Origin: Candidatus Nitrosocosmicus franklandus
GTDB lineage: Archaea > Thermoproteota > Nitrososphaeria > Nitrososphaerales > Nitrososphaeraceae
Assembly: GCF_900696045.1 (NCBI RefSeq)
Contig: NZ_LR216287.1
Coordinates: 2,647,854-2,711,853 of the forward strand
DNA: 64,000 bases
Direction of reading: 5' to 3'
Part shown: positions 1 through 64,000 of the stretch, piece after piece
Layout: each line of letters begins with the position of its first letter
How positions within the stretch are numbered: position 1 is the stretch's first letter
The notes under the pieces: generated by a model
Databases searched by the model: none
What the model saw: only the letters and a program-made list of their open reading frames with translations
Told to the model about the DNA's origin: nothing
Position numbers and translations under genes: made by a program

Positions 1-440
1 ACTTAATCTACAAGTCTGACAACAATTTTAGATTGCATATGTTAAAGGATCTTTCAAGAACAATTTCCGACTATACTAAAATTCCGATTCATGAATCTAA
101 ACCCCTTGTAGGTGATAGTTCGTATAAACATAAAGCAGGTACCCATCTTGCAGCGATATTGAGAAATCCAGCGGCGTATGAAATTATTGAGCCAAAAGTA
201 GTAGGAAATAGACGAAAAATTGTATTTGGTGAATTATCTGGAAAGAATGGGTCAGCCTATTTGCTTTCATTATTGGGTTTGGATTCGACCAAAGAGAATT
301 CCGAATCTCTTGCTAGAGGATTAAAGGAATTGCGGATGGGTGATATCTTGGAATTATTTTTGGATGAAAAACTTGAGAGAAAAATACTTAACGAGGATTA
401 CATGAAAAATAGTAAGGAACAAGAAAATGTCAAAAGTTAA
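1..440 (+). CDS. lysS: Homocitrate synthase / 2-isopropylmalate synthase family, C-terminal part (partial)
   Basis: The reading frame is open from the window edge, so this is the C-terminal part of a longer gene. It contains the HxxGxH-type stretch KAGTHLAAILRNPAAYE followed by VVGNRRKIVFGELSGKNG, which is typical of the homocitrate / isopropylmalate synthase family (acetyl-CoA plus a 2-oxo acid). It lies directly before lysW, lysX and lysK, so it is most likely the homocitrate synthase opening the aminoadipate route to lysine. The stop codon lies inside the start of lysW (14-nt overlap), which indicates translational coupling. The family is clear; the substrate is inferred from the neighbours. 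Confidence 0.8.
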   Translation, partial: LIYKSDNNFRLHMLKDLSRTISDYTKIPIHESKPLVGDSSYKHKAGTHLAAILRNPAAYEIIEPKVVGNRRKIVFGELSGKNGSAYLLSLLGLDSTKENSESLARGLKELRMGDILELFLDEKLERKILNEDYMKNSKEQENVKS

Positions 441-600
441 TTGTAAGGAATGTGACGCAGAGATTACAATTCCAGCAGACTCGATGCAAGGCGAAATTGT
501 CACTTGCCCGGATTGTGGTGAAAGCTTTGAATTGGTTAAATCCGGAGAGGAATTCAGCATCAAACCTGCACAAGTAGTTGGAGAAGATTGGGGACAGTAA
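427..600 (+). CDS. lysW: Amino-group carrier protein LysW
   Basis: This encodes a 57-residue acidic protein with two zinc-binding pairs, CKEC (residues 6-9) and CPDC (27-30), and the tail VVGEDWGQ. LysW is the scaffold protein of the archaeal/Thermus lysine (and arginine) pathway: the amino group of aminoadipate or glutamate is coupled to the side-chain carboxylate of its C-terminal Glu, and the downstream enzymes act on the protein-bound intermediate. It overlaps lysS by 14 nt and lysX by 13 nt, so the operon is tightly coupled. The odd feature is the last residue: codon CAG (Gln) stands where the family has Glu in the EDWGE tail. The identity of the protein is very likely; the meaning of the Gln is open. 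Confidence 0.92.
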   Translation: MSKVNCKECDAEITIPADSMQGEIVTCPDCGESFELVKSGEEFSIKPAQVVGEDWGQ

Positions 601-1469
601 ATATAGAGGAAGATGAATCTTCTCTCTATATCCTTTTTGATAATATCCGTTGGGAGGAGAAATCCATAATTGAAAAGGCCAAAGAACTGGGGCGGAAATT
701 ACAGACCATAGATTGTAAAGATCTAATCCTCTTTCTAAATGACGACTTTAACGTATTCAAAGATAAAATTATACTTCAGAGATGTGTAAGTTACTTTAGA
801 AGCTTACATTCTACGGCTGGTCTCGAAGGACTAGGGGCACGAATGATTAATTCCCTGCACACAGCATTTATGTGCGGAAATAAACTAATATCACATCTTG
901 AGTTACAAAAAAATGGAATATTAACACCCAAAGCCATGTGTGCTTTTACATCAGAGTCCTCTGTAAAGGGTTTAGACAAATTCGGTTATCCTGTAGTAAT
1001 TAAACCTACTGTAGGAAGTTGGGGTAGATTAATAGGTTTAATCAATGATAAAGAATCCGCAAAAACAGTTTTAGAAGATAGGGAACACATGTTTCCTATT
1101 TATCACATAAGTTACTTTGAAGAATTCATTAAACGTCCTCCTCGTGATATAAGAGCCATTGTAATAGGGGACGAAGTTGTGGCCGCAATTTATCGATATT
1201 CTGGTGAGAATGAGTGGAAAACTAATATGGCGCTAGGAGGTCGTGCGTTACCATGTCCAATAACAAAAGAAATAGAGGATATTTGTATAAAGTCTGCGAA
1301 GATTTTTAAGGGTGATATTGTTGGAGTGGATCTTATGGAAAGTGAAAAGTATGGACTAGTTGTTCATGAAATAAATAACACTACAGAATTTAAGAACACA
1401 GTTAAGGTAACCGGAGTTGATATTCCAAAACTTATAATCGACCATATGGAAAATTTACTAAAAAAATAA
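588..1469 (+). CDS. lysX: LysW-aminoadipate (or -glutamate) ligase, ATP-grasp enzyme
   Basis: A 293-residue ATP-grasp ligase. Near residue 20 it has the family signature NIRWEEK, then FGYPVVIKPTVGSWGRLIGL (ATP-binding) and HEINNTTEFKNTVKVTGVDIP near the C terminus (metal/substrate loop). It couples aminoadipate to the C-terminal carboxylate of LysW using ATP; thaumarchaeal enzymes are thought to serve both lysine and arginine synthesis. The TTG start at 588 overlaps lysW by 13 nt; no better start is seen upstream. In the substrate loop it reads TNMALGG, whereas the Thermus/Sulfolobus-type enzymes I recall read TNTARGG. The LysX family is certain; LysX versus ArgX preference is not decided here. 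Confidence 0.9.
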   Translation: MGTVNIEEDESSLYILFDNIRWEEKSIIEKAKELGRKLQTIDCKDLILFLNDDFNVFKDKIILQRCVSYFRSLHSTAGLEGLGARMINSLHTAFMCGNKLISHLELQKNGILTPKAMCAFTSESSVKGLDKFGYPVVIKPTVGSWGRLIGLINDKESAKTVLEDREHMFPIYHISYFEEFIKRPPRDIRAIVIGDEVVAAIYRYSGENEWKTNMALGGRALPCPITKEIEDICIKSAKIFKGDIVGVDLMESEKYGLVVHEINNTTEFKNTVKVTGVDIPKLIIDHMENLLKK

Positions 1470-1478
1470 TAGTAAAAG

Positions 1479-2618
1479 ATGGTCTCACCTAATTATGCGA
1501 TTGAACTATTGAAGAATACTCTTGATATTTATACTCCATCAAGATCAGAATCTCAACTTGCAAATTACTTAAAGAATATTTGTATGGATCTAGGTTTTGA
1601 ACAAGCAAATATTGATAGCGTAGGTAACATGGTGGCAGTTAGAGGTAACGGTGAACCAATAATTCTTCTTTGTGGTCATATGGACACTGTTCCGGGTATA
1701 GTACCGGTTAGACAAGAGGGAGATTATATGTACGGTCGAGGTGCCTCTGATGCCAAGGCTCCTTTAGTTTCTATGCTACTGGCCGCTGCAGATGTCCCAA
1801 AACAAGCTGGAACGATTGTTTTTGCAGCGGTAGTAGACGAAGAGGGTAATGCAACCGGTATCAAGAATCTCGTAAAAGATGCTTCTTTAAAACCGCATTA
1901 TGCTATATTCGGGGAACCTAGTGGTATTGAAAATATTACCATTTCTTATAAAGGACGCCTCGAAATTCGTTTAATGTGTGACGTAGATAATAGTGCACAC
2001 GCTAGCGCTCCGTGGTTGGCAATGAATGCTATAGACGAGGCTTATGTGGTATGGAATAGTTTGAAAAATATGTTTAAAGAAATTGAGCCTAAAGTAACGC
2101 AGAACAAGGCAGATCAGATAAGTTATAGTCTTACCGAAATAAGCGGTGGCACAAGCCATAACGTTACGCCTCAAAAATGCAGAATGACTATAGATATTCG
2201 TATTCCAACCATAAAGACATGTGATGGTGTATTGTCAATATTTGATGAACATATAACCAGGATTCAGAATAATCTAAATGGAGTACGTATTAGATACCGT
2301 GTAGAGGATAAGACTGAACCATTTGAAGCAAATATATCATCTCCATTAGTAAGAGCCCTAGTTTTGTCAATTTTAGACCAAAGAAAAAAAAGACCATTAC
2401 TGTTAAGAAAAACAGGGACCGGGGATATGAATATTTTGGGAAATGTCCTGAATATTCCTGTAGTAACTTATGGACCAGGTGATCCTCATTCATCTCATAC
2501 AACGGATGAAAGAGTTTATATTCCAGACTATTTGGATGGCATAGAAGTTTATAAGAATGCCTTACTACATATGGTAAGGCTTCATAAAAATCTAAAGACA
2601 AAACCCCTTGATCATTAG
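1479..2618 (+). CDS. lysK: LysW-lysine / LysW-ornithine hydrolase (M20 metallopeptidase)
   Basis: A 379-residue M20-family zinc peptidase. Visible metal/catalytic motifs are CGHMDTVPG (about residue 64), GRGASDAKAPL (about 88) and VVDEEGN (about 113), with the histidine-containing HSSHTTDERV near the C terminus. LysK hydrolyses the bond between the LysW C terminus and the finished lysine (or ornithine), the last step of the pathway. It starts 9 nt after lysX on the same strand and closes the visible operon. The next gene is 100 nt away and functionally unrelated. Confidence 0.9.
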   Translation: MVSPNYAIELLKNTLDIYTPSRSESQLANYLKNICMDLGFEQANIDSVGNMVAVRGNGEPIILLCGHMDTVPGIVPVRQEGDYMYGRGASDAKAPLVSMLLAAADVPKQAGTIVFAAVVDEEGNATGIKNLVKDASLKPHYAIFGEPSGIENITISYKGRLEIRLMCDVDNSAHASAPWLAMNAIDEAYVVWNSLKNMFKEIEPKVTQNKADQISYSLTEISGGTSHNVTPQKCRMTIDIRIPTIKTCDGVLSIFDEHITRIQNNLNGVRIRYRVEDKTEPFEANISSPLVRALVLSILDQRKKRPLLLRKTGTGDMNILGNVLNIPVVTYGPGDPHSSHTTDERVYIPDYLDGIEVYKNALLHMVRLHKNLKTKPLDH

Positions 2619-2720
2619 TACCTTGATCATTAGTAATAAGGGAATACCACTGGATTTGAAGAAATGGGTGCCTGAGCCTGGAATACACTCAAATAATTAA
2701 TAGATTAATCCTTATGAATA

Positions 2721-3833
2721 ATGCTCTACATCATTGGAATTGGGATATCTGAGTTTGAATCCTTGACGATAAATTCCCTAGAGGTTATAAAGAAATGTGA
2801 TGATGTATACCTAGAAAGATTCACCGGTTTCATTTCAGATGAATTCATAAAGAAACTTGATGAAGAAATAGGCAAGACTTCAAGAAGAAATGATTCTGGC
2901 ACTACAGTTGGAATAAAAATTGTTAAACGGTGGTTTATAGAAGACGGGAGGGAAATTCTTCAAAAAGCTCGATTGTCTGATATCTGTATACTAGTATACG
3001 GGGATCCGTTAATAGCAACTACTTATAACGAATTACTTGTCAGGGCAAAAAAAGAGACCGTGAAAGTTTGTGTCATTCATTCGTCATCGGGGATTCTCTC
3101 ATTGATCGGTGAATCTGGTCTGCAACCATACAAATTTGGCAAAATGGTAACTATGATGGACGATCCTATGTCATCAATTACTGTATATAATACCATTTAC
3201 GATAACATGTGTAATGGTCTCCATACACTTGTGCTGACAGAATACAATAATGATGATGGACATGCTAACTCTAATTATAATTCTGATCCATTCTTTTTGT
3301 CCCCGAAAAGAGTTATAGAACTTTTATTAGAGAGAGAAAAGGAAATGAAATCTCTAAACTTTTCGCTCGATACTTATGGGCTGGTGGCAAGTAAAATTGG
3401 CGAAACGAATTCCGTTGTCTTGGCCGGAAGAATGGAATCGTTATTGGAATTGGATTATCAGGGGGGTCCAAACTCTGTAATTATTCCGGCATCCTTACAC
3501 TTTACGGAGGAAGAATACATCATAAATTTAACTAAAATGCTAGATCCTCCAACAGACAATACCAAACATCTTTCTCGTCTAGCAACTCGTATGCTAGATA
3601 AATATATTCCAAACGCAAAGCTAGCATTGTCGAATTTGAATGCTATAATTAATTCTGAAATACCCGAGCTGACGAGGGATTATCAACTGGTATTGGAAAA
3701 TGCAGAAAACTATCTAAGGGATGCACAAACATTTTACAACCAAGGTAAATTAGAATTAGCGATATTGAGCATCGGTTATGCCGAGGGATTGATTGATGCA
3801 ATTAGATTTCAAAAAAACTTGAATCCATGGTAG
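2721..3833 (+). CDS. dphB: Diphthine synthase DphB fused to a DUF357 domain
   Basis: Residues 1 to about 265 are a tetrapyrrole-methylase-fold S-adenosylmethionine-dependent methyltransferase. Motifs include MLYIIGIGISEFESLT, VYGDPLIATTY and SSGILSLIGESGLQPYKFGK, all typical of diphthine synthase, which methylates the modified histidine of elongation factor 2. The usual length is about 260-270 residues; this one has about 100 extra. The C-terminal part (about 275-370, ending QGKLELAILSIGYAEGLIDA) is a helical DUF357 domain, a small archaeal domain often encoded next to dphB. ATG start with a TATA-like AT-rich upstream region. Confidence 0.9.
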   Translation: MLYIIGIGISEFESLTINSLEVIKKCDDVYLERFTGFISDEFIKKLDEEIGKTSRRNDSGTTVGIKIVKRWFIEDGREILQKARLSDICILVYGDPLIATTYNELLVRAKKETVKVCVIHSSSGILSLIGESGLQPYKFGKMVTMMDDPMSSITVYNTIYDNMCNGLHTLVLTEYNNDDGHANSNYNSDPFFLSPKRVIELLLEREKEMKSLNFSLDTYGLVASKIGETNSVVLAGRMESLLELDYQGGPNSVIIPASLHFTEEEYIINLTKMLDPPTDNTKHLSRLATRMLDKYIPNAKLALSNLNAIINSEIPELTRDYQLVLENAENYLRDAQTFYNQGKLELAILSIGYAEGLIDAIRFQKNLNPW

Positions 3834-3907
3834 GTTTTATTACTAATTTTTTATAGTTGATAGTTTAGAATTGTTAATAGTATATCCTTACCTAATTTCG
3901 TTAAGTA

Positions 3908-5425
3908 ATGTCAGATAGCAATTCAGAATCATTTAACAACATGACCAGTCACCAATCTCACAATGAAGTTAGTAGCATTAGAAAATATACAATAAAGAGG
4001 AATAATATGGGTCATTTGCCATCTGAGATTCTAAAATTTGTCAAAAATGAGTCCTATTCGTTATTAGTTAAAGGCAAACCAGGGACAGGTAAAACAACTT
4101 TTGCCCTAACTCTTTTAGATAACCTGCATGACGATAGCAATTATTTTTATATCTCAACTAGACTGTCTTTGAAGCAATTAACCTTCTATTATCCATGGAT
4201 TGAAAAATTTTTTTCAAAGGATGAAAATAAATCAGGATATCGCTTTGAAGATGCACGTCTCGACGAGCCAGAGTCACTATTTGAAAGGATTACAAACCAA
4301 TTAATGGATGTCAAATCACCGGTCATTTTTATCGATACCTGGGACACAATAGCATCCTTCATGGATAAAGAATCTAGATTGAACAACGAAAGGGTTTTGC
4401 AAATATGGCGAGAAAGAGCTGGAGCTAAGTTGATCTTTTTGAGTGAAACATTTGACTTGGGAATATTGGATTCTATTTCTGATGGTGTGATTACTTTAGA
4501 AAATCATTTTAATAAAGCGAATAATAATAGATTATTAAAAATAAATAAGCTTAGAGGACTCCCGATTCTCTGCAACACTTATTCCTATTCGCTTTATAAA
4601 GGGATCTTCTTTTCCTCTGATCTTGTATCTCACTTGAATTTATTTGAATCATATCAAAAGGTTAGGCCATATTATAAAAGAAGGTTACGTCTTTCTAATA
4701 CAAGATCTATTTCAGATAATCAAGATTTCCTTTATTTAAAGGAAGAAAATCTTTTGATACAAAACAATATCATTAGGATTACTCATGACGATAGCTTGAG
4801 TCAAGAAGTCTTTTTGTCCGTTTTGTTAAAACCTATTATCATTTGGCTGGGTCTCTCTAATGGAAATAGACTGATGATTAATAACTTTGACAAGAATATT
4901 CGTGAGTCATTTAAGAAAATCTTGAATCATCACTTGTCTGAAGATGTCTACAAACAAAAAGTAATTGAACAAGAAATTGATTTTACAGACCCTCATGGAA
5001 TAAAATTGGCAAGGGGAGATGAAGATTCTAGACGTGGAAATTCCAACAATCAGTACGTAATAAAATCATTCCAGAACAAGGAATATCAATCAAACTCGAA
5101 GGATCTTTTCTTCGAATTAAAAAATTCATTGAGTAGTAGAAATCAAATTAGAATTCTAAATGTTTTTAATACAAATGATTTAGAACCTTTATTATCTGAT
5201 GATTCTTTCTTGGATCTTTTGAGTGAAAGCTTTGCAATAAATGTTTTAATTAAAAGTAATCCATTATCTTGGTCTCCATCAAAGAAGTCAAAAAGCTGCA
5301 TGGAATGTGAACTAAAAACCGTAGGAAAAAATCTCATATTTGAGATTAATAAATACAGTACGAGTCGATATCAAATGATTGTAGATAAAGATGGTTTATT
5401 TGTAAATTGGCACCCGATTTTATAG
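3908..5425 (+). CDS. RecA/KaiC-superfamily P-loop ATPase (GvpD-like)
   Basis: A 505-residue protein with a Walker A motif GKPGTGKTT at residues 56-64 and a Walker B strand SPVIFIDTWD near residue 140, in the arrangement of the KaiC/RadA/GvpD group of RecA-like ATPases. The N-terminal 30 residues are polar and disordered-looking. The segment after about residue 230 has no domain I recognise. The following gene, 44 nt downstream on the same strand, is a PPP-type phosphatase, which suggests a shared signalling role. The ATPase fold is clear; the biological role is unknown. Confidence 0.7.
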   Translation: MSDSNSESFNNMTSHQSHNEVSSIRKYTIKRNNMGHLPSEILKFVKNESYSLLVKGKPGTGKTTFALTLLDNLHDDSNYFYISTRLSLKQLTFYYPWIEKFFSKDENKSGYRFEDARLDEPESLFERITNQLMDVKSPVIFIDTWDTIASFMDKESRLNNERVLQIWRERAGAKLIFLSETFDLGILDSISDGVITLENHFNKANNNRLLKINKLRGLPILCNTYSYSLYKGIFFSSDLVSHLNLFESYQKVRPYYKRRLRLSNTRSISDNQDFLYLKEENLLIQNNIIRITHDDSLSQEVFLSVLLKPIIIWLGLSNGNRLMINNFDKNIRESFKKILNHHLSEDVYKQKVIEQEIDFTDPHGIKLARGDEDSRRGNSNNQYVIKSFQNKEYQSNSKDLFFELKNSLSSRNQIRILNVFNTNDLEPLLSDDSFLDLLSESFAINVLIKSNPLSWSPSKKSKSCMECELKTVGKNLIFEINKYSTSRYQMIVDKDGLFVNWHPIL

Positions 5426-5469
5426 TCGATAGTAATGAATTTGTTTAATTAGGATATCGGTGGTACAAA

Positions 5470-6408
5470 TTGGATGATATATTTGAAATTGAAGGATCAA
5501 GTTTAGATGAATCAAGAAAGCTAGTTCAATCTGTAACTAAATTACATGATGATCAAAAACTACAAGGATTCTTTTCTAATATCGGAATGACATCTGGTGA
5601 TTATTTACATTTTCAAATTCCTCGCAATTTGGTTGTGGTTGGGGATATTCATGGAGATTTAAACAGCCTTCAAAAAATATTGGATGAATTTGAATGGGAG
5701 AATTATCTTCAATCAGAGGAAAATGTAGTGTTATTTTTAGGTGATTACATAGATCGAGGACAGTATTCGCTGGAAGTTGTTTTGAGTTTATGTAAGTTAA
5801 AGTATCTCTTTCCAAATAACGTATTTCTTTTGAGAGGTAACCATGAAGCTTTTGATTATTTTCCTTTTTCTAGTTTTAGTTTTCCAGAGGAAATCAAGGC
5901 AAAATTTGGTAACGAGGGTGAAGAGTTTTATTTAAAACATATAAGAACATTTTTTGATTCACTGTTTGTATTTTGTGAGATTGATTCATTTGCACTCTTA
6001 GTACACGGTGGATTGCCAATAGTAGAAGACCTAAAATTCTTTGAAAATTATAAATTTCATTTATCTAAAATAACAGTACAAAAAGGATTAATGGAAGAAA
6101 TTTTGTGGAATGATCCGCGTGAACTGGGTAAAACTAGATGGCTGTTTTCGAATCGTGGATTGGGCAAATATTTTGGCAAAAGGGTTACTGATTTATGGCT
6201 AAATCAAACTGGTTGTAAATTTGTAATTAGAGGCCATGAACCATGCAAAGGCTTTAAGACAGATCATGAAAGCAAAGTATTGACTCTTTTCTCATCAAAA
6301 CAACCTTATCCAAAGTTTGAATCTGCGTTCCTAAAGATGTCTCGGGATGAGATACTAAAAACCACCGATTATAAGTTCAAAATAGATTCTTTTGTTAAGA
6401 GAATCTAG
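5470..6408 (+). CDS. PPP-family serine/threonine protein phosphatase
   Basis: A 312-residue calcineurin-like phosphatase of the PPP family. All signature metal-binding motifs are present: GDIHG (residues 58-62), GDYIDRG (91-97), RGNHE (122-126), HGGLP (about 179) and RGHEP (about 254). PPP enzymes remove phosphate from Ser/Thr residues with a two-metal centre. TTG start at 5470, preceded by a short AT-rich gap after the ATPase gene. It probably forms a two-gene unit with the upstream RecA/KaiC-like ATPase. A bis-nucleoside tetraphosphatase activity cannot be excluded from sequence alone. Confidence 0.88.
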   Translation: MDDIFEIEGSSLDESRKLVQSVTKLHDDQKLQGFFSNIGMTSGDYLHFQIPRNLVVVGDIHGDLNSLQKILDEFEWENYLQSEENVVLFLGDYIDRGQYSLEVVLSLCKLKYLFPNNVFLLRGNHEAFDYFPFSSFSFPEEIKAKFGNEGEEFYLKHIRTFFDSLFVFCEIDSFALLVHGGLPIVEDLKFFENYKFHLSKITVQKGLMEEILWNDPRELGKTRWLFSNRGLGKYFGKRVTDLWLNQTGCKFVIRGHEPCKGFKTDHESKVLTLFSSKQPYPKFESAFLKMSRDEILKTTDYKFKIDSFVKRI

Positions 6409-6480
6409 CCTTATCAATCCCTGATTTCTATTTATTAACTAGATAAAGATAAATATTCAAGATGAACATTAATCAAGTAT

Positions 6481-7401
6481 TTAGAGGTTTATTTTAGATT
6501 TTATCTCTTTGCATCTTTTTCTCAATGAAACAGTGGAAATTTCTGCAACTTGGCAAATTTCTACCTGTCTCAAAAATTCATTACAATTTTGTGAGGCCAA
6601 GTATATTATAGATCCGGCCAAGGCCCTTGGATTTTTCCCAATTGAGATCCTGTTTTGTTGTACCATTGAATATATTCGTAATGCCTCTCTCTTCGTCTTT
6701 TCACTTAATTGTAACCTGTTACATATGAGGGTTACATAATCTGGACCGTGTAATACGGGCATTTGCAATGAAAGTTCTTTCAGTATCAATTTATAATGAG
6801 ACATTATATCTTTGGTAGTGATATTACAGGCGGTCGCAATATCTGTTATGGTTTTAGGAGTAGCGGTTTCTCTACATGCCGCATACAACGCTGCTCCCAC
6901 TAAACCTAGAGTCGATCGACCTTTTGCCAACTTTTTTATCGCAGCCTTTCGGTAAATATATGCTGCTCCTTCCACTACGGCTTGACTGAGGTATAATTTA
7001 TCCCCAAAGTTATTCAGCAACTTAAGAGCCTTTTCTAAATTTCGGGAAACAGAATCGTTAAGTTGTGCTCGATTATTCCATGTTCGTAATCTTTGTATAC
7101 TGTTTTTCTGAGATGGCTCCAAGGCTTTGCCCCTGGCGTCTGTGTCTCCAATCCCGATCAAAGTGGATAATCCCTTGTTATGTATAGCTAAAGACTCGGG
7201 CATCCCTGTCCTTGTCCGATCATTATAAGCTGAATTGACCCTAAAACTAGTCATTGAATCAGAATTCGGATCTTGACTTGAAACACACCCACAAGCTGAA
7301 CATACGTATTCAAAAGATACATTATCAAAAATAACTGAATCACTCTTACAAAACTCACACACTAATGGCTTTGATTTTTCTACCTTGCCTTCTGGATGCA
7401 T
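6481..7401 (-). CDS. tfb: Transcription initiation factor B, divergent paralogue
   Basis: A 306-residue TFB with an N-terminal zinc ribbon (CEFCKSD and CSACGC) and two cyclin-like repeats (about 110-200 and 205-306). TFB bridges TBP and RNA polymerase at archaeal promoters. Compared with the second TFB in this window (20459-21373), the B-reader/linker following the zinc ribbon is different: the GPEWRAF-type stretch is absent and replaced by SMTSFRVNSAYNDRTRTG. The C-terminal helix-turn-helix (EISTVSLRKRCKEI) is also divergent. This suggests a specialised or alternative TFB. It is transcribed divergently from the glycosyltransferase gene across a 174-bp AT-rich intergenic region. Confidence 0.92.
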   Translation of the reverse strand: MHPEGKVEKSKPLVCEFCKSDSVIFDNVSFEYVCSACGCVSSQDPNSDSMTSFRVNSAYNDRTRTGMPESLAIHNKGLSTLIGIGDTDARGKALEPSQKNSIQRLRTWNNRAQLNDSVSRNLEKALKLLNNFGDKLYLSQAVVEGAAYIYRKAAIKKLAKGRSTLGLVGAALYAACRETATPKTITDIATACNITTKDIMSHYKLILKELSLQMPVLHGPDYVTLICNRLQLSEKTKREALRIYSMVQQNRISIGKNPRALAGSIIYLASQNCNEFLRQVEICQVAEISTVSLRKRCKEIKSKINL

Positions 7402-7575
7402 AAAACTATACTCAATCCCTTATCACTTATAATAGTTATTATTTATTCTTTTTCTAAAATTTAAGCATACCTATCTTAGTGAAATATTTTTCATACCCCT
7501 TTTTAATTTTATTACCTATCTTATTGTGTTAAAAAACGATTAAATTATTAAATATTAATAATATTAGATATTTAG

Positions 7576-8964
7576 TTGATTGATAATCCTGCTTTGCTGG
7601 TAGCTACTATTTTGTGGATATTCTTTATTCCCAATGCAGTTAAACTATTCTATAGATTTGTTAGAAATAGTCGTAAATTTATAGAAAAGGATCTTAGGAG
7701 AATTCCAAACGATCCAAAAATTATATTCCAGATTACTACAAGATCAGCAACAAAGACTAGCGTTGTAAAACGTGGTATTCAATCGATCATTGAATCTTGC
7801 AAATTTACAAAATATTCAAAATATGAAATTATTATAGTAACGGAGGACGTTAATGACAAGAAGACATTACAGGGATTACCATGCGAAGTATTATGTGTTG
7901 ATCAATCATTTACTCCAAATGCAATAAAAAAGGCAAGAGCACTGCAGTATGCTGTATTACATAGAAGAAAACAGAGAAAGCAAAATTCAAGTCACTGGAT
8001 CTTTCATATGGATGATGAAAGCTATGTCGTACCGCAAACAATACTTTCGATATTAAAATTTATTCGAGAAAAAAAGGGCATTGCAAGCGAAGGGCCTATA
8101 TTTTATCCTCTAAAATTCGAGAAAGCAAACAGGATAACTGCACTGGCAGAATCGATGAGATCTTTTGGTTGTTTTGAGTGTGTTACACATATGCATAACC
8201 CTCCTCCAATACACATGCATGGAAGCAATCTTTTGGTTAGATCTGATGTCGAAGATAAGATAGGCTGGGAATTTGGTCCAATCTTGGCTGAAGATCAGAG
8301 GTTTGGATACGAGTTATTTAAGAAATATGGGAGAAACTCTATGGGTTGGCATGGTGGAATCTTGTTAGAACAGCCTCCTTTAAATATAAAAGATCATTTT
8401 ATGCAGAGAAGGAGATGGGTAATAGGTAATCTGCAAAATATTGAAAACTTTTCGAAATTCTTTAAGTTCCGATTGATATACAAATGTACTTCGTTCTTCT
8501 TGGGTTTCGTTTCGGGTGTGATATCATTGTGTCTTGCCTTCTATATTAACATACCAAAAGTCTCCAATGTGTTCTCTTATGCTAGCTTTGATTGGAATAA
8601 TAATGTAGCCTTTGACTTTTCTGTTTGGGTAGACCGGATCACACACATAAACAGCAATTATAACGAAATATTCAGACCATTAACGGACATTCAAATATTT
8701 GATAGCACGCTTGCATTGATCTTATTGTTCTCTTGGGTAGTTTGGCTGTTTTCATACCAGGCTGGTTTGTTTCTCAATCTAAGATATACACGGATTGGAT
8801 GGTTTAAGAGAATTATTCTACACATTCAAACTTTTATTCTCGCTCCTTTTCTGGGTCTGTTAGAATCATTTCCAGCTTTTTATTCAGTGATAGAATTTTA
8901 TTTTTACAAGCTGATAGGTCAAAATAAGATAAAATCTTATGATTTTTATGTAGTGAAAAAGTAG
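7576..8964 (+). CDS. Membrane-bound family 2 glycosyltransferase
   Basis: A 462-residue GT2 enzyme. An N-terminal membrane helix (about 7-28) precedes a GT-A domain with DDES at 146-149 (nucleotide-sugar/metal site), EDQRFGYEL around 237 and the acceptor-site QRRRW around 278. Several hydrophobic segments follow (about 297-320, 372-395, 415-440). This layout resembles processive or beta-mannosyl-type glycosyltransferases. It could build cell-surface polysaccharide or glycolipid. TTG start at 7576 preceded by an AT-rich promoter region shared with the divergent TFB. The acceptor and sugar are unknown. Confidence 0.8.
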   Translation: MIDNPALLVATILWIFFIPNAVKLFYRFVRNSRKFIEKDLRRIPNDPKIIFQITTRSATKTSVVKRGIQSIIESCKFTKYSKYEIIIVTEDVNDKKTLQGLPCEVLCVDQSFTPNAIKKARALQYAVLHRRKQRKQNSSHWIFHMDDESYVVPQTILSILKFIREKKGIASEGPIFYPLKFEKANRITALAESMRSFGCFECVTHMHNPPPIHMHGSNLLVRSDVEDKIGWEFGPILAEDQRFGYELFKKYGRNSMGWHGGILLEQPPLNIKDHFMQRRRWVIGNLQNIENFSKFFKFRLIYKCTSFFLGFVSGVISLCLAFYINIPKVSNVFSYASFDWNNNVAFDFSVWVDRITHINSNYNEIFRPLTDIQIFDSTLALILLFSWVVWLFSYQAGLFLNLRYTRIGWFKRIILHIQTFILAPFLGLLESFPAFYSVIEFYFYKLIGQNKIKSYDFYVVKK

Positions 8965-9096
8965 GATTATAATTACATTGAATTGTTTAGTCGGAATCTT
9001 GCAATTTCGGCCTATACTTATTTTCGGTAAAATAAATTAACCAAGTCTTTGATAGAGAAAATTAGCATACATTTTGGACAAAAAAATAATCTTAAT

Positions 9097-9194
9097 GGAG
9101 GAGGTGGGATTTGAACCCACGAACCCCTAAGGGACGGGATTTCCTATACTCGATCTTGAGTCCTGCGCGTTTGACCAGGCTACGCGACTCCTCC
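9097..9194 (-). tRNA. tRNA-Leu(CAA) with a short intron
   Basis: The reverse complement folds as a class II tRNA: acceptor GGAGGAG paired with CTCCTCC, D arm with TAGCCTGGTCAAA, long variable arm (TCCC TTA GGGG), and T arm GTGGG-TTCAAAT-CCCAC. The anticodon loop reads CTCAAGA, giving anticodon CAA (Leu). The total of 98 nt is about 12-13 nt longer than a spliced Leu tRNA. The excess lies right after the anticodon, the canonical 37/38 intron site, where ACTC and GAGT can pair as in a bulge-helix-bulge. The 3' CCA is not encoded. The exact intron borders are uncertain. Confidence 0.85.
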
Positions 9195-9329
9195 TTTGCA
9201 AAATATTGAATAAAAACTCTGTATTATAATCTTTGGATCAGACGCATTTACATAAAAGAGTTATGTGATAAATTAACAAACAAATAAATGAGATTTTTTT
9301 ATATTAATCAGAACGGAAGATATAACAAA

Positions 9330-9629
9330 ATGACTATGAAGATTAATGAACTAACAAGTGATATGAGACATGTAACAGTTGAAGGAACTATAGATAAAAT
9401 CAGTGAACCAAGAACGGTTAACTTACGTGCAGGAGGTTCTGCTCTTGTTGCAGATGCCATAATTTCGGATGAAACCGGTAGTATAAAGCTCTCTTTGTGG
9501 GATGATCAAATCAAGATGGTGAAGGAAGGTGATAGGATTTCTATCGACAATGGGTACACTCAAGCATTCAGAGGAGAAAACAGCCTTAATATAGGACGTT
9601 ATGGCAAAATTGCAGTCTTGGAAGGATAG
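9330..9629 (+). CDS. Single OB-fold nucleic-acid-binding protein (RPA/SSB-like)
   Basis: About 100 residues starting at MTMKINEL. The pattern VTVEGTIDKISEPR, VADAIISDETGSIKLSLWDD, VKEGDRISIDNGY is a single OB fold of the RPA/SOSS-B type that binds single-stranded DNA or RNA. An in-frame ATG at 9288 would add 14 residues (MRFFYINQNG...) unrelated to the fold. I prefer 9330 because the OB domain begins there. It stands alone, downstream of tRNA-Leu on the opposite strand. Confidence 0.8.
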   Translation: MTMKINELTSDMRHVTVEGTIDKISEPRTVNLRAGGSALVADAIISDETGSIKLSLWDDQIKMVKEGDRISIDNGYTQAFRGENSLNIGRYGKIAVLEG

Positions 9630-10042
9630 TGTAATATCCAAGAATATATTATCTGACAGAAAAATATTATCAATAATTATTTTTAATCATAGTCCTTTTT
9701 AATTCAAATACTGGGCAGGTAGTTTGGTTACTTGGCTAAAGTAATTATTATATCTTTCATATCATGTTTTAAAGCAAAAATGGATTAGGAGAGTAGACCG
9801 CTCTGAGTTGTCATTTTTGTGTTGTCTCAGTATGTTAAATAATGATGTATTGAGACTAAATATGATTTGAATGCTGGATTTCTTAGGTCATACCTATCCG
9901 AAATGCTATTCATTATCTTAACTCGAGCTCTTGTTCATACTGTTAGAAGATCACAATATATTTTTCCTTTAATATATAACAAAATTATTTAGTTGTCCAA
10001 TTATATTAAACTCCTATATTTTATTTTATATTTCTATTACTA
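9630..10042. other. Intergenic region, no gene seen
   Basis: About 410 bp of AT-rich sequence between the OB-fold gene and the secreted repeat protein. I see no coding frame or structured RNA. The last 25 bp contain a TATA-like TTTTATATTTC at about 10023-10033, just upstream of the ATG at 10043, fitting a short-leader or leaderless transcript. Confidence 0.5.
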
Positions 10043-10984
10043 ATGCATTGCCTTAGGTATTTCACTATCTTTATTCTCTTATTACCTCTGATCTTTGTAT
10101 CACCAATTTCCAATTCTTTCCAAGCAACACTTGGACAAGAAAAGTTTCCTAACTTGATTACTCCATCAAATAGCACCTGCTGCAAAAATGAAACAAGCTT
10201 CTCCAATACTCAACCTCTATCTTCGAATTCTGAATCGACTCCACTCAAAGTAATTAGCACACAAGATAAAAATCCTCAAGGTAAAGCTAATGAATCAAAT
10301 ACTACAAAATCATTCGCATCTCTTGAACCTCAGTCCGCTGAGGAATCCTCCTCCACTCTTGCAGGTCCTTTGAAAAAGATGGATGCCAATAAAAATAATA
10401 TAATCACTCCTGCAAACAGCTTCTCCAATACTCAACCTCTATCTTCGAATTCTGAATCGACTCCACTCAAAGTAATTAGCACACAAGATAAAAATCCTCA
10501 AGGTAAAGCTAATGAATCAAATACTACAAAATCATTCGCATCTCTTGAACCTCAGTCCGCTGAGGAATCCTCCTCCACTTTTAATACTGTGAATCATTTG
10601 AGCAACATAAACACTAATGACTTTGACTCTTTAACAAACACCTATCCTGCACATTCTACTCCTATCGAGACTAATTCAGGTGAAGAAGATAACGAGGACT
10701 CTAATCTTTCACAAGATATCCGGAATAATTTAAACAAGTTACTTCATACTGATACTGTTACTGAATCAAGTAGCGATGAATCAAGTAGCGATGAATCAAG
10801 TAGCGATGAATCAAGTAGCGATGAATCAAGTAGCGATGAATCAAGTAGCGATGAATCAAGTAGCGATGAATCAAGTAGCGATGAATCAAGTAGCGATGAA
10901 TCAAGTAGCGATGAATCAAGTAGCGATGAAAGCAATCTTGAGTTAGAAGAATTGCGCTCGATGATAAGTAAGATATTCTCTTAA
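10043..10984 (+). CDS. Secreted low-complexity protein with SSSDE repeats
   Basis: A 313-residue protein with a signal peptide (hydrophobic FTIFILLLPLIFVSPIS, about residues 7-23) and no later membrane helix. The mature part is rich in Ser, Thr, Asn and Gln. It carries two nearly identical copies of a 54-residue block (starting SFSNTQPLSSNSES), then an acidic tract of eleven SSSDE units, and ends with a short helix-like LELEELRSMISKIFS. No enzymatic domain is visible. Such Ser/Asp-rich tracts are known in surface proteins as flexible, often cation-binding or modified stalks. Function unknown; cell-surface or extracellular matrix role is inferred. Confidence 0.75.
   Translation: MHCLRYFTIFILLLPLIFVSPISNSFQATLGQEKFPNLITPSNSTCCKNETSFSNTQPLSSNSESTPLKVISTQDKNPQGKANESNTTKSFASLEPQSAEESSSTLAGPLKKMDANKNNIITPANSFSNTQPLSSNSESTPLKVISTQDKNPQGKANESNTTKSFASLEPQSAEESSSTFNTVNHLSNINTNDFDSLTNTYPAHSTPIETNSGEEDNEDSNLSQDIRNNLNKLLHTDTVTESSSDESSSDESSSDESSSDESSSDESSSDESSSDESSSDESSSDESSSDESSSDESNLELEELRSMISKIFS
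10196..10579 (+). repeat. 162-bp direct duplication inside the secreted repeat gene
   Basis: The blocks 10196-10357 and 10418-10579 (offset 222 bp) are identical or nearly so at the DNA level, starting AGCTTCTCCAATACTCAACC and ending CTCCTCCACT. They are separated by a 60-bp unique spacer. Identity at synonymous sites indicates a recent duplication or ongoing gene conversion. Confidence 0.9.
10763..10927 (+). repeat. Perfect 15-bp tandem repeat, 11 copies (GAATCAAGTAGCGAT)
   Basis: Eleven uninterrupted identical 15-bp units encode (E)SSSD repeats in frame. No unit differs even at silent positions, which points to recent slippage expansion. Copy-number changes would keep the frame and only lengthen or shorten the acidic tract. 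Confidence 0.95.
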
Positions 10985-11000
10985 CTTTTTATAAAAGCAT

Positions 11001-11330
11001 TTATTTTGAATTGATCAAACATTCCAATATCTTAAACATATTTCTTACTTCTTTTGAAGGACCCTTAATGTCTAGTTTAATCCCGCCATTAATTGAAATT
11101 TTTGCTAAATTTAATAATCCTCCTTTTTCCTTATATTCCAAACCCTGAAGTCTTTCTATTTTTTCACAAACAACGTCTTCAGATTTATTGAATATTCCGC
11201 TTTCCCGGTACAGTACAATTCTTTTGTTTGTGATGAACAAGTCATATTTCTTGTTCGCATATTCAATATCTCTTCTACATATGTATTTGACTTGCTCTTC
11301 TGGGACCAAGAAATCTCTTAGAGGCATCAA
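11001..11330 (-). CDS. PH-domain-like small protein (bacterial PH, YdbT-type)
   Basis: A 109-residue protein with the pattern YANKKYDLFITNKRIVLYRE, a hydrophobic beta-strand/turn arrangement typical of the short bacterial-type pleckstrin-homology domains (bPH). No membrane helix or signal peptide is present. Such domains usually serve in protein or membrane association; the partner is unknown. It lies 67 nt downstream of the DNA glycosylase on the same strand and could be co-transcribed. Confidence 0.65.
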   Translation of the reverse strand: MMPLRDFLVPEEQVKYICRRDIEYANKKYDLFITNKRIVLYRESGIFNKSEDVVCEKIERLQGLEYKEKGGLLNLAKISINGGIKLDIKGPSKEVRNMFKILECLINSK

Positions 11331-11397
11331 CGATTTTTTATGACCTGACTATATATCGAATTGAGTCTAGGCTTTTAGCCTGTTTAGTAATTAATTT

Positions 11398-12039
11398 TTA
11401 GCTTTGCTTCGAAATAAATGAGCTAGGCACAAATCCGTCATATGAAGAATTCCTCACCAGCATTATATACCTCCATTGTATTTCATTTGCCAAAGAAATA
11501 CCAATTCTCTCGGAGCTTTCTAAGATAAAATCTTTGCCAATCTTTGGGCACCTATTGTCTTCGATGTATAATATCTTATTGTTCATATCAGCAAGATCCA
11601 AATTATTGTGTTTTCTTGTAATCCTCAAAGCTTGTGCTAATCTACCCGGACCTGTAGTAAGTTTTGAAATCTCTTCTGTATTTCTAAAAATCTTCATCAA
11701 GCCAATTCCGTCTATGGGTTCAATTGATCTTATCAGGACAGCTCCAGCGTGATCATTTTGGGCTTTAGCTACTACATTTAAACAGTAATGATTACCATAG
11801 ATAAAATATACATAAGCTTTTCCTACTTGACCGAACATTGGTCGATTTCTCATAGTTTCTCCCTTGAATGCATGACTAGCTGGGTCATTCAGGTATCCAT
11901 ACGCTTCAGTTTCTGTGATTAATCCACTTAATCTATAATAATTTCCATAAAAACTTACGTATCTAACAATCAACTTACCTATTAAAGATTGGGCCACCAA
12001 GTGAGTTTCGTTTTCAAAAAAAGTTCTTCCTAACCTCAA
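11398..12039 (-). CDS. DNA-3-methyladenine glycosylase (AAG/MPG family)
   Basis: A 213-residue protein matching the MPG family. Visible motifs are ITETEAY (about residue 42), DPASHAFKGETMRNRPMF, VYFIYGNHYCLNVV and TTGPGRLAQAL. The enzyme excises alkylated or deaminated purines from DNA and starts base-excision repair. Length is normal. It is divergent from ahcY, with only about 45 bp between the two starts, so their promoters overlap. Confidence 0.92.
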   Translation of the reverse strand: MRLGRTFFENETHLVAQSLIGKLIVRYVSFYGNYYRLSGLITETEAYGYLNDPASHAFKGETMRNRPMFGQVGKAYVYFIYGNHYCLNVVAKAQNDHAGAVLIRSIEPIDGIGLMKIFRNTEEISKLTTGPGRLAQALRITRKHNNLDLADMNNKILYIEDNRCPKIGKDFILESSERIGISLANEIQWRYIMLVRNSSYDGFVPSSFISKQS

Positions 12040-12083
12040 CTCCTGTGTTAAAGTAATATAAGGTTTGTATATTTTTTTTATCT

Positions 12084-13340
12084 ATGGAGTACAGAATAAA
12101 GGATATTTCATTATCAGATAAAGGTAAAAAGAAGATTGAATGGGCTGAATCACACATGCCGGTCCTGTTATCCTTAAAAAAAAAATATGAAGAATCAAAA
12201 CCCTTGAAAGGTCTCGTAGTTGGTGGATGCTTACATGTAACAAAAGAGACTGCGGTCTTGACAAAGACGCTAGCCGCAGCAGGTGCAACTGTGGCATGGT
12301 CTGGATGCAATCCCCTTAGCACAAACGATGATATTGCAGCATCATTGGTGAAAGATGAAGGGTTGTCGGTCTTTGCAAGCCGTGGTGTTACCAATAAAGA
12401 GTATTACGACGATATCTATTCAGTCTTAAAATTTAATCCCGATATTACAATTGACGATGGCGCTGACCTGACCATCGAATTTCATAAAAACCTTGATAAA
12501 TATGGAAAAAATATTATTGGAGGCACGGAGGAGACAACAACAGGAGTACTACGGCTAAAGGCATTAGAAACGAACTCAAAATTAGGATATCCAATAATAG
12601 CGGTGAATGACGCAGAAACAAAGCACGATTTTGACAATGTTTACGGTACGGGTCAGTCTGCTTTGGATGGTATAATTAGGGCGACTAATGTGTTACTTTC
12701 TGGAAAAACTGTTGTTGTCGCAGGTTACGGTCATGTTGGCAAAGGAATAGCCAGTAGGGCCAGAGGGTTAGGAGCATCCGTTATTGTTACCGAAGTCGAT
12801 CCAATAAACGCACTCAAGGCCAGAATGGATGGATATACGGTCAAACCTATGGAAGAGGCTGCTTCCTCAGGCGATATTTTTATAACTTCAACAGGATGCA
12901 AGGATGTCATAGCACGAAAACACGTGGAAAAAATGAAAAACGGGGTATTGTTAGCTAATGCTGGTCATTTTAATGTAGAAATTTCTATCGATGATATTAA
13001 GGAGCTTTCTTATGAATCAAAGAAGATAAACGAAAATGTCGAGCAGTTTCTCTTGAAAAATAATAATAAGATAAACTTGATAGGGGAAGGACGATTAGTT
13101 AATTTGGTGGCTGCAGAGGGTCATCCCTCCGAGGTAATGGATATGAGCTTTGCGAATCAATTCTTATCTGTACTGTATCTTTTGAAAAATAAAGGAACCC
13201 TTGAAAATAAGATATACAAGATTGATAGAGAACAAGATATAATGATAGCTCGTTTAAAACTTGAATCGATGGGTATTAGTATAGATAAATTGTCAGAGAA
13301 TCAAAGTAAATATCTTAATGAATATGGAGAAGGTACTTAA
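12084..13340 (+). CDS. ahcY: S-adenosylhomocysteine hydrolase
   Basis: A 418-residue adenosylhomocysteinase of archaeal length. It shows the NAD-binding loop VVVAGYGHVGKGIASRARG (about 211-229), the substrate-site segments TIDDGADLT and GGTEETTTGV, and a C-terminal AEGHPSEVMDMSFANQ. It splits S-adenosylhomocysteine into adenosine and homocysteine and so relieves product inhibition of methyltransferases. Preceded by a T-rich stretch that likely contains the promoter shared with the divergent glycosylase. Confidence 0.96.
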   Translation: MEYRIKDISLSDKGKKKIEWAESHMPVLLSLKKKYEESKPLKGLVVGGCLHVTKETAVLTKTLAAAGATVAWSGCNPLSTNDDIAASLVKDEGLSVFASRGVTNKEYYDDIYSVLKFNPDITIDDGADLTIEFHKNLDKYGKNIIGGTEETTTGVLRLKALETNSKLGYPIIAVNDAETKHDFDNVYGTGQSALDGIIRATNVLLSGKTVVVAGYGHVGKGIASRARGLGASVIVTEVDPINALKARMDGYTVKPMEEAASSGDIFITSTGCKDVIARKHVEKMKNGVLLANAGHFNVEISIDDIKELSYESKKINENVEQFLLKNNNKINLIGEGRLVNLVAAEGHPSEVMDMSFANQFLSVLYLLKNKGTLENKIYKIDREQDIMIARLKLESMGISIDKLSENQSKYLNEYGEGT

Positions 13341-13459
13341 AATAAGATGAGATGATTATTTCATTGGATTCTATTATCTTATTTTCTTTAATTCAAATAT
13401 ATTGGCGGCAGCCAAAGCTTAATTAATCTTTTAGATTATTAGATAAAGAGATTTCTAAG

Positions 13460-13537
13460 GTGGATGGGTAGTCTAGTCTGGTTAGGATACCTGTCTCACA
13501 CACAGGTGGTCGAGAGTTCAAATCTCTCCTCATCCAC
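13460..13537 (+). tRNA. tRNA-Val(CAC)
   Basis: A 78-nt cloverleaf: acceptor GTGGATG pairs with CATCCAC, anticodon arm CCTGT-CTCACAC-ACAGG gives anticodon CAC, and T arm is GAGAG-TTCAAAT-CTCTC. No intron and no encoded CCA. Confidence 0.93.
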
Positions 13538-13560
13538 TATTAACAAAATTACAAATTACT

Positions 13561-15342
13561 TTAGGTTAAAAGTAACATTAGCACATATACCACAAATGTG
13601 ATCGCGAGAAATATTTTTGTAACTAGAAAGGATTTTTCCAATGCAATTGAATAGTCGTCGAATTGATCAGTTCCCATTACCATAACTTTGCTTTCTGTTT
13701 TGTAAATTTCAAATGTTGATTGCTCAAGATTTGTTTTGGCATGTGTTGCCAATATGTTAAATACATTTATTATTTTATCTTCAGGTGTAACATCTCCAAG
13801 TGTATAATAGCCTTTTGTATTCCTTTTTCCTGACGTTGAATGTGTGTCCGAAGTACATATCTCTATTATCCTAAATCCCTGGTCGGTTAAAGTCATGGCT
13901 ATTTTTTCTCGAATGCCATTCTTCATATTGTTAGAATCAATCCAGCAAAGTAAGTAAATTTCATTCTTGATTGAGATCGCAAGTACTCCAAATTGACCAC
14001 GCCCCAAATCTGGCATTTTTTTTAATTCCTTAATTGTTTGATCATTAATCTGATAGCTATTCTTGTAACCAATCTTAAATTCATATTGAGGCGATTCTTT
14101 GAGCTTTACGAGGGTTTCTTTACCTATGCTTACAAGTGTCTTGATGTCATTTTCTTCAATCTTTGTGCCAAGTGAATTATGAGCATCAATGATCAAGATC
14201 TGTTCAAATCCAACCTGTTGAGCGTAGGTTTCAAGTTCTGTTTTTACTTCTAGCGGTATATCCTCCATACCAGAAGGCGATTTCGAAAATAGAATTATGA
14301 CATTCTTGCCCATGGCAAAACCACTGCAATTACAATCGTTTTTGGTCACAACTATTGGTATGGAGCATGTTGATCCTGATTCAAGATGATTTATTTGATT
14401 TAGTGATTTTAAGTACTTTTCTACCTCTCTCTTAGATGGTATGTTAAGAGAATGATCTGATATACTGTGCATAACCATTGCCGAATTTGAGTAGAACTTA
14501 AAGATATCAAATGGTAAATTGCTTCCACCAATGGGATTAAACGGACCTGGATGTAACTCCGGTAATACTAGTGAAATATCCTTTTGATTCTCTGGTTTAA
14601 ATCTCATAATGAGTGTATTAACTACCTTTGGACTGGCTTTTGCTTCTGCTATTTTCTCCATTTCATCAGATTTGTTTTCCGTCCATGCGATCAAGAAGGC
14701 TTGCAAGATCTTGAATGCACTAGTAAAGTTGGGTCTGCCTATCCTGTCAACTATAATGGTCCACATTACACCAATAAACAGAATTATTGAACCGAATATG
14801 TAAACTGTAAAATTGGTGTAAAATATATGATTGAAATAAAAAAAAGAAAATAATATAAAAATAATTAAAGGTTGAATAAATGAAATTGGTATAGTTCTTT
14901 TTAAGGAAGCCCCGAACACGGAAACAAAAATTCCAATTCTAAGGCCGATAGCCATAAACATACCTTGCAGGACGAAGTTAATGTTTAAGCTATTTGTGTT
15001 AATTATGAATTCAGAGATGTAACCGCCTATTACTGTTAAAGTCCACAATAAATTTGCAAAAGCAGATACATGTAATACCTTTGAAAATCTGTTTAAGGGA
15101 GTTCCCTTAAGTGACAAGTAATCAAATATTAAAGTTACAGAAAATACTGCTGCAATAATCGGAAAACTTACTAGGAAATCTGTTACCGTATGAGGTGTAA
15201 TAACGAAGTTAATAAGTGCAACATTAGTAACTAAACTTAATATTGATATTAAATAGGAAAATTTTTCTGAAGAGGGATTTATGTTAGTAAAAAGCCATCT
15301 TTTATGAAGGCTAGAAACACTATCGGATTCAAAATCACTCAT
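13561..15342 (-). CDS. DUF2070 family membrane protein
   Basis: A 593-residue archaeal protein with about six to seven membrane helices in the first 210 residues, a large soluble domain (about 215-560) containing the family-typical LVLPELHPGPFNPIGGSNLP, and a last C-terminal helix (KIFLAITFVVYVLMLLLT). The soluble part has conserved acidic and histidine residues (HPGPF, DAHNSLG) suggesting an enzyme, but no activity is established. Just upstream on the same strand (15-nt gap) lies Sec61-beta, so the two may be co-expressed. Confidence 0.8.
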   Translation of the reverse strand: MSDFESDSVSSLHKRWLFTNINPSSEKFSYLISILSLVTNVALINFVITPHTVTDFLVSFPIIAAVFSVTLIFDYLSLKGTPLNRFSKVLHVSAFANLLWTLTVIGGYISEFIINTNSLNINFVLQGMFMAIGLRIGIFVSVFGASLKRTIPISFIQPLIIFILFSFFYFNHIFYTNFTVYIFGSIILFIGVMWTIIVDRIGRPNFTSAFKILQAFLIAWTENKSDEMEKIAEAKASPKVVNTLIMRFKPENQKDISLVLPELHPGPFNPIGGSNLPFDIFKFYSNSAMVMHSISDHSLNIPSKREVEKYLKSLNQINHLESGSTCSIPIVVTKNDCNCSGFAMGKNVIILFSKSPSGMEDIPLEVKTELETYAQQVGFEQILIIDAHNSLGTKIEENDIKTLVSIGKETLVKLKESPQYEFKIGYKNSYQINDQTIKELKKMPDLGRGQFGVLAISIKNEIYLLCWIDSNNMKNGIREKIAMTLTDQGFRIIEICTSDTHSTSGKRNTKGYYTLGDVTPEDKIINVFNILATHAKTNLEQSTFEIYKTESKVMVMGTDQFDDYSIALEKSFLVTKIFLAITFVVYVLMLLLT

Positions 15343-15356
15343 TAACAGTCAAAAAA

Positions 15357-15527
15357 TTAAATTGGCACCAAAATTTTTATTGCTATGGATATTGCAATTA
15401 ATGCTCCTGCTATACCAAATATGATTTCTGGTTTAACCTTTATCCCTTTAGTCTCGTCTTCAAAGAACCTTAATAATCCCGCGCTCGATGCAGGAAGAGG
15501 TGCATTTTTCTTCGCCTTCTTACTCAT
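15357..15527 (-). CDS. secG: Preprotein translocase subunit Sec61-beta (archaeal SecG)
   Basis: A 56-residue protein: basic N terminus MSKKAKKNAPLPASSAGLLR, then FFEDETKGIKVKPE and a single C-terminal helix (about residues 36-55) ending ILVPI. This is the standard archaeal Sec61-beta plan, a small tail-anchored component of the SecYE translocation pore. It is short and easily missed. It immediately precedes the DUF2070 gene. Confidence 0.9.
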   Translation of the reverse strand: MSKKAKKNAPLPASSAGLLRFFEDETKGIKVKPEIIFGIAGALIAISIAIKILVPI

Positions 15528-15637
15528 ATATGAAAATCCTTAGATTGGAAATAAATACATTACTGTCATGCATGCCTAGTATTAGGCATCTTGAAATCCA
15601 AATTGTTAATAAATTAATTTGACTTGCTATTCTTAGT

Positions 15638-16156
15638 TTGAAAAAACTGCAAATAGGGGTAATTGGCTATAATAGTGGAAGTTCGATCCAAATAAGCAAG
15701 TCGACTCTAAATACAGCCTATGAGGTCGGCAAATACATAGCCAAAAGGAATGCAATTTTGATTAGCGGGGGACTTGGAGGAGTTATGGAGTATTCATGCA
15801 TGGGTGCAAAAGATCACGGTGGTTTTACTATTGGAATTGTACCCCACGAGAATAGTATTCAAGCAAATGATTATTGTGATGTGGTTATCTGTACTGGAAT
15901 TGGTCTATCCCGTGATTTTATTGTGGCCTATTCCTCCGATGGGATCATATCTGTTGGCGGTGGAGTGGGAACATTAATTGAATTATGCGTTGGTTATATG
16001 ACTAAGAAACCGATGGTTGCTATTGAGAACAGCGGTGGCGTGTCAGATATCTATGGGGGAAAATTTTTAGATGAGCGAAAAAGGATAATCATCGAAACTA
16101 ATAGAGATCCAGCTAGTGCGGTCGATTACATAATTTCAAAAATTAGGTTTGAATAA
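15638..16156 (+). CDS. Rossmann-fold nucleotide-binding protein (TIGR00725 / LOG-like)
   Basis: A 172-residue protein with LISGGLGGVMEYSCMGAKDHGG and ISVGGGVGTLIELCVGYMTKKP, the two glycine-rich signatures of the lysine-decarboxylase-like / LOG superfamily. The canonical PGGxGTxxE active-site motif appears as GGGVGTLIE, so the glycine-rich core and Glu are kept. Members cleave nucleotide N-glycosidic bonds or bind nucleotides; the substrate here is unknown. TTG start at 15638. Confidence 0.75.
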   Translation: MKKLQIGVIGYNSGSSIQISKSTLNTAYEVGKYIAKRNAILISGGLGGVMEYSCMGAKDHGGFTIGIVPHENSIQANDYCDVVICTGIGLSRDFIVAYSSDGIISVGGGVGTLIELCVGYMTKKPMVAIENSGGVSDIYGGKFLDERKRIIIETNRDPASAVDYIISKIRFE

Positions 16157-16265
16157 GTGCATTTTGTGAGAATCAAGTAAACGATAGTAATTTGCAATTC
16201 TCTGTTTGCTAAATAGTGCTAGATGTACCTTTGTTTGTCTATGATGATTTGGAAATATGTTACAC

Positions 16266-17402
16266 TTACTTGAAATTTTCTATGTATTTGTTCGGATGAT
16301 AAAACTCTTGTTGTTCTCCTAATGATTTGAGGTTTTCTAAAACTCTTGATGGTGATAATTTCCTAACCAAATCGAATATTCCTGTCTTTAGGCCCATCCC
16401 TAAACTAAGTGCGAGATTTAGATCCTCTAGTGTGCATACTTCATTTTCAACTAGCCATGCGGCATTATTTGCAGCTACCCCTACAATAGATAAGGGCTCA
16501 TACTGCGCGGCCTTTTCTTCAGTCAAGTTCACTCTTTCATAATTCTCTTTTTTGTATTCGTAAAATCCTTTGCCAGTCTTTTGCCCTAGTTGATTGCCTT
16601 CATATAGCTCTTTGATTCTTGGATGCATTAATAACACATGCTTATCTCTCAAGCTCATTTCATACGATGCCTTGTAAATTACATCCAGACCCGTATAGTC
16701 AGCTAATTCAAAAATTCCCATTGGAAAATTAAGTTTGAACTTTACTGCGGAATCTATCACATCCATAGACACTTTATCTCTGTCCATCGAGTGTAAGGCC
16801 TCATGAACAAGAGGTATGAAAATTCTATTCACGATGAATCCCGAAACATCCTTTTTACAAATAACAGGATTCTTATCTATACTGTGTACAAACCTGGTTA
16901 ATTCATCAACTACCTGCTTATCAGTGTCCTTTCCTGGAATTACTTCTACTAACTTCATCAATTGTGGTGGATTGAAAAAATGAACTCCTATAAAATTCTC
17001 TGGGTGATTAGTAAGCTTGCTTAATTCAGTTATGGGTAAGGTGCTAGTATTTGATGCAAAGATTACTTCATTCTTTACTATCTCGTTCAATTCGCCATAA
17101 ACTTTTTCTTTTAACTTAAAGTCTTCTGGAACTGCTTCTATGATCAAATCGGTGTTTTCTGTTGCTTTTTTCAAATCAATCACCGGAGTAATGTTATTAT
17201 AAATTGTAACGGCATTTTCACTCGTTATCTTATTTTTCTCAGTCAATTTTTGTAACGACCATTTTATCTTTTCCATGGCTTTGTCCAAAAATACTTGTTC
17301 GATATCTCTAAGGAAAACCTTATAACCGGCCATCGCAGACACCTGTGCTATGCCATGACCCATGATACCCGAACCTAGCACTGTAATATTTTTAATCGTC
17401 AT
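16266..17402 (-). CDS. 3-hydroxybutyryl-CoA / 3-hydroxyacyl-CoA dehydrogenase
   Basis: A 378-residue dehydrogenase. The N-terminal NAD site is VLGSGIMGHGIAQVSAMAGY (about 7-26), followed by EAVPEDFKLK, SNTSTLPITEL, GVHFFNPPQLMKLVEVIPG (catalytic His) and a C-terminal FPMGIFELADYTGLDV. It has one full C-terminal domain and part of a second, hence longer than the 280-residue bacterial form. It oxidises 3-hydroxybutyryl-CoA to acetoacetyl-CoA, a step of the thaumarchaeal 3-hydroxypropionate/4-hydroxybutyrate cycle, and in reverse could feed PHA synthesis (phaEC at 52-54 kb). The physiological assignment is inferred. Confidence 0.85.
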   Translation of the reverse strand: MTIKNITVLGSGIMGHGIAQVSAMAGYKVFLRDIEQVFLDKAMEKIKWSLQKLTEKNKITSENAVTIYNNITPVIDLKKATENTDLIIEAVPEDFKLKEKVYGELNEIVKNEVIFASNTSTLPITELSKLTNHPENFIGVHFFNPPQLMKLVEVIPGKDTDKQVVDELTRFVHSIDKNPVICKKDVSGFIVNRIFIPLVHEALHSMDRDKVSMDVIDSAVKFKLNFPMGIFELADYTGLDVIYKASYEMSLRDKHVLLMHPRIKELYEGNQLGQKTGKGFYEYKKENYERVNLTEEKAAQYEPLSIVGVAANNAAWLVENEVCTLEDLNLALSLGMGLKTGIFDLVRKLSPSRVLENLKSLGEQQEFYHPNKYIENFK

Positions 17403-17463
17403 AATTTGAGTTGTATTTTAGTCAAAATATACCTTTTGTTTTTGAATACTTCATCAAATTTCG

Positions 17464-18771
17464 TTATTCAAATGAGTCTGTTATCTTGGTTTGTTTGGTA
17501 CTTTTCCTAATTGCTTTACTACTTTTGTTACCCACAGCTTTATCTACCATTCTCAGAATGTTATTATCTTTAGTTTCTTTTGCATAAATAAGGTATATTG
17601 AGGCACTATTTTTTTCCTCTGTTTTTCTGATAACTCTTCCTATCCGTTGTGCAATCTGATTAATGTTGGACGTATTTGATAGAATTATTGCAATCCCAAC
17701 TTGTGGAATATCAAAACCTATCTCCAAGGTATGAACGGATAGTAATGGAAAAAATTCGATTCCCCATTTTTCCAAAATCGATTTTCTTTCCTTTGTTTTT
17801 ATTTTTGAATGGATTATTTCAGATTTGATATCTTTTGTGATCAGAATTTCCCTTAATTTTGTTATAGATTCGATAGTTTCGCTAAAAACCATCAGTTTTT
17901 CGTTTCTATGTTTCTCTATTATAGTAACAGCTTTATCTAATTTTCTCCTGGATGAGTTGAGTAAATCCTTTCTGATTTTTACTTGGTTAAACCATTCTTT
18001 AGCATACTTGGATCTCATTCCTCCTTGATATAATATTCTTGAAATCAATCCAGGATCATAAGCATTGAGCTTATAAGAGAGATTTCGAATCATTTCACTG
18101 GATTTTTTATAAATCTCTCTTTCTTCACTTGTTAAGGCCACGTCTATGGTAATGATTTCTGGTTTGGCTAATCGTCCATCATCAACTGCTTCCTTGATCA
18201 AGTACTTTTTGACAGGCGGTATTATTTCTATGATCTCTTTGTATCTAGAATCACGTTCATTTATAGTGGCAGTCAAACCTAGGATTCGCCTTTTAGGATC
18301 TGACGTTATTACCTTGAATAAGTTCTTGAAGGAAAACGCTGTGTTACTTAAAAGATGCACTTCATCAAGGATTACCATTCTCGCCTTTTCAATAAGCTTG
18401 TGATTATTTATTGTGCTTTGGTAGGTTGATATGGTAATCTCTTTATGGTTTTTTTTCTCCCCATAAAATGCCCCGATAGATTCATTTGGTATATTATATT
18501 TCCGTAGTCTGGTTATATTTTGCTCTATCAAAACAATTCTTGGAACAAGAAATAATATGTTATATGTATTTATATTGGCCTTGTCTTTGCTGTTGGTTGT
18601 ATCTTTTATACATGCTTTCCTAGCACACTCAAAAGCAATTTCGGTCTTTCCAGTTCCAGTGGAATATATGATTGAGCCCTTACAGCCATTGTTCATCCAC
18701 GATTCCACAGCAGCCAGTTGATCAGACTTTAAGTCAAATGGGAACTTCAGTGAGCTAATGGCAGGGGGCAT
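17464..18771 (-). CDS. Superfamily 2 helicase, XPB/Rad25-like
   Basis: A 435-residue DEAD/H-type helicase. Motif I is YSTGTGKTE (about 37-45), motif II DEVH in VILDEVHLLS, motif III LTAT, and motif VI QIAQRIGRVIRKT. The compact two-RecA-domain layout with a DEVH box resembles archaeal XPB-type translocases, but the N-terminal damage-recognition domain is missing or very short. It could take part in DNA repair or transcription-coupled processes. ATG start at 18771 preceded by AT-rich DNA. Confidence 0.8.
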   Translation of the reverse strand: MPPAISSLKFPFDLKSDQLAAVESWMNNGCKGSIIYSTGTGKTEIAFECARKACIKDTTNSKDKANINTYNILFLVPRIVLIEQNITRLRKYNIPNESIGAFYGEKKNHKEITISTYQSTINNHKLIEKARMVILDEVHLLSNTAFSFKNLFKVITSDPKRRILGLTATINERDSRYKEIIEIIPPVKKYLIKEAVDDGRLAKPEIITIDVALTSEEREIYKKSSEMIRNLSYKLNAYDPGLISRILYQGGMRSKYAKEWFNQVKIRKDLLNSSRRKLDKAVTIIEKHRNEKLMVFSETIESITKLREILITKDIKSEIIHSKIKTKERKSILEKWGIEFFPLLSVHTLEIGFDIPQVGIAIILSNTSNINQIAQRIGRVIRKTEEKNSASIYLIYAKETKDNNILRMVDKAVGNKSSKAIRKSTKQTKITDSFE

Positions 18772-19102
18772 ATATGAAATGGAGGTTGTTATTTTTATTT
18801 AATCTTTGCAGAATAGAACATAAGGATGAGCATACTATTTTTCTTCATTTTTAAAGCCATATCAAAAATGGAATTATATTCCCTCTATTCAAGTATGGCA
18901 ATTAAACCTCGAATTTTGATCCTAATTGCACTTAAAATAGTATTGTGGAGTTGGAGAAAAATTCCAATAGTTTCGAAACAACATAAATATATCTTTAATA
19001 TCTTGATTTGTGACTAGTAACTAGTTTCTTAGGGCCAATACTCTTTCGTTAATGGTCAAGGAAGGCTTAATAATAGGAATTGGGTATATTTAGGAATAAT
19101 AG
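18772..19102. other. Intergenic region, no gene seen
   Basis: About 330 bp between the helicase (minus) and eIF1 (plus). One 63-codon plus-strand frame at 18826 is hydrophobic, without family features, and I do not call it. An AT-rich block near 19070-19095 probably holds the eIF1 promoter. Confidence 0.45.
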
Positions 19103-19411
19103 ATGGCTGTGATATGCAAAAAATGTGGCCTACCTGATGATTTGTGTGCATGTGGAGAGTTAGACAAGGAAGATACTCGGATTGTTGTGAGATTAGAAAC
19201 TCGACGGTTTTCAAAAACAACTACAATGATAGAGGGATTAGATCCCAAAATTAATGATATTCACACAATAGTAAAGGAATTGAAAAGCAGACTTGCATGC
19301 GGAGGCACAGCTAAAGATGGCTTTATACTTTTGCAAGGGGATCATCGTGACATTGTAAAAAATTATCTTGTTGTTAAGGGATTTAACGAATCGTCTATTG
19401 AAGTAATGTAA
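19103..19411 (+). CDS. Translation initiation factor SUI1/eIF1 family
   Basis: A 102-residue protein with an N-terminal zinc-type cluster CKKCGLPDDLCAC and the SUI1 core VRLETRRFSKTTTMIEGLD, LKSRLACGGTAKDGFILLQGDH. In archaea this factor (aIF1) promotes accurate start-codon selection on the small ribosomal subunit. Length and motifs are typical. Confidence 0.95.
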   Translation: MAVICKKCGLPDDLCACGELDKEDTRIVVRLETRRFSKTTTMIEGLDPKINDIHTIVKELKSRLACGGTAKDGFILLQGDHRDIVKNYLVVKGFNESSIEVM

Positions 19412-19432
19412 TTAGATAAGAAAGTTTAGCTT

Positions 19433-20452
19433 TTGCCAAATATAAATTCCTTAAATATAACAATCGAAAAAACCAAATTTGCCTTAAGTTTTTTTATGGT
19501 GTTTATTACTGGAATTTCATTTGGAATAGGGTTATTTCTTGTATTCTTTACAAACCTTGGGGTCGAAGTACATTGGACCAGCGATGTATCGCTTGACTTT
19601 TTGCTTTTTAGCGTATTTGGCTTTAATGCTATAAATTTCAATTTGGGATTAACCTTCTTATTTTTTTGGTTCGTCTATCTAGCATGCTACTTTTTTTGTC
19701 TTCTTAAACCTATACCAATTACGAAGTTGCGCTTTTTTGGGAGAAAACAAAATATGATGTCTGTAACAACTAAAATGGATCAAAGTACAGGGTTTGTTAC
19801 TTCACACAATTATCTAATGATAACCATTTCTTGGTTTTCTCTTTACTTTATCTTATCAATACTAATTGATATACTTCAACAATTATTCGGTATAACTTTA
19901 GGGAATCCTTTAACTCATGATCCTCTGCTTTCATTTTTTTACTTATCCGCTGCCCCTCTTAATGAAGAAATCTTTTTTCGAGTACTCCTAATGGGGCTAC
20001 CTTTGTTTCTTATTTTCATTCCAATAGGAAGGGGAAAATTTCTGTCTACATTAAATCATCCATACTCTAATATGGAAAAATTCAGAAGACAATCTACTAC
20101 TATTGGAGTTTTTATTATAATTATTCTCAATTCATTTGTTTTTGGACTATCTCACGTGATCTTTGGTGGGGGTTATGAATTAGGAAAAATTAGTCAGGCT
20201 GCTTTAGGCGGACTGATAATCGGATGGATTTACTATAGATATGGTTTGGCTTCAGCTATTACTTTTCACTGGATCTCTAATTATGTATTTTTTGCATATA
20301 GTATTCTCGGATTTTATTTGTTCCAAACGCCTTGGAATGTAGAATCCGATAACCTATTGCTTGGAATTGTTTCGATAGGTTTCATAGCAATTGGAATCTT
20401 ATTCTTCTACCAAGTTGCGGGTAGGTTTCTAAATAAATATTTGGTAAGATAA
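19433..20452 (+). CDS. CPBP-family intramembrane metalloprotease (CAAX protease-like)
   Basis: A 339-residue protein with about eight membrane helices. The metal-binding motifs of the Abi/CPBP family are present: NEEIFFR (Glu178-Glu179, Arg183), FGLSHVIF (His about 240) and ITFHWISNY (His about 285). Family members are membrane proteases; some process prenylated proteins or act in stress signalling. TTG start at 19433, 21 nt after eIF1 on the same strand. The substrate is unknown. Confidence 0.82.
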   Translation: MPNINSLNITIEKTKFALSFFMVFITGISFGIGLFLVFFTNLGVEVHWTSDVSLDFLLFSVFGFNAINFNLGLTFLFFWFVYLACYFFCLLKPIPITKLRFFGRKQNMMSVTTKMDQSTGFVTSHNYLMITISWFSLYFILSILIDILQQLFGITLGNPLTHDPLLSFFYLSAAPLNEEIFFRVLLMGLPLFLIFIPIGRGKFLSTLNHPYSNMEKFRRQSTTIGVFIIIILNSFVFGLSHVIFGGGYELGKISQAALGGLIIGWIYYRYGLASAITFHWISNYVFFAYSILGFYLFQTPWNVESDNLLLGIVSIGFIAIGILFFYQVAGRFLNKYLVR

Positions 20453-20458
20453 TTCTAA

Positions 20459-21373
20459 TTAAAGTTTTAGATGAGTTTTGAGACCTTTGTATCTATTTCT
20501 AATAGTGACCTCTGTAACTCCGGCAGCTTCGGCTACATCTTTCTGTGTTTTGTTCTCTCCGTTCATGACACAGGCTACATACAAGGCTGCAGCTGCAAGC
20601 CCCATCGGATCCTTTCCAGCAGAAATTTTGCCTTCCTCGGCTTTCTTTAGAATTTCTAAAGCCTTTCTTTTTGTTTTTTCAGTGAGTCCTGCCTTGCTAG
20701 CAATTCTTGCAACACATTTTACTGGATCCACAACTGGCATTTTGAGATCCAATTCTCTTATTAGCAATCTATAACATCTCGCAACGTCTTTCTTCTTGAT
20801 GTTGCTAGCATTAGCAACATCCTTCAAAGTTCTTGGTGTTTCAGTGTCTCGACATGCTGCATAAAGAGCAGCTGCAACCAGCGCTGAAATTGATCTTCCC
20901 CTAACTAACCCCTTTTCTAGGGCCTTTCGATAAACATAAGCAGCCTTCTCTATTACCGCATCACCGACTGCTAGCTTATCTTTTAATCTATCAAGTTCAC
21001 TAAATGCCTGTCTAAAGTTTCTGTCAACTGGTTCATGAACTTGACTCCTACTGTCCCAAGTCCTTAGTCTTTCGATTGTACTCTTCATGGACGCAGAGAG
21101 CGGTTTCCCCGAGGCGTCCTTATCTACTGGTCCAATAATAGTAGCGAGGCCCATATCATGCATGGCTAAAGATGTAGGTACTCCAGCTCTGCTACGATCC
21201 TCATGCTCTTCTTTTGAGAAGGCCCTCCATTCCGGTCCAGTTTCCTCAATTCTCTCTGTTACTACAAAACCACAATTACCGCAGAACATTTCTCCGGTTG
21301 AATTATCTGTAACCATAGGACCTTTGCCGCATCTTGGACATCGATCACCAAACATAGAAATATCTTTTACCAA
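20459..21373 (-). CDS. tfb: Transcription initiation factor B (canonical)
   Basis: A 304-residue TFB. The zinc ribbon is CPRCGKG...CGNCGF, followed by the B-reader/linker GPEWRAFSKEEHEDRSRAGVP and two cyclin repeats; the C-terminal HTH is DVAEAAGVTEVTIRNRYKGL. All canonical motifs are intact, making this the likely general TFB. The TTG at 21373 adds MVKDIS; an in-frame ATG at 21355 (MFGDRCPRC) is the alternative start. An upstream TTTATAAG at about 21390-21397 would suit a leaderless transcript from the TTG. Confidence 0.95.
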   Translation of the reverse strand: MVKDISMFGDRCPRCGKGPMVTDNSTGEMFCGNCGFVVTERIEETGPEWRAFSKEEHEDRSRAGVPTSLAMHDMGLATIIGPVDKDASGKPLSASMKSTIERLRTWDSRSQVHEPVDRNFRQAFSELDRLKDKLAVGDAVIEKAAYVYRKALEKGLVRGRSISALVAAALYAACRDTETPRTLKDVANASNIKKKDVARCYRLLIRELDLKMPVVDPVKCVARIASKAGLTEKTKRKALEILKKAEEGKISAGKDPMGLAAAALYVACVMNGENKTQKDVAEAAGVTEVTIRNRYKGLKTHLKL

Positions 21374-21464
21374 TTTATATCACCATAAAACTTATAAACT
21401 AATTCCACATGTATTTATATCTTTCCTTACATATAAACATATCGGAAATTTTCAACACAGGTAG

Positions 21465-21572
21465 TTAATACTTTGCCTTATTTCGCTTTCTCCTTTCTAC
21501 CTTAGCATATTTCTTACTCTTAGTTCTCTTTGAACTATAACTGTGAGTCCTTTTTGCGGAATTGTTACTCAT
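21465..21572 (-). CDS. Very basic 35-residue protein, unknown
   Basis: An ATG-initiated frame encodes MSNNSAKRTHSYSSKRTKSK followed by KYAKVERRKRNKAKY. Sixteen of 35 residues are Lys, Arg or His, and there is no acidic residue except one Glu. It lies 91 nt upstream of the canonical TFB on the same strand, preceded by an AT-rich promoter-like block. Composition resembles a tiny ribosomal or nucleic-acid-binding protein, but I do not recognise a family. It could also be chance coding. Confidence 0.5.
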   Translation of the reverse strand: MSNNSAKRTHSYSSKRTKSKKYAKVERRKRNKAKY

Positions 21573-21691
21573 GCATCTAAGGTAAATTATTATTATTTAT
21601 ATACTATAGTTTTTGATATTCTCAAATTGAGAAAGGAGCCGTTATTTGAAATAATGAATTTATAACACTTTATTCCAAATTATCTTTATAA

Positions 21692-24142
21692 ATGACAAAA
21701 ATATTGATTATTGTTTCTTTCCTATTGATTATTGGAATGATGTTTATATTCTTTCCTGGTAAAAATGTTTATTCGATTGAGAATAAATCAGGTGGTTTTT
21801 CTGACCATATTAAATTCATTAGGTTTTCAAATGAAAATGTTGCTTACCAGCAGGTTAGTAATGGCCAATTGGATGTCTATTTTTTTCAAATTCCTTTGCA
21901 ATTAGTCGAGACTGCAAAAAAAAACCCTAATTTGAAAATATATGAAAAGGAGGGTCTTAGCTACGGATTATTGCTAAATCCATCAAATTCCTCAAATAAC
22001 TTCAACCCATTTTCTATCAAGGATATAAGATTCGCATTAAACTTTCTTATAGACAGAAATTTTATAGTGAATAATATCTTGAAAGGGTTTGGCGAACCTA
22101 TAGCAGAACCCTACGGCTCTACTTCACCTGAATATCATAATATACTTCCCGTAATTGACCAACTAAAAATTAGATACGATCCTAATTTTGCAAAAGAGAT
22201 GATAAATAACGCAATGTTAAATGTAGGATCTACAAAGGATTCCAATGGGAAGTTTACTTTAGAGGGGAAACCAATAACTATAAAAATATTGATTCGAAAT
22301 GATGATCTACTTAGAAAATCATTTGGGGATTACGTAGCTTCCGAAATTGAAAAGTTAGGATTTACTGTAATGAAGGAATATGGTGATTTGACTAAGGCTA
22401 ACAGAATTGTCTACGGATCAGATCCAGCCCAATTGGAATGGAATATGTATACCGAGTCATTGATATCGAATTCTTTTGTAAGGTACAACCCAGGCACTGT
22501 TACACAAATGTATGCGCCTTGGTTTGGGAGTATGCCAGGCTCTCAAAATCCTCTGTTCTGGCAATATTCTAATTCTACTATAGATGGCCTAACTCAAAAA
22601 CTAATTTTCAATAATTTTACTTCAGAACAAGAAAGAAACGAGCTCTTACAAAAAGCAGAAGCAATTGGAATTGAGGAAGCTGTGAGATTATTTTTTGCAA
22701 GATCATATGATCCTTATATATCATCTTCAAAAATTGGTGGATTAATTAACGACTACTCAGCTGGTATAGCCAATAAGCTGTCATTATTGAATGCCATTAA
22801 AAATGGTAGCGACAATAACACGTTAAATGTTGGTATGATACAAATATTCCAAGGAGCATGGAATAATGTTAAAGGCTGTTCAGATTTTTATTGCAGAATT
22901 ATATATTCTCTAATTGCAGACTCGCCTACCTTCTCTAATCCTTATACTGGTGATCCTGAACCTATGAGAAATGTCTGGACTAGCGTCATATCTAACGGAT
23001 TTAATGACAAGGTTAATGTTTCAAAAAATTCTATACGTTGGAACCCTTATGGACAAATTTGGGAAACAAATGAACATGTTAACAATACAGCGCTCACAAA
23101 AGTAACAATTACTCCCCAATATTCAAACTGGCACAGCGGAGTACCTGTTGACAAGTATGACATATTGTATTCTTATTATTTCCCATATGAGTGGTCGACT
23201 AAAACTGAAAATAATGATTTGACCTATGACTCTGAATATGCGAGTTTAGTATTTCCAACTCTATCTTTGATAAAGGGAGTCGATTTTCATGATAATGGTA
23301 CTTTCGATACTTATGTAGACTTGTGGCACTATGATAAAAAACAAGTCCCTTCATACGGAACATTATGGCCAACTGAACCATGGGATATAACTGCAGCTAC
23401 TGAACGTTTGGTAATGAACAATAAATTGTCATATTCAAAAAGCGATGCCAATATTAAGGGTATAGATCAATTGTCTTTGAATCTGCCGGTTCATTCTGAG
23501 ATGATAAAGGAAGAGCTAATTCGGATGATCAATGAAAAGTATATTCCTAATCCACTTAAAGGAATGGTAACATTAGATTATGTTTTGAACCGGTATAATA
23601 CTTCTTTGGAATGGATTACAAAGCATGGTAATGCAGTAATAGGTAATGGACCATATTATCTTGAAGAATTCAATCCAGCTGGTGGTGTAGTAACATTAAG
23701 TGCTTTCAGGGATGGTACCTATCCAATTGAGGTTGGAAGTTATTCAAAATTTGTAAATCCTCCTGGATTAGATATCCGAAAAATTAATGTTCCTAAATTC
23801 ATTCAGATTGGAAAGCCGTTTGATTTTAGCATAGAAATGGGTGTAAAGAATTCATCCGGTGAATTGAATCCTTTCATAGGTAGCGTTAATTATATCGTCA
23901 CCGATAGAAATGATAATTTGGTTATTGCTGATAAATTGACTTTAAATGCTAGCAAAGACGTTGATAATTCATTTGACAGTGTAAATAGCTCTCTTACTCA
24001 GACTTCATTAGTAAACATTCATCTCAATTCGACCCAAACATCTGAACTTGTACCTGGACCTTCGAAACTAAAGCTTATCATCACAACCTTTGATTCTCCC
24101 AAACCAATGATTAGTGAAAATACTTTGATCGCTAGACCATGA
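21692..24142 (+). CDS. ABC transporter solute-binding protein, family 5 (peptide/nickel type)
   Basis: An 816-residue protein with an N-terminal hydrophobic signal/anchor (about 4-28). Segments such as FSIKDIRFALNFLIDRNFIV and NGPYYLEEFNPAGGVVTLSAF follow the SBP_bac_5 (DppA/OppA) pattern. It is longer than the usual 500-600 residues, with a C-terminal extension (about 690-816) that looks beta-rich. Two permease genes follow immediately (19-nt gap, then directly abutting), so the three form one operon. Substrate unknown; oligopeptides or a metal chelate are family possibilities. Confidence 0.85.
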   Translation: MTKILIIVSFLLIIGMMFIFFPGKNVYSIENKSGGFSDHIKFIRFSNENVAYQQVSNGQLDVYFFQIPLQLVETAKKNPNLKIYEKEGLSYGLLLNPSNSSNNFNPFSIKDIRFALNFLIDRNFIVNNILKGFGEPIAEPYGSTSPEYHNILPVIDQLKIRYDPNFAKEMINNAMLNVGSTKDSNGKFTLEGKPITIKILIRNDDLLRKSFGDYVASEIEKLGFTVMKEYGDLTKANRIVYGSDPAQLEWNMYTESLISNSFVRYNPGTVTQMYAPWFGSMPGSQNPLFWQYSNSTIDGLTQKLIFNNFTSEQERNELLQKAEAIGIEEAVRLFFARSYDPYISSSKIGGLINDYSAGIANKLSLLNAIKNGSDNNTLNVGMIQIFQGAWNNVKGCSDFYCRIIYSLIADSPTFSNPYTGDPEPMRNVWTSVISNGFNDKVNVSKNSIRWNPYGQIWETNEHVNNTALTKVTITPQYSNWHSGVPVDKYDILYSYYFPYEWSTKTENNDLTYDSEYASLVFPTLSLIKGVDFHDNGTFDTYVDLWHYDKKQVPSYGTLWPTEPWDITAATERLVMNNKLSYSKSDANIKGIDQLSLNLPVHSEMIKEELIRMINEKYIPNPLKGMVTLDYVLNRYNTSLEWITKHGNAVIGNGPYYLEEFNPAGGVVTLSAFRDGTYPIEVGSYSKFVNPPGLDIRKINVPKFIQIGKPFDFSIEMGVKNSSGELNPFIGSVNYIVTDRNDNLVIADKLTLNASKDVDNSFDSVNSSLTQTSLVNIHLNSTQTSELVPGPSKLKLIITTFDSPKPMISENTLIARP

Positions 24143-24161
24143 TAACATCCGTCTTTACAGG

Positions 24162-25253
24162 TTGCAAAGTCTTGGTACATCAATAATGACTATTATCTTC
24201 TATATAGCCAAAAAAATTATTATACTAGTCGTAGTTTTGCTTGTTACCTTGTTGTTAACTATATTCCTCTTAGGCTCTACTATCGATAAGATCATGCTGG
24301 ATAATATACGTATCCAAGTCATCAATTCCTTTGCTAGTAGCATTTCTGAAAATCAGAGATTAAATCAATTCGATAATATGTCACAGAGACAAGAATTTTT
24401 AGATCAACAAATGGATATCCAAATCAAGAGTCTGGGTTTAGATGAACCATGGTATTCACCAAAGAAAATTATGAATACTTTATTTCAGATATTGATTCTC
24501 AATTTAGGAAACTCACGGTTTTTTACTACTTATGATGGATCAAGCAGTGTAAATGATTTGATCCAAGAAAGGCTTCCAAATACAATTCTGTTATTTACCA
24601 CTTCATCTTTAACTATAGTTTTGTTGGGTATAGTCATAGGTTCATATTTAGCTAGAAAGGAGGGGAAACTAACAGATAAATTTATCGCAGGTTTGGCCTC
24701 CGTAAGTCTCAGTATTCCACCATGGTGGTTTTCAATGATAATGATTGTGCTATTTTCGTTCTTTTTGCAGATTTTTCCAGCAAGATCAACACCTGTAATC
24801 CCTCCGGATTCACCCGGATATGTAGTATCTTTACTGTATCACATGGCTCTGCCTTTCATAACAATAGTTTTAATCGGATTTGCATCATCAATATATTATG
24901 TCAAATATATTGTATTACGTATTATTCAAGAGGATTATATCAAAACCCTGGGAGTAATTGGAATACCTTCGCGAAAAATATTACTTAAACATGCGTTAAA
25001 GAATGCCAGTCCCCAACTAACAACTATGCTAGGAATAGGGATTATTTCTACACTAGGAGGATCAATACTGATTGAAGAAATCTTTGATTGGCCCGGTATG
25101 GGTAATTTATTTTACAACGCAATAATCCAAAATGACTCACCATTAATAATAGGTTTGGTGTATTTTTTTACTTTGTTATATTTGACTACTAGACTAGTAC
25201 TAGATCTCGCACTGTCCGTACTTGATCCTAGGATAAGGACTGGAGATTATTAA
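24162..25253 (+). CDS. ABC transporter permease, DppB type
   Basis: A 363-residue inner permease with an N-terminal helix, a roughly 90-residue external loop and about five further helices. The EAA-type loop YIKTLGVIGIPSRKILLKHALKNA and GGSILIEEIFDWPGMGNLFY are diagnostic for DppB/OppB. TTG at 24162 is used here; an ATG at 24186 (MTIIFYIAKK) is an alternative start just before the first helix. Part of the operon with the binding protein and DppC. Confidence 0.9.
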   Translation: MQSLGTSIMTIIFYIAKKIIILVVVLLVTLLLTIFLLGSTIDKIMLDNIRIQVINSFASSISENQRLNQFDNMSQRQEFLDQQMDIQIKSLGLDEPWYSPKKIMNTLFQILILNLGNSRFFTTYDGSSSVNDLIQERLPNTILLFTTSSLTIVLLGIVIGSYLARKEGKLTDKFIAGLASVSLSIPPWWFSMIMIVLFSFFLQIFPARSTPVIPPDSPGYVVSLLYHMALPFITIVLIGFASSIYYVKYIVLRIIQEDYIKTLGVIGIPSRKILLKHALKNASPQLTTMLGIGIISTLGGSILIEEIFDWPGMGNLFYNAIIQNDSPLIIGLVYFFTLLYLTTRLVLDLALSVLDPRIRTGDY

Positions 25254-26747
25254 TTGAATGATGTTTTGAAATTGGTGTACGAATTCATCACAATTCTGTC
25301 AAATTATAGAGGAGGAGTCCTTGGATTATTACTTCTTTGTTTTCTAGTTGCCGTTGCCTTATATACAATAATATATATTTCCCCTACTGAACGGGTACAG
25401 TGGAATAATCCATCCTATTGGATCAATTATCCTAAGAACGCTGCCCCATACTGGACTAATTATTTATTGGGGTTCTTTGATCAGCAATTACCAGAACATA
25501 GAATTTTTACATTAAGTGAGGCAGCTGTAAGTAATTATTCTGAGGGTGAAGATTATAATGTTCAGAACATATCTTTTTTCTATAATTATGATTTCAGTGA
25601 TTTTCCACCTGCTTTTAGTATACCTTATTCAATTCAAATAGGCGAGATCCCTCCTGCGGTAGAAGTTTCCATCAGTAGACCTGATGGCCTATCCTTGGTT
25701 ATATTTTATGACTCGTTGGACTCGCTGTCCAATGGAAATGAAGTATTGAATTCCCTCAATGATACAAGTGATGTCCAGATTGACACAGAACCATTTTTTG
25801 ATAGTCATGATAGTGCAAATAAAGACGGTACTTCTGGTATAGTTTCTCAAAGGTTATTCTCATCCTCTAGACAGATTACTCAACCTCTTTCTGATTACTC
25901 TCACTTGTTTAATTTTTCGACATCAGGATTGCCTGCAGAAAAAATAATCTTTTCGGACACCGAAAATAACATGCCCTTAAAGGGGAAATACGAGTTCATT
26001 TTTACTACTTATTCATTCGACAATTTGACCAAGGTAAAGGATATTGAATGGATAGTAGAAGGAAAGGTTTATGGATTAATGGGAACTGACGATTTTAGAA
26101 GAGATGTTTCTTTTGGGATCATGATAGGTACTCCCGTTGCTCTCTTAATTGGGGTAACTGTGGCCATAACCTCAACTGTAATAGGTCTTTTCTATGGCTT
26201 AATCAGCGGGTATAAGGGAGGCAGGATAGGAGGTTTTATGGTGGTAATTATCGATATCTTCCTCTCAGTTCCTACCATGGTTCTTTTCATAATACTCTCT
26301 TTAAATTATGGGAAAAGTATTATCTTTTTGATTGTACTTTTTATTCTGTTTGGTTGGCCTGGTATAGCCTTGATAAATAGAACCTTTAGCATCCAGATAA
26401 AAAACTATCCGTACGTCGAAGCATCAAAATTGATGGGTGAATCTGACGTTAAAATCGTATTAAGACATATTGTCCCGCAACTTGTGCCTTTTACACTTGC
26501 TAATTTTGCTTTATCCGTACCTGCAGCGATACTTGGTGAGGCAGCACTGAGTTTCTTAGGTTTTGGTGATCCATCATTTCCAACGTGGGGGCAAATGCTT
26601 CAGGATGCTCATTTCTCCTCTGCTGAGATTCTTGGGTATTGGTGGTGGATAATGCCTCCTGGTTTGATGATATCAATTACTAGCATGGCATTTATATTGA
26701 TAGGAAGATCTTTGGAGTCTAAAGCAAAATTAAACAAAAAGCGGTAG
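25254..26747 (+). CDS. ABC transporter permease, DppC type, with a large external insertion
   Basis: A 497-residue permease; the usual length is about 280-320. After the first helix (about 20-42) there is an extra domain of about 220 residues (about 50-270) outside the membrane, before the standard GTDDFRRDVSFGIMIGTPVAL and the EAA loop YPYVEASKLMGESDVKIVLRHIVPQL. The end FLGFGDPSFPTWGQML is typical of DppC. TTG start follows the dppB stop with no gap. No ATP-binding subunit gene occurs nearby. Confidence 0.9.
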   Translation: MNDVLKLVYEFITILSNYRGGVLGLLLLCFLVAVALYTIIYISPTERVQWNNPSYWINYPKNAAPYWTNYLLGFFDQQLPEHRIFTLSEAAVSNYSEGEDYNVQNISFFYNYDFSDFPPAFSIPYSIQIGEIPPAVEVSISRPDGLSLVIFYDSLDSLSNGNEVLNSLNDTSDVQIDTEPFFDSHDSANKDGTSGIVSQRLFSSSRQITQPLSDYSHLFNFSTSGLPAEKIIFSDTENNMPLKGKYEFIFTTYSFDNLTKVKDIEWIVEGKVYGLMGTDDFRRDVSFGIMIGTPVALLIGVTVAITSTVIGLFYGLISGYKGGRIGGFMVVIIDIFLSVPTMVLFIILSLNYGKSIIFLIVLFILFGWPGIALINRTFSIQIKNYPYVEASKLMGESDVKIVLRHIVPQLVPFTLANFALSVPAAILGEAALSFLGFGDPSFPTWGQMLQDAHFSSAEILGYWWWIMPPGLMISITSMAFILIGRSLESKAKLNKKR

Positions 26748-26753
26748 TTCAAC

Positions 26754-27191
26754 TTATTCTGTCTTGACAAGTGGCACTTCCCTACCTTGGCTATCGAATG
26801 CACGGAGATCACGTTCTTCATAAGGATGACTTATGATTATTGAAATCAGACCGTAAAAGTGATTCAGGTCTTCAAGGGAAGGTTGACTAGACCCACTAGG
26901 ATGCGAATGAGCAGTCCCAATGTATTTTAAATCAAAGGGGAGTTCATTTATTGGAAATCCTGAATAAAAAGGACCGTGAACTGAAAAGGGGGGAATTACC
27001 AAATTATTAATATGGATTTCAGTTTTTCTTCTTTCACCTTCTAAAATTAATATCCCTTCATATGGGTGGTGCATTTTAGAGTAAGAAATTATTCCATCGA
27101 CTACATTTTTTGTAATTGTTACAATCTTTTTTTTTGGCCTAGAGTCTGATGCATTGGAGTTTTTATTTCTTTTCAAAAAACTGAAATCCAT
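26754..27191 (-). CDS. JAMM/MPN+ metalloprotease
   Basis: A 145-residue protein with a complete JAMM zinc site: Glu45 in HHPYEGILIL, His95 and His97 in TAHSHPSG, and Asp108 in SLED, i.e. HxHx10D with the conserved Ser-x-x-Asp. Archaeal JAMM enzymes cut ubiquitin-like modifiers (SAMP/Urm1-type) from target proteins or process them. The N-terminal 20 residues are basic and disordered-looking. Convergent with the DppC gene (6-bp gap) and divergent from the secreted repeat protein. Confidence 0.85.
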   Translation of the reverse strand: MDFSFLKRNKNSNASDSRPKKKIVTITKNVVDGIISYSKMHHPYEGILILEGERRKTEIHINNLVIPPFSVHGPFYSGFPINELPFDLKYIGTAHSHPSGSSQPSLEDLNHFYGLISIIISHPYEERDLRAFDSQGREVPLVKTE

Positions 27192-27348
27192 ATAACTTCT
27201 ATATCGTATTATGATAAAAAATATAATATATTTTTGTATCTAGGAAATTACATTGTGGAAAAAAGCTTGATAAGGTTTTTATTGTTCAATTTTAACTGGT
27301 TTTCCTCCTATTGATAAAATGACAATCTTTTAATATTTTTCTATAGCA

Positions 27349-29073
27349 TTGAGTCATAGTTTGGTTTACACGATTTTGATTATGTTTGTTTTATCTGCTT
27401 CTCTATTTTTATCTGCTAGTTTGATTACTGTAAATGCTCAGATTCTCCCACAAAATAATGATTCTACGACAGCTCAATCCTCATTGGCTTCTATTGATAA
27501 TCCGTATGGGCTTAGAATAACTGACCCTGCTAAAGATGAAATAGTTTTCATTGATGGTACAAATTACTTTGACTCCGATGGTAAGAAACTAACTCTCAGT
27601 GGTTTTTCAGTTGCTGACAATGGTAATTTAACAGGGTGTGATGTTTCTGTTATAACCAACAATGCTTTTCCTTATCAATCTGCTAATGCGACCGGGCCCC
27701 AAGGCGATAAAGATTTTTCAAAGTGGAGTTACACATTTAGCTCAAATTATGCAAATTTGCATGAAGGATCAAACAAAATCACATCGAAGTTGACCTGTGA
27801 ATCCGGTCAAGCTAGGGCCCATTATAGTATCAATGTAACAGGTGTCATATTCAATGGAACATTCCCTCAATCTCAAAAGCCTGAAGGTGTAGAGACGGGA
27901 ACGCTATCTGTGGAAATTCTTTCTCCAAAGAATGGTGAAACAGTAAATATTGATAGCCCTATCACAATTAATGGTAGTTCTAGCTATCCACAAGATTATG
28001 ACTGCGAGGTTCTTTTGGCTACAGGCAATCCTGATGCAGAAGTTATAGCACCTACCAGTTCCAATAACTCGAACTTTAAGAAAACATTGGCTAAAGGTAT
28101 GAATGGTTCTGGAGATTATAGGAATTGGAGCTTAGTTGTGGAACCAGGCACTACTAACCTTAAGAACGGTTCTCAATCCTTAACTGCCAAATTACAATGT
28201 TACTCTCCACTTTCAGCTGTTAAACTTGCCAAAGTAAATGTGGTGGCAGCTTTACCACAACTTGATCTCTCTGTACTATCTGTGGAAATTCTTTCTCCAA
28301 AGAATGGTGAAACAGTAAATATTGATAGCCCTATCACAATTAATGGTAGTTCTAGCTATCCACAAGATTATGACTGCGAGGTTCTTTTGGCTGCAGGAAG
28401 TTCGGCCGAAAGGATAGCACCTACCAGTTCCAATAACTCGAACTTTAAGAAAACATTGGCTAAAGGTATGAATGGTTCTGGAGATTATAGGAATTGGAGC
28501 TTAGTTGTGGAACCAGGCACTACTAACCTTAAGAACGGTTCTCAATCCTTAACTGCCAAATTACAATGTTACTCTCCACTTTCAGCTGTTAAACTTGCCA
28601 AAGTAAATGTGGTGGCAATTTTACCTCCTCCTGCTGAGCTGAAAACAATGGATGTAAGTATTGATAAGATTGGTCAGGGTCTAAATCAAAGAATTATAAT
28701 CGGGGCGAATGATGCCACTACTGATGATGCCTTAGAGGGCACCACCATAACAGGATCGATAAATGATCAAAAATTTTCTGGTTCAACTGATGCGGATGGT
28801 AAGTACTCAACTAGCATACCTACAAATTTGTTAGAATCTGGTGATACCATCACCGTGTCTACAACTGTAACCAAAGAAGGGTACAAACTAAAAAAAACTA
28901 GCACCTCTTTCGAAGGGACTCCTATAAATGCCGAAACTGGAACTGCTACACCATCGCCTTCTGCAGAAGGTGATGAAGCGAAAAGTGAAGCAGATTTGGC
29001 AGACAGAATCTTTGAAGATGTACAGAAACAATTAAGTGATCAAGGAATCAATATCCCATTACCATTCGGATAA
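27349..29073 (+). CDS. Secreted protein with three Ig-like repeats
   Basis: A 574-residue protein with a signal peptide (about 5-30). Three repeats of roughly 110 residues follow: a diverged copy (about 50-165) and two near-identical copies (about 186-300 and 310-425) beginning LSVEILSPKNGETVNIDSPI. Each keeps one Cys pair (YDCEV ... LQCYSP), probably a disulfide. A fourth beta-rich module (about 430-520, SGSTDADGKYSTSIPTN) resembles a carboxypeptidase-regulatory/Big-like fold. The C terminus is acidic. Likely a surface-exposed adhesive or structural protein. TTG start at 27349. Confidence 0.75.
   Translation: MSHSLVYTILIMFVLSASLFLSASLITVNAQILPQNNDSTTAQSSLASIDNPYGLRITDPAKDEIVFIDGTNYFDSDGKKLTLSGFSVADNGNLTGCDVSVITNNAFPYQSANATGPQGDKDFSKWSYTFSSNYANLHEGSNKITSKLTCESGQARAHYSINVTGVIFNGTFPQSQKPEGVETGTLSVEILSPKNGETVNIDSPITINGSSSYPQDYDCEVLLATGNPDAEVIAPTSSNNSNFKKTLAKGMNGSGDYRNWSLVVEPGTTNLKNGSQSLTAKLQCYSPLSAVKLAKVNVVAALPQLDLSVLSVEILSPKNGETVNIDSPITINGSSSYPQDYDCEVLLAAGSSAERIAPTSSNNSNFKKTLAKGMNGSGDYRNWSLVVEPGTTNLKNGSQSLTAKLQCYSPLSAVKLAKVNVVAILPPPAELKTMDVSIDKIGQGLNQRIIIGANDATTDDALEGTTITGSINDQKFSGSTDADGKYSTSIPTNLLESGDTITVSTTVTKEGYKLKKTSTSFEGTPINAETGTATPSPSAEGDEAKSEADLADRIFEDVQKQLSDQGINIPLPFG
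27904..28617 (+). repeat. About 345-bp direct duplication within the secreted Ig-like repeat gene
   Basis: Blocks 27904-28248 and 28276-28617 (offset 372 bp) are almost identical in DNA, including silent sites. They differ in one short stretch (around 28020-28050 versus 28391-28420), which also contains a 3-bp length difference. This marks a recent duplication or gene conversion. Confidence 0.9.
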
Positions 29074-29217
29074 CACTTTTTATTAAATTATGACAAATGG
29101 TTAACGAAGAATATTTTCTATAGTTCGCTATTAATTTTCTATTATTCGTGTGTTTTCCGCACTCAAAATAACAAGGTTATTATTCTCAAACACTCTAGTT
29201 ATTTTGAATTTGGTTTA

Positions 29218-30564
29218 ATGGAAGACAATAAATATAAATTCTTGATTCTTGAATTGGGCATTGCCATACTTAACGATGATAACGAAATATTACATTTTAA
29301 GAAATTTCACGATCCATTGAAATCCCATATAAAATTAAAAATGAATGATTTTGAAGAGATTTCGGAGAATTTGGAATTTTTCAAATTCAAACCTAGCGCA
29401 ATTGTAACCAATTATCCTTCACTTATTGGAATTCTTAAAAAAATTAGTGAGACGGTAGAAAAAATTTCGCCTAATGAAGAAAGACTCCTTCAGATTAATA
29501 AGAAAGAAATATATTCAAGAATAGGGATTTTTGAAAACGATGACTCTAAGAATAATGACGAAACATTAAATTCTATTATAAGGGATTTTTCATTAAAATG
29601 GTCATCATTAAAGGTACAGGAAGCTTCTGCACAACTTGACTTACATATCAGTCAATCAGTAAATGCACTAGATGAAATTGATAAAATTCTGAATACCGTA
29701 GGAACACGAGTAAGGGAATGGTATGGTTTACACTTTCCTGAACTTGATAACTTGTTACAGAATATAGTTACATATGCAAGTATAGTATCAAAATCTGGAG
29801 AACGCAATGAAATTACTAGAGAATCTCTAGCTGCTCTGGAAATCCCTGAAAACAAAATCGAAATTATAATTGATACTGCACATAGAAGCAAAGGTGGAAA
29901 GATAACTGAGGAAAATCTCTCAATATTACAAGATCTTGCAGATCAAGTCATCTCTCTAAGTCAGATTCGTAAAACTTTGGAAGGACATATAGAATCCTCA
30001 ATGGATGAAATCGCTCCAAATATGAAGGAACTACTTACTGCAACCGTGGGTGCGAGGCTAATTGCGAAGGCAGGAAGTTTAAAAAGATTGGCATCTCTGT
30101 CTTCTAGTACAATCCAAATTCTTGGTGCTGAAAAGGCACTATTTAGAACACTTAAAACAGGTGCCAATCCTCCCAAGCATGGATTACTCTTTCAGCATCC
30201 TGTTATTCATTCAGCTCCAAAATGGCAAAGAGGTAAACTCGCAAGGGCCATTTCAGCTAAAGCTGCCATTGCAGCAAGAGTTGATTTGTATGGTCAAACT
30301 CCTCTAGTTGATAATATGTTGTCAAGTAAACTAAATGACCGGATTGTGGAAATTCAGCAAAAATACAAAGAACCTTCTGAGCCTCAAAAGCTAAGAAGCC
30401 AAGAACAAACTCAAAGGTTTAGAAAAGGGGATAACAAGAGATACAATGGTAATAAAAGAACGAGATATGGTAAGAGGAAGGATGAGCCGAGAGAAAAAGA
30501 CAGGGATTTCAAGTTCAAAAGAAACAAGTATAAAAAGCGGTTCCATAAATCTAATAAGAAATAG
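29218..30564 (+). CDS. nop5: Nop5 (Nop56/58-type) box C/D RNP core protein
   Basis: A 448-residue archaeal Nop5. The Nop domain signature is seen around 270-320 as GARLIAKAGSLKRLASLSSSTIQILGAEKALFRTLKTG, with HGLLFQHPVIHSAPKWQRGKLAR. A coiled-coil region lies before it and a Lys/Arg-rich tail (about 390-448) after it. It binds L7Ae-bound C/D guide RNAs and recruits fibrillarin for 2'-O-methylation. Followed after 30 nt by fibrillarin. Confidence 0.95.
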   Translation: MEDNKYKFLILELGIAILNDDNEILHFKKFHDPLKSHIKLKMNDFEEISENLEFFKFKPSAIVTNYPSLIGILKKISETVEKISPNEERLLQINKKEIYSRIGIFENDDSKNNDETLNSIIRDFSLKWSSLKVQEASAQLDLHISQSVNALDEIDKILNTVGTRVREWYGLHFPELDNLLQNIVTYASIVSKSGERNEITRESLAALEIPENKIEIIIDTAHRSKGGKITEENLSILQDLADQVISLSQIRKTLEGHIESSMDEIAPNMKELLTATVGARLIAKAGSLKRLASLSSSTIQILGAEKALFRTLKTGANPPKHGLLFQHPVIHSAPKWQRGKLARAISAKAAIAARVDLYGQTPLVDNMLSSKLNDRIVEIQQKYKEPSEPQKLRSQEQTQRFRKGDNKRYNGNKRTRYGKRKDEPREKDRDFKFKRNKYKKRFHKSNKK

Positions 30565-30594
30565 GTACTCTAGGGCATTGTGAGATAAAGAGGA

Positions 30595-31296
30595 ATGAAT
30601 AATCTGTCGGTTTTTAAAGAGTTTGATAATGGATCGTATGTCATGCTTATAGATAATATGAAAGAACGTTACTTGGCAACTCGAAACATGGATTTACAAA
30701 AGAGCGTATATGGTGAAAAACTAATCAAGTTAGACGATATAGAATATAGGATCTGGGAACCCTTTAGAAGTAAATTAGCTGCGGCAATCCTGAGAAACCT
30801 AGAACAGAATCCAATCAAAGAATCTTCATCTGTCCTTTATTTAGGAGCTTCAACTGGCACAACAGTGAGTCATGTATCGGATATAATTGGAAACAAGGGA
30901 ATGGTTTTTGCAGTTGAACCTTCTGCAAGAGTAGCAAGAGAATTTCTCGAAAATGTAGCATCAAGGAGAAAGAATGTAATACCGATTTTAATGGACGCTA
31001 GAAATCATTTGCAATACTATTCTTACTATGGGCTGGTAGACGTCGTTTATTCAGATATTGCACAACCTGACCAAACTGACATTGCAATTAATAATTGTAA
31101 GAGCTATCTAAAAAAGGATGGCCATCTTGTTATCATCATCAAAACTCGAAGCATCGACGTACTATTGGATCCCAAAGCTGTAACCAAAAACGAAGCTAGA
31201 AAATTGGAAATGAATAACTTTGAAATATTGCAGATCGTTGACTTGGAACCGTTTGATAGGGATCATTCTTTTATCCATACCAGATACAAGGGTTGA
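30595..31296 (+). CDS. flpA: Fibrillarin-like rRNA/tRNA 2'-O-methyltransferase
   Basis: A 233-residue fibrillarin. The signature YRIWEPFRSKLAAAI, the S-adenosylmethionine site VLYLGASTGTTVSHVSDIIG, and VYSDIAQPDQTDIAINN match the family throughout. It is the catalytic subunit of box C/D RNPs and pairs with the upstream Nop5, forming an operon conserved in archaea. Confidence 0.97.
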   Translation: MNNLSVFKEFDNGSYVMLIDNMKERYLATRNMDLQKSVYGEKLIKLDDIEYRIWEPFRSKLAAAILRNLEQNPIKESSSVLYLGASTGTTVSHVSDIIGNKGMVFAVEPSARVAREFLENVASRRKNVIPILMDARNHLQYYSYYGLVDVVYSDIAQPDQTDIAINNCKSYLKKDGHLVIIIKTRSIDVLLDPKAVTKNEARKLEMNNFEILQIVDLEPFDRDHSFIHTRYKG

Positions 31297-31315
31297 GGCA
31301 AATTTTTCCAGGTAA

Positions 31316-31963
31316 CTAGAGAATTTTGGTTTGAGCCAGATCTGATAGTAAATACTTTACGGGATTCCACGAATATCTGATGTGTTCTTTGACCAATGTA
31401 TTTTCTATATTGTTTCTTAAAAAGATTTTTGTTTTGGGATCAGAAGGGTAGCCTGATCCAATCTGCTGATTCAGCCTTCTTCCGATCTTTTCTATTTGTC
31501 TGTCTCTAGTAACTTTTGCAATTATTGAGGCAGCAGAAACTACAATGTTGTCCAAATCTGCCTTATGATAGCAGTAAATTTTTACGTCCCGATTTACAAG
31601 ATTTTGAACTATGCTTTGTTTAAACCTGACTAAATTTACATCACAGGCATCGATTATAATCTTGTCTGCGAATATATTATTTGAAATTATAGTCATGAAT
31701 TTTGCTTCTAATAAATTCAATTTCTTTTGATTTACATAAAAATCGATCGTTTTGGGATCTATCCTACATATAAAAATCGATTTAGCATGCGAGACTATCT
31801 TCGGATAAAGGCGTTCCCTCTTCAAGTAAGTCAGCTTTTTCGAATCAGCCACACCCTCGCTTTGCAATTGTAGGATACTATTTTTGTCTAGAGCAATTCC
31901 TGCAACAACAAGAGGACCCATAATTGAACCACGACCTGCCTCGTCAATTCCTCCTAAAATCAA
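31316..31963 (-). CDS. rnhB: Ribonuclease HII
   Basis: A 215-residue RNase HII. The N-terminal GGIDEAGRGSIMGPLVVAG carries the catalytic Asp-Glu pair, with IIDACDVN and AASIIAKVTRDRQIE further on (metal ligands). It removes RNA from RNA-DNA hybrids and single ribonucleotides in DNA. Convergent with fibrillarin (19-bp gap). Confidence 0.96.
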   Translation of the reverse strand: MILGGIDEAGRGSIMGPLVVAGIALDKNSILQLQSEGVADSKKLTYLKRERLYPKIVSHAKSIFICRIDPKTIDFYVNQKKLNLLEAKFMTIISNNIFADKIIIDACDVNLVRFKQSIVQNLVNRDVKIYCYHKADLDNIVVSAASIIAKVTRDRQIEKIGRRLNQQIGSGYPSDPKTKIFLRNNIENTLVKEHIRYSWNPVKYLLSDLAQTKIL

Positions 31964-32386
31964 TTAATTTTGATTTCAATTTTGAACATATATATCTTAT
32001 TAGATCTATCTTTTTAATAAGAATAATGAGGAGGAACGATTTACTGCTATGAAGAACGATCCTTATGTAGCATATATAATGATGATCAAATTCTATCTTT
32101 CTAAAGAAAATAGAACAACAGCATACTAAAGCAAAAAATCAGAAATATAAAATCTGATCCTTATTAATTCTATTGTATTATATTAGATCAGCTTTTTATT
32201 TACAGGAATTGAATTTGAAATCAAGAAAAATCCCATTAATACTTTTTTTTGCAGATATACACTTGATGATACAATTTAATCTAGATACAAAACATCTAGT
32301 TCCAATAAATTTTCCAATTCTACATAAATAGAGGTTCAATCCTCTTAATTATCCTGCAACAAAATTTTGATACCCAATCATGGACA
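31964..32386. other. Intergenic region
   Basis: About 420 AT-rich bases between rnhB and trm1. A 26-codon frame at 32049-32129 has a GGAGG 18 nt upstream, but the spacing is poor and there is no family match, so I do not call it a gene. Two ATGATGA-like sequences (about 32077 and 32260) resemble C boxes, but no convincing D boxes sit at the right distance. Confidence 0.4.
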
Positions 32387-33580
32387 GTGGTAAAAGAAGG
32401 TGAAACTCGTATATTAGTACCTTCACTTTCACTAGTCCAAAAAGAACCTTCAAAATTCCCCGCATTTTTTAATCCAGCTGCAAAATTCAACCGGGAAATT
32501 TCGATTTTGATATATAGGGACTTTTTACAAAGTCCGAGAAAGAATCTAACCTTTGTGGATTCTCTATGCGGTGTAGGATCTAGGGGTTTGAGGGTCGCAA
32601 AAGAGGTTTCAAACATCGGAAAGGTTTTTTTTAATGACTATAATTTAATGGCAATACAAACTGCGAAATTTAGTTCGGTTCTCAATGACGTGTATAATAA
32701 ATGTACTTTTTCAAATTCAGATGTTTGTAATTTTTTACAAAATTTTTCTAATTATTCGGAAAAAGGTACAATTATTGATCTAGATCCTTTTGGTTCTCCG
32801 GCACAATACCTGGATTGTGTTCTGCGAGCGATTGAAAATAATGGTATGATTTCTATTACCGCTACAGATACAGCCGTACTATTAGGAGTCTATCCTAAAG
32901 TATGTAATAGAAAATATTATGGAATTCCTATACGTACTAAGTACTCACTTGAGGTTGGAACTAGGATTCTTCTATCTTGTTTTGCGATCGTGGCGTCAAG
33001 GCTAGATTTGAGCGTTAAACCATTGTTTGTTCATTCATACAGAAACTATATTCGAGTGTATTGTAAAATAACGAAAAGTAATCGAATGGCTAACCGGGTG
33101 TACGAGAATATTGGTCATATTCAACATTGTTTCGAATGTGGATATAGAGAATTGGTAAAAGCATATGATCCAAATCTTTTGTGTATAAATTGTCAAAGGA
33201 AAACCCAATTTGCAGGCCCATTATGGTCATCAAGTTTGTTTGATAAAAGCATGATTGAAAGTGTAATTAGAAATTTGGATGAGCACCAAAAGAAGGCCTC
33301 TAAATGCGATAATTATTCATATTCTCCCTCCAAATCGATCGCTAGATTTTTTAGTATTGCAAGAAATGAATATGATAGCCTGCCTTATCATTATATAAGC
33401 GATGAATTCGGTAAGCTTCTGCGTAACAGTACTCTTCCAGTACATGTTATCGTAAGTACGCTGAAACAAGAGGGATTCGTTGCCAGCCTTACTATTTTTT
33501 CATCTACTGGGTTTAAAACAAATGCTAAAGTATCACAAATAAGGGCTATTCTAACCAAGTTATCCAACGAAATATTATAG
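32387..33580 (+). CDS. trm1: tRNA (guanine26-N2)-dimethyltransferase Trm1
   Basis: A 397-residue Trm1. Features include the methyltransferase motif FVDSLCGVGSRGLRVAKE (about 55-72), IIDLDPFGSPAQYLD (catalytic DPFG), TDTAVLLGVYPKVCNRKYYG, and a zinc-type cluster CFECGYRE...CINCQRK. It methylates G26 of tRNA. GTG start at 32387 (MVKEGETRIL); upstream in-frame sequence offers no better start. Confidence 0.94.
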   Translation: MVKEGETRILVPSLSLVQKEPSKFPAFFNPAAKFNREISILIYRDFLQSPRKNLTFVDSLCGVGSRGLRVAKEVSNIGKVFFNDYNLMAIQTAKFSSVLNDVYNKCTFSNSDVCNFLQNFSNYSEKGTIIDLDPFGSPAQYLDCVLRAIENNGMISITATDTAVLLGVYPKVCNRKYYGIPIRTKYSLEVGTRILLSCFAIVASRLDLSVKPLFVHSYRNYIRVYCKITKSNRMANRVYENIGHIQHCFECGYRELVKAYDPNLLCINCQRKTQFAGPLWSSSLFDKSMIESVIRNLDEHQKKASKCDNYSYSPSKSIARFFSIARNEYDSLPYHYISDEFGKLLRNSTLPVHVIVSTLKQEGFVASLTIFSSTGFKTNAKVSQIRAILTKLSNEIL

Positions 33581-33613
33581 TAATAATGATTATTGAGTTC
33601 AGCATAACGTCAT

Positions 33614-34735
33614 TTAGGTAATATTTTTCCTTATTGAAGTGATTTCTGAGAATGGAATAATATTACTCTTACTGTATTTACCATATTTTCTTAAGATCCA
33701 ATCTAGACCATCTTTAATCTTTGTAACCGACTTTAACCCCAGTTTGTTCAAATATACTTGGGGTAGTGTTGATATTAGTATTATCTCATACTTTTCTTGT
33801 ATTAATTGAAGGAAATTAATATGTTCAATTTCGTTTATATACTGGTATTTTTCTAATCCGTTTAGATCAAGTCTTCCTTCTATGAATTTTGATAAAGCAC
33901 CTTCATTTATTCCTCCTCTGTTTTCTGATAATAAAACAATCGTCCCACCATCAAGTACTGAATGACAATTATTCCATAACAAGTTAAGACTGCTCCCTAA
34001 ATCTAATTGGGATGTATATGAAGTACTACCTGAAATAAATGCTGACTTTAAATATTCACCTGTTATGCTCGTCTTTTCTTTGAAGCGTTCTATTGCATCC
34101 AAAAAAGAATTAATTTCGTGTCCAATATAGATCGAATCTATAGTCTCCCTGTTTGAATAAACGTGGATCATTTGACAAGTTAACTTTGAAAGGCTCTCGA
34201 TTGTGATTTTCAGGGCGTCTCCACTAGATCCTGGCTTTGGCATTTCACCTACAATAGAAGGATAAATCTGATTCATCACATTAGGATAGCATTCTCTAAT
34301 TAGCTTTGTGGGGCTACCGGCAAATCCAAAGACTGGATCATATTCTATTTTGTCAATCAATATGATGTTTCTATATAATGGTAATTTTTTTAGCAATTCC
34401 TCTGGTTCTATTCTCGCAATCTTTAAAGTTTCCTTGTATATATCTTGTCGTAATCTAAGGGTAAAAGGCTTTGAAAGCACAAAAATATCAGGGGACTGTA
34501 AATCCAATTTGCTGTTAGATTCATTAATGGTCTTCAGTATGTCAAACATTTTAGGAAAGGGCGTCGTGATTAGGATTAAGGTAGAAGTCTGAAGGTTTAT
34601 ATTGTCGTGAATGATTGCACTCAAATCTTCGGGATTAATAGTCTTAACTTCAGGTTTTAAGATTTTTGAGATATTTTCATACTTTATGTCCAATATTATT
34701 TCCGCATCTCCATATCCTAACCATATTTCTGGCAT
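33614..34735 (-). CDS. LarA-like (DUF2088) protein, probably not a lactate racemase
   Basis: A 373-residue protein. The start IWLGYGDAEIILDI and the late segment GGTIVLLSENRGGINEGALSKFIEG follow the nickel-pincer lactate racemase (LarA) plan. However, the stretch where LarA carries the catalytic His (GTHR-like, after the first DUF2088 strand set) here reads ILITTPFPKMFD, and other pincer-binding His/Lys positions are not evident. So the fold is likely kept but racemase activity is doubtful. Divergent from pyrE (48-bp gap). Function unknown. Confidence 0.6.
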   Translation of the reverse strand: MPEIWLGYGDAEIILDIKYENISKILKPEVKTINPEDLSAIIHDNINLQTSTLILITTPFPKMFDILKTINESNSKLDLQSPDIFVLSKPFTLRLRQDIYKETLKIARIEPEELLKKLPLYRNIILIDKIEYDPVFGFAGSPTKLIRECYPNVMNQIYPSIVGEMPKPGSSGDALKITIESLSKLTCQMIHVYSNRETIDSIYIGHEINSFLDAIERFKEKTSITGEYLKSAFISGSTSYTSQLDLGSSLNLLWNNCHSVLDGGTIVLLSENRGGINEGALSKFIEGRLDLNGLEKYQYINEIEHINFLQLIQEKYEIILISTLPQVYLNKLGLKSVTKIKDGLDWILRKYGKYSKSNIIPFSEITSIRKNIT

Positions 34736-34783
34736 AGAGTTATCTAAGAAGCATCTAACTTATTAAATCAAACATACGAATTA

Positions 34784-35419
34784 TTGTCTAATTTGAGAGA
34801 CTTGGACTATCAAGAACAATTGAGAGAAGAAATAGTGACTTTTTTATATGATGTTGGTGCAATTAGGTTAGGAAATTTTACCCTTTCCAGTGGAAATCAT
34901 AGTAGTTTCTATATTGATTTGAGAATGCTACAAAGTTATCCATTGTATTTTCGGAAAACGATATCTTTGCTAAAAACGGTAATTCTCTTGGGTGTTGGAA
35001 TAGATAATTTTGATTATATTTGCTCAATACCTACCTCGGGGACCATTTTTGGTTCATCGTTGGCATATGAATTATTTAAACCTCATATTTATGTGAGGAA
35101 AGATCCAAAAACCTATGGAACTCAAAAGAAGATAGAGGGCAATTTGGTCCCTGGATCTAGAGTACTTTTTATAGAAGACGTAGTAACTACTGGAAATTCG
35201 TTACTCTCTGCTGTTAAATCAATTGCTGATTGTACAACCCATAATCGTGTTGTCGCTATTATAGATAGGAAACAAGGTGCTACAGAGAAGTTTCAGGAAT
35301 ATAATGTCTTTGTTGATAGTGTGATTAGCATTGTTCGAGCTATCGAAATCTTGAGAAACAACAACCGGATAAGTCATGAGGACTATAATACGATTAAAAG
35401 GGAGATGACTAAAATTTAG
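34784..35419 (+). CDS. pyrE: Orotate phosphoribosyltransferase
   Basis: A 211-residue enzyme with the PRPP-binding motif VLFIEDVVTTGNSLLSAV (about 124-141) and FTLSSGNHSSFYIDLR, IPTSGTIFGSSLA. It makes orotidine 5'-phosphate in pyrimidine synthesis. TTG start at 34784. Its TAG stop interlocks by 4 bp with the stop of the convergent TBP gene. Confidence 0.93.
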   Translation: MSNLRDLDYQEQLREEIVTFLYDVGAIRLGNFTLSSGNHSSFYIDLRMLQSYPLYFRKTISLLKTVILLGVGIDNFDYICSIPTSGTIFGSSLAYELFKPHIYVRKDPKTYGTQKKIEGNLVPGSRVLFIEDVVTTGNSLLSAVKSIADCTTHNRVVAIIDRKQGATEKFQEYNVFVDSVISIVRAIEILRNNNRISHEDYNTIKREMTKI

Positions 35420-35979
35420 CTTTCATATATCATCAAATTCTTTTCTTCTAGAAGGGTATGTAAATTAGTAACTGCTCGATAAACTTCGGTTTCCTTTTTG
35501 GCGCCTGTACAAACTAACTTTCCGCTAGCAAAAAGCAAGATTACCGTCTTTGGGTCCAACATCCTGTGGATTAAACCTGGAAATTGTTCTGGCTCATACA
35601 TGCTCCTCGGTAAAATTCTTGCTGCCAATTCAAGATGTATTTTGCCACCCAAACTTGCAGATGCAACTATATTTTGAATCTCAATTATGGGATCGTTTTC
35701 TATTGGAATCCCACCCTTTCTTAACTTTTGTACTACATTTCTTACAGCTTTTATTGCCTGCTCTTCTGATTTAGCTCCCGTGCAAACCATTTTCCCAGAG
35801 CTGAAAATTAATGTAGCTGTTTTAGGAGCTTTTAATCTAAACACTAGACCTGGAAATTGATCCGGATGATATTCTACATCAGGAAATATTTGAGTAATTA
35901 AATTGAGATTTACTGTTTGATTAACCGTTGCGGATGCCACAACGTTTTCAATACTTACCATTGGTTTTGTTTGAGGCAT
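35416..35979 (-). CDS. tbp: TATA-box-binding protein
   Basis: A 187-residue TBP with two direct repeats of about 90 residues: VENVVASATVNQTVNLNLI...YHPDQFPGLVFRLKAPKTATLIFSSGKMVCTGAKS and IQNIVASASLGGKIHLELAA...YEPEQFPGLIHRMLDPKTVILLFASGKLVCTGAK (positions about 10-95 and 100-187). It nucleates archaeal transcription together with TFB; two TFB genes lie in the same window. Convergent with pyrE with a 4-bp shared stop. Confidence 0.97.
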   Translation of the reverse strand: MPQTKPMVSIENVVASATVNQTVNLNLITQIFPDVEYHPDQFPGLVFRLKAPKTATLIFSSGKMVCTGAKSEEQAIKAVRNVVQKLRKGGIPIENDPIIEIQNIVASASLGGKIHLELAARILPRSMYEPEQFPGLIHRMLDPKTVILLFASGKLVCTGAKKETEVYRAVTNLHTLLEEKNLMIYES

Positions 35980-36293
35980 TATTCCTTTTCTTGGGGTATA
36001 TAAATACTCGATATAAATATACCTTTATGTGATATTGTCAAGTTTGATCAATATCGAAATCTCGACAAGGTAATACATATTTATTATAAAAGGCTAGCAA
36101 ATAACATGTTATAATTTGTAGAAAGATATGAAAATGAATAAATAAGCATAAGAATATTATATAAATTTGAAATTATTATATATAAAAAACTGTAAGTAGT
36201 TGCTATTGTGTAAATTAGTAAATACTATCGGGCTCAAAACGTAAAGAATCATGCTATTATTGCCTAAACACATTTTAATATCTCTCATTAAGA
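35980..36293. other. Divergent promoter region between tbp and the fumarase-family gene
   Basis: About 310 strongly AT-rich bases. Besides the tandem TATA-like boxes for tbp I see several TATATAA-type runs (about 36158-36190) and no coding frame or stable hairpin. Confidence 0.5.
35997..36020 (-). promoter_or_regulatory. Tandem TATA-like boxes upstream of tbp
   Basis: On the minus strand two TATA-like elements lie at 36020-36011 (ATATTTATAT) and 36006-35997 (TATTTATATA). With archaeal spacing (about 26 nt from TATA centre to transcript start) they predict starts at about 35990 or at the ATG itself (35979), i.e. a very short leader or none. This is an inference from spacing. Confidence 0.45.
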
Positions 36294-37688
36294 TTGAAAC
36301 TGATGTCACGAGATTTCAGAATCGATAAGGATTCCATAGGTGAAATTCAAGTGCCCATTGATGCTTACTTTGGACCTTTTACAATGAGAGCCAAGGAACA
36401 ATACCAAATCACAAAGTTACCTCCTCATAGAAATTTTGTCAAAGCCTTTGTAATGATTAAAAAAGCCGCAGCTATTGCTAATAAGGAATTAGGTGTTTTA
36501 CCCCATGAAATAGCCGATGCAATTATTCAAAGTTGTGATGAAATTTTAAGTGGCAAGTTATCTAAGGAATTTGTAATCGAGACTCTCAACTCGGGAGCAA
36601 GTACTGCTTTTAATATGAATTGCAATGAGGTGATTGCGAATAGGGCGCTGGAGATAATCGGAAGAAAAAAGGGAGAGTATGATAAAGTTAGCCCTAATGA
36701 TCACGTAAATATGTCTCAGTCTAGTAATGACACTTCGCCAACTGCAATACATTTAGCAATAATGATGAACTGTGAAGAACTTTTGAGATCTTTGGATGTG
36801 TTGATCGAATCACTTGAAAAAAAATCCTTCGAATTTAGAGAAGAGATCAAGATTGGTCGGACACATTTGATGGATGCTATACCTGTTACACTGGGTAATG
36901 AATTTGGTGCCTATACAATTTCAATGAGAAAATGCAAAGACTTGATAAAGAAATCTCTTGAAGAACTTAGTTATATCGCATTAGGGGGTACGGCTGTAGG
37001 GACAGGAGCTAATGCTCCAAAAGGATATCAGGAATTAGTTGTAACCAATCTTGCAAAAATCTCTGGACTCCCTCTTAAACCCTCACAAAACTTGTTCTTT
37101 TCTTTGCAAAGCAAACTCGAGGTAGCTAATTGTTCATCATCCATAAAAAATTTGGCTTTGGAACTCTCTAAAATTTCAAACGACATAAGATTAATGGCCT
37201 CAGGGCCTATGGCGGGATTAGCTGAAATTACGATTCCAGCTGTACACGCAGGTTCATCCATTATGCCAGGAAAGGTAAACCCATCGTTGTCAGAAACTTT
37301 GAACATGATTTGTTTCAATGTCATTGGTAATGATCTATCTGTCAGTCTTGCTGCACAAGCAGGTCAATTTGAGTTAAATGTAATGTTGGGAGGTATGGTG
37401 AAATCAGTTTTGGATTCAACCGAAATGCTGACAAATTTTATACCTATATTTTCGAAGAATATGATCGACGGTATACGTGCTAATAGAGAAAAGCTACAAT
37501 CTTATGTTCAAAAGAGTCCTATACTTGTAACACTTTTGAACCCCGTAATTGGTTATCTGAAGGCTGCTGAAGTATATAAGGAAGCACTTTCTAGTAATCG
37601 GACAATACGAGATATTGTACTCGAGCGAAAGCTGATGACTGCAGAACAATTCGATGAAATAATGTCGAAGGCAAAATTGAATTCTTAA
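36294..37688 (+). CDS. Class II fumarase / aspartase superfamily enzyme, probably fumarate hydratase
   Basis: A 464-residue lyase with the superfamily signature GSSIMPGKVNP (about 323-333), TAFNMNCNEVIANRA and GRTHLMDAIPVTLG. The active-site strand reads NMSQSSNDTSPTAIH: the SSND form is the fumarase pattern (aspartases usually have STND), which favours fumarate hydratase. Fumarase would serve the citric acid cycle; aspartase would release ammonia from aspartate. Start TTG at 36294 or ATG at 36303. The stop shares TTAA with the convergent zinc protein. Confidence 0.85.
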   Translation: MKLMSRDFRIDKDSIGEIQVPIDAYFGPFTMRAKEQYQITKLPPHRNFVKAFVMIKKAAAIANKELGVLPHEIADAIIQSCDEILSGKLSKEFVIETLNSGASTAFNMNCNEVIANRALEIIGRKKGEYDKVSPNDHVNMSQSSNDTSPTAIHLAIMMNCEELLRSLDVLIESLEKKSFEFREEIKIGRTHLMDAIPVTLGNEFGAYTISMRKCKDLIKKSLEELSYIALGGTAVGTGANAPKGYQELVVTNLAKISGLPLKPSQNLFFSLQSKLEVANCSSSIKNLALELSKISNDIRLMASGPMAGLAEITIPAVHAGSSIMPGKVNPSLSETLNMICFNVIGNDLSVSLAAQAGQFELNVMLGGMVKSVLDSTEMLTNFIPIFSKNMIDGIRANREKLQSYVQKSPILVTLLNPVIGYLKAAEVYKEALSSNRTIRDIVLERKLMTAEQFDEIMSKAKLNS

Positions 37689-37891
37689 CTTACTCTGTTC
37701 TTAACAAGATTTTTGTCTTTGTTAAAACCACAAATATTACATTTGTCGAATTGCTCTCCATCCAAATGGTTAAAATGCGTTCCACAGCTTTGGCATGTGT
37801 GATGGGAATCTTCGTATCCATCTTCTGCAATGAAATCATTACTAATTAGGTTCTGACTCTTGCATTTCATGCATCTACAGTTACATTCCAT
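37685..37891 (-). CDS. Small zinc-ribbon-like protein
   Basis: A 68-residue protein with several metal-binding pairs: CNCRCMKCKS at residues 3-12, HHTCQSCGTHFNH around 30-42, and CNICGF near 51. This fits two zinc sites. No further domain is visible. Small zinc proteins of this kind are common and mostly uncharacterised in ammonia-oxidising archaea. Its stop overlaps the fumarase-family stop by 4 bp. Confidence 0.65.
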   Translation of the reverse strand: MECNCRCMKCKSQNLISNDFIAEDGYEDSHHTCQSCGTHFNHLDGEQFDKCNICGFNKDKNLVKNRVS

Positions 37892-37949
37892 TTTTCATAT
37901 ATCTGAATTATATTATAAGATTGTATGTTTAAATTGTGGAGATAACTAA

Positions 37950-38459
37950 TTGAAGATATTGAAGCTGATCTTATTTCTCGCCATGTTTCTTATTTCATAT
38001 TGCATAATAAATTCAGCTACCCTTTCATCTGCTTCTAATCAATTTTCCAATAAAACGGCAGTAAACAACAATGATACATCTGTTGTGGAAATAGGGGATA
38101 GGACCATCAAAGTAATGCTGGCAAAAACACCAAGTGAACAGTCTAAGGGGTTAGCAATAAGGGACTTCATGGATGAGGACGAGGGAATGCTTTTTATTTT
38201 CGATAAACCTCTAAAACACTCCTTCTGGATGAAGGACATGAAATTTCCAATTGATATAATTTGGGCAGATACTGCAGGTAAGATCGTTCATATAGAAAAG
38301 AACCTTGAGCCGTGTATTTTCTTACTGCCATGTCCTTCATATTCACCCGATAGTGACTCTCTGTATGTGCTTGAAGTGGTTTCCAACTTTACCAACAAGT
38401 ATAATATAAGAGTTGGTGACTATATAGAATCTAAACTTATTTCCGTCAACAACAGCTAA
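37950..38459 (+). CDS. Secreted DUF192 family protein
   Basis: A 169-residue protein with an N-terminal signal or anchor helix (about 3-26) and the DUF192 core: VMLAKTPSEQSKGLAIRD, DEGMLFIFDKPLKHSFWMKD, MKFPIDIIWAD, VLEVVSNFTNKYNIRVGD. The biochemical function of DUF192 is not established. TTG start at 37950. Faces away from the zinc-protein gene with about 58 bp between starts. Confidence 0.85.
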   Translation: MKILKLILFLAMFLISYCIINSATLSSASNQFSNKTAVNNNDTSVVEIGDRTIKVMLAKTPSEQSKGLAIRDFMDEDEGMLFIFDKPLKHSFWMKDMKFPIDIIWADTAGKIVHIEKNLEPCIFLLPCPSYSPDSDSLYVLEVVSNFTNKYNIRVGDYIESKLISVNNS

Positions 38460-38767
38460 AAAACCTATGTCTTAAAACTATCAACCAATTTTTTATGATA
38501 GCTGCTCATGCACTGGATATTTTCAGTGTTTTCCATTGATATTTTGATAATCTTTTTCATTTGTTTCTTGTTATATATTGTTTGAAGGAAGTTAAAACAG
38601 GTTTCACAAGCATACAAGCCATCTTTGAATTGATAGAATCTGTTTATTAGACCTATCGTTTTAATTTTTTCATACCCTTGCTAAGTTATGAATGATTCTG
38701 TATAATTTAGAATACAAAATGCTTTGGGTTAACACTTAAAAATAGGTAGTAATTTAGGATAACTATC
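38460..38767. other. Intergenic region upstream of L39e
   Basis: About 300 bp. A minus-strand frame (about 38461-38660) contains a CxxC pair (YACETCFNFL) but has only a TTG or internal ATG as possible start, so it is at best a gene remnant. A TTAAAAATA box at about 38736-38744, roughly 28 bp before the L39e ATG, is a plausible promoter for the ribosomal genes. Confidence 0.4.
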
Positions 38768-38926
38768 ATGGCTGCCCGCAAAACTACAACTAGGAAAATT
38801 AGATTATTGAAGAAGATTAAACAGAATAGACCGGTGCCAGCCTGGATCATTATTCGGACACATAGACATGTTAGGACTAATCCAAAGAGAAGATCTTGGC
38901 GTAGGTCGGATGTGAACATCGGGTAA
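38768..38926 (+). CDS. rpl39e: Large-subunit ribosomal protein L39e
   Basis: A 52-residue basic protein: MAARKTTTRKIRLLKKIKQN at the start, then RPVPAWIIIRT and the typical ending PKRRSWRRSDVNIG. This is the full-length archaeal/eukaryotic L39e, which lines the exit tunnel. It is followed after 20 nt by L31e on the same strand (GGAGG-containing gap), as in many archaea. Confidence 0.95.
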   Translation: MAARKTTTRKIRLLKKIKQNRPVPAWIIIRTHRHVRTNPKRRSWRRSDVNIG

Positions 38927-38946
38927 CGATTAGGAGGTAGAATGAA

Positions 38947-39378
38947 ATGTCAAATATTGAAGATACGTTAGCAAGGATATATACGATAAATTTTAGCAAA
39001 GCTTGGTTAACACCAAAGCATAAGAGAACTGACCGCGTCATAAATATGGTTAAGGAATTTGCAATGAAGCATATGAAAAGTTCTCAAATCAAGATTGATC
39101 AGGAGCTAAATAGGTATATTTGGAAAATGGGGAAAACGAACCCGCCTAGGAAAGTTCGTGTAAGAATTGTAAAAGATGATGATGATCAGGTCATAGTATC
39201 TTTGTATGAGGATATCGTGCTAGATAATGAATCTCGAGATAAAACTGATGTCGACAATACGAGAGAAGATGTGGAGAGCAAAGAAGATACAGGGAGTACT
39301 TTAGAAAAATCTGAATTGGATACAGTTACAAAGAACAAGAATAGTAATAGCGATAGAATGGATGTTTCAAAAAGCTAA
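38947..39378 (+). CDS. rpl31e: Large-subunit ribosomal protein L31e with acidic C-terminal extension
   Basis: Residues 1 to about 92 match L31e (TLARIYTINFSKAWLTPKHK, RYIWKMGKTNPPRKVRVRIV, VSLYEDIV). The following 50 residues (about 93-143) are rich in Asp, Glu, Ser and Lys and have no homologous part in the usual 85-100-residue protein. The preceding GATTAGGAGGTAGAATGA provides a strong ribosome binding site 7 nt from the ATG. Confidence 0.93.
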   Translation: MSNIEDTLARIYTINFSKAWLTPKHKRTDRVINMVKEFAMKHMKSSQIKIDQELNRYIWKMGKTNPPRKVRVRIVKDDDDQVIVSLYEDIVLDNESRDKTDVDNTREDVESKEDTGSTLEKSELDTVTKNKNSNSDRMDVSKS

Positions 39379-39496
39379 AATTTATTATTATTTCGGACAT
39401 TGTGTTATAAGAATTCTATTAAGGATTCTAATGAAAATTATATTTTAATTAATTTTAATTAAAACCAGATTTATTGTTAAATTAAAAGATTCATAG

Positions 39497-40471
39497 TTAA
39501 ATTAAGAGACTCGACTCCAAGTCTCTAATGTTGTTCAATTTAACTTCATCCATCGCTATTTCAGGTTCAAAATCTAAAATATTATTTTTTGGTATGAAAA
39601 GATTTAGTGGGTCATAAAGAGAAATAATACTATGATCTGTTTTTACCATTATGTGACACCTGGTCTGACCATTCTTCTCTGACATTAAATTTAGTTCCTG
39701 TTGGGCGGATGGAAGTAAGTTATTTGAGGATTCGACCATATTCTTGATAGCTGATATGCTAGCATTTGGCTGATAAAGATAGAGAGAGTATTTTTGTATA
39801 TCTGATAGGTTGATTTTCTCCGTTAAAGAAGAAAAGGTTTCTAAAAAAGCATCCTTTAAGCTGGGACTTCTAATGCCACTTGTACTGATCAAATTAAACT
39901 TTATTGGAAAGGTCTTGTTTATGGATTCTATTATAATATCAGAAATTGCTTGGTTTGTGGTCTTCAAATGTTCATCCAGAGGTATATCATGGTTTTTTCT
40001 TAGCACTGCATCATTATCGATAACTATGATATTTTCTATATACCTGCTCAAGAGTGACAACGATACGCCACAACGAAACAATTTTTCTTTTTCAAAGCTA
40101 AATGGTAAAATTGCCACACAAACAATTTCTATATTTGTTTTTGTTCTGAGCATTTGTGCTAACATTGGTAAAATCGCTGCACCAAACCTAGAAGCTAGGT
40201 TACCTATTAAAATAACGGATTGATATTCGTAAATTTTCCGAATAATATTATCGGCCGAATCCAAAAATGCCTTTCGCATAAGATCATGTGAAGGATTAAT
40301 TATATTACGGAAATCTATTTTAACTGTTCTATCCGAATTCCATGTCTTGTATGAATTGTTTGTGATTAGTAAATAGTCAGAATTTATTTGACCTATCACG
40401 TCAATTGTTATCCTGCTCCCCGCATCTCCAACTCCGACTATACATCTAGTAGACTTCTTTACAAAACTCAA
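39497..40471 (-). CDS. Divergent FtsZ/tubulin-like protein
   Basis: A 324-residue protein whose layout follows FtsZ: IVGVGDAGSRI (11-21, T1 loop-like), a strand then GNLASRFGAAILP at 90-102 where FtsZ has its GGGTGTGAAP loop, then VAILPFSFEKEK (119-130) matching the FtsZ VxxPFxFE strand, and IVIDNDAVL (149-157) matching IVIPNDxLL. The glycine-rich GTP signature itself is lost, as reported for thaumarchaeal FtsZ, which divide with the Cdv/ESCRT system. Role and nucleotide binding are therefore uncertain. Next upstream gene on the same strand is a methylthiotransferase. Confidence 0.7.
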   Translation of the reverse strand: MSFVKKSTRCIVGVGDAGSRITIDVIGQINSDYLLITNNSYKTWNSDRTVKIDFRNIINPSHDLMRKAFLDSADNIIRKIYEYQSVILIGNLASRFGAAILPMLAQMLRTKTNIEIVCVAILPFSFEKEKLFRCGVSLSLLSRYIENIIVIDNDAVLRKNHDIPLDEHLKTTNQAISDIIIESINKTFPIKFNLISTSGIRSPSLKDAFLETFSSLTEKINLSDIQKYSLYLYQPNASISAIKNMVESSNNLLPSAQQELNLMSEKNGQTRCHIMVKTDHSIISLYDPLNLFIPKNNILDFEPEIAMDEVKLNNIRDLESSLLI

Positions 40472-40523
40472 TGGTCAATATCAAACCTCAGTCGATAGAT
40501 AAAAGTGTTGTCTTATAATAAAC

Positions 40524-42071
40524 TCAATTCACTAATTCTAACGGAATCGCATTTAGAGTGTGATTGGAATGTGAGACTACCTTGACGATCATTCTTTGAC
40601 CCATATGCGCACTGTTAAACAAACAACTATTTTCTAATTGTGTGTGACGAATATCAATGTTTTTCTTCCTAACTTTGCCTACTTTACGAATTAGATTATC
40701 TTCTTGCTCCAATATGTTGTTAGGGTCTTCCCTCAGAGCTATTGATTTATAATAGTCGTTTCTTCCCTTTAGAATTCCATTCTCAATATCATCGATTAGA
40801 ATTTCCCCTTTCCAGCCCTTCCATTTGGAATTCTTTCTGAGTGCAATGCTCTTTATTAATTTGTGAAGTAGCTTTGACCTATAAGAAATGATCTTGTCAT
40901 TAACTCTCTCCATTTTTGATGCTGCGGTTCCTGGCCTCGAGCTAAATTTTGAGGAGTTTACAATATCGGGCTCAATATGTTTAATTACTTTCAGCGTTTC
41001 TTCAAAATCTTTGTCTGTCTCTGTTGGGAAACCAGTTATAACATCTGTCGCTATCGTTATTTCAGGAATGTTATTTTTTAACCTATCGGTAAGATCTAGT
41101 ACGGAGTTAAGGGTATGACCTCTTTTCATCTTCTTTAGGATCGATACACTTCCACTCTGAATTGGAATATGAATAAATTTAAAAAGCTTGTTACTACTCA
41201 TATAAATATTTGTGATTTCTTTGTCTAGATTTTTTAAATACATGGGATTTAGCATGCCCAATCGGATTCTAAAATACATATCTATTTGTTCGCAGCTTCT
41301 GAGTAAGTTTCCTATATTTGTACCAATGTCTAATCCATAGCATCCGTTGTCAGTTGAAGTCAGCCAAATTTCCTTAGCACCTGCTTCCACGTCAGTTTTA
41401 ATTTGATTAATAATGTTTCCTGTCCTAAAACTTCTTAAATTTCCTTTTGCCAATTTTGTCTGACAGAATGTACATTCGCTTAGACAACCCGTAGATATCT
41501 GTATGATACTAATTACAGGGTTTATTCTTACTTTGGGTAAATTGATCTTTTCTTCGTTGGTCTTGTTTAACTCTGTCACTGATCTTTGTTGTAGTGTAGC
41601 TAGTGTCACCTCGGCTATCGATGGGATTGAATCTGGTCCTAACAAACTGGCACTTGGACTAAGGGATCTTACCATTCGTTCATTTGCTGCAGGTAAACAT
41701 CCCGCAATTATTAGTGGTTTATTGGTCTTGGTTAAGCTCTTTATCCGGTTTATCATTTTATGCTCGGTAGAATTTTTGACTGAACAAGTCACAATCAAAG
41801 TAACGTCGGCATTTTCTGGGCCATCTGCTTGATTAAAACCATTTTGTTTCAAGATTCCTGACATTATTTCCATATCCGAATAGTTGGCAGAACAACCATA
41901 CCCTTCTATCCAAAAATTAAATGCTTTGTCATGTTTATCTCTGACATTTTTGGAAACGGAGCCAATGATATATTTTGCTTTCGCCTTAGGAGATAATTCG
42001 TGGCTATTCATAAAGGATATTTTTTCAATTAGCGAGGGTTTCAAGGAATACAATTCGTCGTCTTTTTCCAT
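40524..42071 (-). CDS. tRNA (t6A37) methylthiotransferase, MiaB/CDKAL1 family
   Basis: A 515-residue radical-SAM enzyme. N-terminal MTTase domain cysteines occur in EGYGCSANYSDME, VTCSVKN and AGCLP; the radical-SAM cluster is STGCLSECTFCQ. A C-terminal TRAM domain follows (about 435-510). Archaeal members add a methylthio group to N6-threonylcarbamoyladenosine 37 of tRNA. About 80 residues longer than average, mainly in the N terminus. It precedes the FtsZ-like gene with a 52-nt gap and may be co-transcribed. Confidence 0.9.
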   Translation of the reverse strand: MEKDDELYSLKPSLIEKISFMNSHELSPKAKAKYIIGSVSKNVRDKHDKAFNFWIEGYGCSANYSDMEIMSGILKQNGFNQADGPENADVTLIVTCSVKNSTEHKMINRIKSLTKTNKPLIIAGCLPAANERMVRSLSPSASLLGPDSIPSIAEVTLATLQQRSVTELNKTNEEKINLPKVRINPVISIIQISTGCLSECTFCQTKLAKGNLRSFRTGNIINQIKTDVEAGAKEIWLTSTDNGCYGLDIGTNIGNLLRSCEQIDMYFRIRLGMLNPMYLKNLDKEITNIYMSSNKLFKFIHIPIQSGSVSILKKMKRGHTLNSVLDLTDRLKNNIPEITIATDVITGFPTETDKDFEETLKVIKHIEPDIVNSSKFSSRPGTAASKMERVNDKIISYRSKLLHKLIKSIALRKNSKWKGWKGEILIDDIENGILKGRNDYYKSIALREDPNNILEQEDNLIRKVGKVRKKNIDIRHTQLENSCLFNSAHMGQRMIVKVVSHSNHTLNAIPLELVN

Positions 42072-42194
42072 GGATAATTACACCTCATTTCGATAAACCA
42101 TTATATATAGCGTTAATTTGTATACTCATTTGCAACTATTAGATATTAATATCAATATCTATCTAACATATAAAAATGATTGTACTTTTAATAA

Positions 42195-42956
42195 TTGTTA
42201 TTGAGATTCAGCAATGAAATCCTTAAAATGGTAAATCAAGTTTTCTTGATCGCTTACGTAACTGGATTTCTATGGCTCAGGAGGAATCCATTATCCTTAA
42301 TTTTTACTGCCATATCTCCATTTTCTTTACTATTCATATTATTTGTAGTTAGCAATGGTCAATATGTTCAATTTGCTGTTGCTGGGAGTTTAGTTATGGC
42401 TTTGGTAGGGTATGGTTTAGCGTTAGGTCAAGATATTTCCCTTTACAAAATAGAGTACAAAATGCAAGATGTTTTTGTGGCCTCGCCTATTTCCCCAATA
42501 GTATATATGTTAGGATTGGCGTTGTCAGAACTTTTGTATGGATTACCTGCATTAATTATCTTAATTTCGTTGGCGGTATTCTTTTCGACATCAATCGCCT
42601 TTCTGCCGTTACTTCTTTTGAATGTTTTTCTTATTTGGGGAACCATGTCTTCAATTGGTTTTTTTCTTTCATCGCATATGCTCCATATGCGGAATGCAAC
42701 ACAATTGATTTCCTTTGTCAATGTCATTATTGCAGTAGTTCCTCCAGTATTTTATCCAATAAGCACCCTGCCAGAAGCTTTACAAATGGTTTCATATCTT
42801 GTACCTACAACTCACGCATCTCTCATGATACAATATTCAATGGGTTTCCCTATTCCAGAAGGGTGGTCCATTTATTTGGGCTTACTAGTTCAAGGAATTT
42901 ATTTTGGATTTTTTATGTTAATTGCTAAAAAGAGGGCTCTTTGGAGGGAAAACTAG
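42195..42956 (+). CDS. ABC-2 type transporter permease
   Basis: A 253-residue membrane protein with six predicted helices, arranged as in ABC-2 export permeases: two helices, a loop VASPISPIVYMLGLALSELLYG, then four helices with PPVFYPISTLPEALQMVSYLVPTTHASLMIQY before the last. No ATPase gene is adjacent in the window. TTG start at 42195; an ATG at 42228 is alternative. Its TAG stop shares CTAG with the convergent aminotransferase. Confidence 0.82.
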   Translation: MLLRFSNEILKMVNQVFLIAYVTGFLWLRRNPLSLIFTAISPFSLLFILFVVSNGQYVQFAVAGSLVMALVGYGLALGQDISLYKIEYKMQDVFVASPISPIVYMLGLALSELLYGLPALIILISLAVFFSTSIAFLPLLLLNVFLIWGTMSSIGFFLSSHMLHMRNATQLISFVNVIIAVVPPVFYPISTLPEALQMVSYLVPTTHASLMIQYSMGFPIPEGWSIYLGLLVQGIYFGFFMLIAKKRALWREN

Positions 42957-44326
42957 AATACCAGGTTCTTGTCATTTTTCTCTAAAAAGTTAATATATTT
43001 GGAATTTTCAAAGATATCTCTAGTTGCATTTAATAATTTAATAGAATCTTTCTTCTCATGTGCATTCGAAAACGCTCCCATTTTGCCAGGCAAAAAGAAA
43101 ATACCATGATATGCCATCAGTGCTAAATTATAATTATTTAACATTTCCTTATCTGATAGGGCGGCATCCAAAGCATTGTTTATGGCTTTAACATTATCAT
43201 TTAAGAAATGGATCATAAATATTGATCCTATTCCCGTTACTTCTGCTCTTATCTTCAACTCGTCAAATAATTTAGATAATTCTATCCTAGTGAATTCTCC
43301 CAAATTATTTATTTTGTCATAAATAGATCTGTCATTCCTCAAAGTTCTGAGAGTATGGAAACCCGCCTTCATAGTCATAGGATTAGCTGAAAATGTTCCG
43401 CCTCCTATTGAACAGTAGGTTGACTTGTCCCCTTCAATAGTGGCATCAGCTAATTTCATGATCTCTTTTTTACCGCATACTGCACCTATTGGTAGACCTC
43501 CTCCAATTATCTTACCCAAAGTAAACAAATCTGGTTCCAGATTAAAATTATTCATGGCGGCCCCGTATGAAAATCTGAAACCTGTTACTATTTCATCCAA
43601 AATAAAAAGGCTACCGTTATTCTTGGCAAACTCTTGTAACCCCTGCAAATATCCATTCTTAGGTAAAATACAACCTGCTCCACCAAGAACAGGTTCAACT
43701 ATAATAGCTGCTAGATCATCTTTTATTGATTCAAGAACCTTAAGTGATCTCTCTATGTCATTAAATTGAAGAGATTCTACAAAGTGTCCCTCGTCTTCAA
43801 TTAGACCCAAGCCTTCGTCGACTTCGTACGGGTAGTTTACTGATTGCAAGAGATTTGTATTAAAACCATGCCATCCGCCTTCCACCTTTGCAATAACTCT
43901 TTTACCTGTGGCTGATCTAGCAAGCCTTGTAGCATACATTGTGGCTTCAGAACCTGTACTACAAAATCTTATGTTTTCAGCTAATGGTATTGCTTTTTTG
44001 ATTTCCCAGCCCAGCTTCAAGCTATCTTTATTTACAGTACCGTATAGAGTTCCATTCTTTAGTTGCTTAACTAATTTTTGTGTAACCCTTGGTGGGGAAT
44101 GCCCCAGTATTAGGGCCCAGTGACCGTTCCAAAAGTCTAAGTATTTATTCCCATCTACATCATACAAATATTTTCCTCTTGCTTTTCGAGTAAAGAATGG
44201 ATAAGGTCTAAAATATCGTATATTGTGACTAACTCCACCAGGAAATATCTCTCTTGATTTAAAATATAAATTCATAGATTCAAATGTTTTAGTCTTGTAT
44301 AATTCTAGATAACTGTCATACTTCAT
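42953..44326 (-). CDS. Class III aminotransferase (glutamate-1-semialdehyde aminomutase-like)
   Basis: A 457-residue PLP enzyme. Landmarks: YLYDVDGNKYLDFWNGHWAL, CSTGSEATMYATRLARSATG, FILDEIVTGFRFSYG (Asp for the PLP ring) and TLGKIIGGGLPIGAVCG (PLP Lys). These are close to glutamate-1-semialdehyde 2,1-aminomutase (HemL) but several related 4-aminobutyrate- or omega-type transaminases share them. A role in haem synthesis is possible but not proven. Convergent with the ABC-2 permease (4-bp stop overlap). Confidence 0.85.
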   Translation of the reverse strand: MKYDSYLELYKTKTFESMNLYFKSREIFPGGVSHNIRYFRPYPFFTRKARGKYLYDVDGNKYLDFWNGHWALILGHSPPRVTQKLVKQLKNGTLYGTVNKDSLKLGWEIKKAIPLAENIRFCSTGSEATMYATRLARSATGKRVIAKVEGGWHGFNTNLLQSVNYPYEVDEGLGLIEDEGHFVESLQFNDIERSLKVLESIKDDLAAIIVEPVLGGAGCILPKNGYLQGLQEFAKNNGSLFILDEIVTGFRFSYGAAMNNFNLEPDLFTLGKIIGGGLPIGAVCGKKEIMKLADATIEGDKSTYCSIGGGTFSANPMTMKAGFHTLRTLRNDRSIYDKINNLGEFTRIELSKLFDELKIRAEVTGIGSIFMIHFLNDNVKAINNALDAALSDKEMLNNYNLALMAYHGIFFLPGKMGAFSNAHEKKDSIKLLNATRDIFENSKYINFLEKNDKNLVF

Positions 44327-44895
44327 ACCAATTTACTGTCAATTTAGAGAATCTTTTATTTGTTTATCCAGGTTTTGGAAAAAACTCCAATAAGTAGCTT
44401 ATGTTCTATTTTCGATTAATAATAATGATCTGATTCATCCTTTAGTGAAAATGCATGGTAAATTGATGCACATAAGAATATACAAGTAGCCTCTATCTGC
44501 GAAAAGATGTCACAATGTATTCATGGAATAAATTCTATCGAGAACCTGGACCTAGATAACAAATGAATTGAATACATTATCTATCAAACTGACAATAGCA
44601 TTAATGATAATTCTTGCCATAAATTAAGAAAATCTATCCTCTTTGCAATACCTTAATGCTAAAGTTAATATTATCAATTATCTAAATGGTAATGAACGCA
44701 TCCAAGACAAAAGGCGGCGTCGGTAATGAAAAAAAATTGGCTAATGCCATAATATGATTTACAGACCTCCAGGTGCGCTCTTGACAATAAAAACGATTTA
44801 GATACACAACAGTAGAAAAACAACCCCAATGTGGTTGTTGAATATATGGATGATGAATCTAATAGTAAATAGTAATAATAACAAAATCATAATGG

Positions 44896-44938
44896 AGGTT
44901 CAATCAGCATATCAGTGCTGACCTGATAGATTGAATCT
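44896..44938 (+). repeat. 16-bp hairpin in the rRNA upstream region
   Basis: AGGTTCAATC (44896-44905) and TATCAG (44910-44915) pair with CTGATA (44923-44928) and GATTGAATCT (44929-44938), with a 4-nt bulge on the left arm, one G-T wobble and a 7-nt loop. Confidence 0.7.
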
Positions 44939-45299
44939 GACATGGGAATGATCAGGTAGATGCATGTATGCGAAGATATAAAGACACGTAAATAACAATG
45001 ATACTGTACTAACTAAAATAAAGGATGAACAAATACTAGTATTATCAGTTACTTTTTTTTGATTGCATTAAAGATGATCCAATAAGAATGAATCTGAATG
45101 TCTATGTCTATACACTATACGGAATAGTACAGTTAGTTAGTTTTTTTCAATCGATCGTACTCTTTCTCTTTCTTGGTTGATTAGTGGTTGTAACTTTTTC
45201 TCTCTTATACAAAGAAAAAGAATACTAACAACAAGAAAGAAATAAACTCAATAAATGTCCTGACTGGATACTAAATAAATTATTAGTTTCCATCAGGGA

Positions 45300-45438
45300 C
45301 GTACGTTCTCTTCTTTCTCTTCTTTCTTCCTGTTCCTTCTTTGACTACTACTTGATGATTGATTATTATCATCAACAAGAAAGCAGTCGGTCAATCGGAA
45401 TAAAAAGGAAGGAAAAGAAAGGAAAAAAGAACGTATGT
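45300..45438 (+). repeat. Long imperfect pyrimidine/purine hairpin in the 16S leader
   Basis: The left arm (about 45299-45345, CGTACGTTCTCTTCTTTCTC onward) is nearly all pyrimidine. The right arm (about 45403-45438, GGAAGGAAAAGAAAGGAAAA onward, ending GAACGTATGT) is nearly all purine. They pair over about 30 positions with small bulges. Confidence 0.6.
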
Positions 45439-45489
45439 ATAAACGAGAAAGTGATTCAACGGATAAAAGGCAAAAGAGATTTTGCCATT

Positions 45490-46962
<1,473 letters not shown>

Positions 46963-46970
46963 ATAAAAAA

Positions 46971-47146
46971 ATTGTATTATAGTAGTGGCAGAATAATAGC
47001 AGGCTGGCTGGCTGGATGGCTGGTAAAAGTAAAGGTAAAGATAATGGATTAGATGTACATGAACATGTATGTCTTGTCTTGTCTTGTCATGTCTTCTTTT
47101 ACTAGTTATCTAGTCTAGCCTGCAAAAAAGCTACACATAATACAAT
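46971..47146 (+). other. Large hairpin directly 3' of 16S rRNA
   Basis: ATTGTATTAT (46971-46980) pairs with ATAATACAAT (47137-47146); inside, GCAGGCT (46999-47005) pairs with AGCCTGC (47117-47123), and a GTAAAAG region pairs with CTTTTAC. The loop holds GGCTGGCT and TGTCT short tandem runs. It is a 176-nt local structure, probably involved in release of mature 16S. Confidence 0.6.
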
Positions 47147-47464
47147 TATTATATTATCAAAAATAATCCAACAATAGTAATAACAATTCCTTAATTTTTC
47201 ATCTTACTACAATTGATTGAAAGAAATTAATTAACTACCAAACTAATCTGTTATGAATGTGTATTGTTATATACATCATTCCTTGCTTGGAATCATTACT
47301 ATAACTATTGGACATCTGTGTAAATATCAAAAGAAAGACATCATAGTACAACTGATAATAATAATAATAATAATTAATGCATCTATCTGATCATTAAAGA
47401 TAAAATAACCAACCAAGCAAAGGTTTAAGTCAGCAAAAAACCAAATAGTACAAAACCGGATGCA

Positions 47465-47595
47465 ATCCTTTGTCGAAAACAGTCGTCAAACGTGAGGAGC
47501 TAAAAAGACCCCATATAGATACAAAGAGAAAAATGGGCGCGACTGACAAAGGATGAAGTTGATGTAGTAGACTCGGAGTCTACGATGATCATCGT
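47465..47595 (+). other. Structured block in the rRNA spacer
   Basis: ATCCTTTGT (47465-47473) and CAGTCG (47480-47485) pair with CGACTG (47540-47545) and ACAAAGGAT (47546-47554); an inner CCCAT/ATGGG pair (47510-47514 / 47533-47537) extends it. Next comes GTAGACT-CGG-AGTCTAC (47567-47583), then the palindrome ACGATGATCATCGT (47582-47595). Confidence 0.6.
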
Positions 47596-47602
47596 GTATA
47601 GG

Positions 47603-47621
47603 AAAACTCCATCAAAAAATC
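47603..47621 (+). other. 23S processing stem, 5' arm
   Basis: AAAACTCCATCAAAAAATC (19 nt) is the exact reverse complement of 50965-50983 on the far side of the 23S gene. Together they enclose the 23S rRNA in one perfect 19-bp stem, with further TGTA/TACA pairs outside and GTAG/CTAC inside separated by small internal loops, as expected for an archaeal pre-rRNA processing stem. Confidence 0.8.
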
Positions 47622-47904
47622 GAAAATGTAGAATATAGAACTAGGAAAACTATTCGCGTAATAATGGAATAGATTTTGTAGTAAATATATCGTATCGTGG
47701 TGTTGTAGTGCAAACAGCAAGAAATAAAAAATTACACTGACAGAGAATCTATGTTTAATACAATACTCGAATTAGACTTTTTATTCCACTACAAAAATAA
47801 AGAAAGAAAGGAACTGGTAAAGTAAAGCAATCACCATTACCATCACCATCATCATTTTGATGAGTGAGTGACTAGATAAACAAAATAATACTACTGGACT
47901 GGTG

Positions 47905-50895
<2,991 letters not shown>

Positions 50896-50964
50896 GATAC
50901 GAGATATTCACCTACAATTTATCCATACGTAAAGAATAAGTCTAGGCTCTGACTACGTAATGAG

Positions 50965-50983
50965 GATTTTTTGATGGAGTTTT
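50965..50983 (+). other. 23S processing stem, 3' arm
   Basis: GATTTTTTGATGGAGTTTT, exact complement of 47603-47621. Downstream, the T-rich sequence at about 50984-51000 may serve as terminator. Confidence 0.8.
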
Positions 50984-51071
50984 AATGTACAATTTTTATT
51001 ATAAGGATTATAATCATTTTTGAATAGTATCTATATTAGAGGCATGTGGTATAACACTATTAATCAATAAT

Positions 51072-51899
51072 ATGGGCCTAGTATTTAATCAACAGAACTC
51101 AGACACAGAAAGAATGGAGTTTATTCAAATACTGGGTTATAATATCAGATGTTTGATAATTGAAAGAAAAGGCCCATGTAAAACAATCGTCCTTTTGCAT
51201 GGATTGGGTGCATCTATAGAAAGGTGGTCAGAATTGTGGCCATTACTAAAAGATTACAATGTCATAATCCCCGACTTGATCGGATTTGGTTATAGTGACA
51301 AACCGTTAATTGAATATACTATAGATTTGTTTGTAAAATTCCTAGAAGAACTCTTTAGTAAATTAGAGATTAGCAACCCCATAATCATTGGTTCTTCGTT
51401 TGGTGGTCAATTGGTGTTAGAATATAGCTTAAGACATAAGGATTTTTTTGAAAAGATAATCCTTGTTTCTCCAGCAGGTACCCTGGAAAGACCCACGTAT
51501 GTTCTTAGCCAGTATATTTTTTCTGGGTTATATCCAACCATTGAGAATGTTCAAAGGGCCTTTCAAATGATGGCTAATAATCCCGATTACAAGGTAGATG
51601 AAAACACAGTAAAGGATTACATTAATAGAATGAGACTCCCAAATTCCAAGTATGCCTTAATTTCTACGTTGCTTGCTATGCGAAGGGATCAAAGATTACA
51701 AAATAGATTGGTTGAAATCGTAATCCCTACACTTGTTATCTGGGGAAGTGAAGATTCTACCATTCCAGTTGAAAATATAGAGTACTTTAAACAAATACCA
51801 ATTGTTGAGACACATATTATGGAAGGATGTGGTCATACCCCGTATGTTGAAAAGCCACATGAATTTTATGAAATAATTAAAAAGTTTATCGAATCCTAG
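51072..51899 (+). CDS. Alpha/beta hydrolase
   Basis: A 275-residue hydrolase. The oxyanion strand is LLHGLGASIERWSEL (about 42-56), the nucleophile elbow GSSFGG (Ser about 115), the Asp loop VIWGSEDSTIP (about 222) and the catalytic His in CGHTPYVEKP (about 255). No signal peptide. Its place just before the PHA genes makes a role in polyester or hydroxyacyl turnover possible, but the sequence alone does not show the substrate. ATG at 51072. Confidence 0.85.
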   Translation: MGLVFNQQNSDTERMEFIQILGYNIRCLIIERKGPCKTIVLLHGLGASIERWSELWPLLKDYNVIIPDLIGFGYSDKPLIEYTIDLFVKFLEELFSKLEISNPIIIGSSFGGQLVLEYSLRHKDFFEKIILVSPAGTLERPTYVLSQYIFSGLYPTIENVQRAFQMMANNPDYKVDENTVKDYINRMRLPNSKYALISTLLAMRRDQRLQNRLVEIVIPTLVIWGSEDSTIPVENIEYFKQIPIVETHIMEGCGHTPYVEKPHEFYEIIKKFIES

Positions 51900-51962
51900 A
51901 TTGCTACAACAAGAATCTAATTTACAATATTATAATAATGACCTATAATTATCTATTTTATT

Positions 51963-52316
51963 ATGAGTAATGAAAATAATGGTGAAAGTACCAACAACAG
52001 CAATAATAGTGCTAGTAGCAGTATTGATATTAAGAAGGCAATTGAAAAGACTACAGAATTTCAACAGGATATGATGAGACAGTTTTCGAATTTTCAATTT
52101 AATGCTTTCCAGAATTTGTTCTCATCTCTTCAAGGGTTTACTAACTATAATGCAATGTTCAAGACCAATGTGCAAAGTGGAGGTAGAATTTCAATTCCGG
52201 AGGCAGAAAGACAGGCATTAGGTATTGAAGAAGGTGATTTGGTTCAGGTTATAATAATTCCTTTGGCCAGTAGAAAACAAAAATCAGGAAATAAGAATAA
52301 TTCTTCCCAATCTTAA
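51963..52316 (+). CDS. AbrB-domain protein with phasin-like N-terminal segment
   Basis: A 117-residue protein. The first 20 residues are Asn/Ser-rich and disordered. Residues about 24-62 form an amphipathic helix rich in Gln, Phe and Asn (TTEFQQDMMRQFSNFQFNAF), similar in character to PHA phasins. Residues about 65-105 are an AbrB/SpoVT-type swapped-hairpin domain (VQSGGRISIPEAERQALGIE EGDLVQV). In haloarchaea an AbrB-type regulator and a phasin are encoded next to phaEC. Here both characters seem to sit in one chain, giving a candidate PHA granule protein and repressor. Its stop shares TTAA with phaC. Confidence 0.7.
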   Translation: MSNENNGESTNNSNNSASSSIDIKKAIEKTTEFQQDMMRQFSNFQFNAFQNLFSSLQGFTNYNAMFKTNVQSGGRISIPEAERQALGIEEGDLVQVIIIPLASRKQKSGNKNNSSQS

Positions 52317-53389
52317 TGGATTTTTATCCAATTACCCACTTTAGGCAAAACTACATTTTGTGAGTATCCACTGGCAATAAGCCCGACATGACCTGTAGAA
52401 AATCTCATTAGATTTGTATCTGTGCTTGATACTAGGTTATTTAACGGGATACTGCACTCAGGCGAAACCAAATGATCCTGGTCTGCTACCAGATTCAATA
52501 AGGGGACTTTAATTTTAGACAAATTAATCCTACTACTTCCTACAACCAGTTTGTTTTTAGCAAATAAATTTTTCTGATAAATATCCTTAATCCATTGTCG
52601 AAAAGTCTCACCCGCAATTGGAGGGGTATCGTAGAGCCATTTTTCTACTCTCAGAAAGTTTTGAATAAAATTCTCATCCTTCAAGTTTTGAAACAAGTTT
52701 ATGTACTTACTTACTCCTTGTTTGAATGGTTTTAAAGCGGCGTAGCAGCTGTATAATAGTTCATATGGAAAATTTTCATATTGAGAGAGCACTTTATCGA
52801 TATCCATATGCTTGGCCATATTCTTAATAACTGTAGTATCCTTTTCTGTATCAACAACAGGGGCTATAGTTATCAGATTCTTTACGTTTTTTTGGTGTAA
52901 TGTAGTATATATTAAGGACATTGTAGCACCCATACAATAGCCTTGAAGTGAAACCTTGTCTATGTGTTCTATATTCTTGATTAGTTCAACACATTCATAG
53001 ATAAATAAATTAACATAATCATCTATCGTTGTGAATTTGTCAAATTTTCCAGGGGATTTCCAATCAAGCAAATAAACATTAATGCCTTGGTCCAATAGAT
53101 TCTTTACCCAGCTCTTGTTTGGCTGAAGGTCGAGGATATATGATTTGTTTATTAGTGCATATACTATAAGTAAAGGGTACTTGTAGGCCCGCTCTTTAGT
53201 TGATTTATAATGCAGTAATCTATACAAATTAGTCTCTTTTATGACTTCATATTCTGTGGTTCCCGTATCTACTCTTTCAATGTCCGAAAGAAGTCGCTTC
53301 ATTTCGGTGATTTTCTTGAAATTTTCCGGTTCGTTTATAAATTTTATACACTCGTTAAAGTAGTAATCAAAAATAGTCTTATTCATCAT
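52313..53389 (-). CDS. phaC: Class III PHA synthase catalytic subunit PhaC
   Basis: A 358-residue alpha/beta-hydrolase-type polyester synthase. The lipase-like box is GYCMG with the catalytic Cys152, the Asp is in LNLVADQDHL (303 or 305), and the His in STGHVG (His334); these positions match the class III enzyme of Allochromatium (Cys149, Asp302, His331). It polymerises 3-hydroxyacyl-CoA to polyhydroxyalkanoate together with PhaE, whose gene lies directly upstream with an 11-nt overlap. PHA synthesis is known in soil ammonia-oxidising archaea. Confidence 0.94.
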   Translation of the reverse strand: MMNKTIFDYYFNECIKFINEPENFKKITEMKRLLSDIERVDTGTTEYEVIKETNLYRLLHYKSTKERAYKYPLLIVYALINKSYILDLQPNKSWVKNLLDQGINVYLLDWKSPGKFDKFTTIDDYVNLFIYECVELIKNIEHIDKVSLQGYCMGATMSLIYTTLHQKNVKNLITIAPVVDTEKDTTVIKNMAKHMDIDKVLSQYENFPYELLYSCYAALKPFKQGVSKYINLFQNLKDENFIQNFLRVEKWLYDTPPIAGETFRQWIKDIYQKNLFAKNKLVVGSSRINLSKIKVPLLNLVADQDHLVSPECSIPLNNLVSSTDTNLMRFSTGHVGLIASGYSQNVVLPKVGNWIKIH

Positions 53390-53900
53390 TTTTCTCGTTC
53401 AGTTTATTTCTTATCTCAAGCGATAGCTTCTTTATCTCATATAAATTGTTGAATAATAAATCCTTTTCTTCCTTTGATAATGATTGTCTACCTACAAATG
53501 GCATTGAAGCATCGAAAAATTTTTGATAACTCTTGTTAAGGTCAATTATGATATTGATCAGATTATTGTAATTGATAGAAAATTCGTCAGATTCAAACAT
53601 GGAAGAGAATACTTCCTCAAAGGAATCTATTATGTGCTTTCTAACTTCATCTGAGTCTTTGTCTTGTAGTCCTTCAGAAACCTTATCTAGGGCTAGAAAA
53701 TACGAATTTATCATTTGTGTCAGGTATTTGTTTAGAACAATCTGATAGTTTATCAAAATATTTCCATATTCTCTCATATTGTTTATGTTTAGTTGTGGAT
53801 CGTTTAACAAAGAGACAAATGGACCCATAGCCGAAATTTTATTCAATTCTGATAGCTGTTTATAAAAATTTTCAAAGAGATTAACAAATTTATCATTCAC
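53379..53900 (-). CDS. phaE: PHA synthase subunit PhaE
   Basis: A 173-residue, almost entirely helical protein. Position directly upstream of phaC, the 11-nt overlap, and helical segments such as NLFENFYKQLSELNKISAMG and the coiled-coil-like C terminus (SLEIRNKLNEKNDE) mark it as PhaE, the non-catalytic partner of class III PhaC. It is shorter than bacterial PhaE (about 300-360 residues), as usual for archaea. The assignment rests more on context than on a strict motif. Confidence 0.8.
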   Translation of the reverse strand: MNDKFVNLFENFYKQLSELNKISAMGPFVSLLNDPQLNINNMREYGNILINYQIVLNKYLTQMINSYFLALDKVSEGLQDKDSDEVRKHIIDSFEEVFSSMFESDEFSINYNNLINIIIDLNKSYQKFFDASMPFVGRQSLSKEEKDLLFNNLYEIKKLSLEIRNKLNEKNDE

Positions 53901-54760
53901 AAAGCGTTTTGTATTTGATTCTCCATTTTCTATATTAGAGGTCTTACCGTTTTCTAGCAGCTATGATTTCACCTCTTTATTATACCCATGCTCCTCGCAA
54001 TTTATAAGATTGACTTTGTTCCTTATACTTTTAATAAATGAATCTTAAAATATTAACTTTCGGAAAAGAATATATCGATGATCGAGAATCTGACTAATTG
54101 TGTGAAATACCCGTTCTGCATGTATATACAACACACTATATCGCAATGAGTAGTCCTGTTCTAGTCAATAACATGAACACCCACACTCTTTTCACTCAGG
54201 ACATTTCAAATTGACCTAGGAATAACAATTTTTCAGCTATTGAAGTAGAAAATCGACCCTAACTGCCTTTTATATATGATTTTCACTATATCTATTTGTG
54301 ATTCTTTCCTAAATAACAATTTATATAGTTGACACTTGGGCTACAAATTTTTAATTAATTACCCATATAATATATGAATAAGTAAATTCGCTTATAAAGG
54401 ATTAATAATGTAATCGGGTCATATCCGCCAAAAGAATCTATATACTGGCTTTGTAACATCAGAATAGATCTTCTTTAACCTAGCAAAGATCGGTTTTGTA
54501 TCAATTTATGTTTATCTGATTTGTTTATATGGGTTTTTTTGACAAACAAACAATCAACAAATTTCCGCCTTCCTTCTTCTTTCCTTTCTTTTGTAGACAA
54601 AATCCATATGACGAAGGATAGAAGTTGCTACCTTTTTATGCTTCTCTTAGTGCTGTAGTTGTTGCTGTTTATGTTGTTATAATAGGTCTTATTTTTAGTC
54701 CTTGTATTGTGTAGTGAAAATAAAAATACAGATAAATCAGCAGTATTAGTAGCAGCAATA
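53901..54760. other. Intergenic region, no gene seen
   Basis: About 860 bp between phaE and the sufC pseudogene. It is AT-rich, with no long open frame, tRNA or clear inverted repeat. Together with the next 2.4 kb it forms a gene-poor, decaying segment. Confidence 0.55.
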
Positions 54761-55186
54761 CTACTGGTTAGAGTCATCAGACAAGCCTAGCCATGTATAT
54801 CCTTTGGCTTCAAGTTCTTCTGAAAGCTCTTTTCCTGCTGATTTTATTATCTTTCCTTTTGACATGGCATCCATGTACCTTGTCAAGTTTCTTTAGATAT
54901 CGTAAAATCCTGGCATAGTGGGTAATAGTATGACTCCTGCACCTGTTTCAATTAACTTGTTTATTGCTTGAGCCACAGCTTTAACAGCGTCTATATCAAG
55001 TCCAGAGTCTGGTTCATCTAGGATTGCCAGATTAGGCTTTAACACAAGTATCTGCATTACTTCTGACCTCTTTTTTTCTCCACCAGAAAAGCCTTCATTT
55101 AGGTATCTGCTAAGAAAGCTTGGGTCCAATCCAACATTGTCCAGGTTTCGCTTTAAGTATTCATGAAATTCCTTTACGGTTGTCAA
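54761..55186 (-). pseudogene. sufC: SufC (Fe-S cluster assembly ATPase) pseudogene, 5'-truncated and frameshifted
   Basis: Conceptual translation gives the middle and C-terminal parts of SufC: LNEGFSGGEKKRSEV (ABC signature), LAILDEPDSGLDIDAV (Walker B and D-loop), then in another frame THYARILRYLKKLDKVH, and in a further frame MSKGKIIKSAGKELSEELEA and ending WLGLSDDSNQ. At least two frameshifts occur, around 54903-54915 and 54865-54880. The N-terminal 90-100 residues with the Walker A motif are missing; homology stops at a perfect palindrome (55188-55201). SufC normally works with SufBD, and no sufB/sufD is nearby, so this is a dead, transposed copy. Confidence 0.9.
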
Positions 55187-55187
55187 G

Positions 55188-55201
55188 TGTACAATTGTAC
55201 A
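55188..55201. repeat. 14-bp perfect palindrome at the sufC break
   Basis: TGTACAATTGTACA is its own reverse complement and sits exactly where homology to SufC ends. It may mark the breakpoint of the truncation. Confidence 0.6.
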
Positions 55202-55546
55202 AAATCAGATTTTAACATCATATTCACATCTTTTTAGCAATGTGGACTCTTATTATGGGTGTCCGATCTAAAAGTCCTGTGGTAAATTTGAAACTTTGTT
55301 AGCTAAAGCGGTCTCGTAGTAAAGCTATAGAGATATCTATCAGGGACACAGTAATAATCAAACAAACCAACCAAACAAACCCGTTGCGCTTATTAGAGGT
55401 ATATGTATACGCCATCCAATCTGATGCGACAATGGTTCAATATCTCAGACATTTTGGACAGTTTTAAGACTTGTTGAAATATCCGGTGAGGATTTTGAGG
55501 TAGGAGATAACACTTTGTATGCAAGAATCTCAATAGACAAAGAATG

Positions 55547-56110
55547 ATTCATGAAATCTCTGCTTAACTATCTCGCTTAACAGAAGTTAAGAGTATTTCA
55601 AAGAAAAATCTCAACTAACAGTTTACGCAACCTACCTAAACCTATCAAATTATTCTGCGATATGAATGATATTTTGCTCAACTAGCATCTGACAAAAAAA
55701 AGGGTTGCATTCAGGAAAAAGGTCGGCTAACGACAGAACGCCAACCATCGAAGAAATTCACAAGCTGCTTGAATTTACAGCCATTTGTATCAAACCAATT
55801 GTTTTGTTTTAGCGATGATCTCTAGTGGAATTTGTTTGGGTGCATGGCAATATTTAAAAGGTAAATACGCAATACCCATCCAAAATCAAATAAATGTCAA
55901 TGCAGCCAAACTTATAGTCTATGCTGACGAATACGAACAGGATTTCACTTTCATTTTATCAGAAGCCTCTAATGCATTAAGGAACTGGATGGATTTTAGA
56001 CAATCATGCGGTGAGGGTGTGAGTGGAGAATCTTGACTAATGAGAGATATCTGGAGAACAATATCTATTCCATAAGGTATGAAAAAAGAGCTTGCAAAAT
56101 ATACCATAAA
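55547..56110 (+). pseudogene. Tyrosine recombinase / phage-type integrase pseudogene
   Basis: Conceptual translation reads FMKSLLNYLA-stop-QKLRV, LRNLPKPIKLFCDMNDILLN-stop-H, then TPTIEEIHKLLEF, then after a frameshift near 55800 MISSGICLGAWQYLKGKYAI and NALRNWMDFRQSCGEGVSGES-stop-LMRDIWRTISIP-stop. This is the pattern of site-specific integrases common in ammonia-oxidising archaea (usual SSGIRLGAWDYLKW). At least four in-frame stops plus one frameshift show decay; the third stop is TGA where a Trp is expected. Catalytic C-terminal residues are not found. It lies about 1.1 kb before tRNA-Arg, a typical integration target. Confidence 0.85.
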
Positions 56111-56304
56111 ATTTCAATTGTATCATAAACCACGATTCTAGAATTATTATCATAACATCTCGATTTTATGATATAATGCGGAAAATACTGCCGCTGGAAG
56201 GATAATCCCGCCCTATATTTGCATGCTAAATAATTGATAAATAGTATTCAAAGATACTAATATACTCCTGCCAAAGAAGAAACACCATTACTGTAGAACC
56301 CTAG

Positions 56305-56499
56305 ATGTGGAGATAATCTAAAGTAGGCTGTTTATGCTATAAGCATCTATGGGCCAGACCAAGATTGCTACCATTTGCTTTCTAGGTTGGATCCGTTAAT
56401 ACAATTTGTAAGCTCCAATCTGATGATGAGATGCAAAAGCGCTAGGGGTTGTGAGACGACGCTTGACGCCTATTTCGATACCTCAGATTATCTCCCCAT
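56305..56499. mobile_element. Candidate MITE-like element with 15-bp terminal inverted repeats
   Basis: ATGTGGAGATAATCT (56305-56319) and AGATTATCTCCCCAT (56485-56499) are inverted repeats with one mismatch, enclosing about 165 bp of non-coding DNA. No clear target-site duplication is visible. It is in a region with other mobile-element remnants, hence the suggestion of a miniature transposable element; it could also be a chance stem. Confidence 0.35.
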
Positions 56500-57024
56500 C
56501 CTATAAATTTAGTATGGCTTACAGAATAATTCATCTATTTATTAACTTTCATTAAGGAGAATTGTAGAAAAATATAAAATAAATTTTAGATATTTATATC
56601 AACAAAGTAAATCAGCATCCGCAATGACTTTGGTAGGATCCTAAGTTTATCAATCAAGCAGTAGATTGCAAAGCAAGGAAAGCCTCTTAATCTTCCAAAT
56701 TGCATCTCATTGTTATTGTTGAAATAATGTAACATTTTATGGATTTCATTAATCTGGTAGTATCATAAACTACCTCCATTTTAACCGTAGAACCCGATTT
56801 TTAGAAAGCTATTGAGATTCTTTATAATAGCGGTAAATTTTTTCAAAGATAATATCCTCCTTCACCAAGAAAAATTCTCGTAAAGGTATTATACTTGCCG
56901 AGCTCATAGTTTTGGTTATTGTCGATGTCAATCTATTACTTGGAATTTGAGATTGGTATAGTGCATATCGTGAGATAGGGATAAGAGGAAGTTATGTAAC
57001 TAGATCAAATCTAGAAAATAACAA

Positions 57025-57067
57025 CAAAACTGGCCACCTATTTAATAGTGGTCCCCTTTCAGTTTTG
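57025..57067 (+). repeat. Hairpin upstream of tRNA-Arg
   Basis: CAAAACTG (57025-57032) pairs with CAGTTTTG (57060-57067), and an inner GGCCAC pairs with GTGGTC. Loop of about 10 nt. Role unknown; terminator or remnant. Confidence 0.5.
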
Positions 57068-57175
57068 CTGCTCAACTAGGAATTTGTGTTAATTTATCTT
57101 TAATCTAATATCATGGAAATAATCTTATCGAATCCCGAACAATTTTATAAGGAATGAATATTCAAAATTTTCCAA

Positions 57176-57270
57176 GGGTCCGTAGCTCAGCATGGATAGA
57201 GCGCCTGCCTTCTAACTGAAATGTTCAGAAAGAGAGCCGGAAGTCGAGGGATCGAAGCCCTTCGGGCCCG
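57176..57270 (+). tRNA. tRNA-Arg(TCT) with intron
   Basis: Acceptor GGGTCCG pairs with CGGGCCC, D arm GCTC-AGCATGGATA-GAGC, T arm GAGGG-ATCGAAG-CCCTT. Anticodon loop CTTCTAA gives TCT (Arg). The 95-nt length implies an intron of about 20 nt after position 37, containing the hairpin CTGAA-ATG-TTCAG. After removal, the anticodon stem CCTGC/GCCGG keeps one T-C mismatch, so either the borders differ slightly or this gene is mildly degenerate. Confidence 0.8.
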
Positions 57271-57697
57271 CTTTGATATGTCCATAAATTGAACCATTTT
57301 GTAAGCAGTTTATAATACAATGGCAACAGTGACAATGGGAGAAAATAATTTTAACTTTATCGAGTGGAGTTTGCAAATGATCACATATTTGACAAATATT
57401 TGGTAATGAATGCAGACCAGTTCTTTCAGGTTCTAAATGCGACAAGCTTCCCTTCAACCAAAAGGTATTATTTTCGCGGACTAACTATCTTTTCAAATCT
57501 ATCAAGAATCCCAAGACAATTAAAGAAACTTAATTATGTCTTTAAGAATATAGTATATGAGCAACAGTTGGATTGATAAAATCGTAAACTCGATAAAATT
57601 TTTGGTAGGAAAAATCGATCTTATAAAATGACCGATAATACCACCCCTTTCTTACGACATTGAACCATTATCAGAACTAAAAAACATTTGGTGTAAC
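57271..57697. other. Intergenic region downstream of tRNA-Arg
   Basis: About 430 bp. A minus-strand frame starting near 57457 is rich in Cys/His (CQICDH, HCHCCHC) but runs into the tRNA gene and lacks a good start; a plus-strand 70-codon frame at 57364 has no family features. I call neither. Confidence 0.45.
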
Positions 57698-59161
57698 CTA
57701 GGAGATTGCTTGGCTATCCTGCTCTAATGATTGTCCTTGCAGAATGGGTGAATCAGAATAGGTTCCTCTTAAAGCTCCTGACTGTCCTCCTAGAACACTG
57801 TCTCTAGAATTATCCTGTACCTGTAGGTTTATGTTGTTACCTGAGCCCAAGATTCCATCGAATGGGAGAGGTGGTGGATTAGGGTGAATATTAGCAGGGT
57901 CAACAGTTATAGTAACGCTGTCAGGTAGGCTTTCTACTCCTAATTCGTTTGTAACGACTAGTTCAAAGACTATGACCTGTTGGGCTTGTACTTTTGGCGC
58001 TGTGAATGTTGGGTTTACTGAGGTATCATCATCCAAAGTCACGGAAGGCCCTGCTGTCTGGGTCCACTGATATGTCAAAGGTAAGTTGGAAGAATCAGAA
58101 CTACCGGAGCCATCTAGCTGTACCAAAGATCCCGAAGCCACTGTCTGATCAGTTCCTGCATCGGCTGTTGGTGGTGGAATTGGGGTTACTGTTATAACAA
58201 AAACTGAACCTGAGAAAATGTCTGTCACATACATATCTCCGTTGTCCGAATTATATGCGACCCCTATTGGTCGACCTCCAACATCTACGGTCTCAATCAC
58301 CGTATTGGTGTCTCCGTCTATGACGGAAACTGTACCTGAGTCAGAGTTTGCCACATACATGTTACCATTGTCCGGGTTGTATGCAATTCCTTCCGGAGAA
58401 TCTCCAACAGCGATAGTAGCTACCTCCGTATTGGTGTTTCCGTCTATGACTGAAACTATACCGGAGCTCCGAGCTACCACATACATGTTACCATTGTCCG
58501 GGTTGTATGCAACATATATGAGACCAAATCCTCCAAGAGTGATGGTCTCAATCACCGTATTGGTGTCTCCGTCTATGACGGAAACTGTATTTGAACCACC
58601 GTGTAACACATACATGTTACCATAATCCGGGTTGTATGCGACTCCTACTGGTCCACTTCCAATATCTATGGTCTCAATCACCGTATTGGTGTCTCCGTCT
58701 ATGACGGAAACTGTATTTGAACCAGTGTTTGCCACATACATGTTACCATTGTCCGGGTTGTATGCGAGCAATTGAGGGAAATCTCCAAGAGTGATGGTCT
58801 CAATCACCGTATTGGTGTCTCCGTCTATGACGGAAACTGTATTTGAATTGCCATTTGCCACATACATGTTACCATTATCCGGGTTGTATGCGACTCCTAC
58901 TGGTCGACTTCCAATATCTATGGTCTCAATCACCGTATTGGTGTCTCCGTCTATGACGGAAACTGTGTCTAAAAGAAAGTTTGTCACATACATGTTACCA
59001 TTATCCGGGTTGTATGCGACTCCTACTGGTTGACCTCCAATAGGGATAATATCCACCACTTCATCTGCAAACACTTCCAGATTTTTGGACGAAGAGATAG
59101 CAATTGAAAAGAAAATATAAAACAATATTACAAATGAGATCGATTTTTGAGTTGTTTTCAA
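57698..59161 (-). CDS. Secreted YVTN beta-propeller protein with PKD domain
   Basis: A 487-residue protein with a signal peptide (about 8-32). Seven propeller blades of about 42 residues follow, each of the form PVGVAYNPDNGNMYVAN plus TVSVIDGDTNTVIETI, the YVTN/NHL-type surface-layer repeat. A PKD/Ig-like domain comes next (about 333-423, TADAGTDQTVASGSLVQLDG). The tail (about 430-487) is Gln/Ser/Asn-rich without a membrane anchor. Such proteins are exposed at the archaeal cell surface and mediate contacts. ATG start at 59161. Confidence 0.88.
   Translation of the reverse strand: MKTTQKSISFVILFYIFFSIAISSSKNLEVFADEVVDIIPIGGQPVGVAYNPDNGNMYVTNFLLDTVSVIDGDTNTVIETIDIGSRPVGVAYNPDNGNMYVANGNSNTVSVIDGDTNTVIETITLGDFPQLLAYNPDNGNMYVANTGSNTVSVIDGDTNTVIETIDIGSGPVGVAYNPDYGNMYVLHGGSNTVSVIDGDTNTVIETITLGGFGLIYVAYNPDNGNMYVVARSSGIVSVIDGNTNTEVATIAVGDSPEGIAYNPDNGNMYVANSDSGTVSVIDGDTNTVIETVDVGGRPIGVAYNSDNGDMYVTDIFSGSVFVITVTPIPPPTADAGTDQTVASGSLVQLDGSGSSDSSNLPLTYQWTQTAGPSVTLDDDTSVNPTFTAPKVQAQQVIVFELVVTNELGVESLPDSVTITVDPANIHPNPPPLPFDGILGSGNNINLQVQDNSRDSVLGGQSGALRGTYSDSPILQGQSLEQDSQAIS
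58213..59040 (-). repeat. About seven tandem 126-bp repeats encoding YVTN blades
   Basis: The DNA string CAATCACCGTATTGGTGTCT and its surroundings recur every about 126-129 bp (for example at 58295, 58554, 58677, 58800, 58929). Near-identity at silent sites suggests homogenisation or recent expansion. Confidence 0.85.
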
Positions 59162-60255
59162 TACTTTTGAAAATAGCGGAGATTTAATATTTAGTAATGA
59201 TGACAGATTATCCTATCATACTCATCTATATTTGATTTTAGTCAAACAGTTAGGTGAATTCCGTATGAAAGTTTTGTACAAAAAGAAGATACACAAAGAA
59301 AGATAATTGAACGAAAGTAAGTTCCCTGTGATATTTTAACTGCACCTATCGATATAACACAAGCAAAAAAAGTCATATCCCCAAAGCGATTGGTAGTATA
59401 GCTAGTACCATAAAAGTCCAATTAATGTATCGCAAGATTACCGTTGCCAAGAATATGACAAAACTTTAAGGTGGCCCAATTACTATTACTATTTTAGTAT
59501 AAAAATCCGTAGGCAAGTTTTTATCGATGTCATTATCCTCGTTGCTATATCGTTGTCGTCAAGACAAGAACAACAATTAACAAATACGACCCTACAGATC
59601 CCTGCAGATTCTTCCATGAAAGGAATCTTATCCCCTTGAGTATGTGTAACGGATCATTATAATTTAATAAAACATTTGTTAGAGAAGTAGGAATAGTCAA
59701 TACACTAAAGCCTCATTCGTCATTTTGTTTAGTATACTCATTTTTCAATGCGCAGACCAACTTTTCCTGTATAGAAATGGGTAGATACTGATTCATTAGT
59801 TAAGAGTAATTTTTAACCAAAAAAAGGCTGAAAGCACATGGCGAAAAACATTAATTAGATAATTACTGTATCCATTCGGTTAATCGGGTCAAACATATGA
59901 AAAAGATTTAATAGCTTTTGACCATAAGTATAAGTATCGCAGTTATGAGGCTGCGAGCTACTTCGTTCATGCAAATATAGATTAGGAATGTACCTGGGAA
60001 GATCTGTTTGCGGATAGATGATTTCTCTCCTAATCTATATGACTTATTCTCTGACATCATTATTATCGAAGCTAGCAAATATTACTTCGCCAATAAAAGA
60101 GTCAATTTTCCTTATCTTATATTCAAATATTCAACTACTCTGGAATATTATCAAATAGATTAAGCCTATAACAGCAATGAATTGTTACAACGAAGATAGG
60201 TTATGATAATAATAAGAAAACCCTCTCAATAAAAAATAAAAAGTGTTGTTTAAAT
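59162..60255. other. Intergenic region with a structured element
   Basis: About 1.09 kb without a supported open frame. The only distinct structure is the double hairpin at 59938-60040. The rest is AT-rich and featureless to my reading. Confidence 0.5.
59938..60040 (+). ncRNA. Candidate structured RNA (double hairpin)
   Basis: CGCAG (59938-59942) pairs with CTGCG (59951-59955). Then a perfect 13-bp stem ATATAGATTAGGA (59975-59987) / TCCTAATCTATAT (60028-60040) encloses a 40-nt loop. A TTTAATA box at about 59907-59913 lies about 26 bp before the first hairpin, fitting an archaeal promoter. On either strand the long stem is symmetric, so orientation is unproven. No known RNA family recognised. 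Confidence 0.35.
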
Positions 60256-60459
60256 TTAGTTTGCGGCCATTGTTGCGTTATCTGTCATATCAGTGGAATT
60301 GTCCATGGTCATGGTCATGTTACCATGGTCCATTGGCATTGTTGAATTGTCCATGGTCATGGTCATATTATCTTGTGCTAGAGCTGGAGTAACTGTTGCA
60401 CCAAACATTGATGCTGCAGCAACTACGGTTAAAACTACGAAAAGATTTAATTTGTTCAT
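60256..60459 (-). CDS. Small secreted Met-rich protein
   Basis: A 67-residue precursor. Residues 1-28 form a signal peptide (LFVVLTVVAAASMFGATVTP, cleavage after ALA). The mature 38 residues are built of short repeats such as NMTMTMDNST and PMDHGNM: ten Met, one His and many Asp/Asn/Thr. Methionine-rich MxM motifs with a His are typical of copper(I)-binding periplasmic peptides, and ammonia-oxidising archaea depend heavily on copper. Metal binding is an inference. ATG at 60459. Confidence 0.7.
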   Translation of the reverse strand: MNKLNLFVVLTVVAAASMFGATVTPALAQDNMTMTMDNSTMPMDHGNMTMTMDNSTDMTDNATMAAN

Positions 60460-60772
60460 GTAGCTCTAGGTAGATTTTTCTAGTATAAATATCTTTTACA
60501 AATAATCATAAAATATCTAGTCAAATTTCTTATAAATTTGCTTTTATGTTGTTGTTCCATTGATTTTCAAGCAAATATATCTAATATCTTCTAAATACCA
60601 ATAATATAAGTAAATGCATGCATAGGAATCTATCAGTATCAAGTAATCCTTGTTTCTATATTTCTTGTATTATTTACACTTTCTGAATAATACCCTTTGA
60701 AATTATTCACTAGCCGAATATATCACTCTGTCCATCGTCAAAAAGGATAGTTGGATAAGTCAGCGAGATAAC
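60460..60772. other. Divergent intergenic region
   Basis: About 310 AT-rich bases between the Met-rich peptide gene and the small beta-rich protein. The frame of the latter continues open to 60701 with no standard start codon. Confidence 0.45.
60482..60491 (-). promoter_or_regulatory. TATA-like box of the Met-rich peptide gene
   Basis: On the minus strand GATATTTATACTAG reads 23-36 nt upstream of the ATG at 60459. With usual archaeal spacing this gives a leader of only about 0-10 nt. Confidence 0.4.
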
Positions 60773-61141
60773 TTGAACATTACTATAAAACTAGAACCAG
60801 TTGTTCCCGTCATGGATGTAATTACGAAAATTTCGTTTGATGTAAGATATCTTAATGGTTCCAAACCTTTTGAAGACCTGAATGCCCGTATAACAATTAC
60901 AGATCATGAGGGACGATTGTATAAATTTAAAGATAAAACAATACCTGTCAATAATAGAAAATTTTCAATTATTTACATCTTTCCTGATGATGGAGAACAC
61001 AGAATAATTTTGCAATTGTATAAGAATACCACTCCATTTACCGCTAGCACTTTTGATCTAGTAATTCCTCACTCCGTTGAACCATCGACTGAAGATAATT
61101 TACTTTCTCCACTAACAGACGTTTTCGACTCTTTTCTTTAG
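60773..61141 (+). CDS. Small beta-rich protein, unknown
   Basis: About 122 residues from a TTG at 60773. Alternating hydrophobic pattern (ITKISFDVRYLNGSKPFEDL, ARITITDHEGRLYKF, FSIIYIFPDDGEHRIILQLY) suggests an Ig/cupredoxin-like beta sandwich of the kind found in secreted copper-associated YtkA/FixH-like domains, but I cannot assign a family. The frame is open a further 24 codons upstream without ATG/GTG/TTG, so the signal peptide may have been lost or the start lies here. No Cys. Confidence 0.5.
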   Translation: MNITIKLEPVVPVMDVITKISFDVRYLNGSKPFEDLNARITITDHEGRLYKFKDKTIPVNNRKFSIIYIFPDDGEHRIILQLYKNTTPFTASTFDLVIPHSVEPSTEDNLLSPLTDVFDSFL

Positions 61142-62567
61142 ATTCAAATTCGATGAATTAACAAACAGACCTCTTTTATAACAAGTATTTTACAAGAAGA
61201 ATTCATATTAAGGATTCATAGACAACCTTTAGGATACCAGGGTCATAAAATAATGATTTTATAAAGAAAACAAGTAGAAGAAAGTCGAAAGGGATAAAGA
61301 GAATAAATTAGCGAACTTTTTGATAATACGGATTTGTCAAAAAGTAATAAACCAAATAAAGGTAAAACAATCATTTTGAGACGTAGAAAATACTAAAAAG
61401 TACGTCAAAACCTGGTTTGAAATTGAGACACTAAATAAATCAATCAAATCTAAACGCTTTTGTCTCACACCATAGGAACGAATTCTAATTGTTATTACTG
61501 CTTCAAAGAACCAATATTTTGCTGGATTCAGTATTAGGGGCAAAAAGTCGTTTGACTACAGATGATCAACATAGATTACTATTAACGCATTGGCACCGAA
61601 AAGGGAATCTAAGAGGGATTGCAGTTAATCCGACTAAAGAGATAAGAAAGAGGCAGAATTGTAATTTTAAAACATTTTTGGAAAGAGTATGAGTAACAGG
61701 CAGGCCAGAACATTGAAATTAAATTCCGTCCTTTTAAGGTAGCAGAAACTAATAAGCATATGAACTGAAATTATGGTTTTCCATTATTATTACATAAATC
61801 AAAAATGTTGTATTTAATACGTTAAAAGTCATTAATCTAATATCCAATCTACCAATTGTGGTTGCCATAGATGCATTGTATTTAAAAAAGCTATCGAAAT
61901 TAATATAAGCTATATATAATCTATATATATAAGGAGGTAGGGCATACATTAGTTTCAGCCATATAACAACAAGAAGCTTTTTGAATGTCCTACCCTTCCC
62001 CCAAAGATAGAACAGATCTAGAATTATTGCATTTAAGGATACCGGTTTAAATTTCTATTCGTTTTTTAGATACCGCCTTTTCAACTAGTTAACAAAATTT
62101 CTTATATAACCCCGTCAGGGTTTGAGAGCAAGGTCGCCAATCGCATTAGTGAAGTCTGCACAATTGTCCTAATTATAGACTATTTTGCAAATGAAAATGA
62201 AACATAGAGAACGAATTATAACAATTTGTCAAATTTAGCAGTTGTATGTGATAAAGCCTGGAATAGGATTAAAAGCACGTTACGCATAATTGTAACGATA
62301 AACTCATCAATTTTAGTAGTTCTATAGTGAAGTTAGAGAATCACATAAGCATTTTTCTCATAACAAGAATTACGACAAAAGCCCTCACCATTTTCATGGT
62401 AGATTGACGACCATTAGTTACTTCTAATACTTAAAGGGCTGATCAAATAATATTCTATTTTATGAGCCAATATCGTAATTGTTCTATTCAAATTTGTTTT
62501 CTAATCCTTTCATTATTAACCAATAGAGCACTTTAAGATGACAAGTTGTACCTTATAATAATAAACC
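61142..62567. other. Intergenic region, no gene seen
   Basis: About 1.43 kb. Short open frames on both strands (for example 61337-61543 minus and 61489-61692 plus) show no recognisable family and overlap each other. AACCC-CGTCA-GGGTT (62108-62122) after a TTATATAA box is a small hairpin of unknown meaning. A GGAGG at about 61932 after a TATATATA run is not followed by a usable frame. Confidence 0.5.
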
Positions 62568-63473
62568 TTATCCCAACAAATCCCTCCTTAGCATTGTATG
62601 AAAAGCATCATCTCCTAATTCCCTTTTCAATTTAGAATATTTCTGAGAATCACTTCCAATTGTGACTCTTATAATCGGACTAGAGTTTGCCTTGTTAGAT
62701 GTTTTCTTTATTGCCTGTAAAATTTCGCTTGCCACAAGCTGTGGATGAGGTGCATTACTCATGGCTGAATAATAATATTTTAGAAATTTTCCGATCGTAT
62801 CATGATAATTGGAAATCGATGAGGGCTCGTTTTCTTTATTCTGAACAAATTGTCCCTTTTTATTTATACCATATAAATCAGGAACAACTAGATCTTCAAC
62901 GAAACTGGTGTTTATTACACCAGGTTCGACAATTATTATTCTTACCCCGAATGGTTCCAATTCATATGACAGAGATTCACTCAACCCTTCAACTGCAAAT
63001 TTCGTACTTGCGTACACCGATTCTGCGGGCACGCCTATTAACCCAGCCAATGATGTGACATTGACAATTAATCCCTCTCTTCTGTCCCTCATTATGGGAA
63101 GGGCACTTTTTGCAACCCTTATTACGCCAAATACATTTGTTTCAAACTGGTTTCTTATAGAATCCATATCAAAATCTTCTAAAGCACCGAACAAACCGTA
63201 CCCCGCATTATTGACCAGTACATCAATTCGACCTGTTTCGCTTATTATCTTGTCCATTGTTTCTTTTACAGATGTATCACAATTGACATCCATCTCCATA
63301 GTTTTTATTAGAATATTTTCTCGTACTGAGATTGCTTCGATTTTTTTAGATTTTCGTATATCCCTAATTGTCGCATACGTATGGTACCCGTTTCGTGCAA
63401 GTGCCAGTGATGTTTCAAATCCTATACCCGATGAGCTACCTGTTACAACCGCCACTTTATCATTAATAGCCAT
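62568..63473 (-). CDS. Short-chain dehydrogenase/reductase (SDR)
   Basis: A 301-residue classical SDR. Cofactor motif TGSSSGIGFETSLA (about 11-24), NNAGYG (about 88), catalytic Ser in VNVTSLAGLIG and YASTK (Tyr about 155, Lys about 159), and the EPGVINTSF loop. Acts on an alcohol/ketone with NAD(P). The C-terminal 100 residues resemble the retinol-dehydrogenase-like/short-chain oxidoreductase subgroup. Substrate unknown. ATG at 63473. Confidence 0.9.
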   Translation of the reverse strand: MAINDKVAVVTGSSSGIGFETSLALARNGYHTYATIRDIRKSKKIEAISVRENILIKTMEMDVNCDTSVKETMDKIISETGRIDVLVNNAGYGLFGALEDFDMDSIRNQFETNVFGVIRVAKSALPIMRDRREGLIVNVTSLAGLIGVPAESVYASTKFAVEGLSESLSYELEPFGVRIIIVEPGVINTSFVEDLVVPDLYGINKKGQFVQNKENEPSSISNYHDTIGKFLKYYYSAMSNAPHPQLVASEILQAIKKTSNKANSSPIIRVTIGSDSQKYSKLKRELGDDAFHTMLRRDLLG

Positions 63474-64000
63474 TGATTAACTCATGAAATAGCAAACCGA
63501 AATTAGATATATCTTTATTCTCGCTTTTTTTCAACCAACCGTATCGTTCTGTGAATTGAGTCACAAGGCGTCATAATAGGGAATGAAATTTGATGTAATA
63601 TCATATTAGACTAAATATAGTACTTAGTAAAGAATTATACTTGTCCCAGAAAATCAGTTTTGATCGGTATCTTTCAAAGTATGTTCTTTTGTCAGAATTA
63701 AAATACGCAAATAAACTCAAATTCTAACAGTATGAGGGTCGATAATAAAATGATATTTTAGTCGGAATGTAATGGAACCTTGATCCATCTAAATACCAAC
63801 TCAACAATATCTTTAACTGTAGACGACCATTACAAAGGTAAGAAGCATCTAGTGTCAGACCGATAGTATAATGGTCGAAGATTGAAAACAATCCCCTATT
63901 TCGATGTGGCATACCCTTAATCAAAAAAGTATATTGCGAAATTAACAATAACAAAGTAACTTGATATTATTTTTCTTCCCTAATGGCAAAAGTTATACTT
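63474..64000. other. Terminal intergenic region, no gene seen
   Basis: About 530 bp. A 9-bp inverted repeat CGACCATTA (63824-63832) / TAATGGTCG (63869-63877) is followed by GATTG-AAAA-CAATC (about 63880-63893). No tRNA or reading frame can be supported. Confidence 0.45.

Follow-up and report, generated by a model that had tools for sequence, protein, structure and literature searches.

A LysW carrier protein encoded with a terminal glutamine in Nitrosocosmicus and other ammonia-oxidizing archaea, and a possible conversion to glutamate before charging

The window, a stretch of 64,000 nucleotides from Candidatus Nitrosocosmicus franklandus (NZ_LR216287.1, positions 2,647,854 to 2,711,853), begins inside a gene cluster for lysine and arginine synthesis on the amino-group carrier protein LysW. 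The following features at its beginning are relevant here.

3-440, +: 3′ end of a homocitrate-synthase-like gene, directly upstream of lysW and running off the window start
427-600, +: lysW, a 57-aa Zn-ribbon amino-group carrier protein (NF041070, PF21344)
583-600, +: EDWGQ motif and stop, GAAGATTGGGGACAGTAA (pattern match G000:C1:2648436-2648453)
595-597, +: last codon CAG, encoding Gln in place of the Glu of characterised LysW proteins (direct sequence; CAA or CAG in relatives)
588-1469, +: lysX, an ATP-grasp ligase (TIGR02144, 318 bits against a cutoff of 275.6)
1479-2618, +: lysK-type M20 hydrolase (TIGR01902, 281.7 bits against a cutoff of 163.1)

The lysW frame (427-600, +) is translated into MSKVNCKECDAEITIPADSMQGEIVTCPDCGESFELVKSGEEFSIKPAQVVGEDWGQ, followed by the stop codon. 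Its product carries a zinc-binding CxxC...CxxC ribbon (CKEC...CPDC) and is scored at 86.2 bits by NF041070, the NCBIfam model of the archaeal LysW/ArgW carrier (cutoff 75), in an alignment that extends through the last model position, while its match to PF21344 (46.5 bits) is the sole Pfam LysW match genome-wide. The protein also has the EDWG motif of LysW/ArgW and is encoded next to a ligase with the GSWGR motif and the rest of the cluster; in place of the substrate-bearing terminal Glu of this family, it has Gln. As the original prediction had noticed, the 3′ end reads GAA GAT TGG GGA CAG TAA, that is, EDWGQ with the TAA stop at 598-600. The accompanying claim that known LysW proteins end in Glu agrees with the solved chains 3vpb and 3wwl, and with the EDWGE ends of LysW from T. 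thermophilus, S. acidocaldarius and T. kodakarensis (PMC10433800). Since the terminal residue is encoded as Gln, the γ-carboxylate that carries the substrate is absent from the protein as translated. Does the genome encode another carrier? Profile search of the 2,836,447-base single-contig genome gave one LysW copy, and neither this search nor a genome-wide search for the tail pattern found a second, Glu-tailed LysW, so no intact copy of that form exists elsewhere in the genome. The other Gln-pattern match in the genome is followed by TGG and not by a stop codon, and was discarded as a LysW tail.

The lysX frame overlaps the lysW tail, and its exact start is uncertain. Its product contains GSWGR, for LysW recognition, and NNTTEFKN, the signature of the α-aminoadipate (AAA) type, and has 3vpd, 5k2m and 3vpb as relatives in the PDB. 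The lysK-type product retains the His/Asp/Glu motifs of the metal site (GHMD, ASD, DEEG, GEPS, PHSSHT); with NF003367, the model of [LysW]-lysine hydrolase, it scores 275.9 bits, which is below the cutoff of 363. The truncated homocitrate-synthase-like gene is complete in L101 (15068-16294, cluster c8), and the genes upstream of lysW are arranged as argG-argX-lysY-lysZ-lysJ followed by homocitrate synthase. Directly after lysK lies a diphthine synthase gene (2721-3833, +; TIGR00522, residues 1-271), the product of which is extended C-terminally by about 100 aa. This neighbour of lysK recurs in Nitrososphaeraceae and Nitrosopumilaceae and not in Nitrosocaldus, where it is not adjacent to the Gln-tailed lysW, and it was therefore rejected as a gene linked to the Gln tail. 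Further downstream, a 313-aa open reading frame (10043-10984, +) has a hydrophobic, secretion-like N-terminus and long tandem repeats of SSDE type around 10750-10950.

The Gln tail is not peculiar to this genome and is wider than the original prediction could see. Comparison of related genomes, which it had proposed, revealed a conserved Gln form: all 15 genomes of the genus Nitrosocosmicus have the Gln tail and none has the Glu tail, and the terminal codon is CAA in most of the relatives read and CAG in the genome of the window. Within the order, EDWGQ followed by a stop-like codon was found by pattern search in 200 of 300 genomes. Counted from the table, these belong to the families f1 (66/70), f2 (6/7) and f9 (128/132), which are families of ammonia oxidizers and carry amoA, and the same search gave none in 91 genomes across the other 14 families. 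Nitrososphaeraceae and Nitrosopumilaceae have Gln tails as a rule, on one or both carriers. The tail marks ammonia oxidation only in part, because f3 and f2/g41 have amoA yet Glu tails, and because further families of the phylum, outside the order, have some Gln tails as well. A constraint at the DNA level from the overlap of lysW and lysX is also unlikely, as both Gln codons are used and the GTGA overlap formed by CAG TGA would arise equally from GAG TGA.

In the order, the usual gene order is argG, lysW-A, argX, lysY, lysZ, lysJ, an Lrp-type regulator gene, homocitrate synthase, lysW-B, lysX and lysK. A published signature, of Gly type in ArgX and of Asn-Thr type in LysX, distinguishes the two ligases; here it reads NNTVEFRG and NNTTEFKN, respectively. 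The tails of the two carriers are combined as follows.

Nitrosopumilaceae and Nitrosocaldus: lysW-A Glu, lysW-B Gln
Genera g2, g4 and g9: lysW-A Gln, lysW-B Gln
Genera g5 and g6: lysW-A Gln, lysW-B Glu
Genus g3: lysW-A Glu, lysW-B Gln
f3, f2/g41 and the clusters of non-ammonia-oxidizers of the order that were read: lysW-A Glu, lysW-B Glu

A role of the tail as a label for the lysine or the arginine carrier was rejected, since the assignments are swapped among genera. In the mixed clusters of Nitrosopumilaceae and several Nitrososphaeraceae, a single LysZ-LysY-LysJ-LysK set stands beside a Glu-tailed and a Gln-tailed carrier. Nitrosocosmicus has lost lysW-A, with argG overlapping argX (L101 10456-10469; also L162), and has kept ArgX; the single Gln-tailed LysW must therefore be the carrier for both routes. 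The reverse is found in G246, which retains only a Glu-tailed lysW-A, with LysX still present. In this genome, the frame upstream of lysX, at the expected place of lysW-B, runs through repeats rich in Arg, Gly and Ala (L160 730-3021, -). In genus g8 (G125), both lysW-A and argX are missing from the interval between argG and lysY, and this double absence suggests that LysX may be bifunctional there. In genus g47, a second Gln-tailed LysW is located away from any ligase gene (G084, L119 7433-7603, -; G251, L164 430-593, +).

Can a carrier with such a tail be dispensable? Neither ArgJ nor DAP epimerase was found in the genome of the window and seven other Gln-tail genomes (eight searched). Where a single Gln-tailed carrier accompanies both ArgX and LysX and these two enzymes are not found, the carrier must be functional. 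The importance of the terminal residue is known from Natrinema, in which replacing the last residue of ArgW, Glu, by Ala abolishes arginine synthesis and makes the cell an arginine auxotroph (PMC10433800).

Outside the order, the Gln pattern was met in 15 sampled genomes of the phylum, 14 of which have true LysW tails according to reading of the loci; the match in G327 is not a LysW. The true tails belong to families f25, f30, f48 and f51 and lie mostly inside complete Lys/Arg clusters, and most other sampled families of the phylum have Glu only, as do the plasmid LysW proteins of bacteria (5/5). Even sister genomes differ: in f25/g99, G409 and G429 have Gln and G355, G389 and G434 have Glu, and in f48/g115, G417 has Gln and G382 has Glu. 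On the ligase tree, a quick one without bootstrap, 12 switches between Glu and Gln are required and at least 8 of them are forced by starred, well-supported branches, so that an encoded terminal Gln is interchangeable with Glu among relatives, as in Pup. Nitrosopolaris and G162/G294 show nested changes from Gln to Glu. Among 131 distinct LysW/ligase entries, every tail is either Glu or Gln, in a set biased by the many entries fetched with Glu/Gln patterns; a tail restricted to Glu and its isosteric amide is what would be expected if the γ-carbonyl must be kept.

If the tail has changed so often, have the enzymes acting on it changed together? No column of LysX, LysK, LysZ, LysY or LysJ tracks the tail consistently over 8 Glu/Gln contrasts, which have limited power, and GSWGR is retained in 34 ligases on the Gln side and 33 on the Glu side. 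The lone strong tail-tracking position of LysX was discarded, as it is the LysX frame reading across the lysW tail codon. Differences on the ArgX side are confounded, because most Gln tails on that side belong to one family. No cluster gene separating Gln from Glu lineages was seen in the clusters read. Dop/PafA (PF03136) is absent from the 8 Gln-tail genomes, with a positive control, and no dedicated deamidase was found.

The free exchange of Glu and Gln without enzyme change, the shared enzymes and the functional Gln-tailed carrier are most simply explained by a conversion before or during charging, and the downstream set shared in mixed clusters, together with the lack of a tail-tracking position, speaks for Gln being converted to Glu prior to charging. 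We infer that LysW is probably first translated as an inactive precursor with the Gln tail, LysW-Q, and that hydrolysis of the side-chain amide on its terminal Gln would yield Glu; LysX and ArgX would then charge the γ-carboxylate with α-aminoadipate or glutamate, and LysZ, LysY, LysJ and LysK would complete the synthesis of lysine and of ornithine/arginine on the charged LysW. Deamidation resembling that of Pup had been raised in the original prediction and fits the comparative evidence best, although no homologue of Dop/PafA is present. Which enzyme might remove the amide? LysK, besides its role as [LysW]-Lys/Orn hydrolase, would be the natural and most economical, if unproven, candidate, since it cuts an amide at the same γ-carbonyl, just as Dop combines deamidation of PupQ with the removal of Pup from substrates. 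Against this counts that, if an ordinary LysK sufficed, Gln would be expected to be tolerated in every LysW lineage, while most families have Glu only. A separate deamidase is equally possible.

The main rival to deamidation of a precursor is direct transamidation, because it ends in the same conjugate. LysX or ArgX would activate the Gln amide itself: its oxygen would be phosphorylated by ATP and ammonia displaced by the amino acid, and no deamidase would be needed. Such activation of the amide oxygen by ATP has been proposed for PupQ in Dop, where it was likened to argininosuccinate synthesis (PMC8599861). This chemistry would explain the shared downstream enzymes and the free Glu/Gln switching just as well, but new leaving-group chemistry might leave a mark on the ligase, in which no position tracks the tail. 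Since, in addition, we know of no ATP-grasp ligase that uses an amide acceptor in this way, we consider it unlikely. The ligase might instead charge the α-carboxylate of the terminal Gln and not its side chain. The ligase is a member of the RimK family (TIGR00768 match), and RimK itself acts on the α-carboxylate of S6. In that case any terminal residue would do, yet Glu and Gln alone are seen; the downstream enzymes are common to Glu-tailed carriers in the mixed clusters, and reversions from Gln to Glu have occurred without consistent ligase change, so that charging at this site is quite improbable.

Alternatively, the Gln codon might sometimes be read as Glu. Archaea form Gln-tRNA indirectly, by amidation of Glu-tRNA(Gln), and leakage of the unamidated form could give a small, recycled pool of LysW-E, which might be enough for a catalytic carrier. 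Such misreading would hold for all archaea, yet most families keep Glu, and retention of Gln in ammonia oxidizers would be left unexplained; its probability is very low. We give slightly less weight still to another role for the Gln-tailed LysW, which the original prediction had also allowed, as a regulator or a remnant and no carrier. Two-copy genomes in which the other copy is Glu-tailed do exist, but the cluster LysW of Nitrosocosmicus, f25 and f30 is the Gln form, with neither ArgJ nor DAP epimerase found, and in Nitrosocosmicus it is the sole carrier available for both lysine and arginine. The lysine-side carrier of f1/g5 and g6 is Glu-tailed, so that there is no fixed division of roles. 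Finally, GAG and CAG differ by one base, and a sequencing or assembly error had accordingly been listed. With Gln kept through the whole genus by two codons, and conserved in hundreds of genomes from independent assemblies, this explanation is practically eliminated.

The pathway described here shares the Zn-ribbon, the EDWG tail, the adjacent LysX with GSWGR, the LysY/LysZ/LysJ/LysK cluster and the dual use for lysine and arginine with the LysW/ArgW pathway of Thermus, Sulfolobus, Thermococcus and haloarchaea (3vpb, 3wwl, 5k2m), and differs from it by the terminal Gln as encoded. With the Pup system of actinobacteria it has in common a small modifier ending in Gln or Glu according to species; Dop deamidates PupQ in the species encoding it and also depupylates (PMC8599861), so that one hydrolase cuts the γ-amide there, while deamidation is what we infer here. 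Here, in addition, there is no Dop/PafA homologue, the ligase is of ATP-grasp type, and the purpose is biosynthesis rather than degradation. For Nitrosopumilus maritimus, LysW (Nmar_1287), which adjoins ArgX (Nmar_1288), was proposed to act in both arginine and lysine synthesis (PMC6038301). As far as the accessible part of that paper goes, its model has one LysW, the tail residue of which is unmentioned, whereas in the Nitrosopumilaceae read here the carrier beside ArgX ends in Glu and the one beside LysX in Gln. No earlier mention of EDWGQ was found in the literature searched, most subscription journals being outside its scope, and the accessible portions of papers on LysW of ammonia oxidizers do not discuss the Gln tail.

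Ammonia-oxidizing archaea are among the most abundant archaea on Earth. Published LysW charging chemistry requires a terminal Glu, and in most of these organisms at least one carrier is encoded with Gln; some have the Gln form only. With a carrier encoded with Gln at the substrate-bearing position, a step that makes it chargeable, most likely amide removal, seems to be absent from the pathway as known: either the pathway map lacks a deamidase, or the ligase performs new chemistry. Metabolic models of ammonia-oxidizing archaea currently assume a ready-to-charge carrier. It may well be, with about an even chance, that the LysW pathway of ammonia oxidizers and several other families of the phylum contains an extra maturation step, carried out by LysK or another archaeal protein deamidase, which could serve as a control point for lysine and arginine synthesis. 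If true, it would be a second, non-homologous instance of the PupQ-to-PupE logic.
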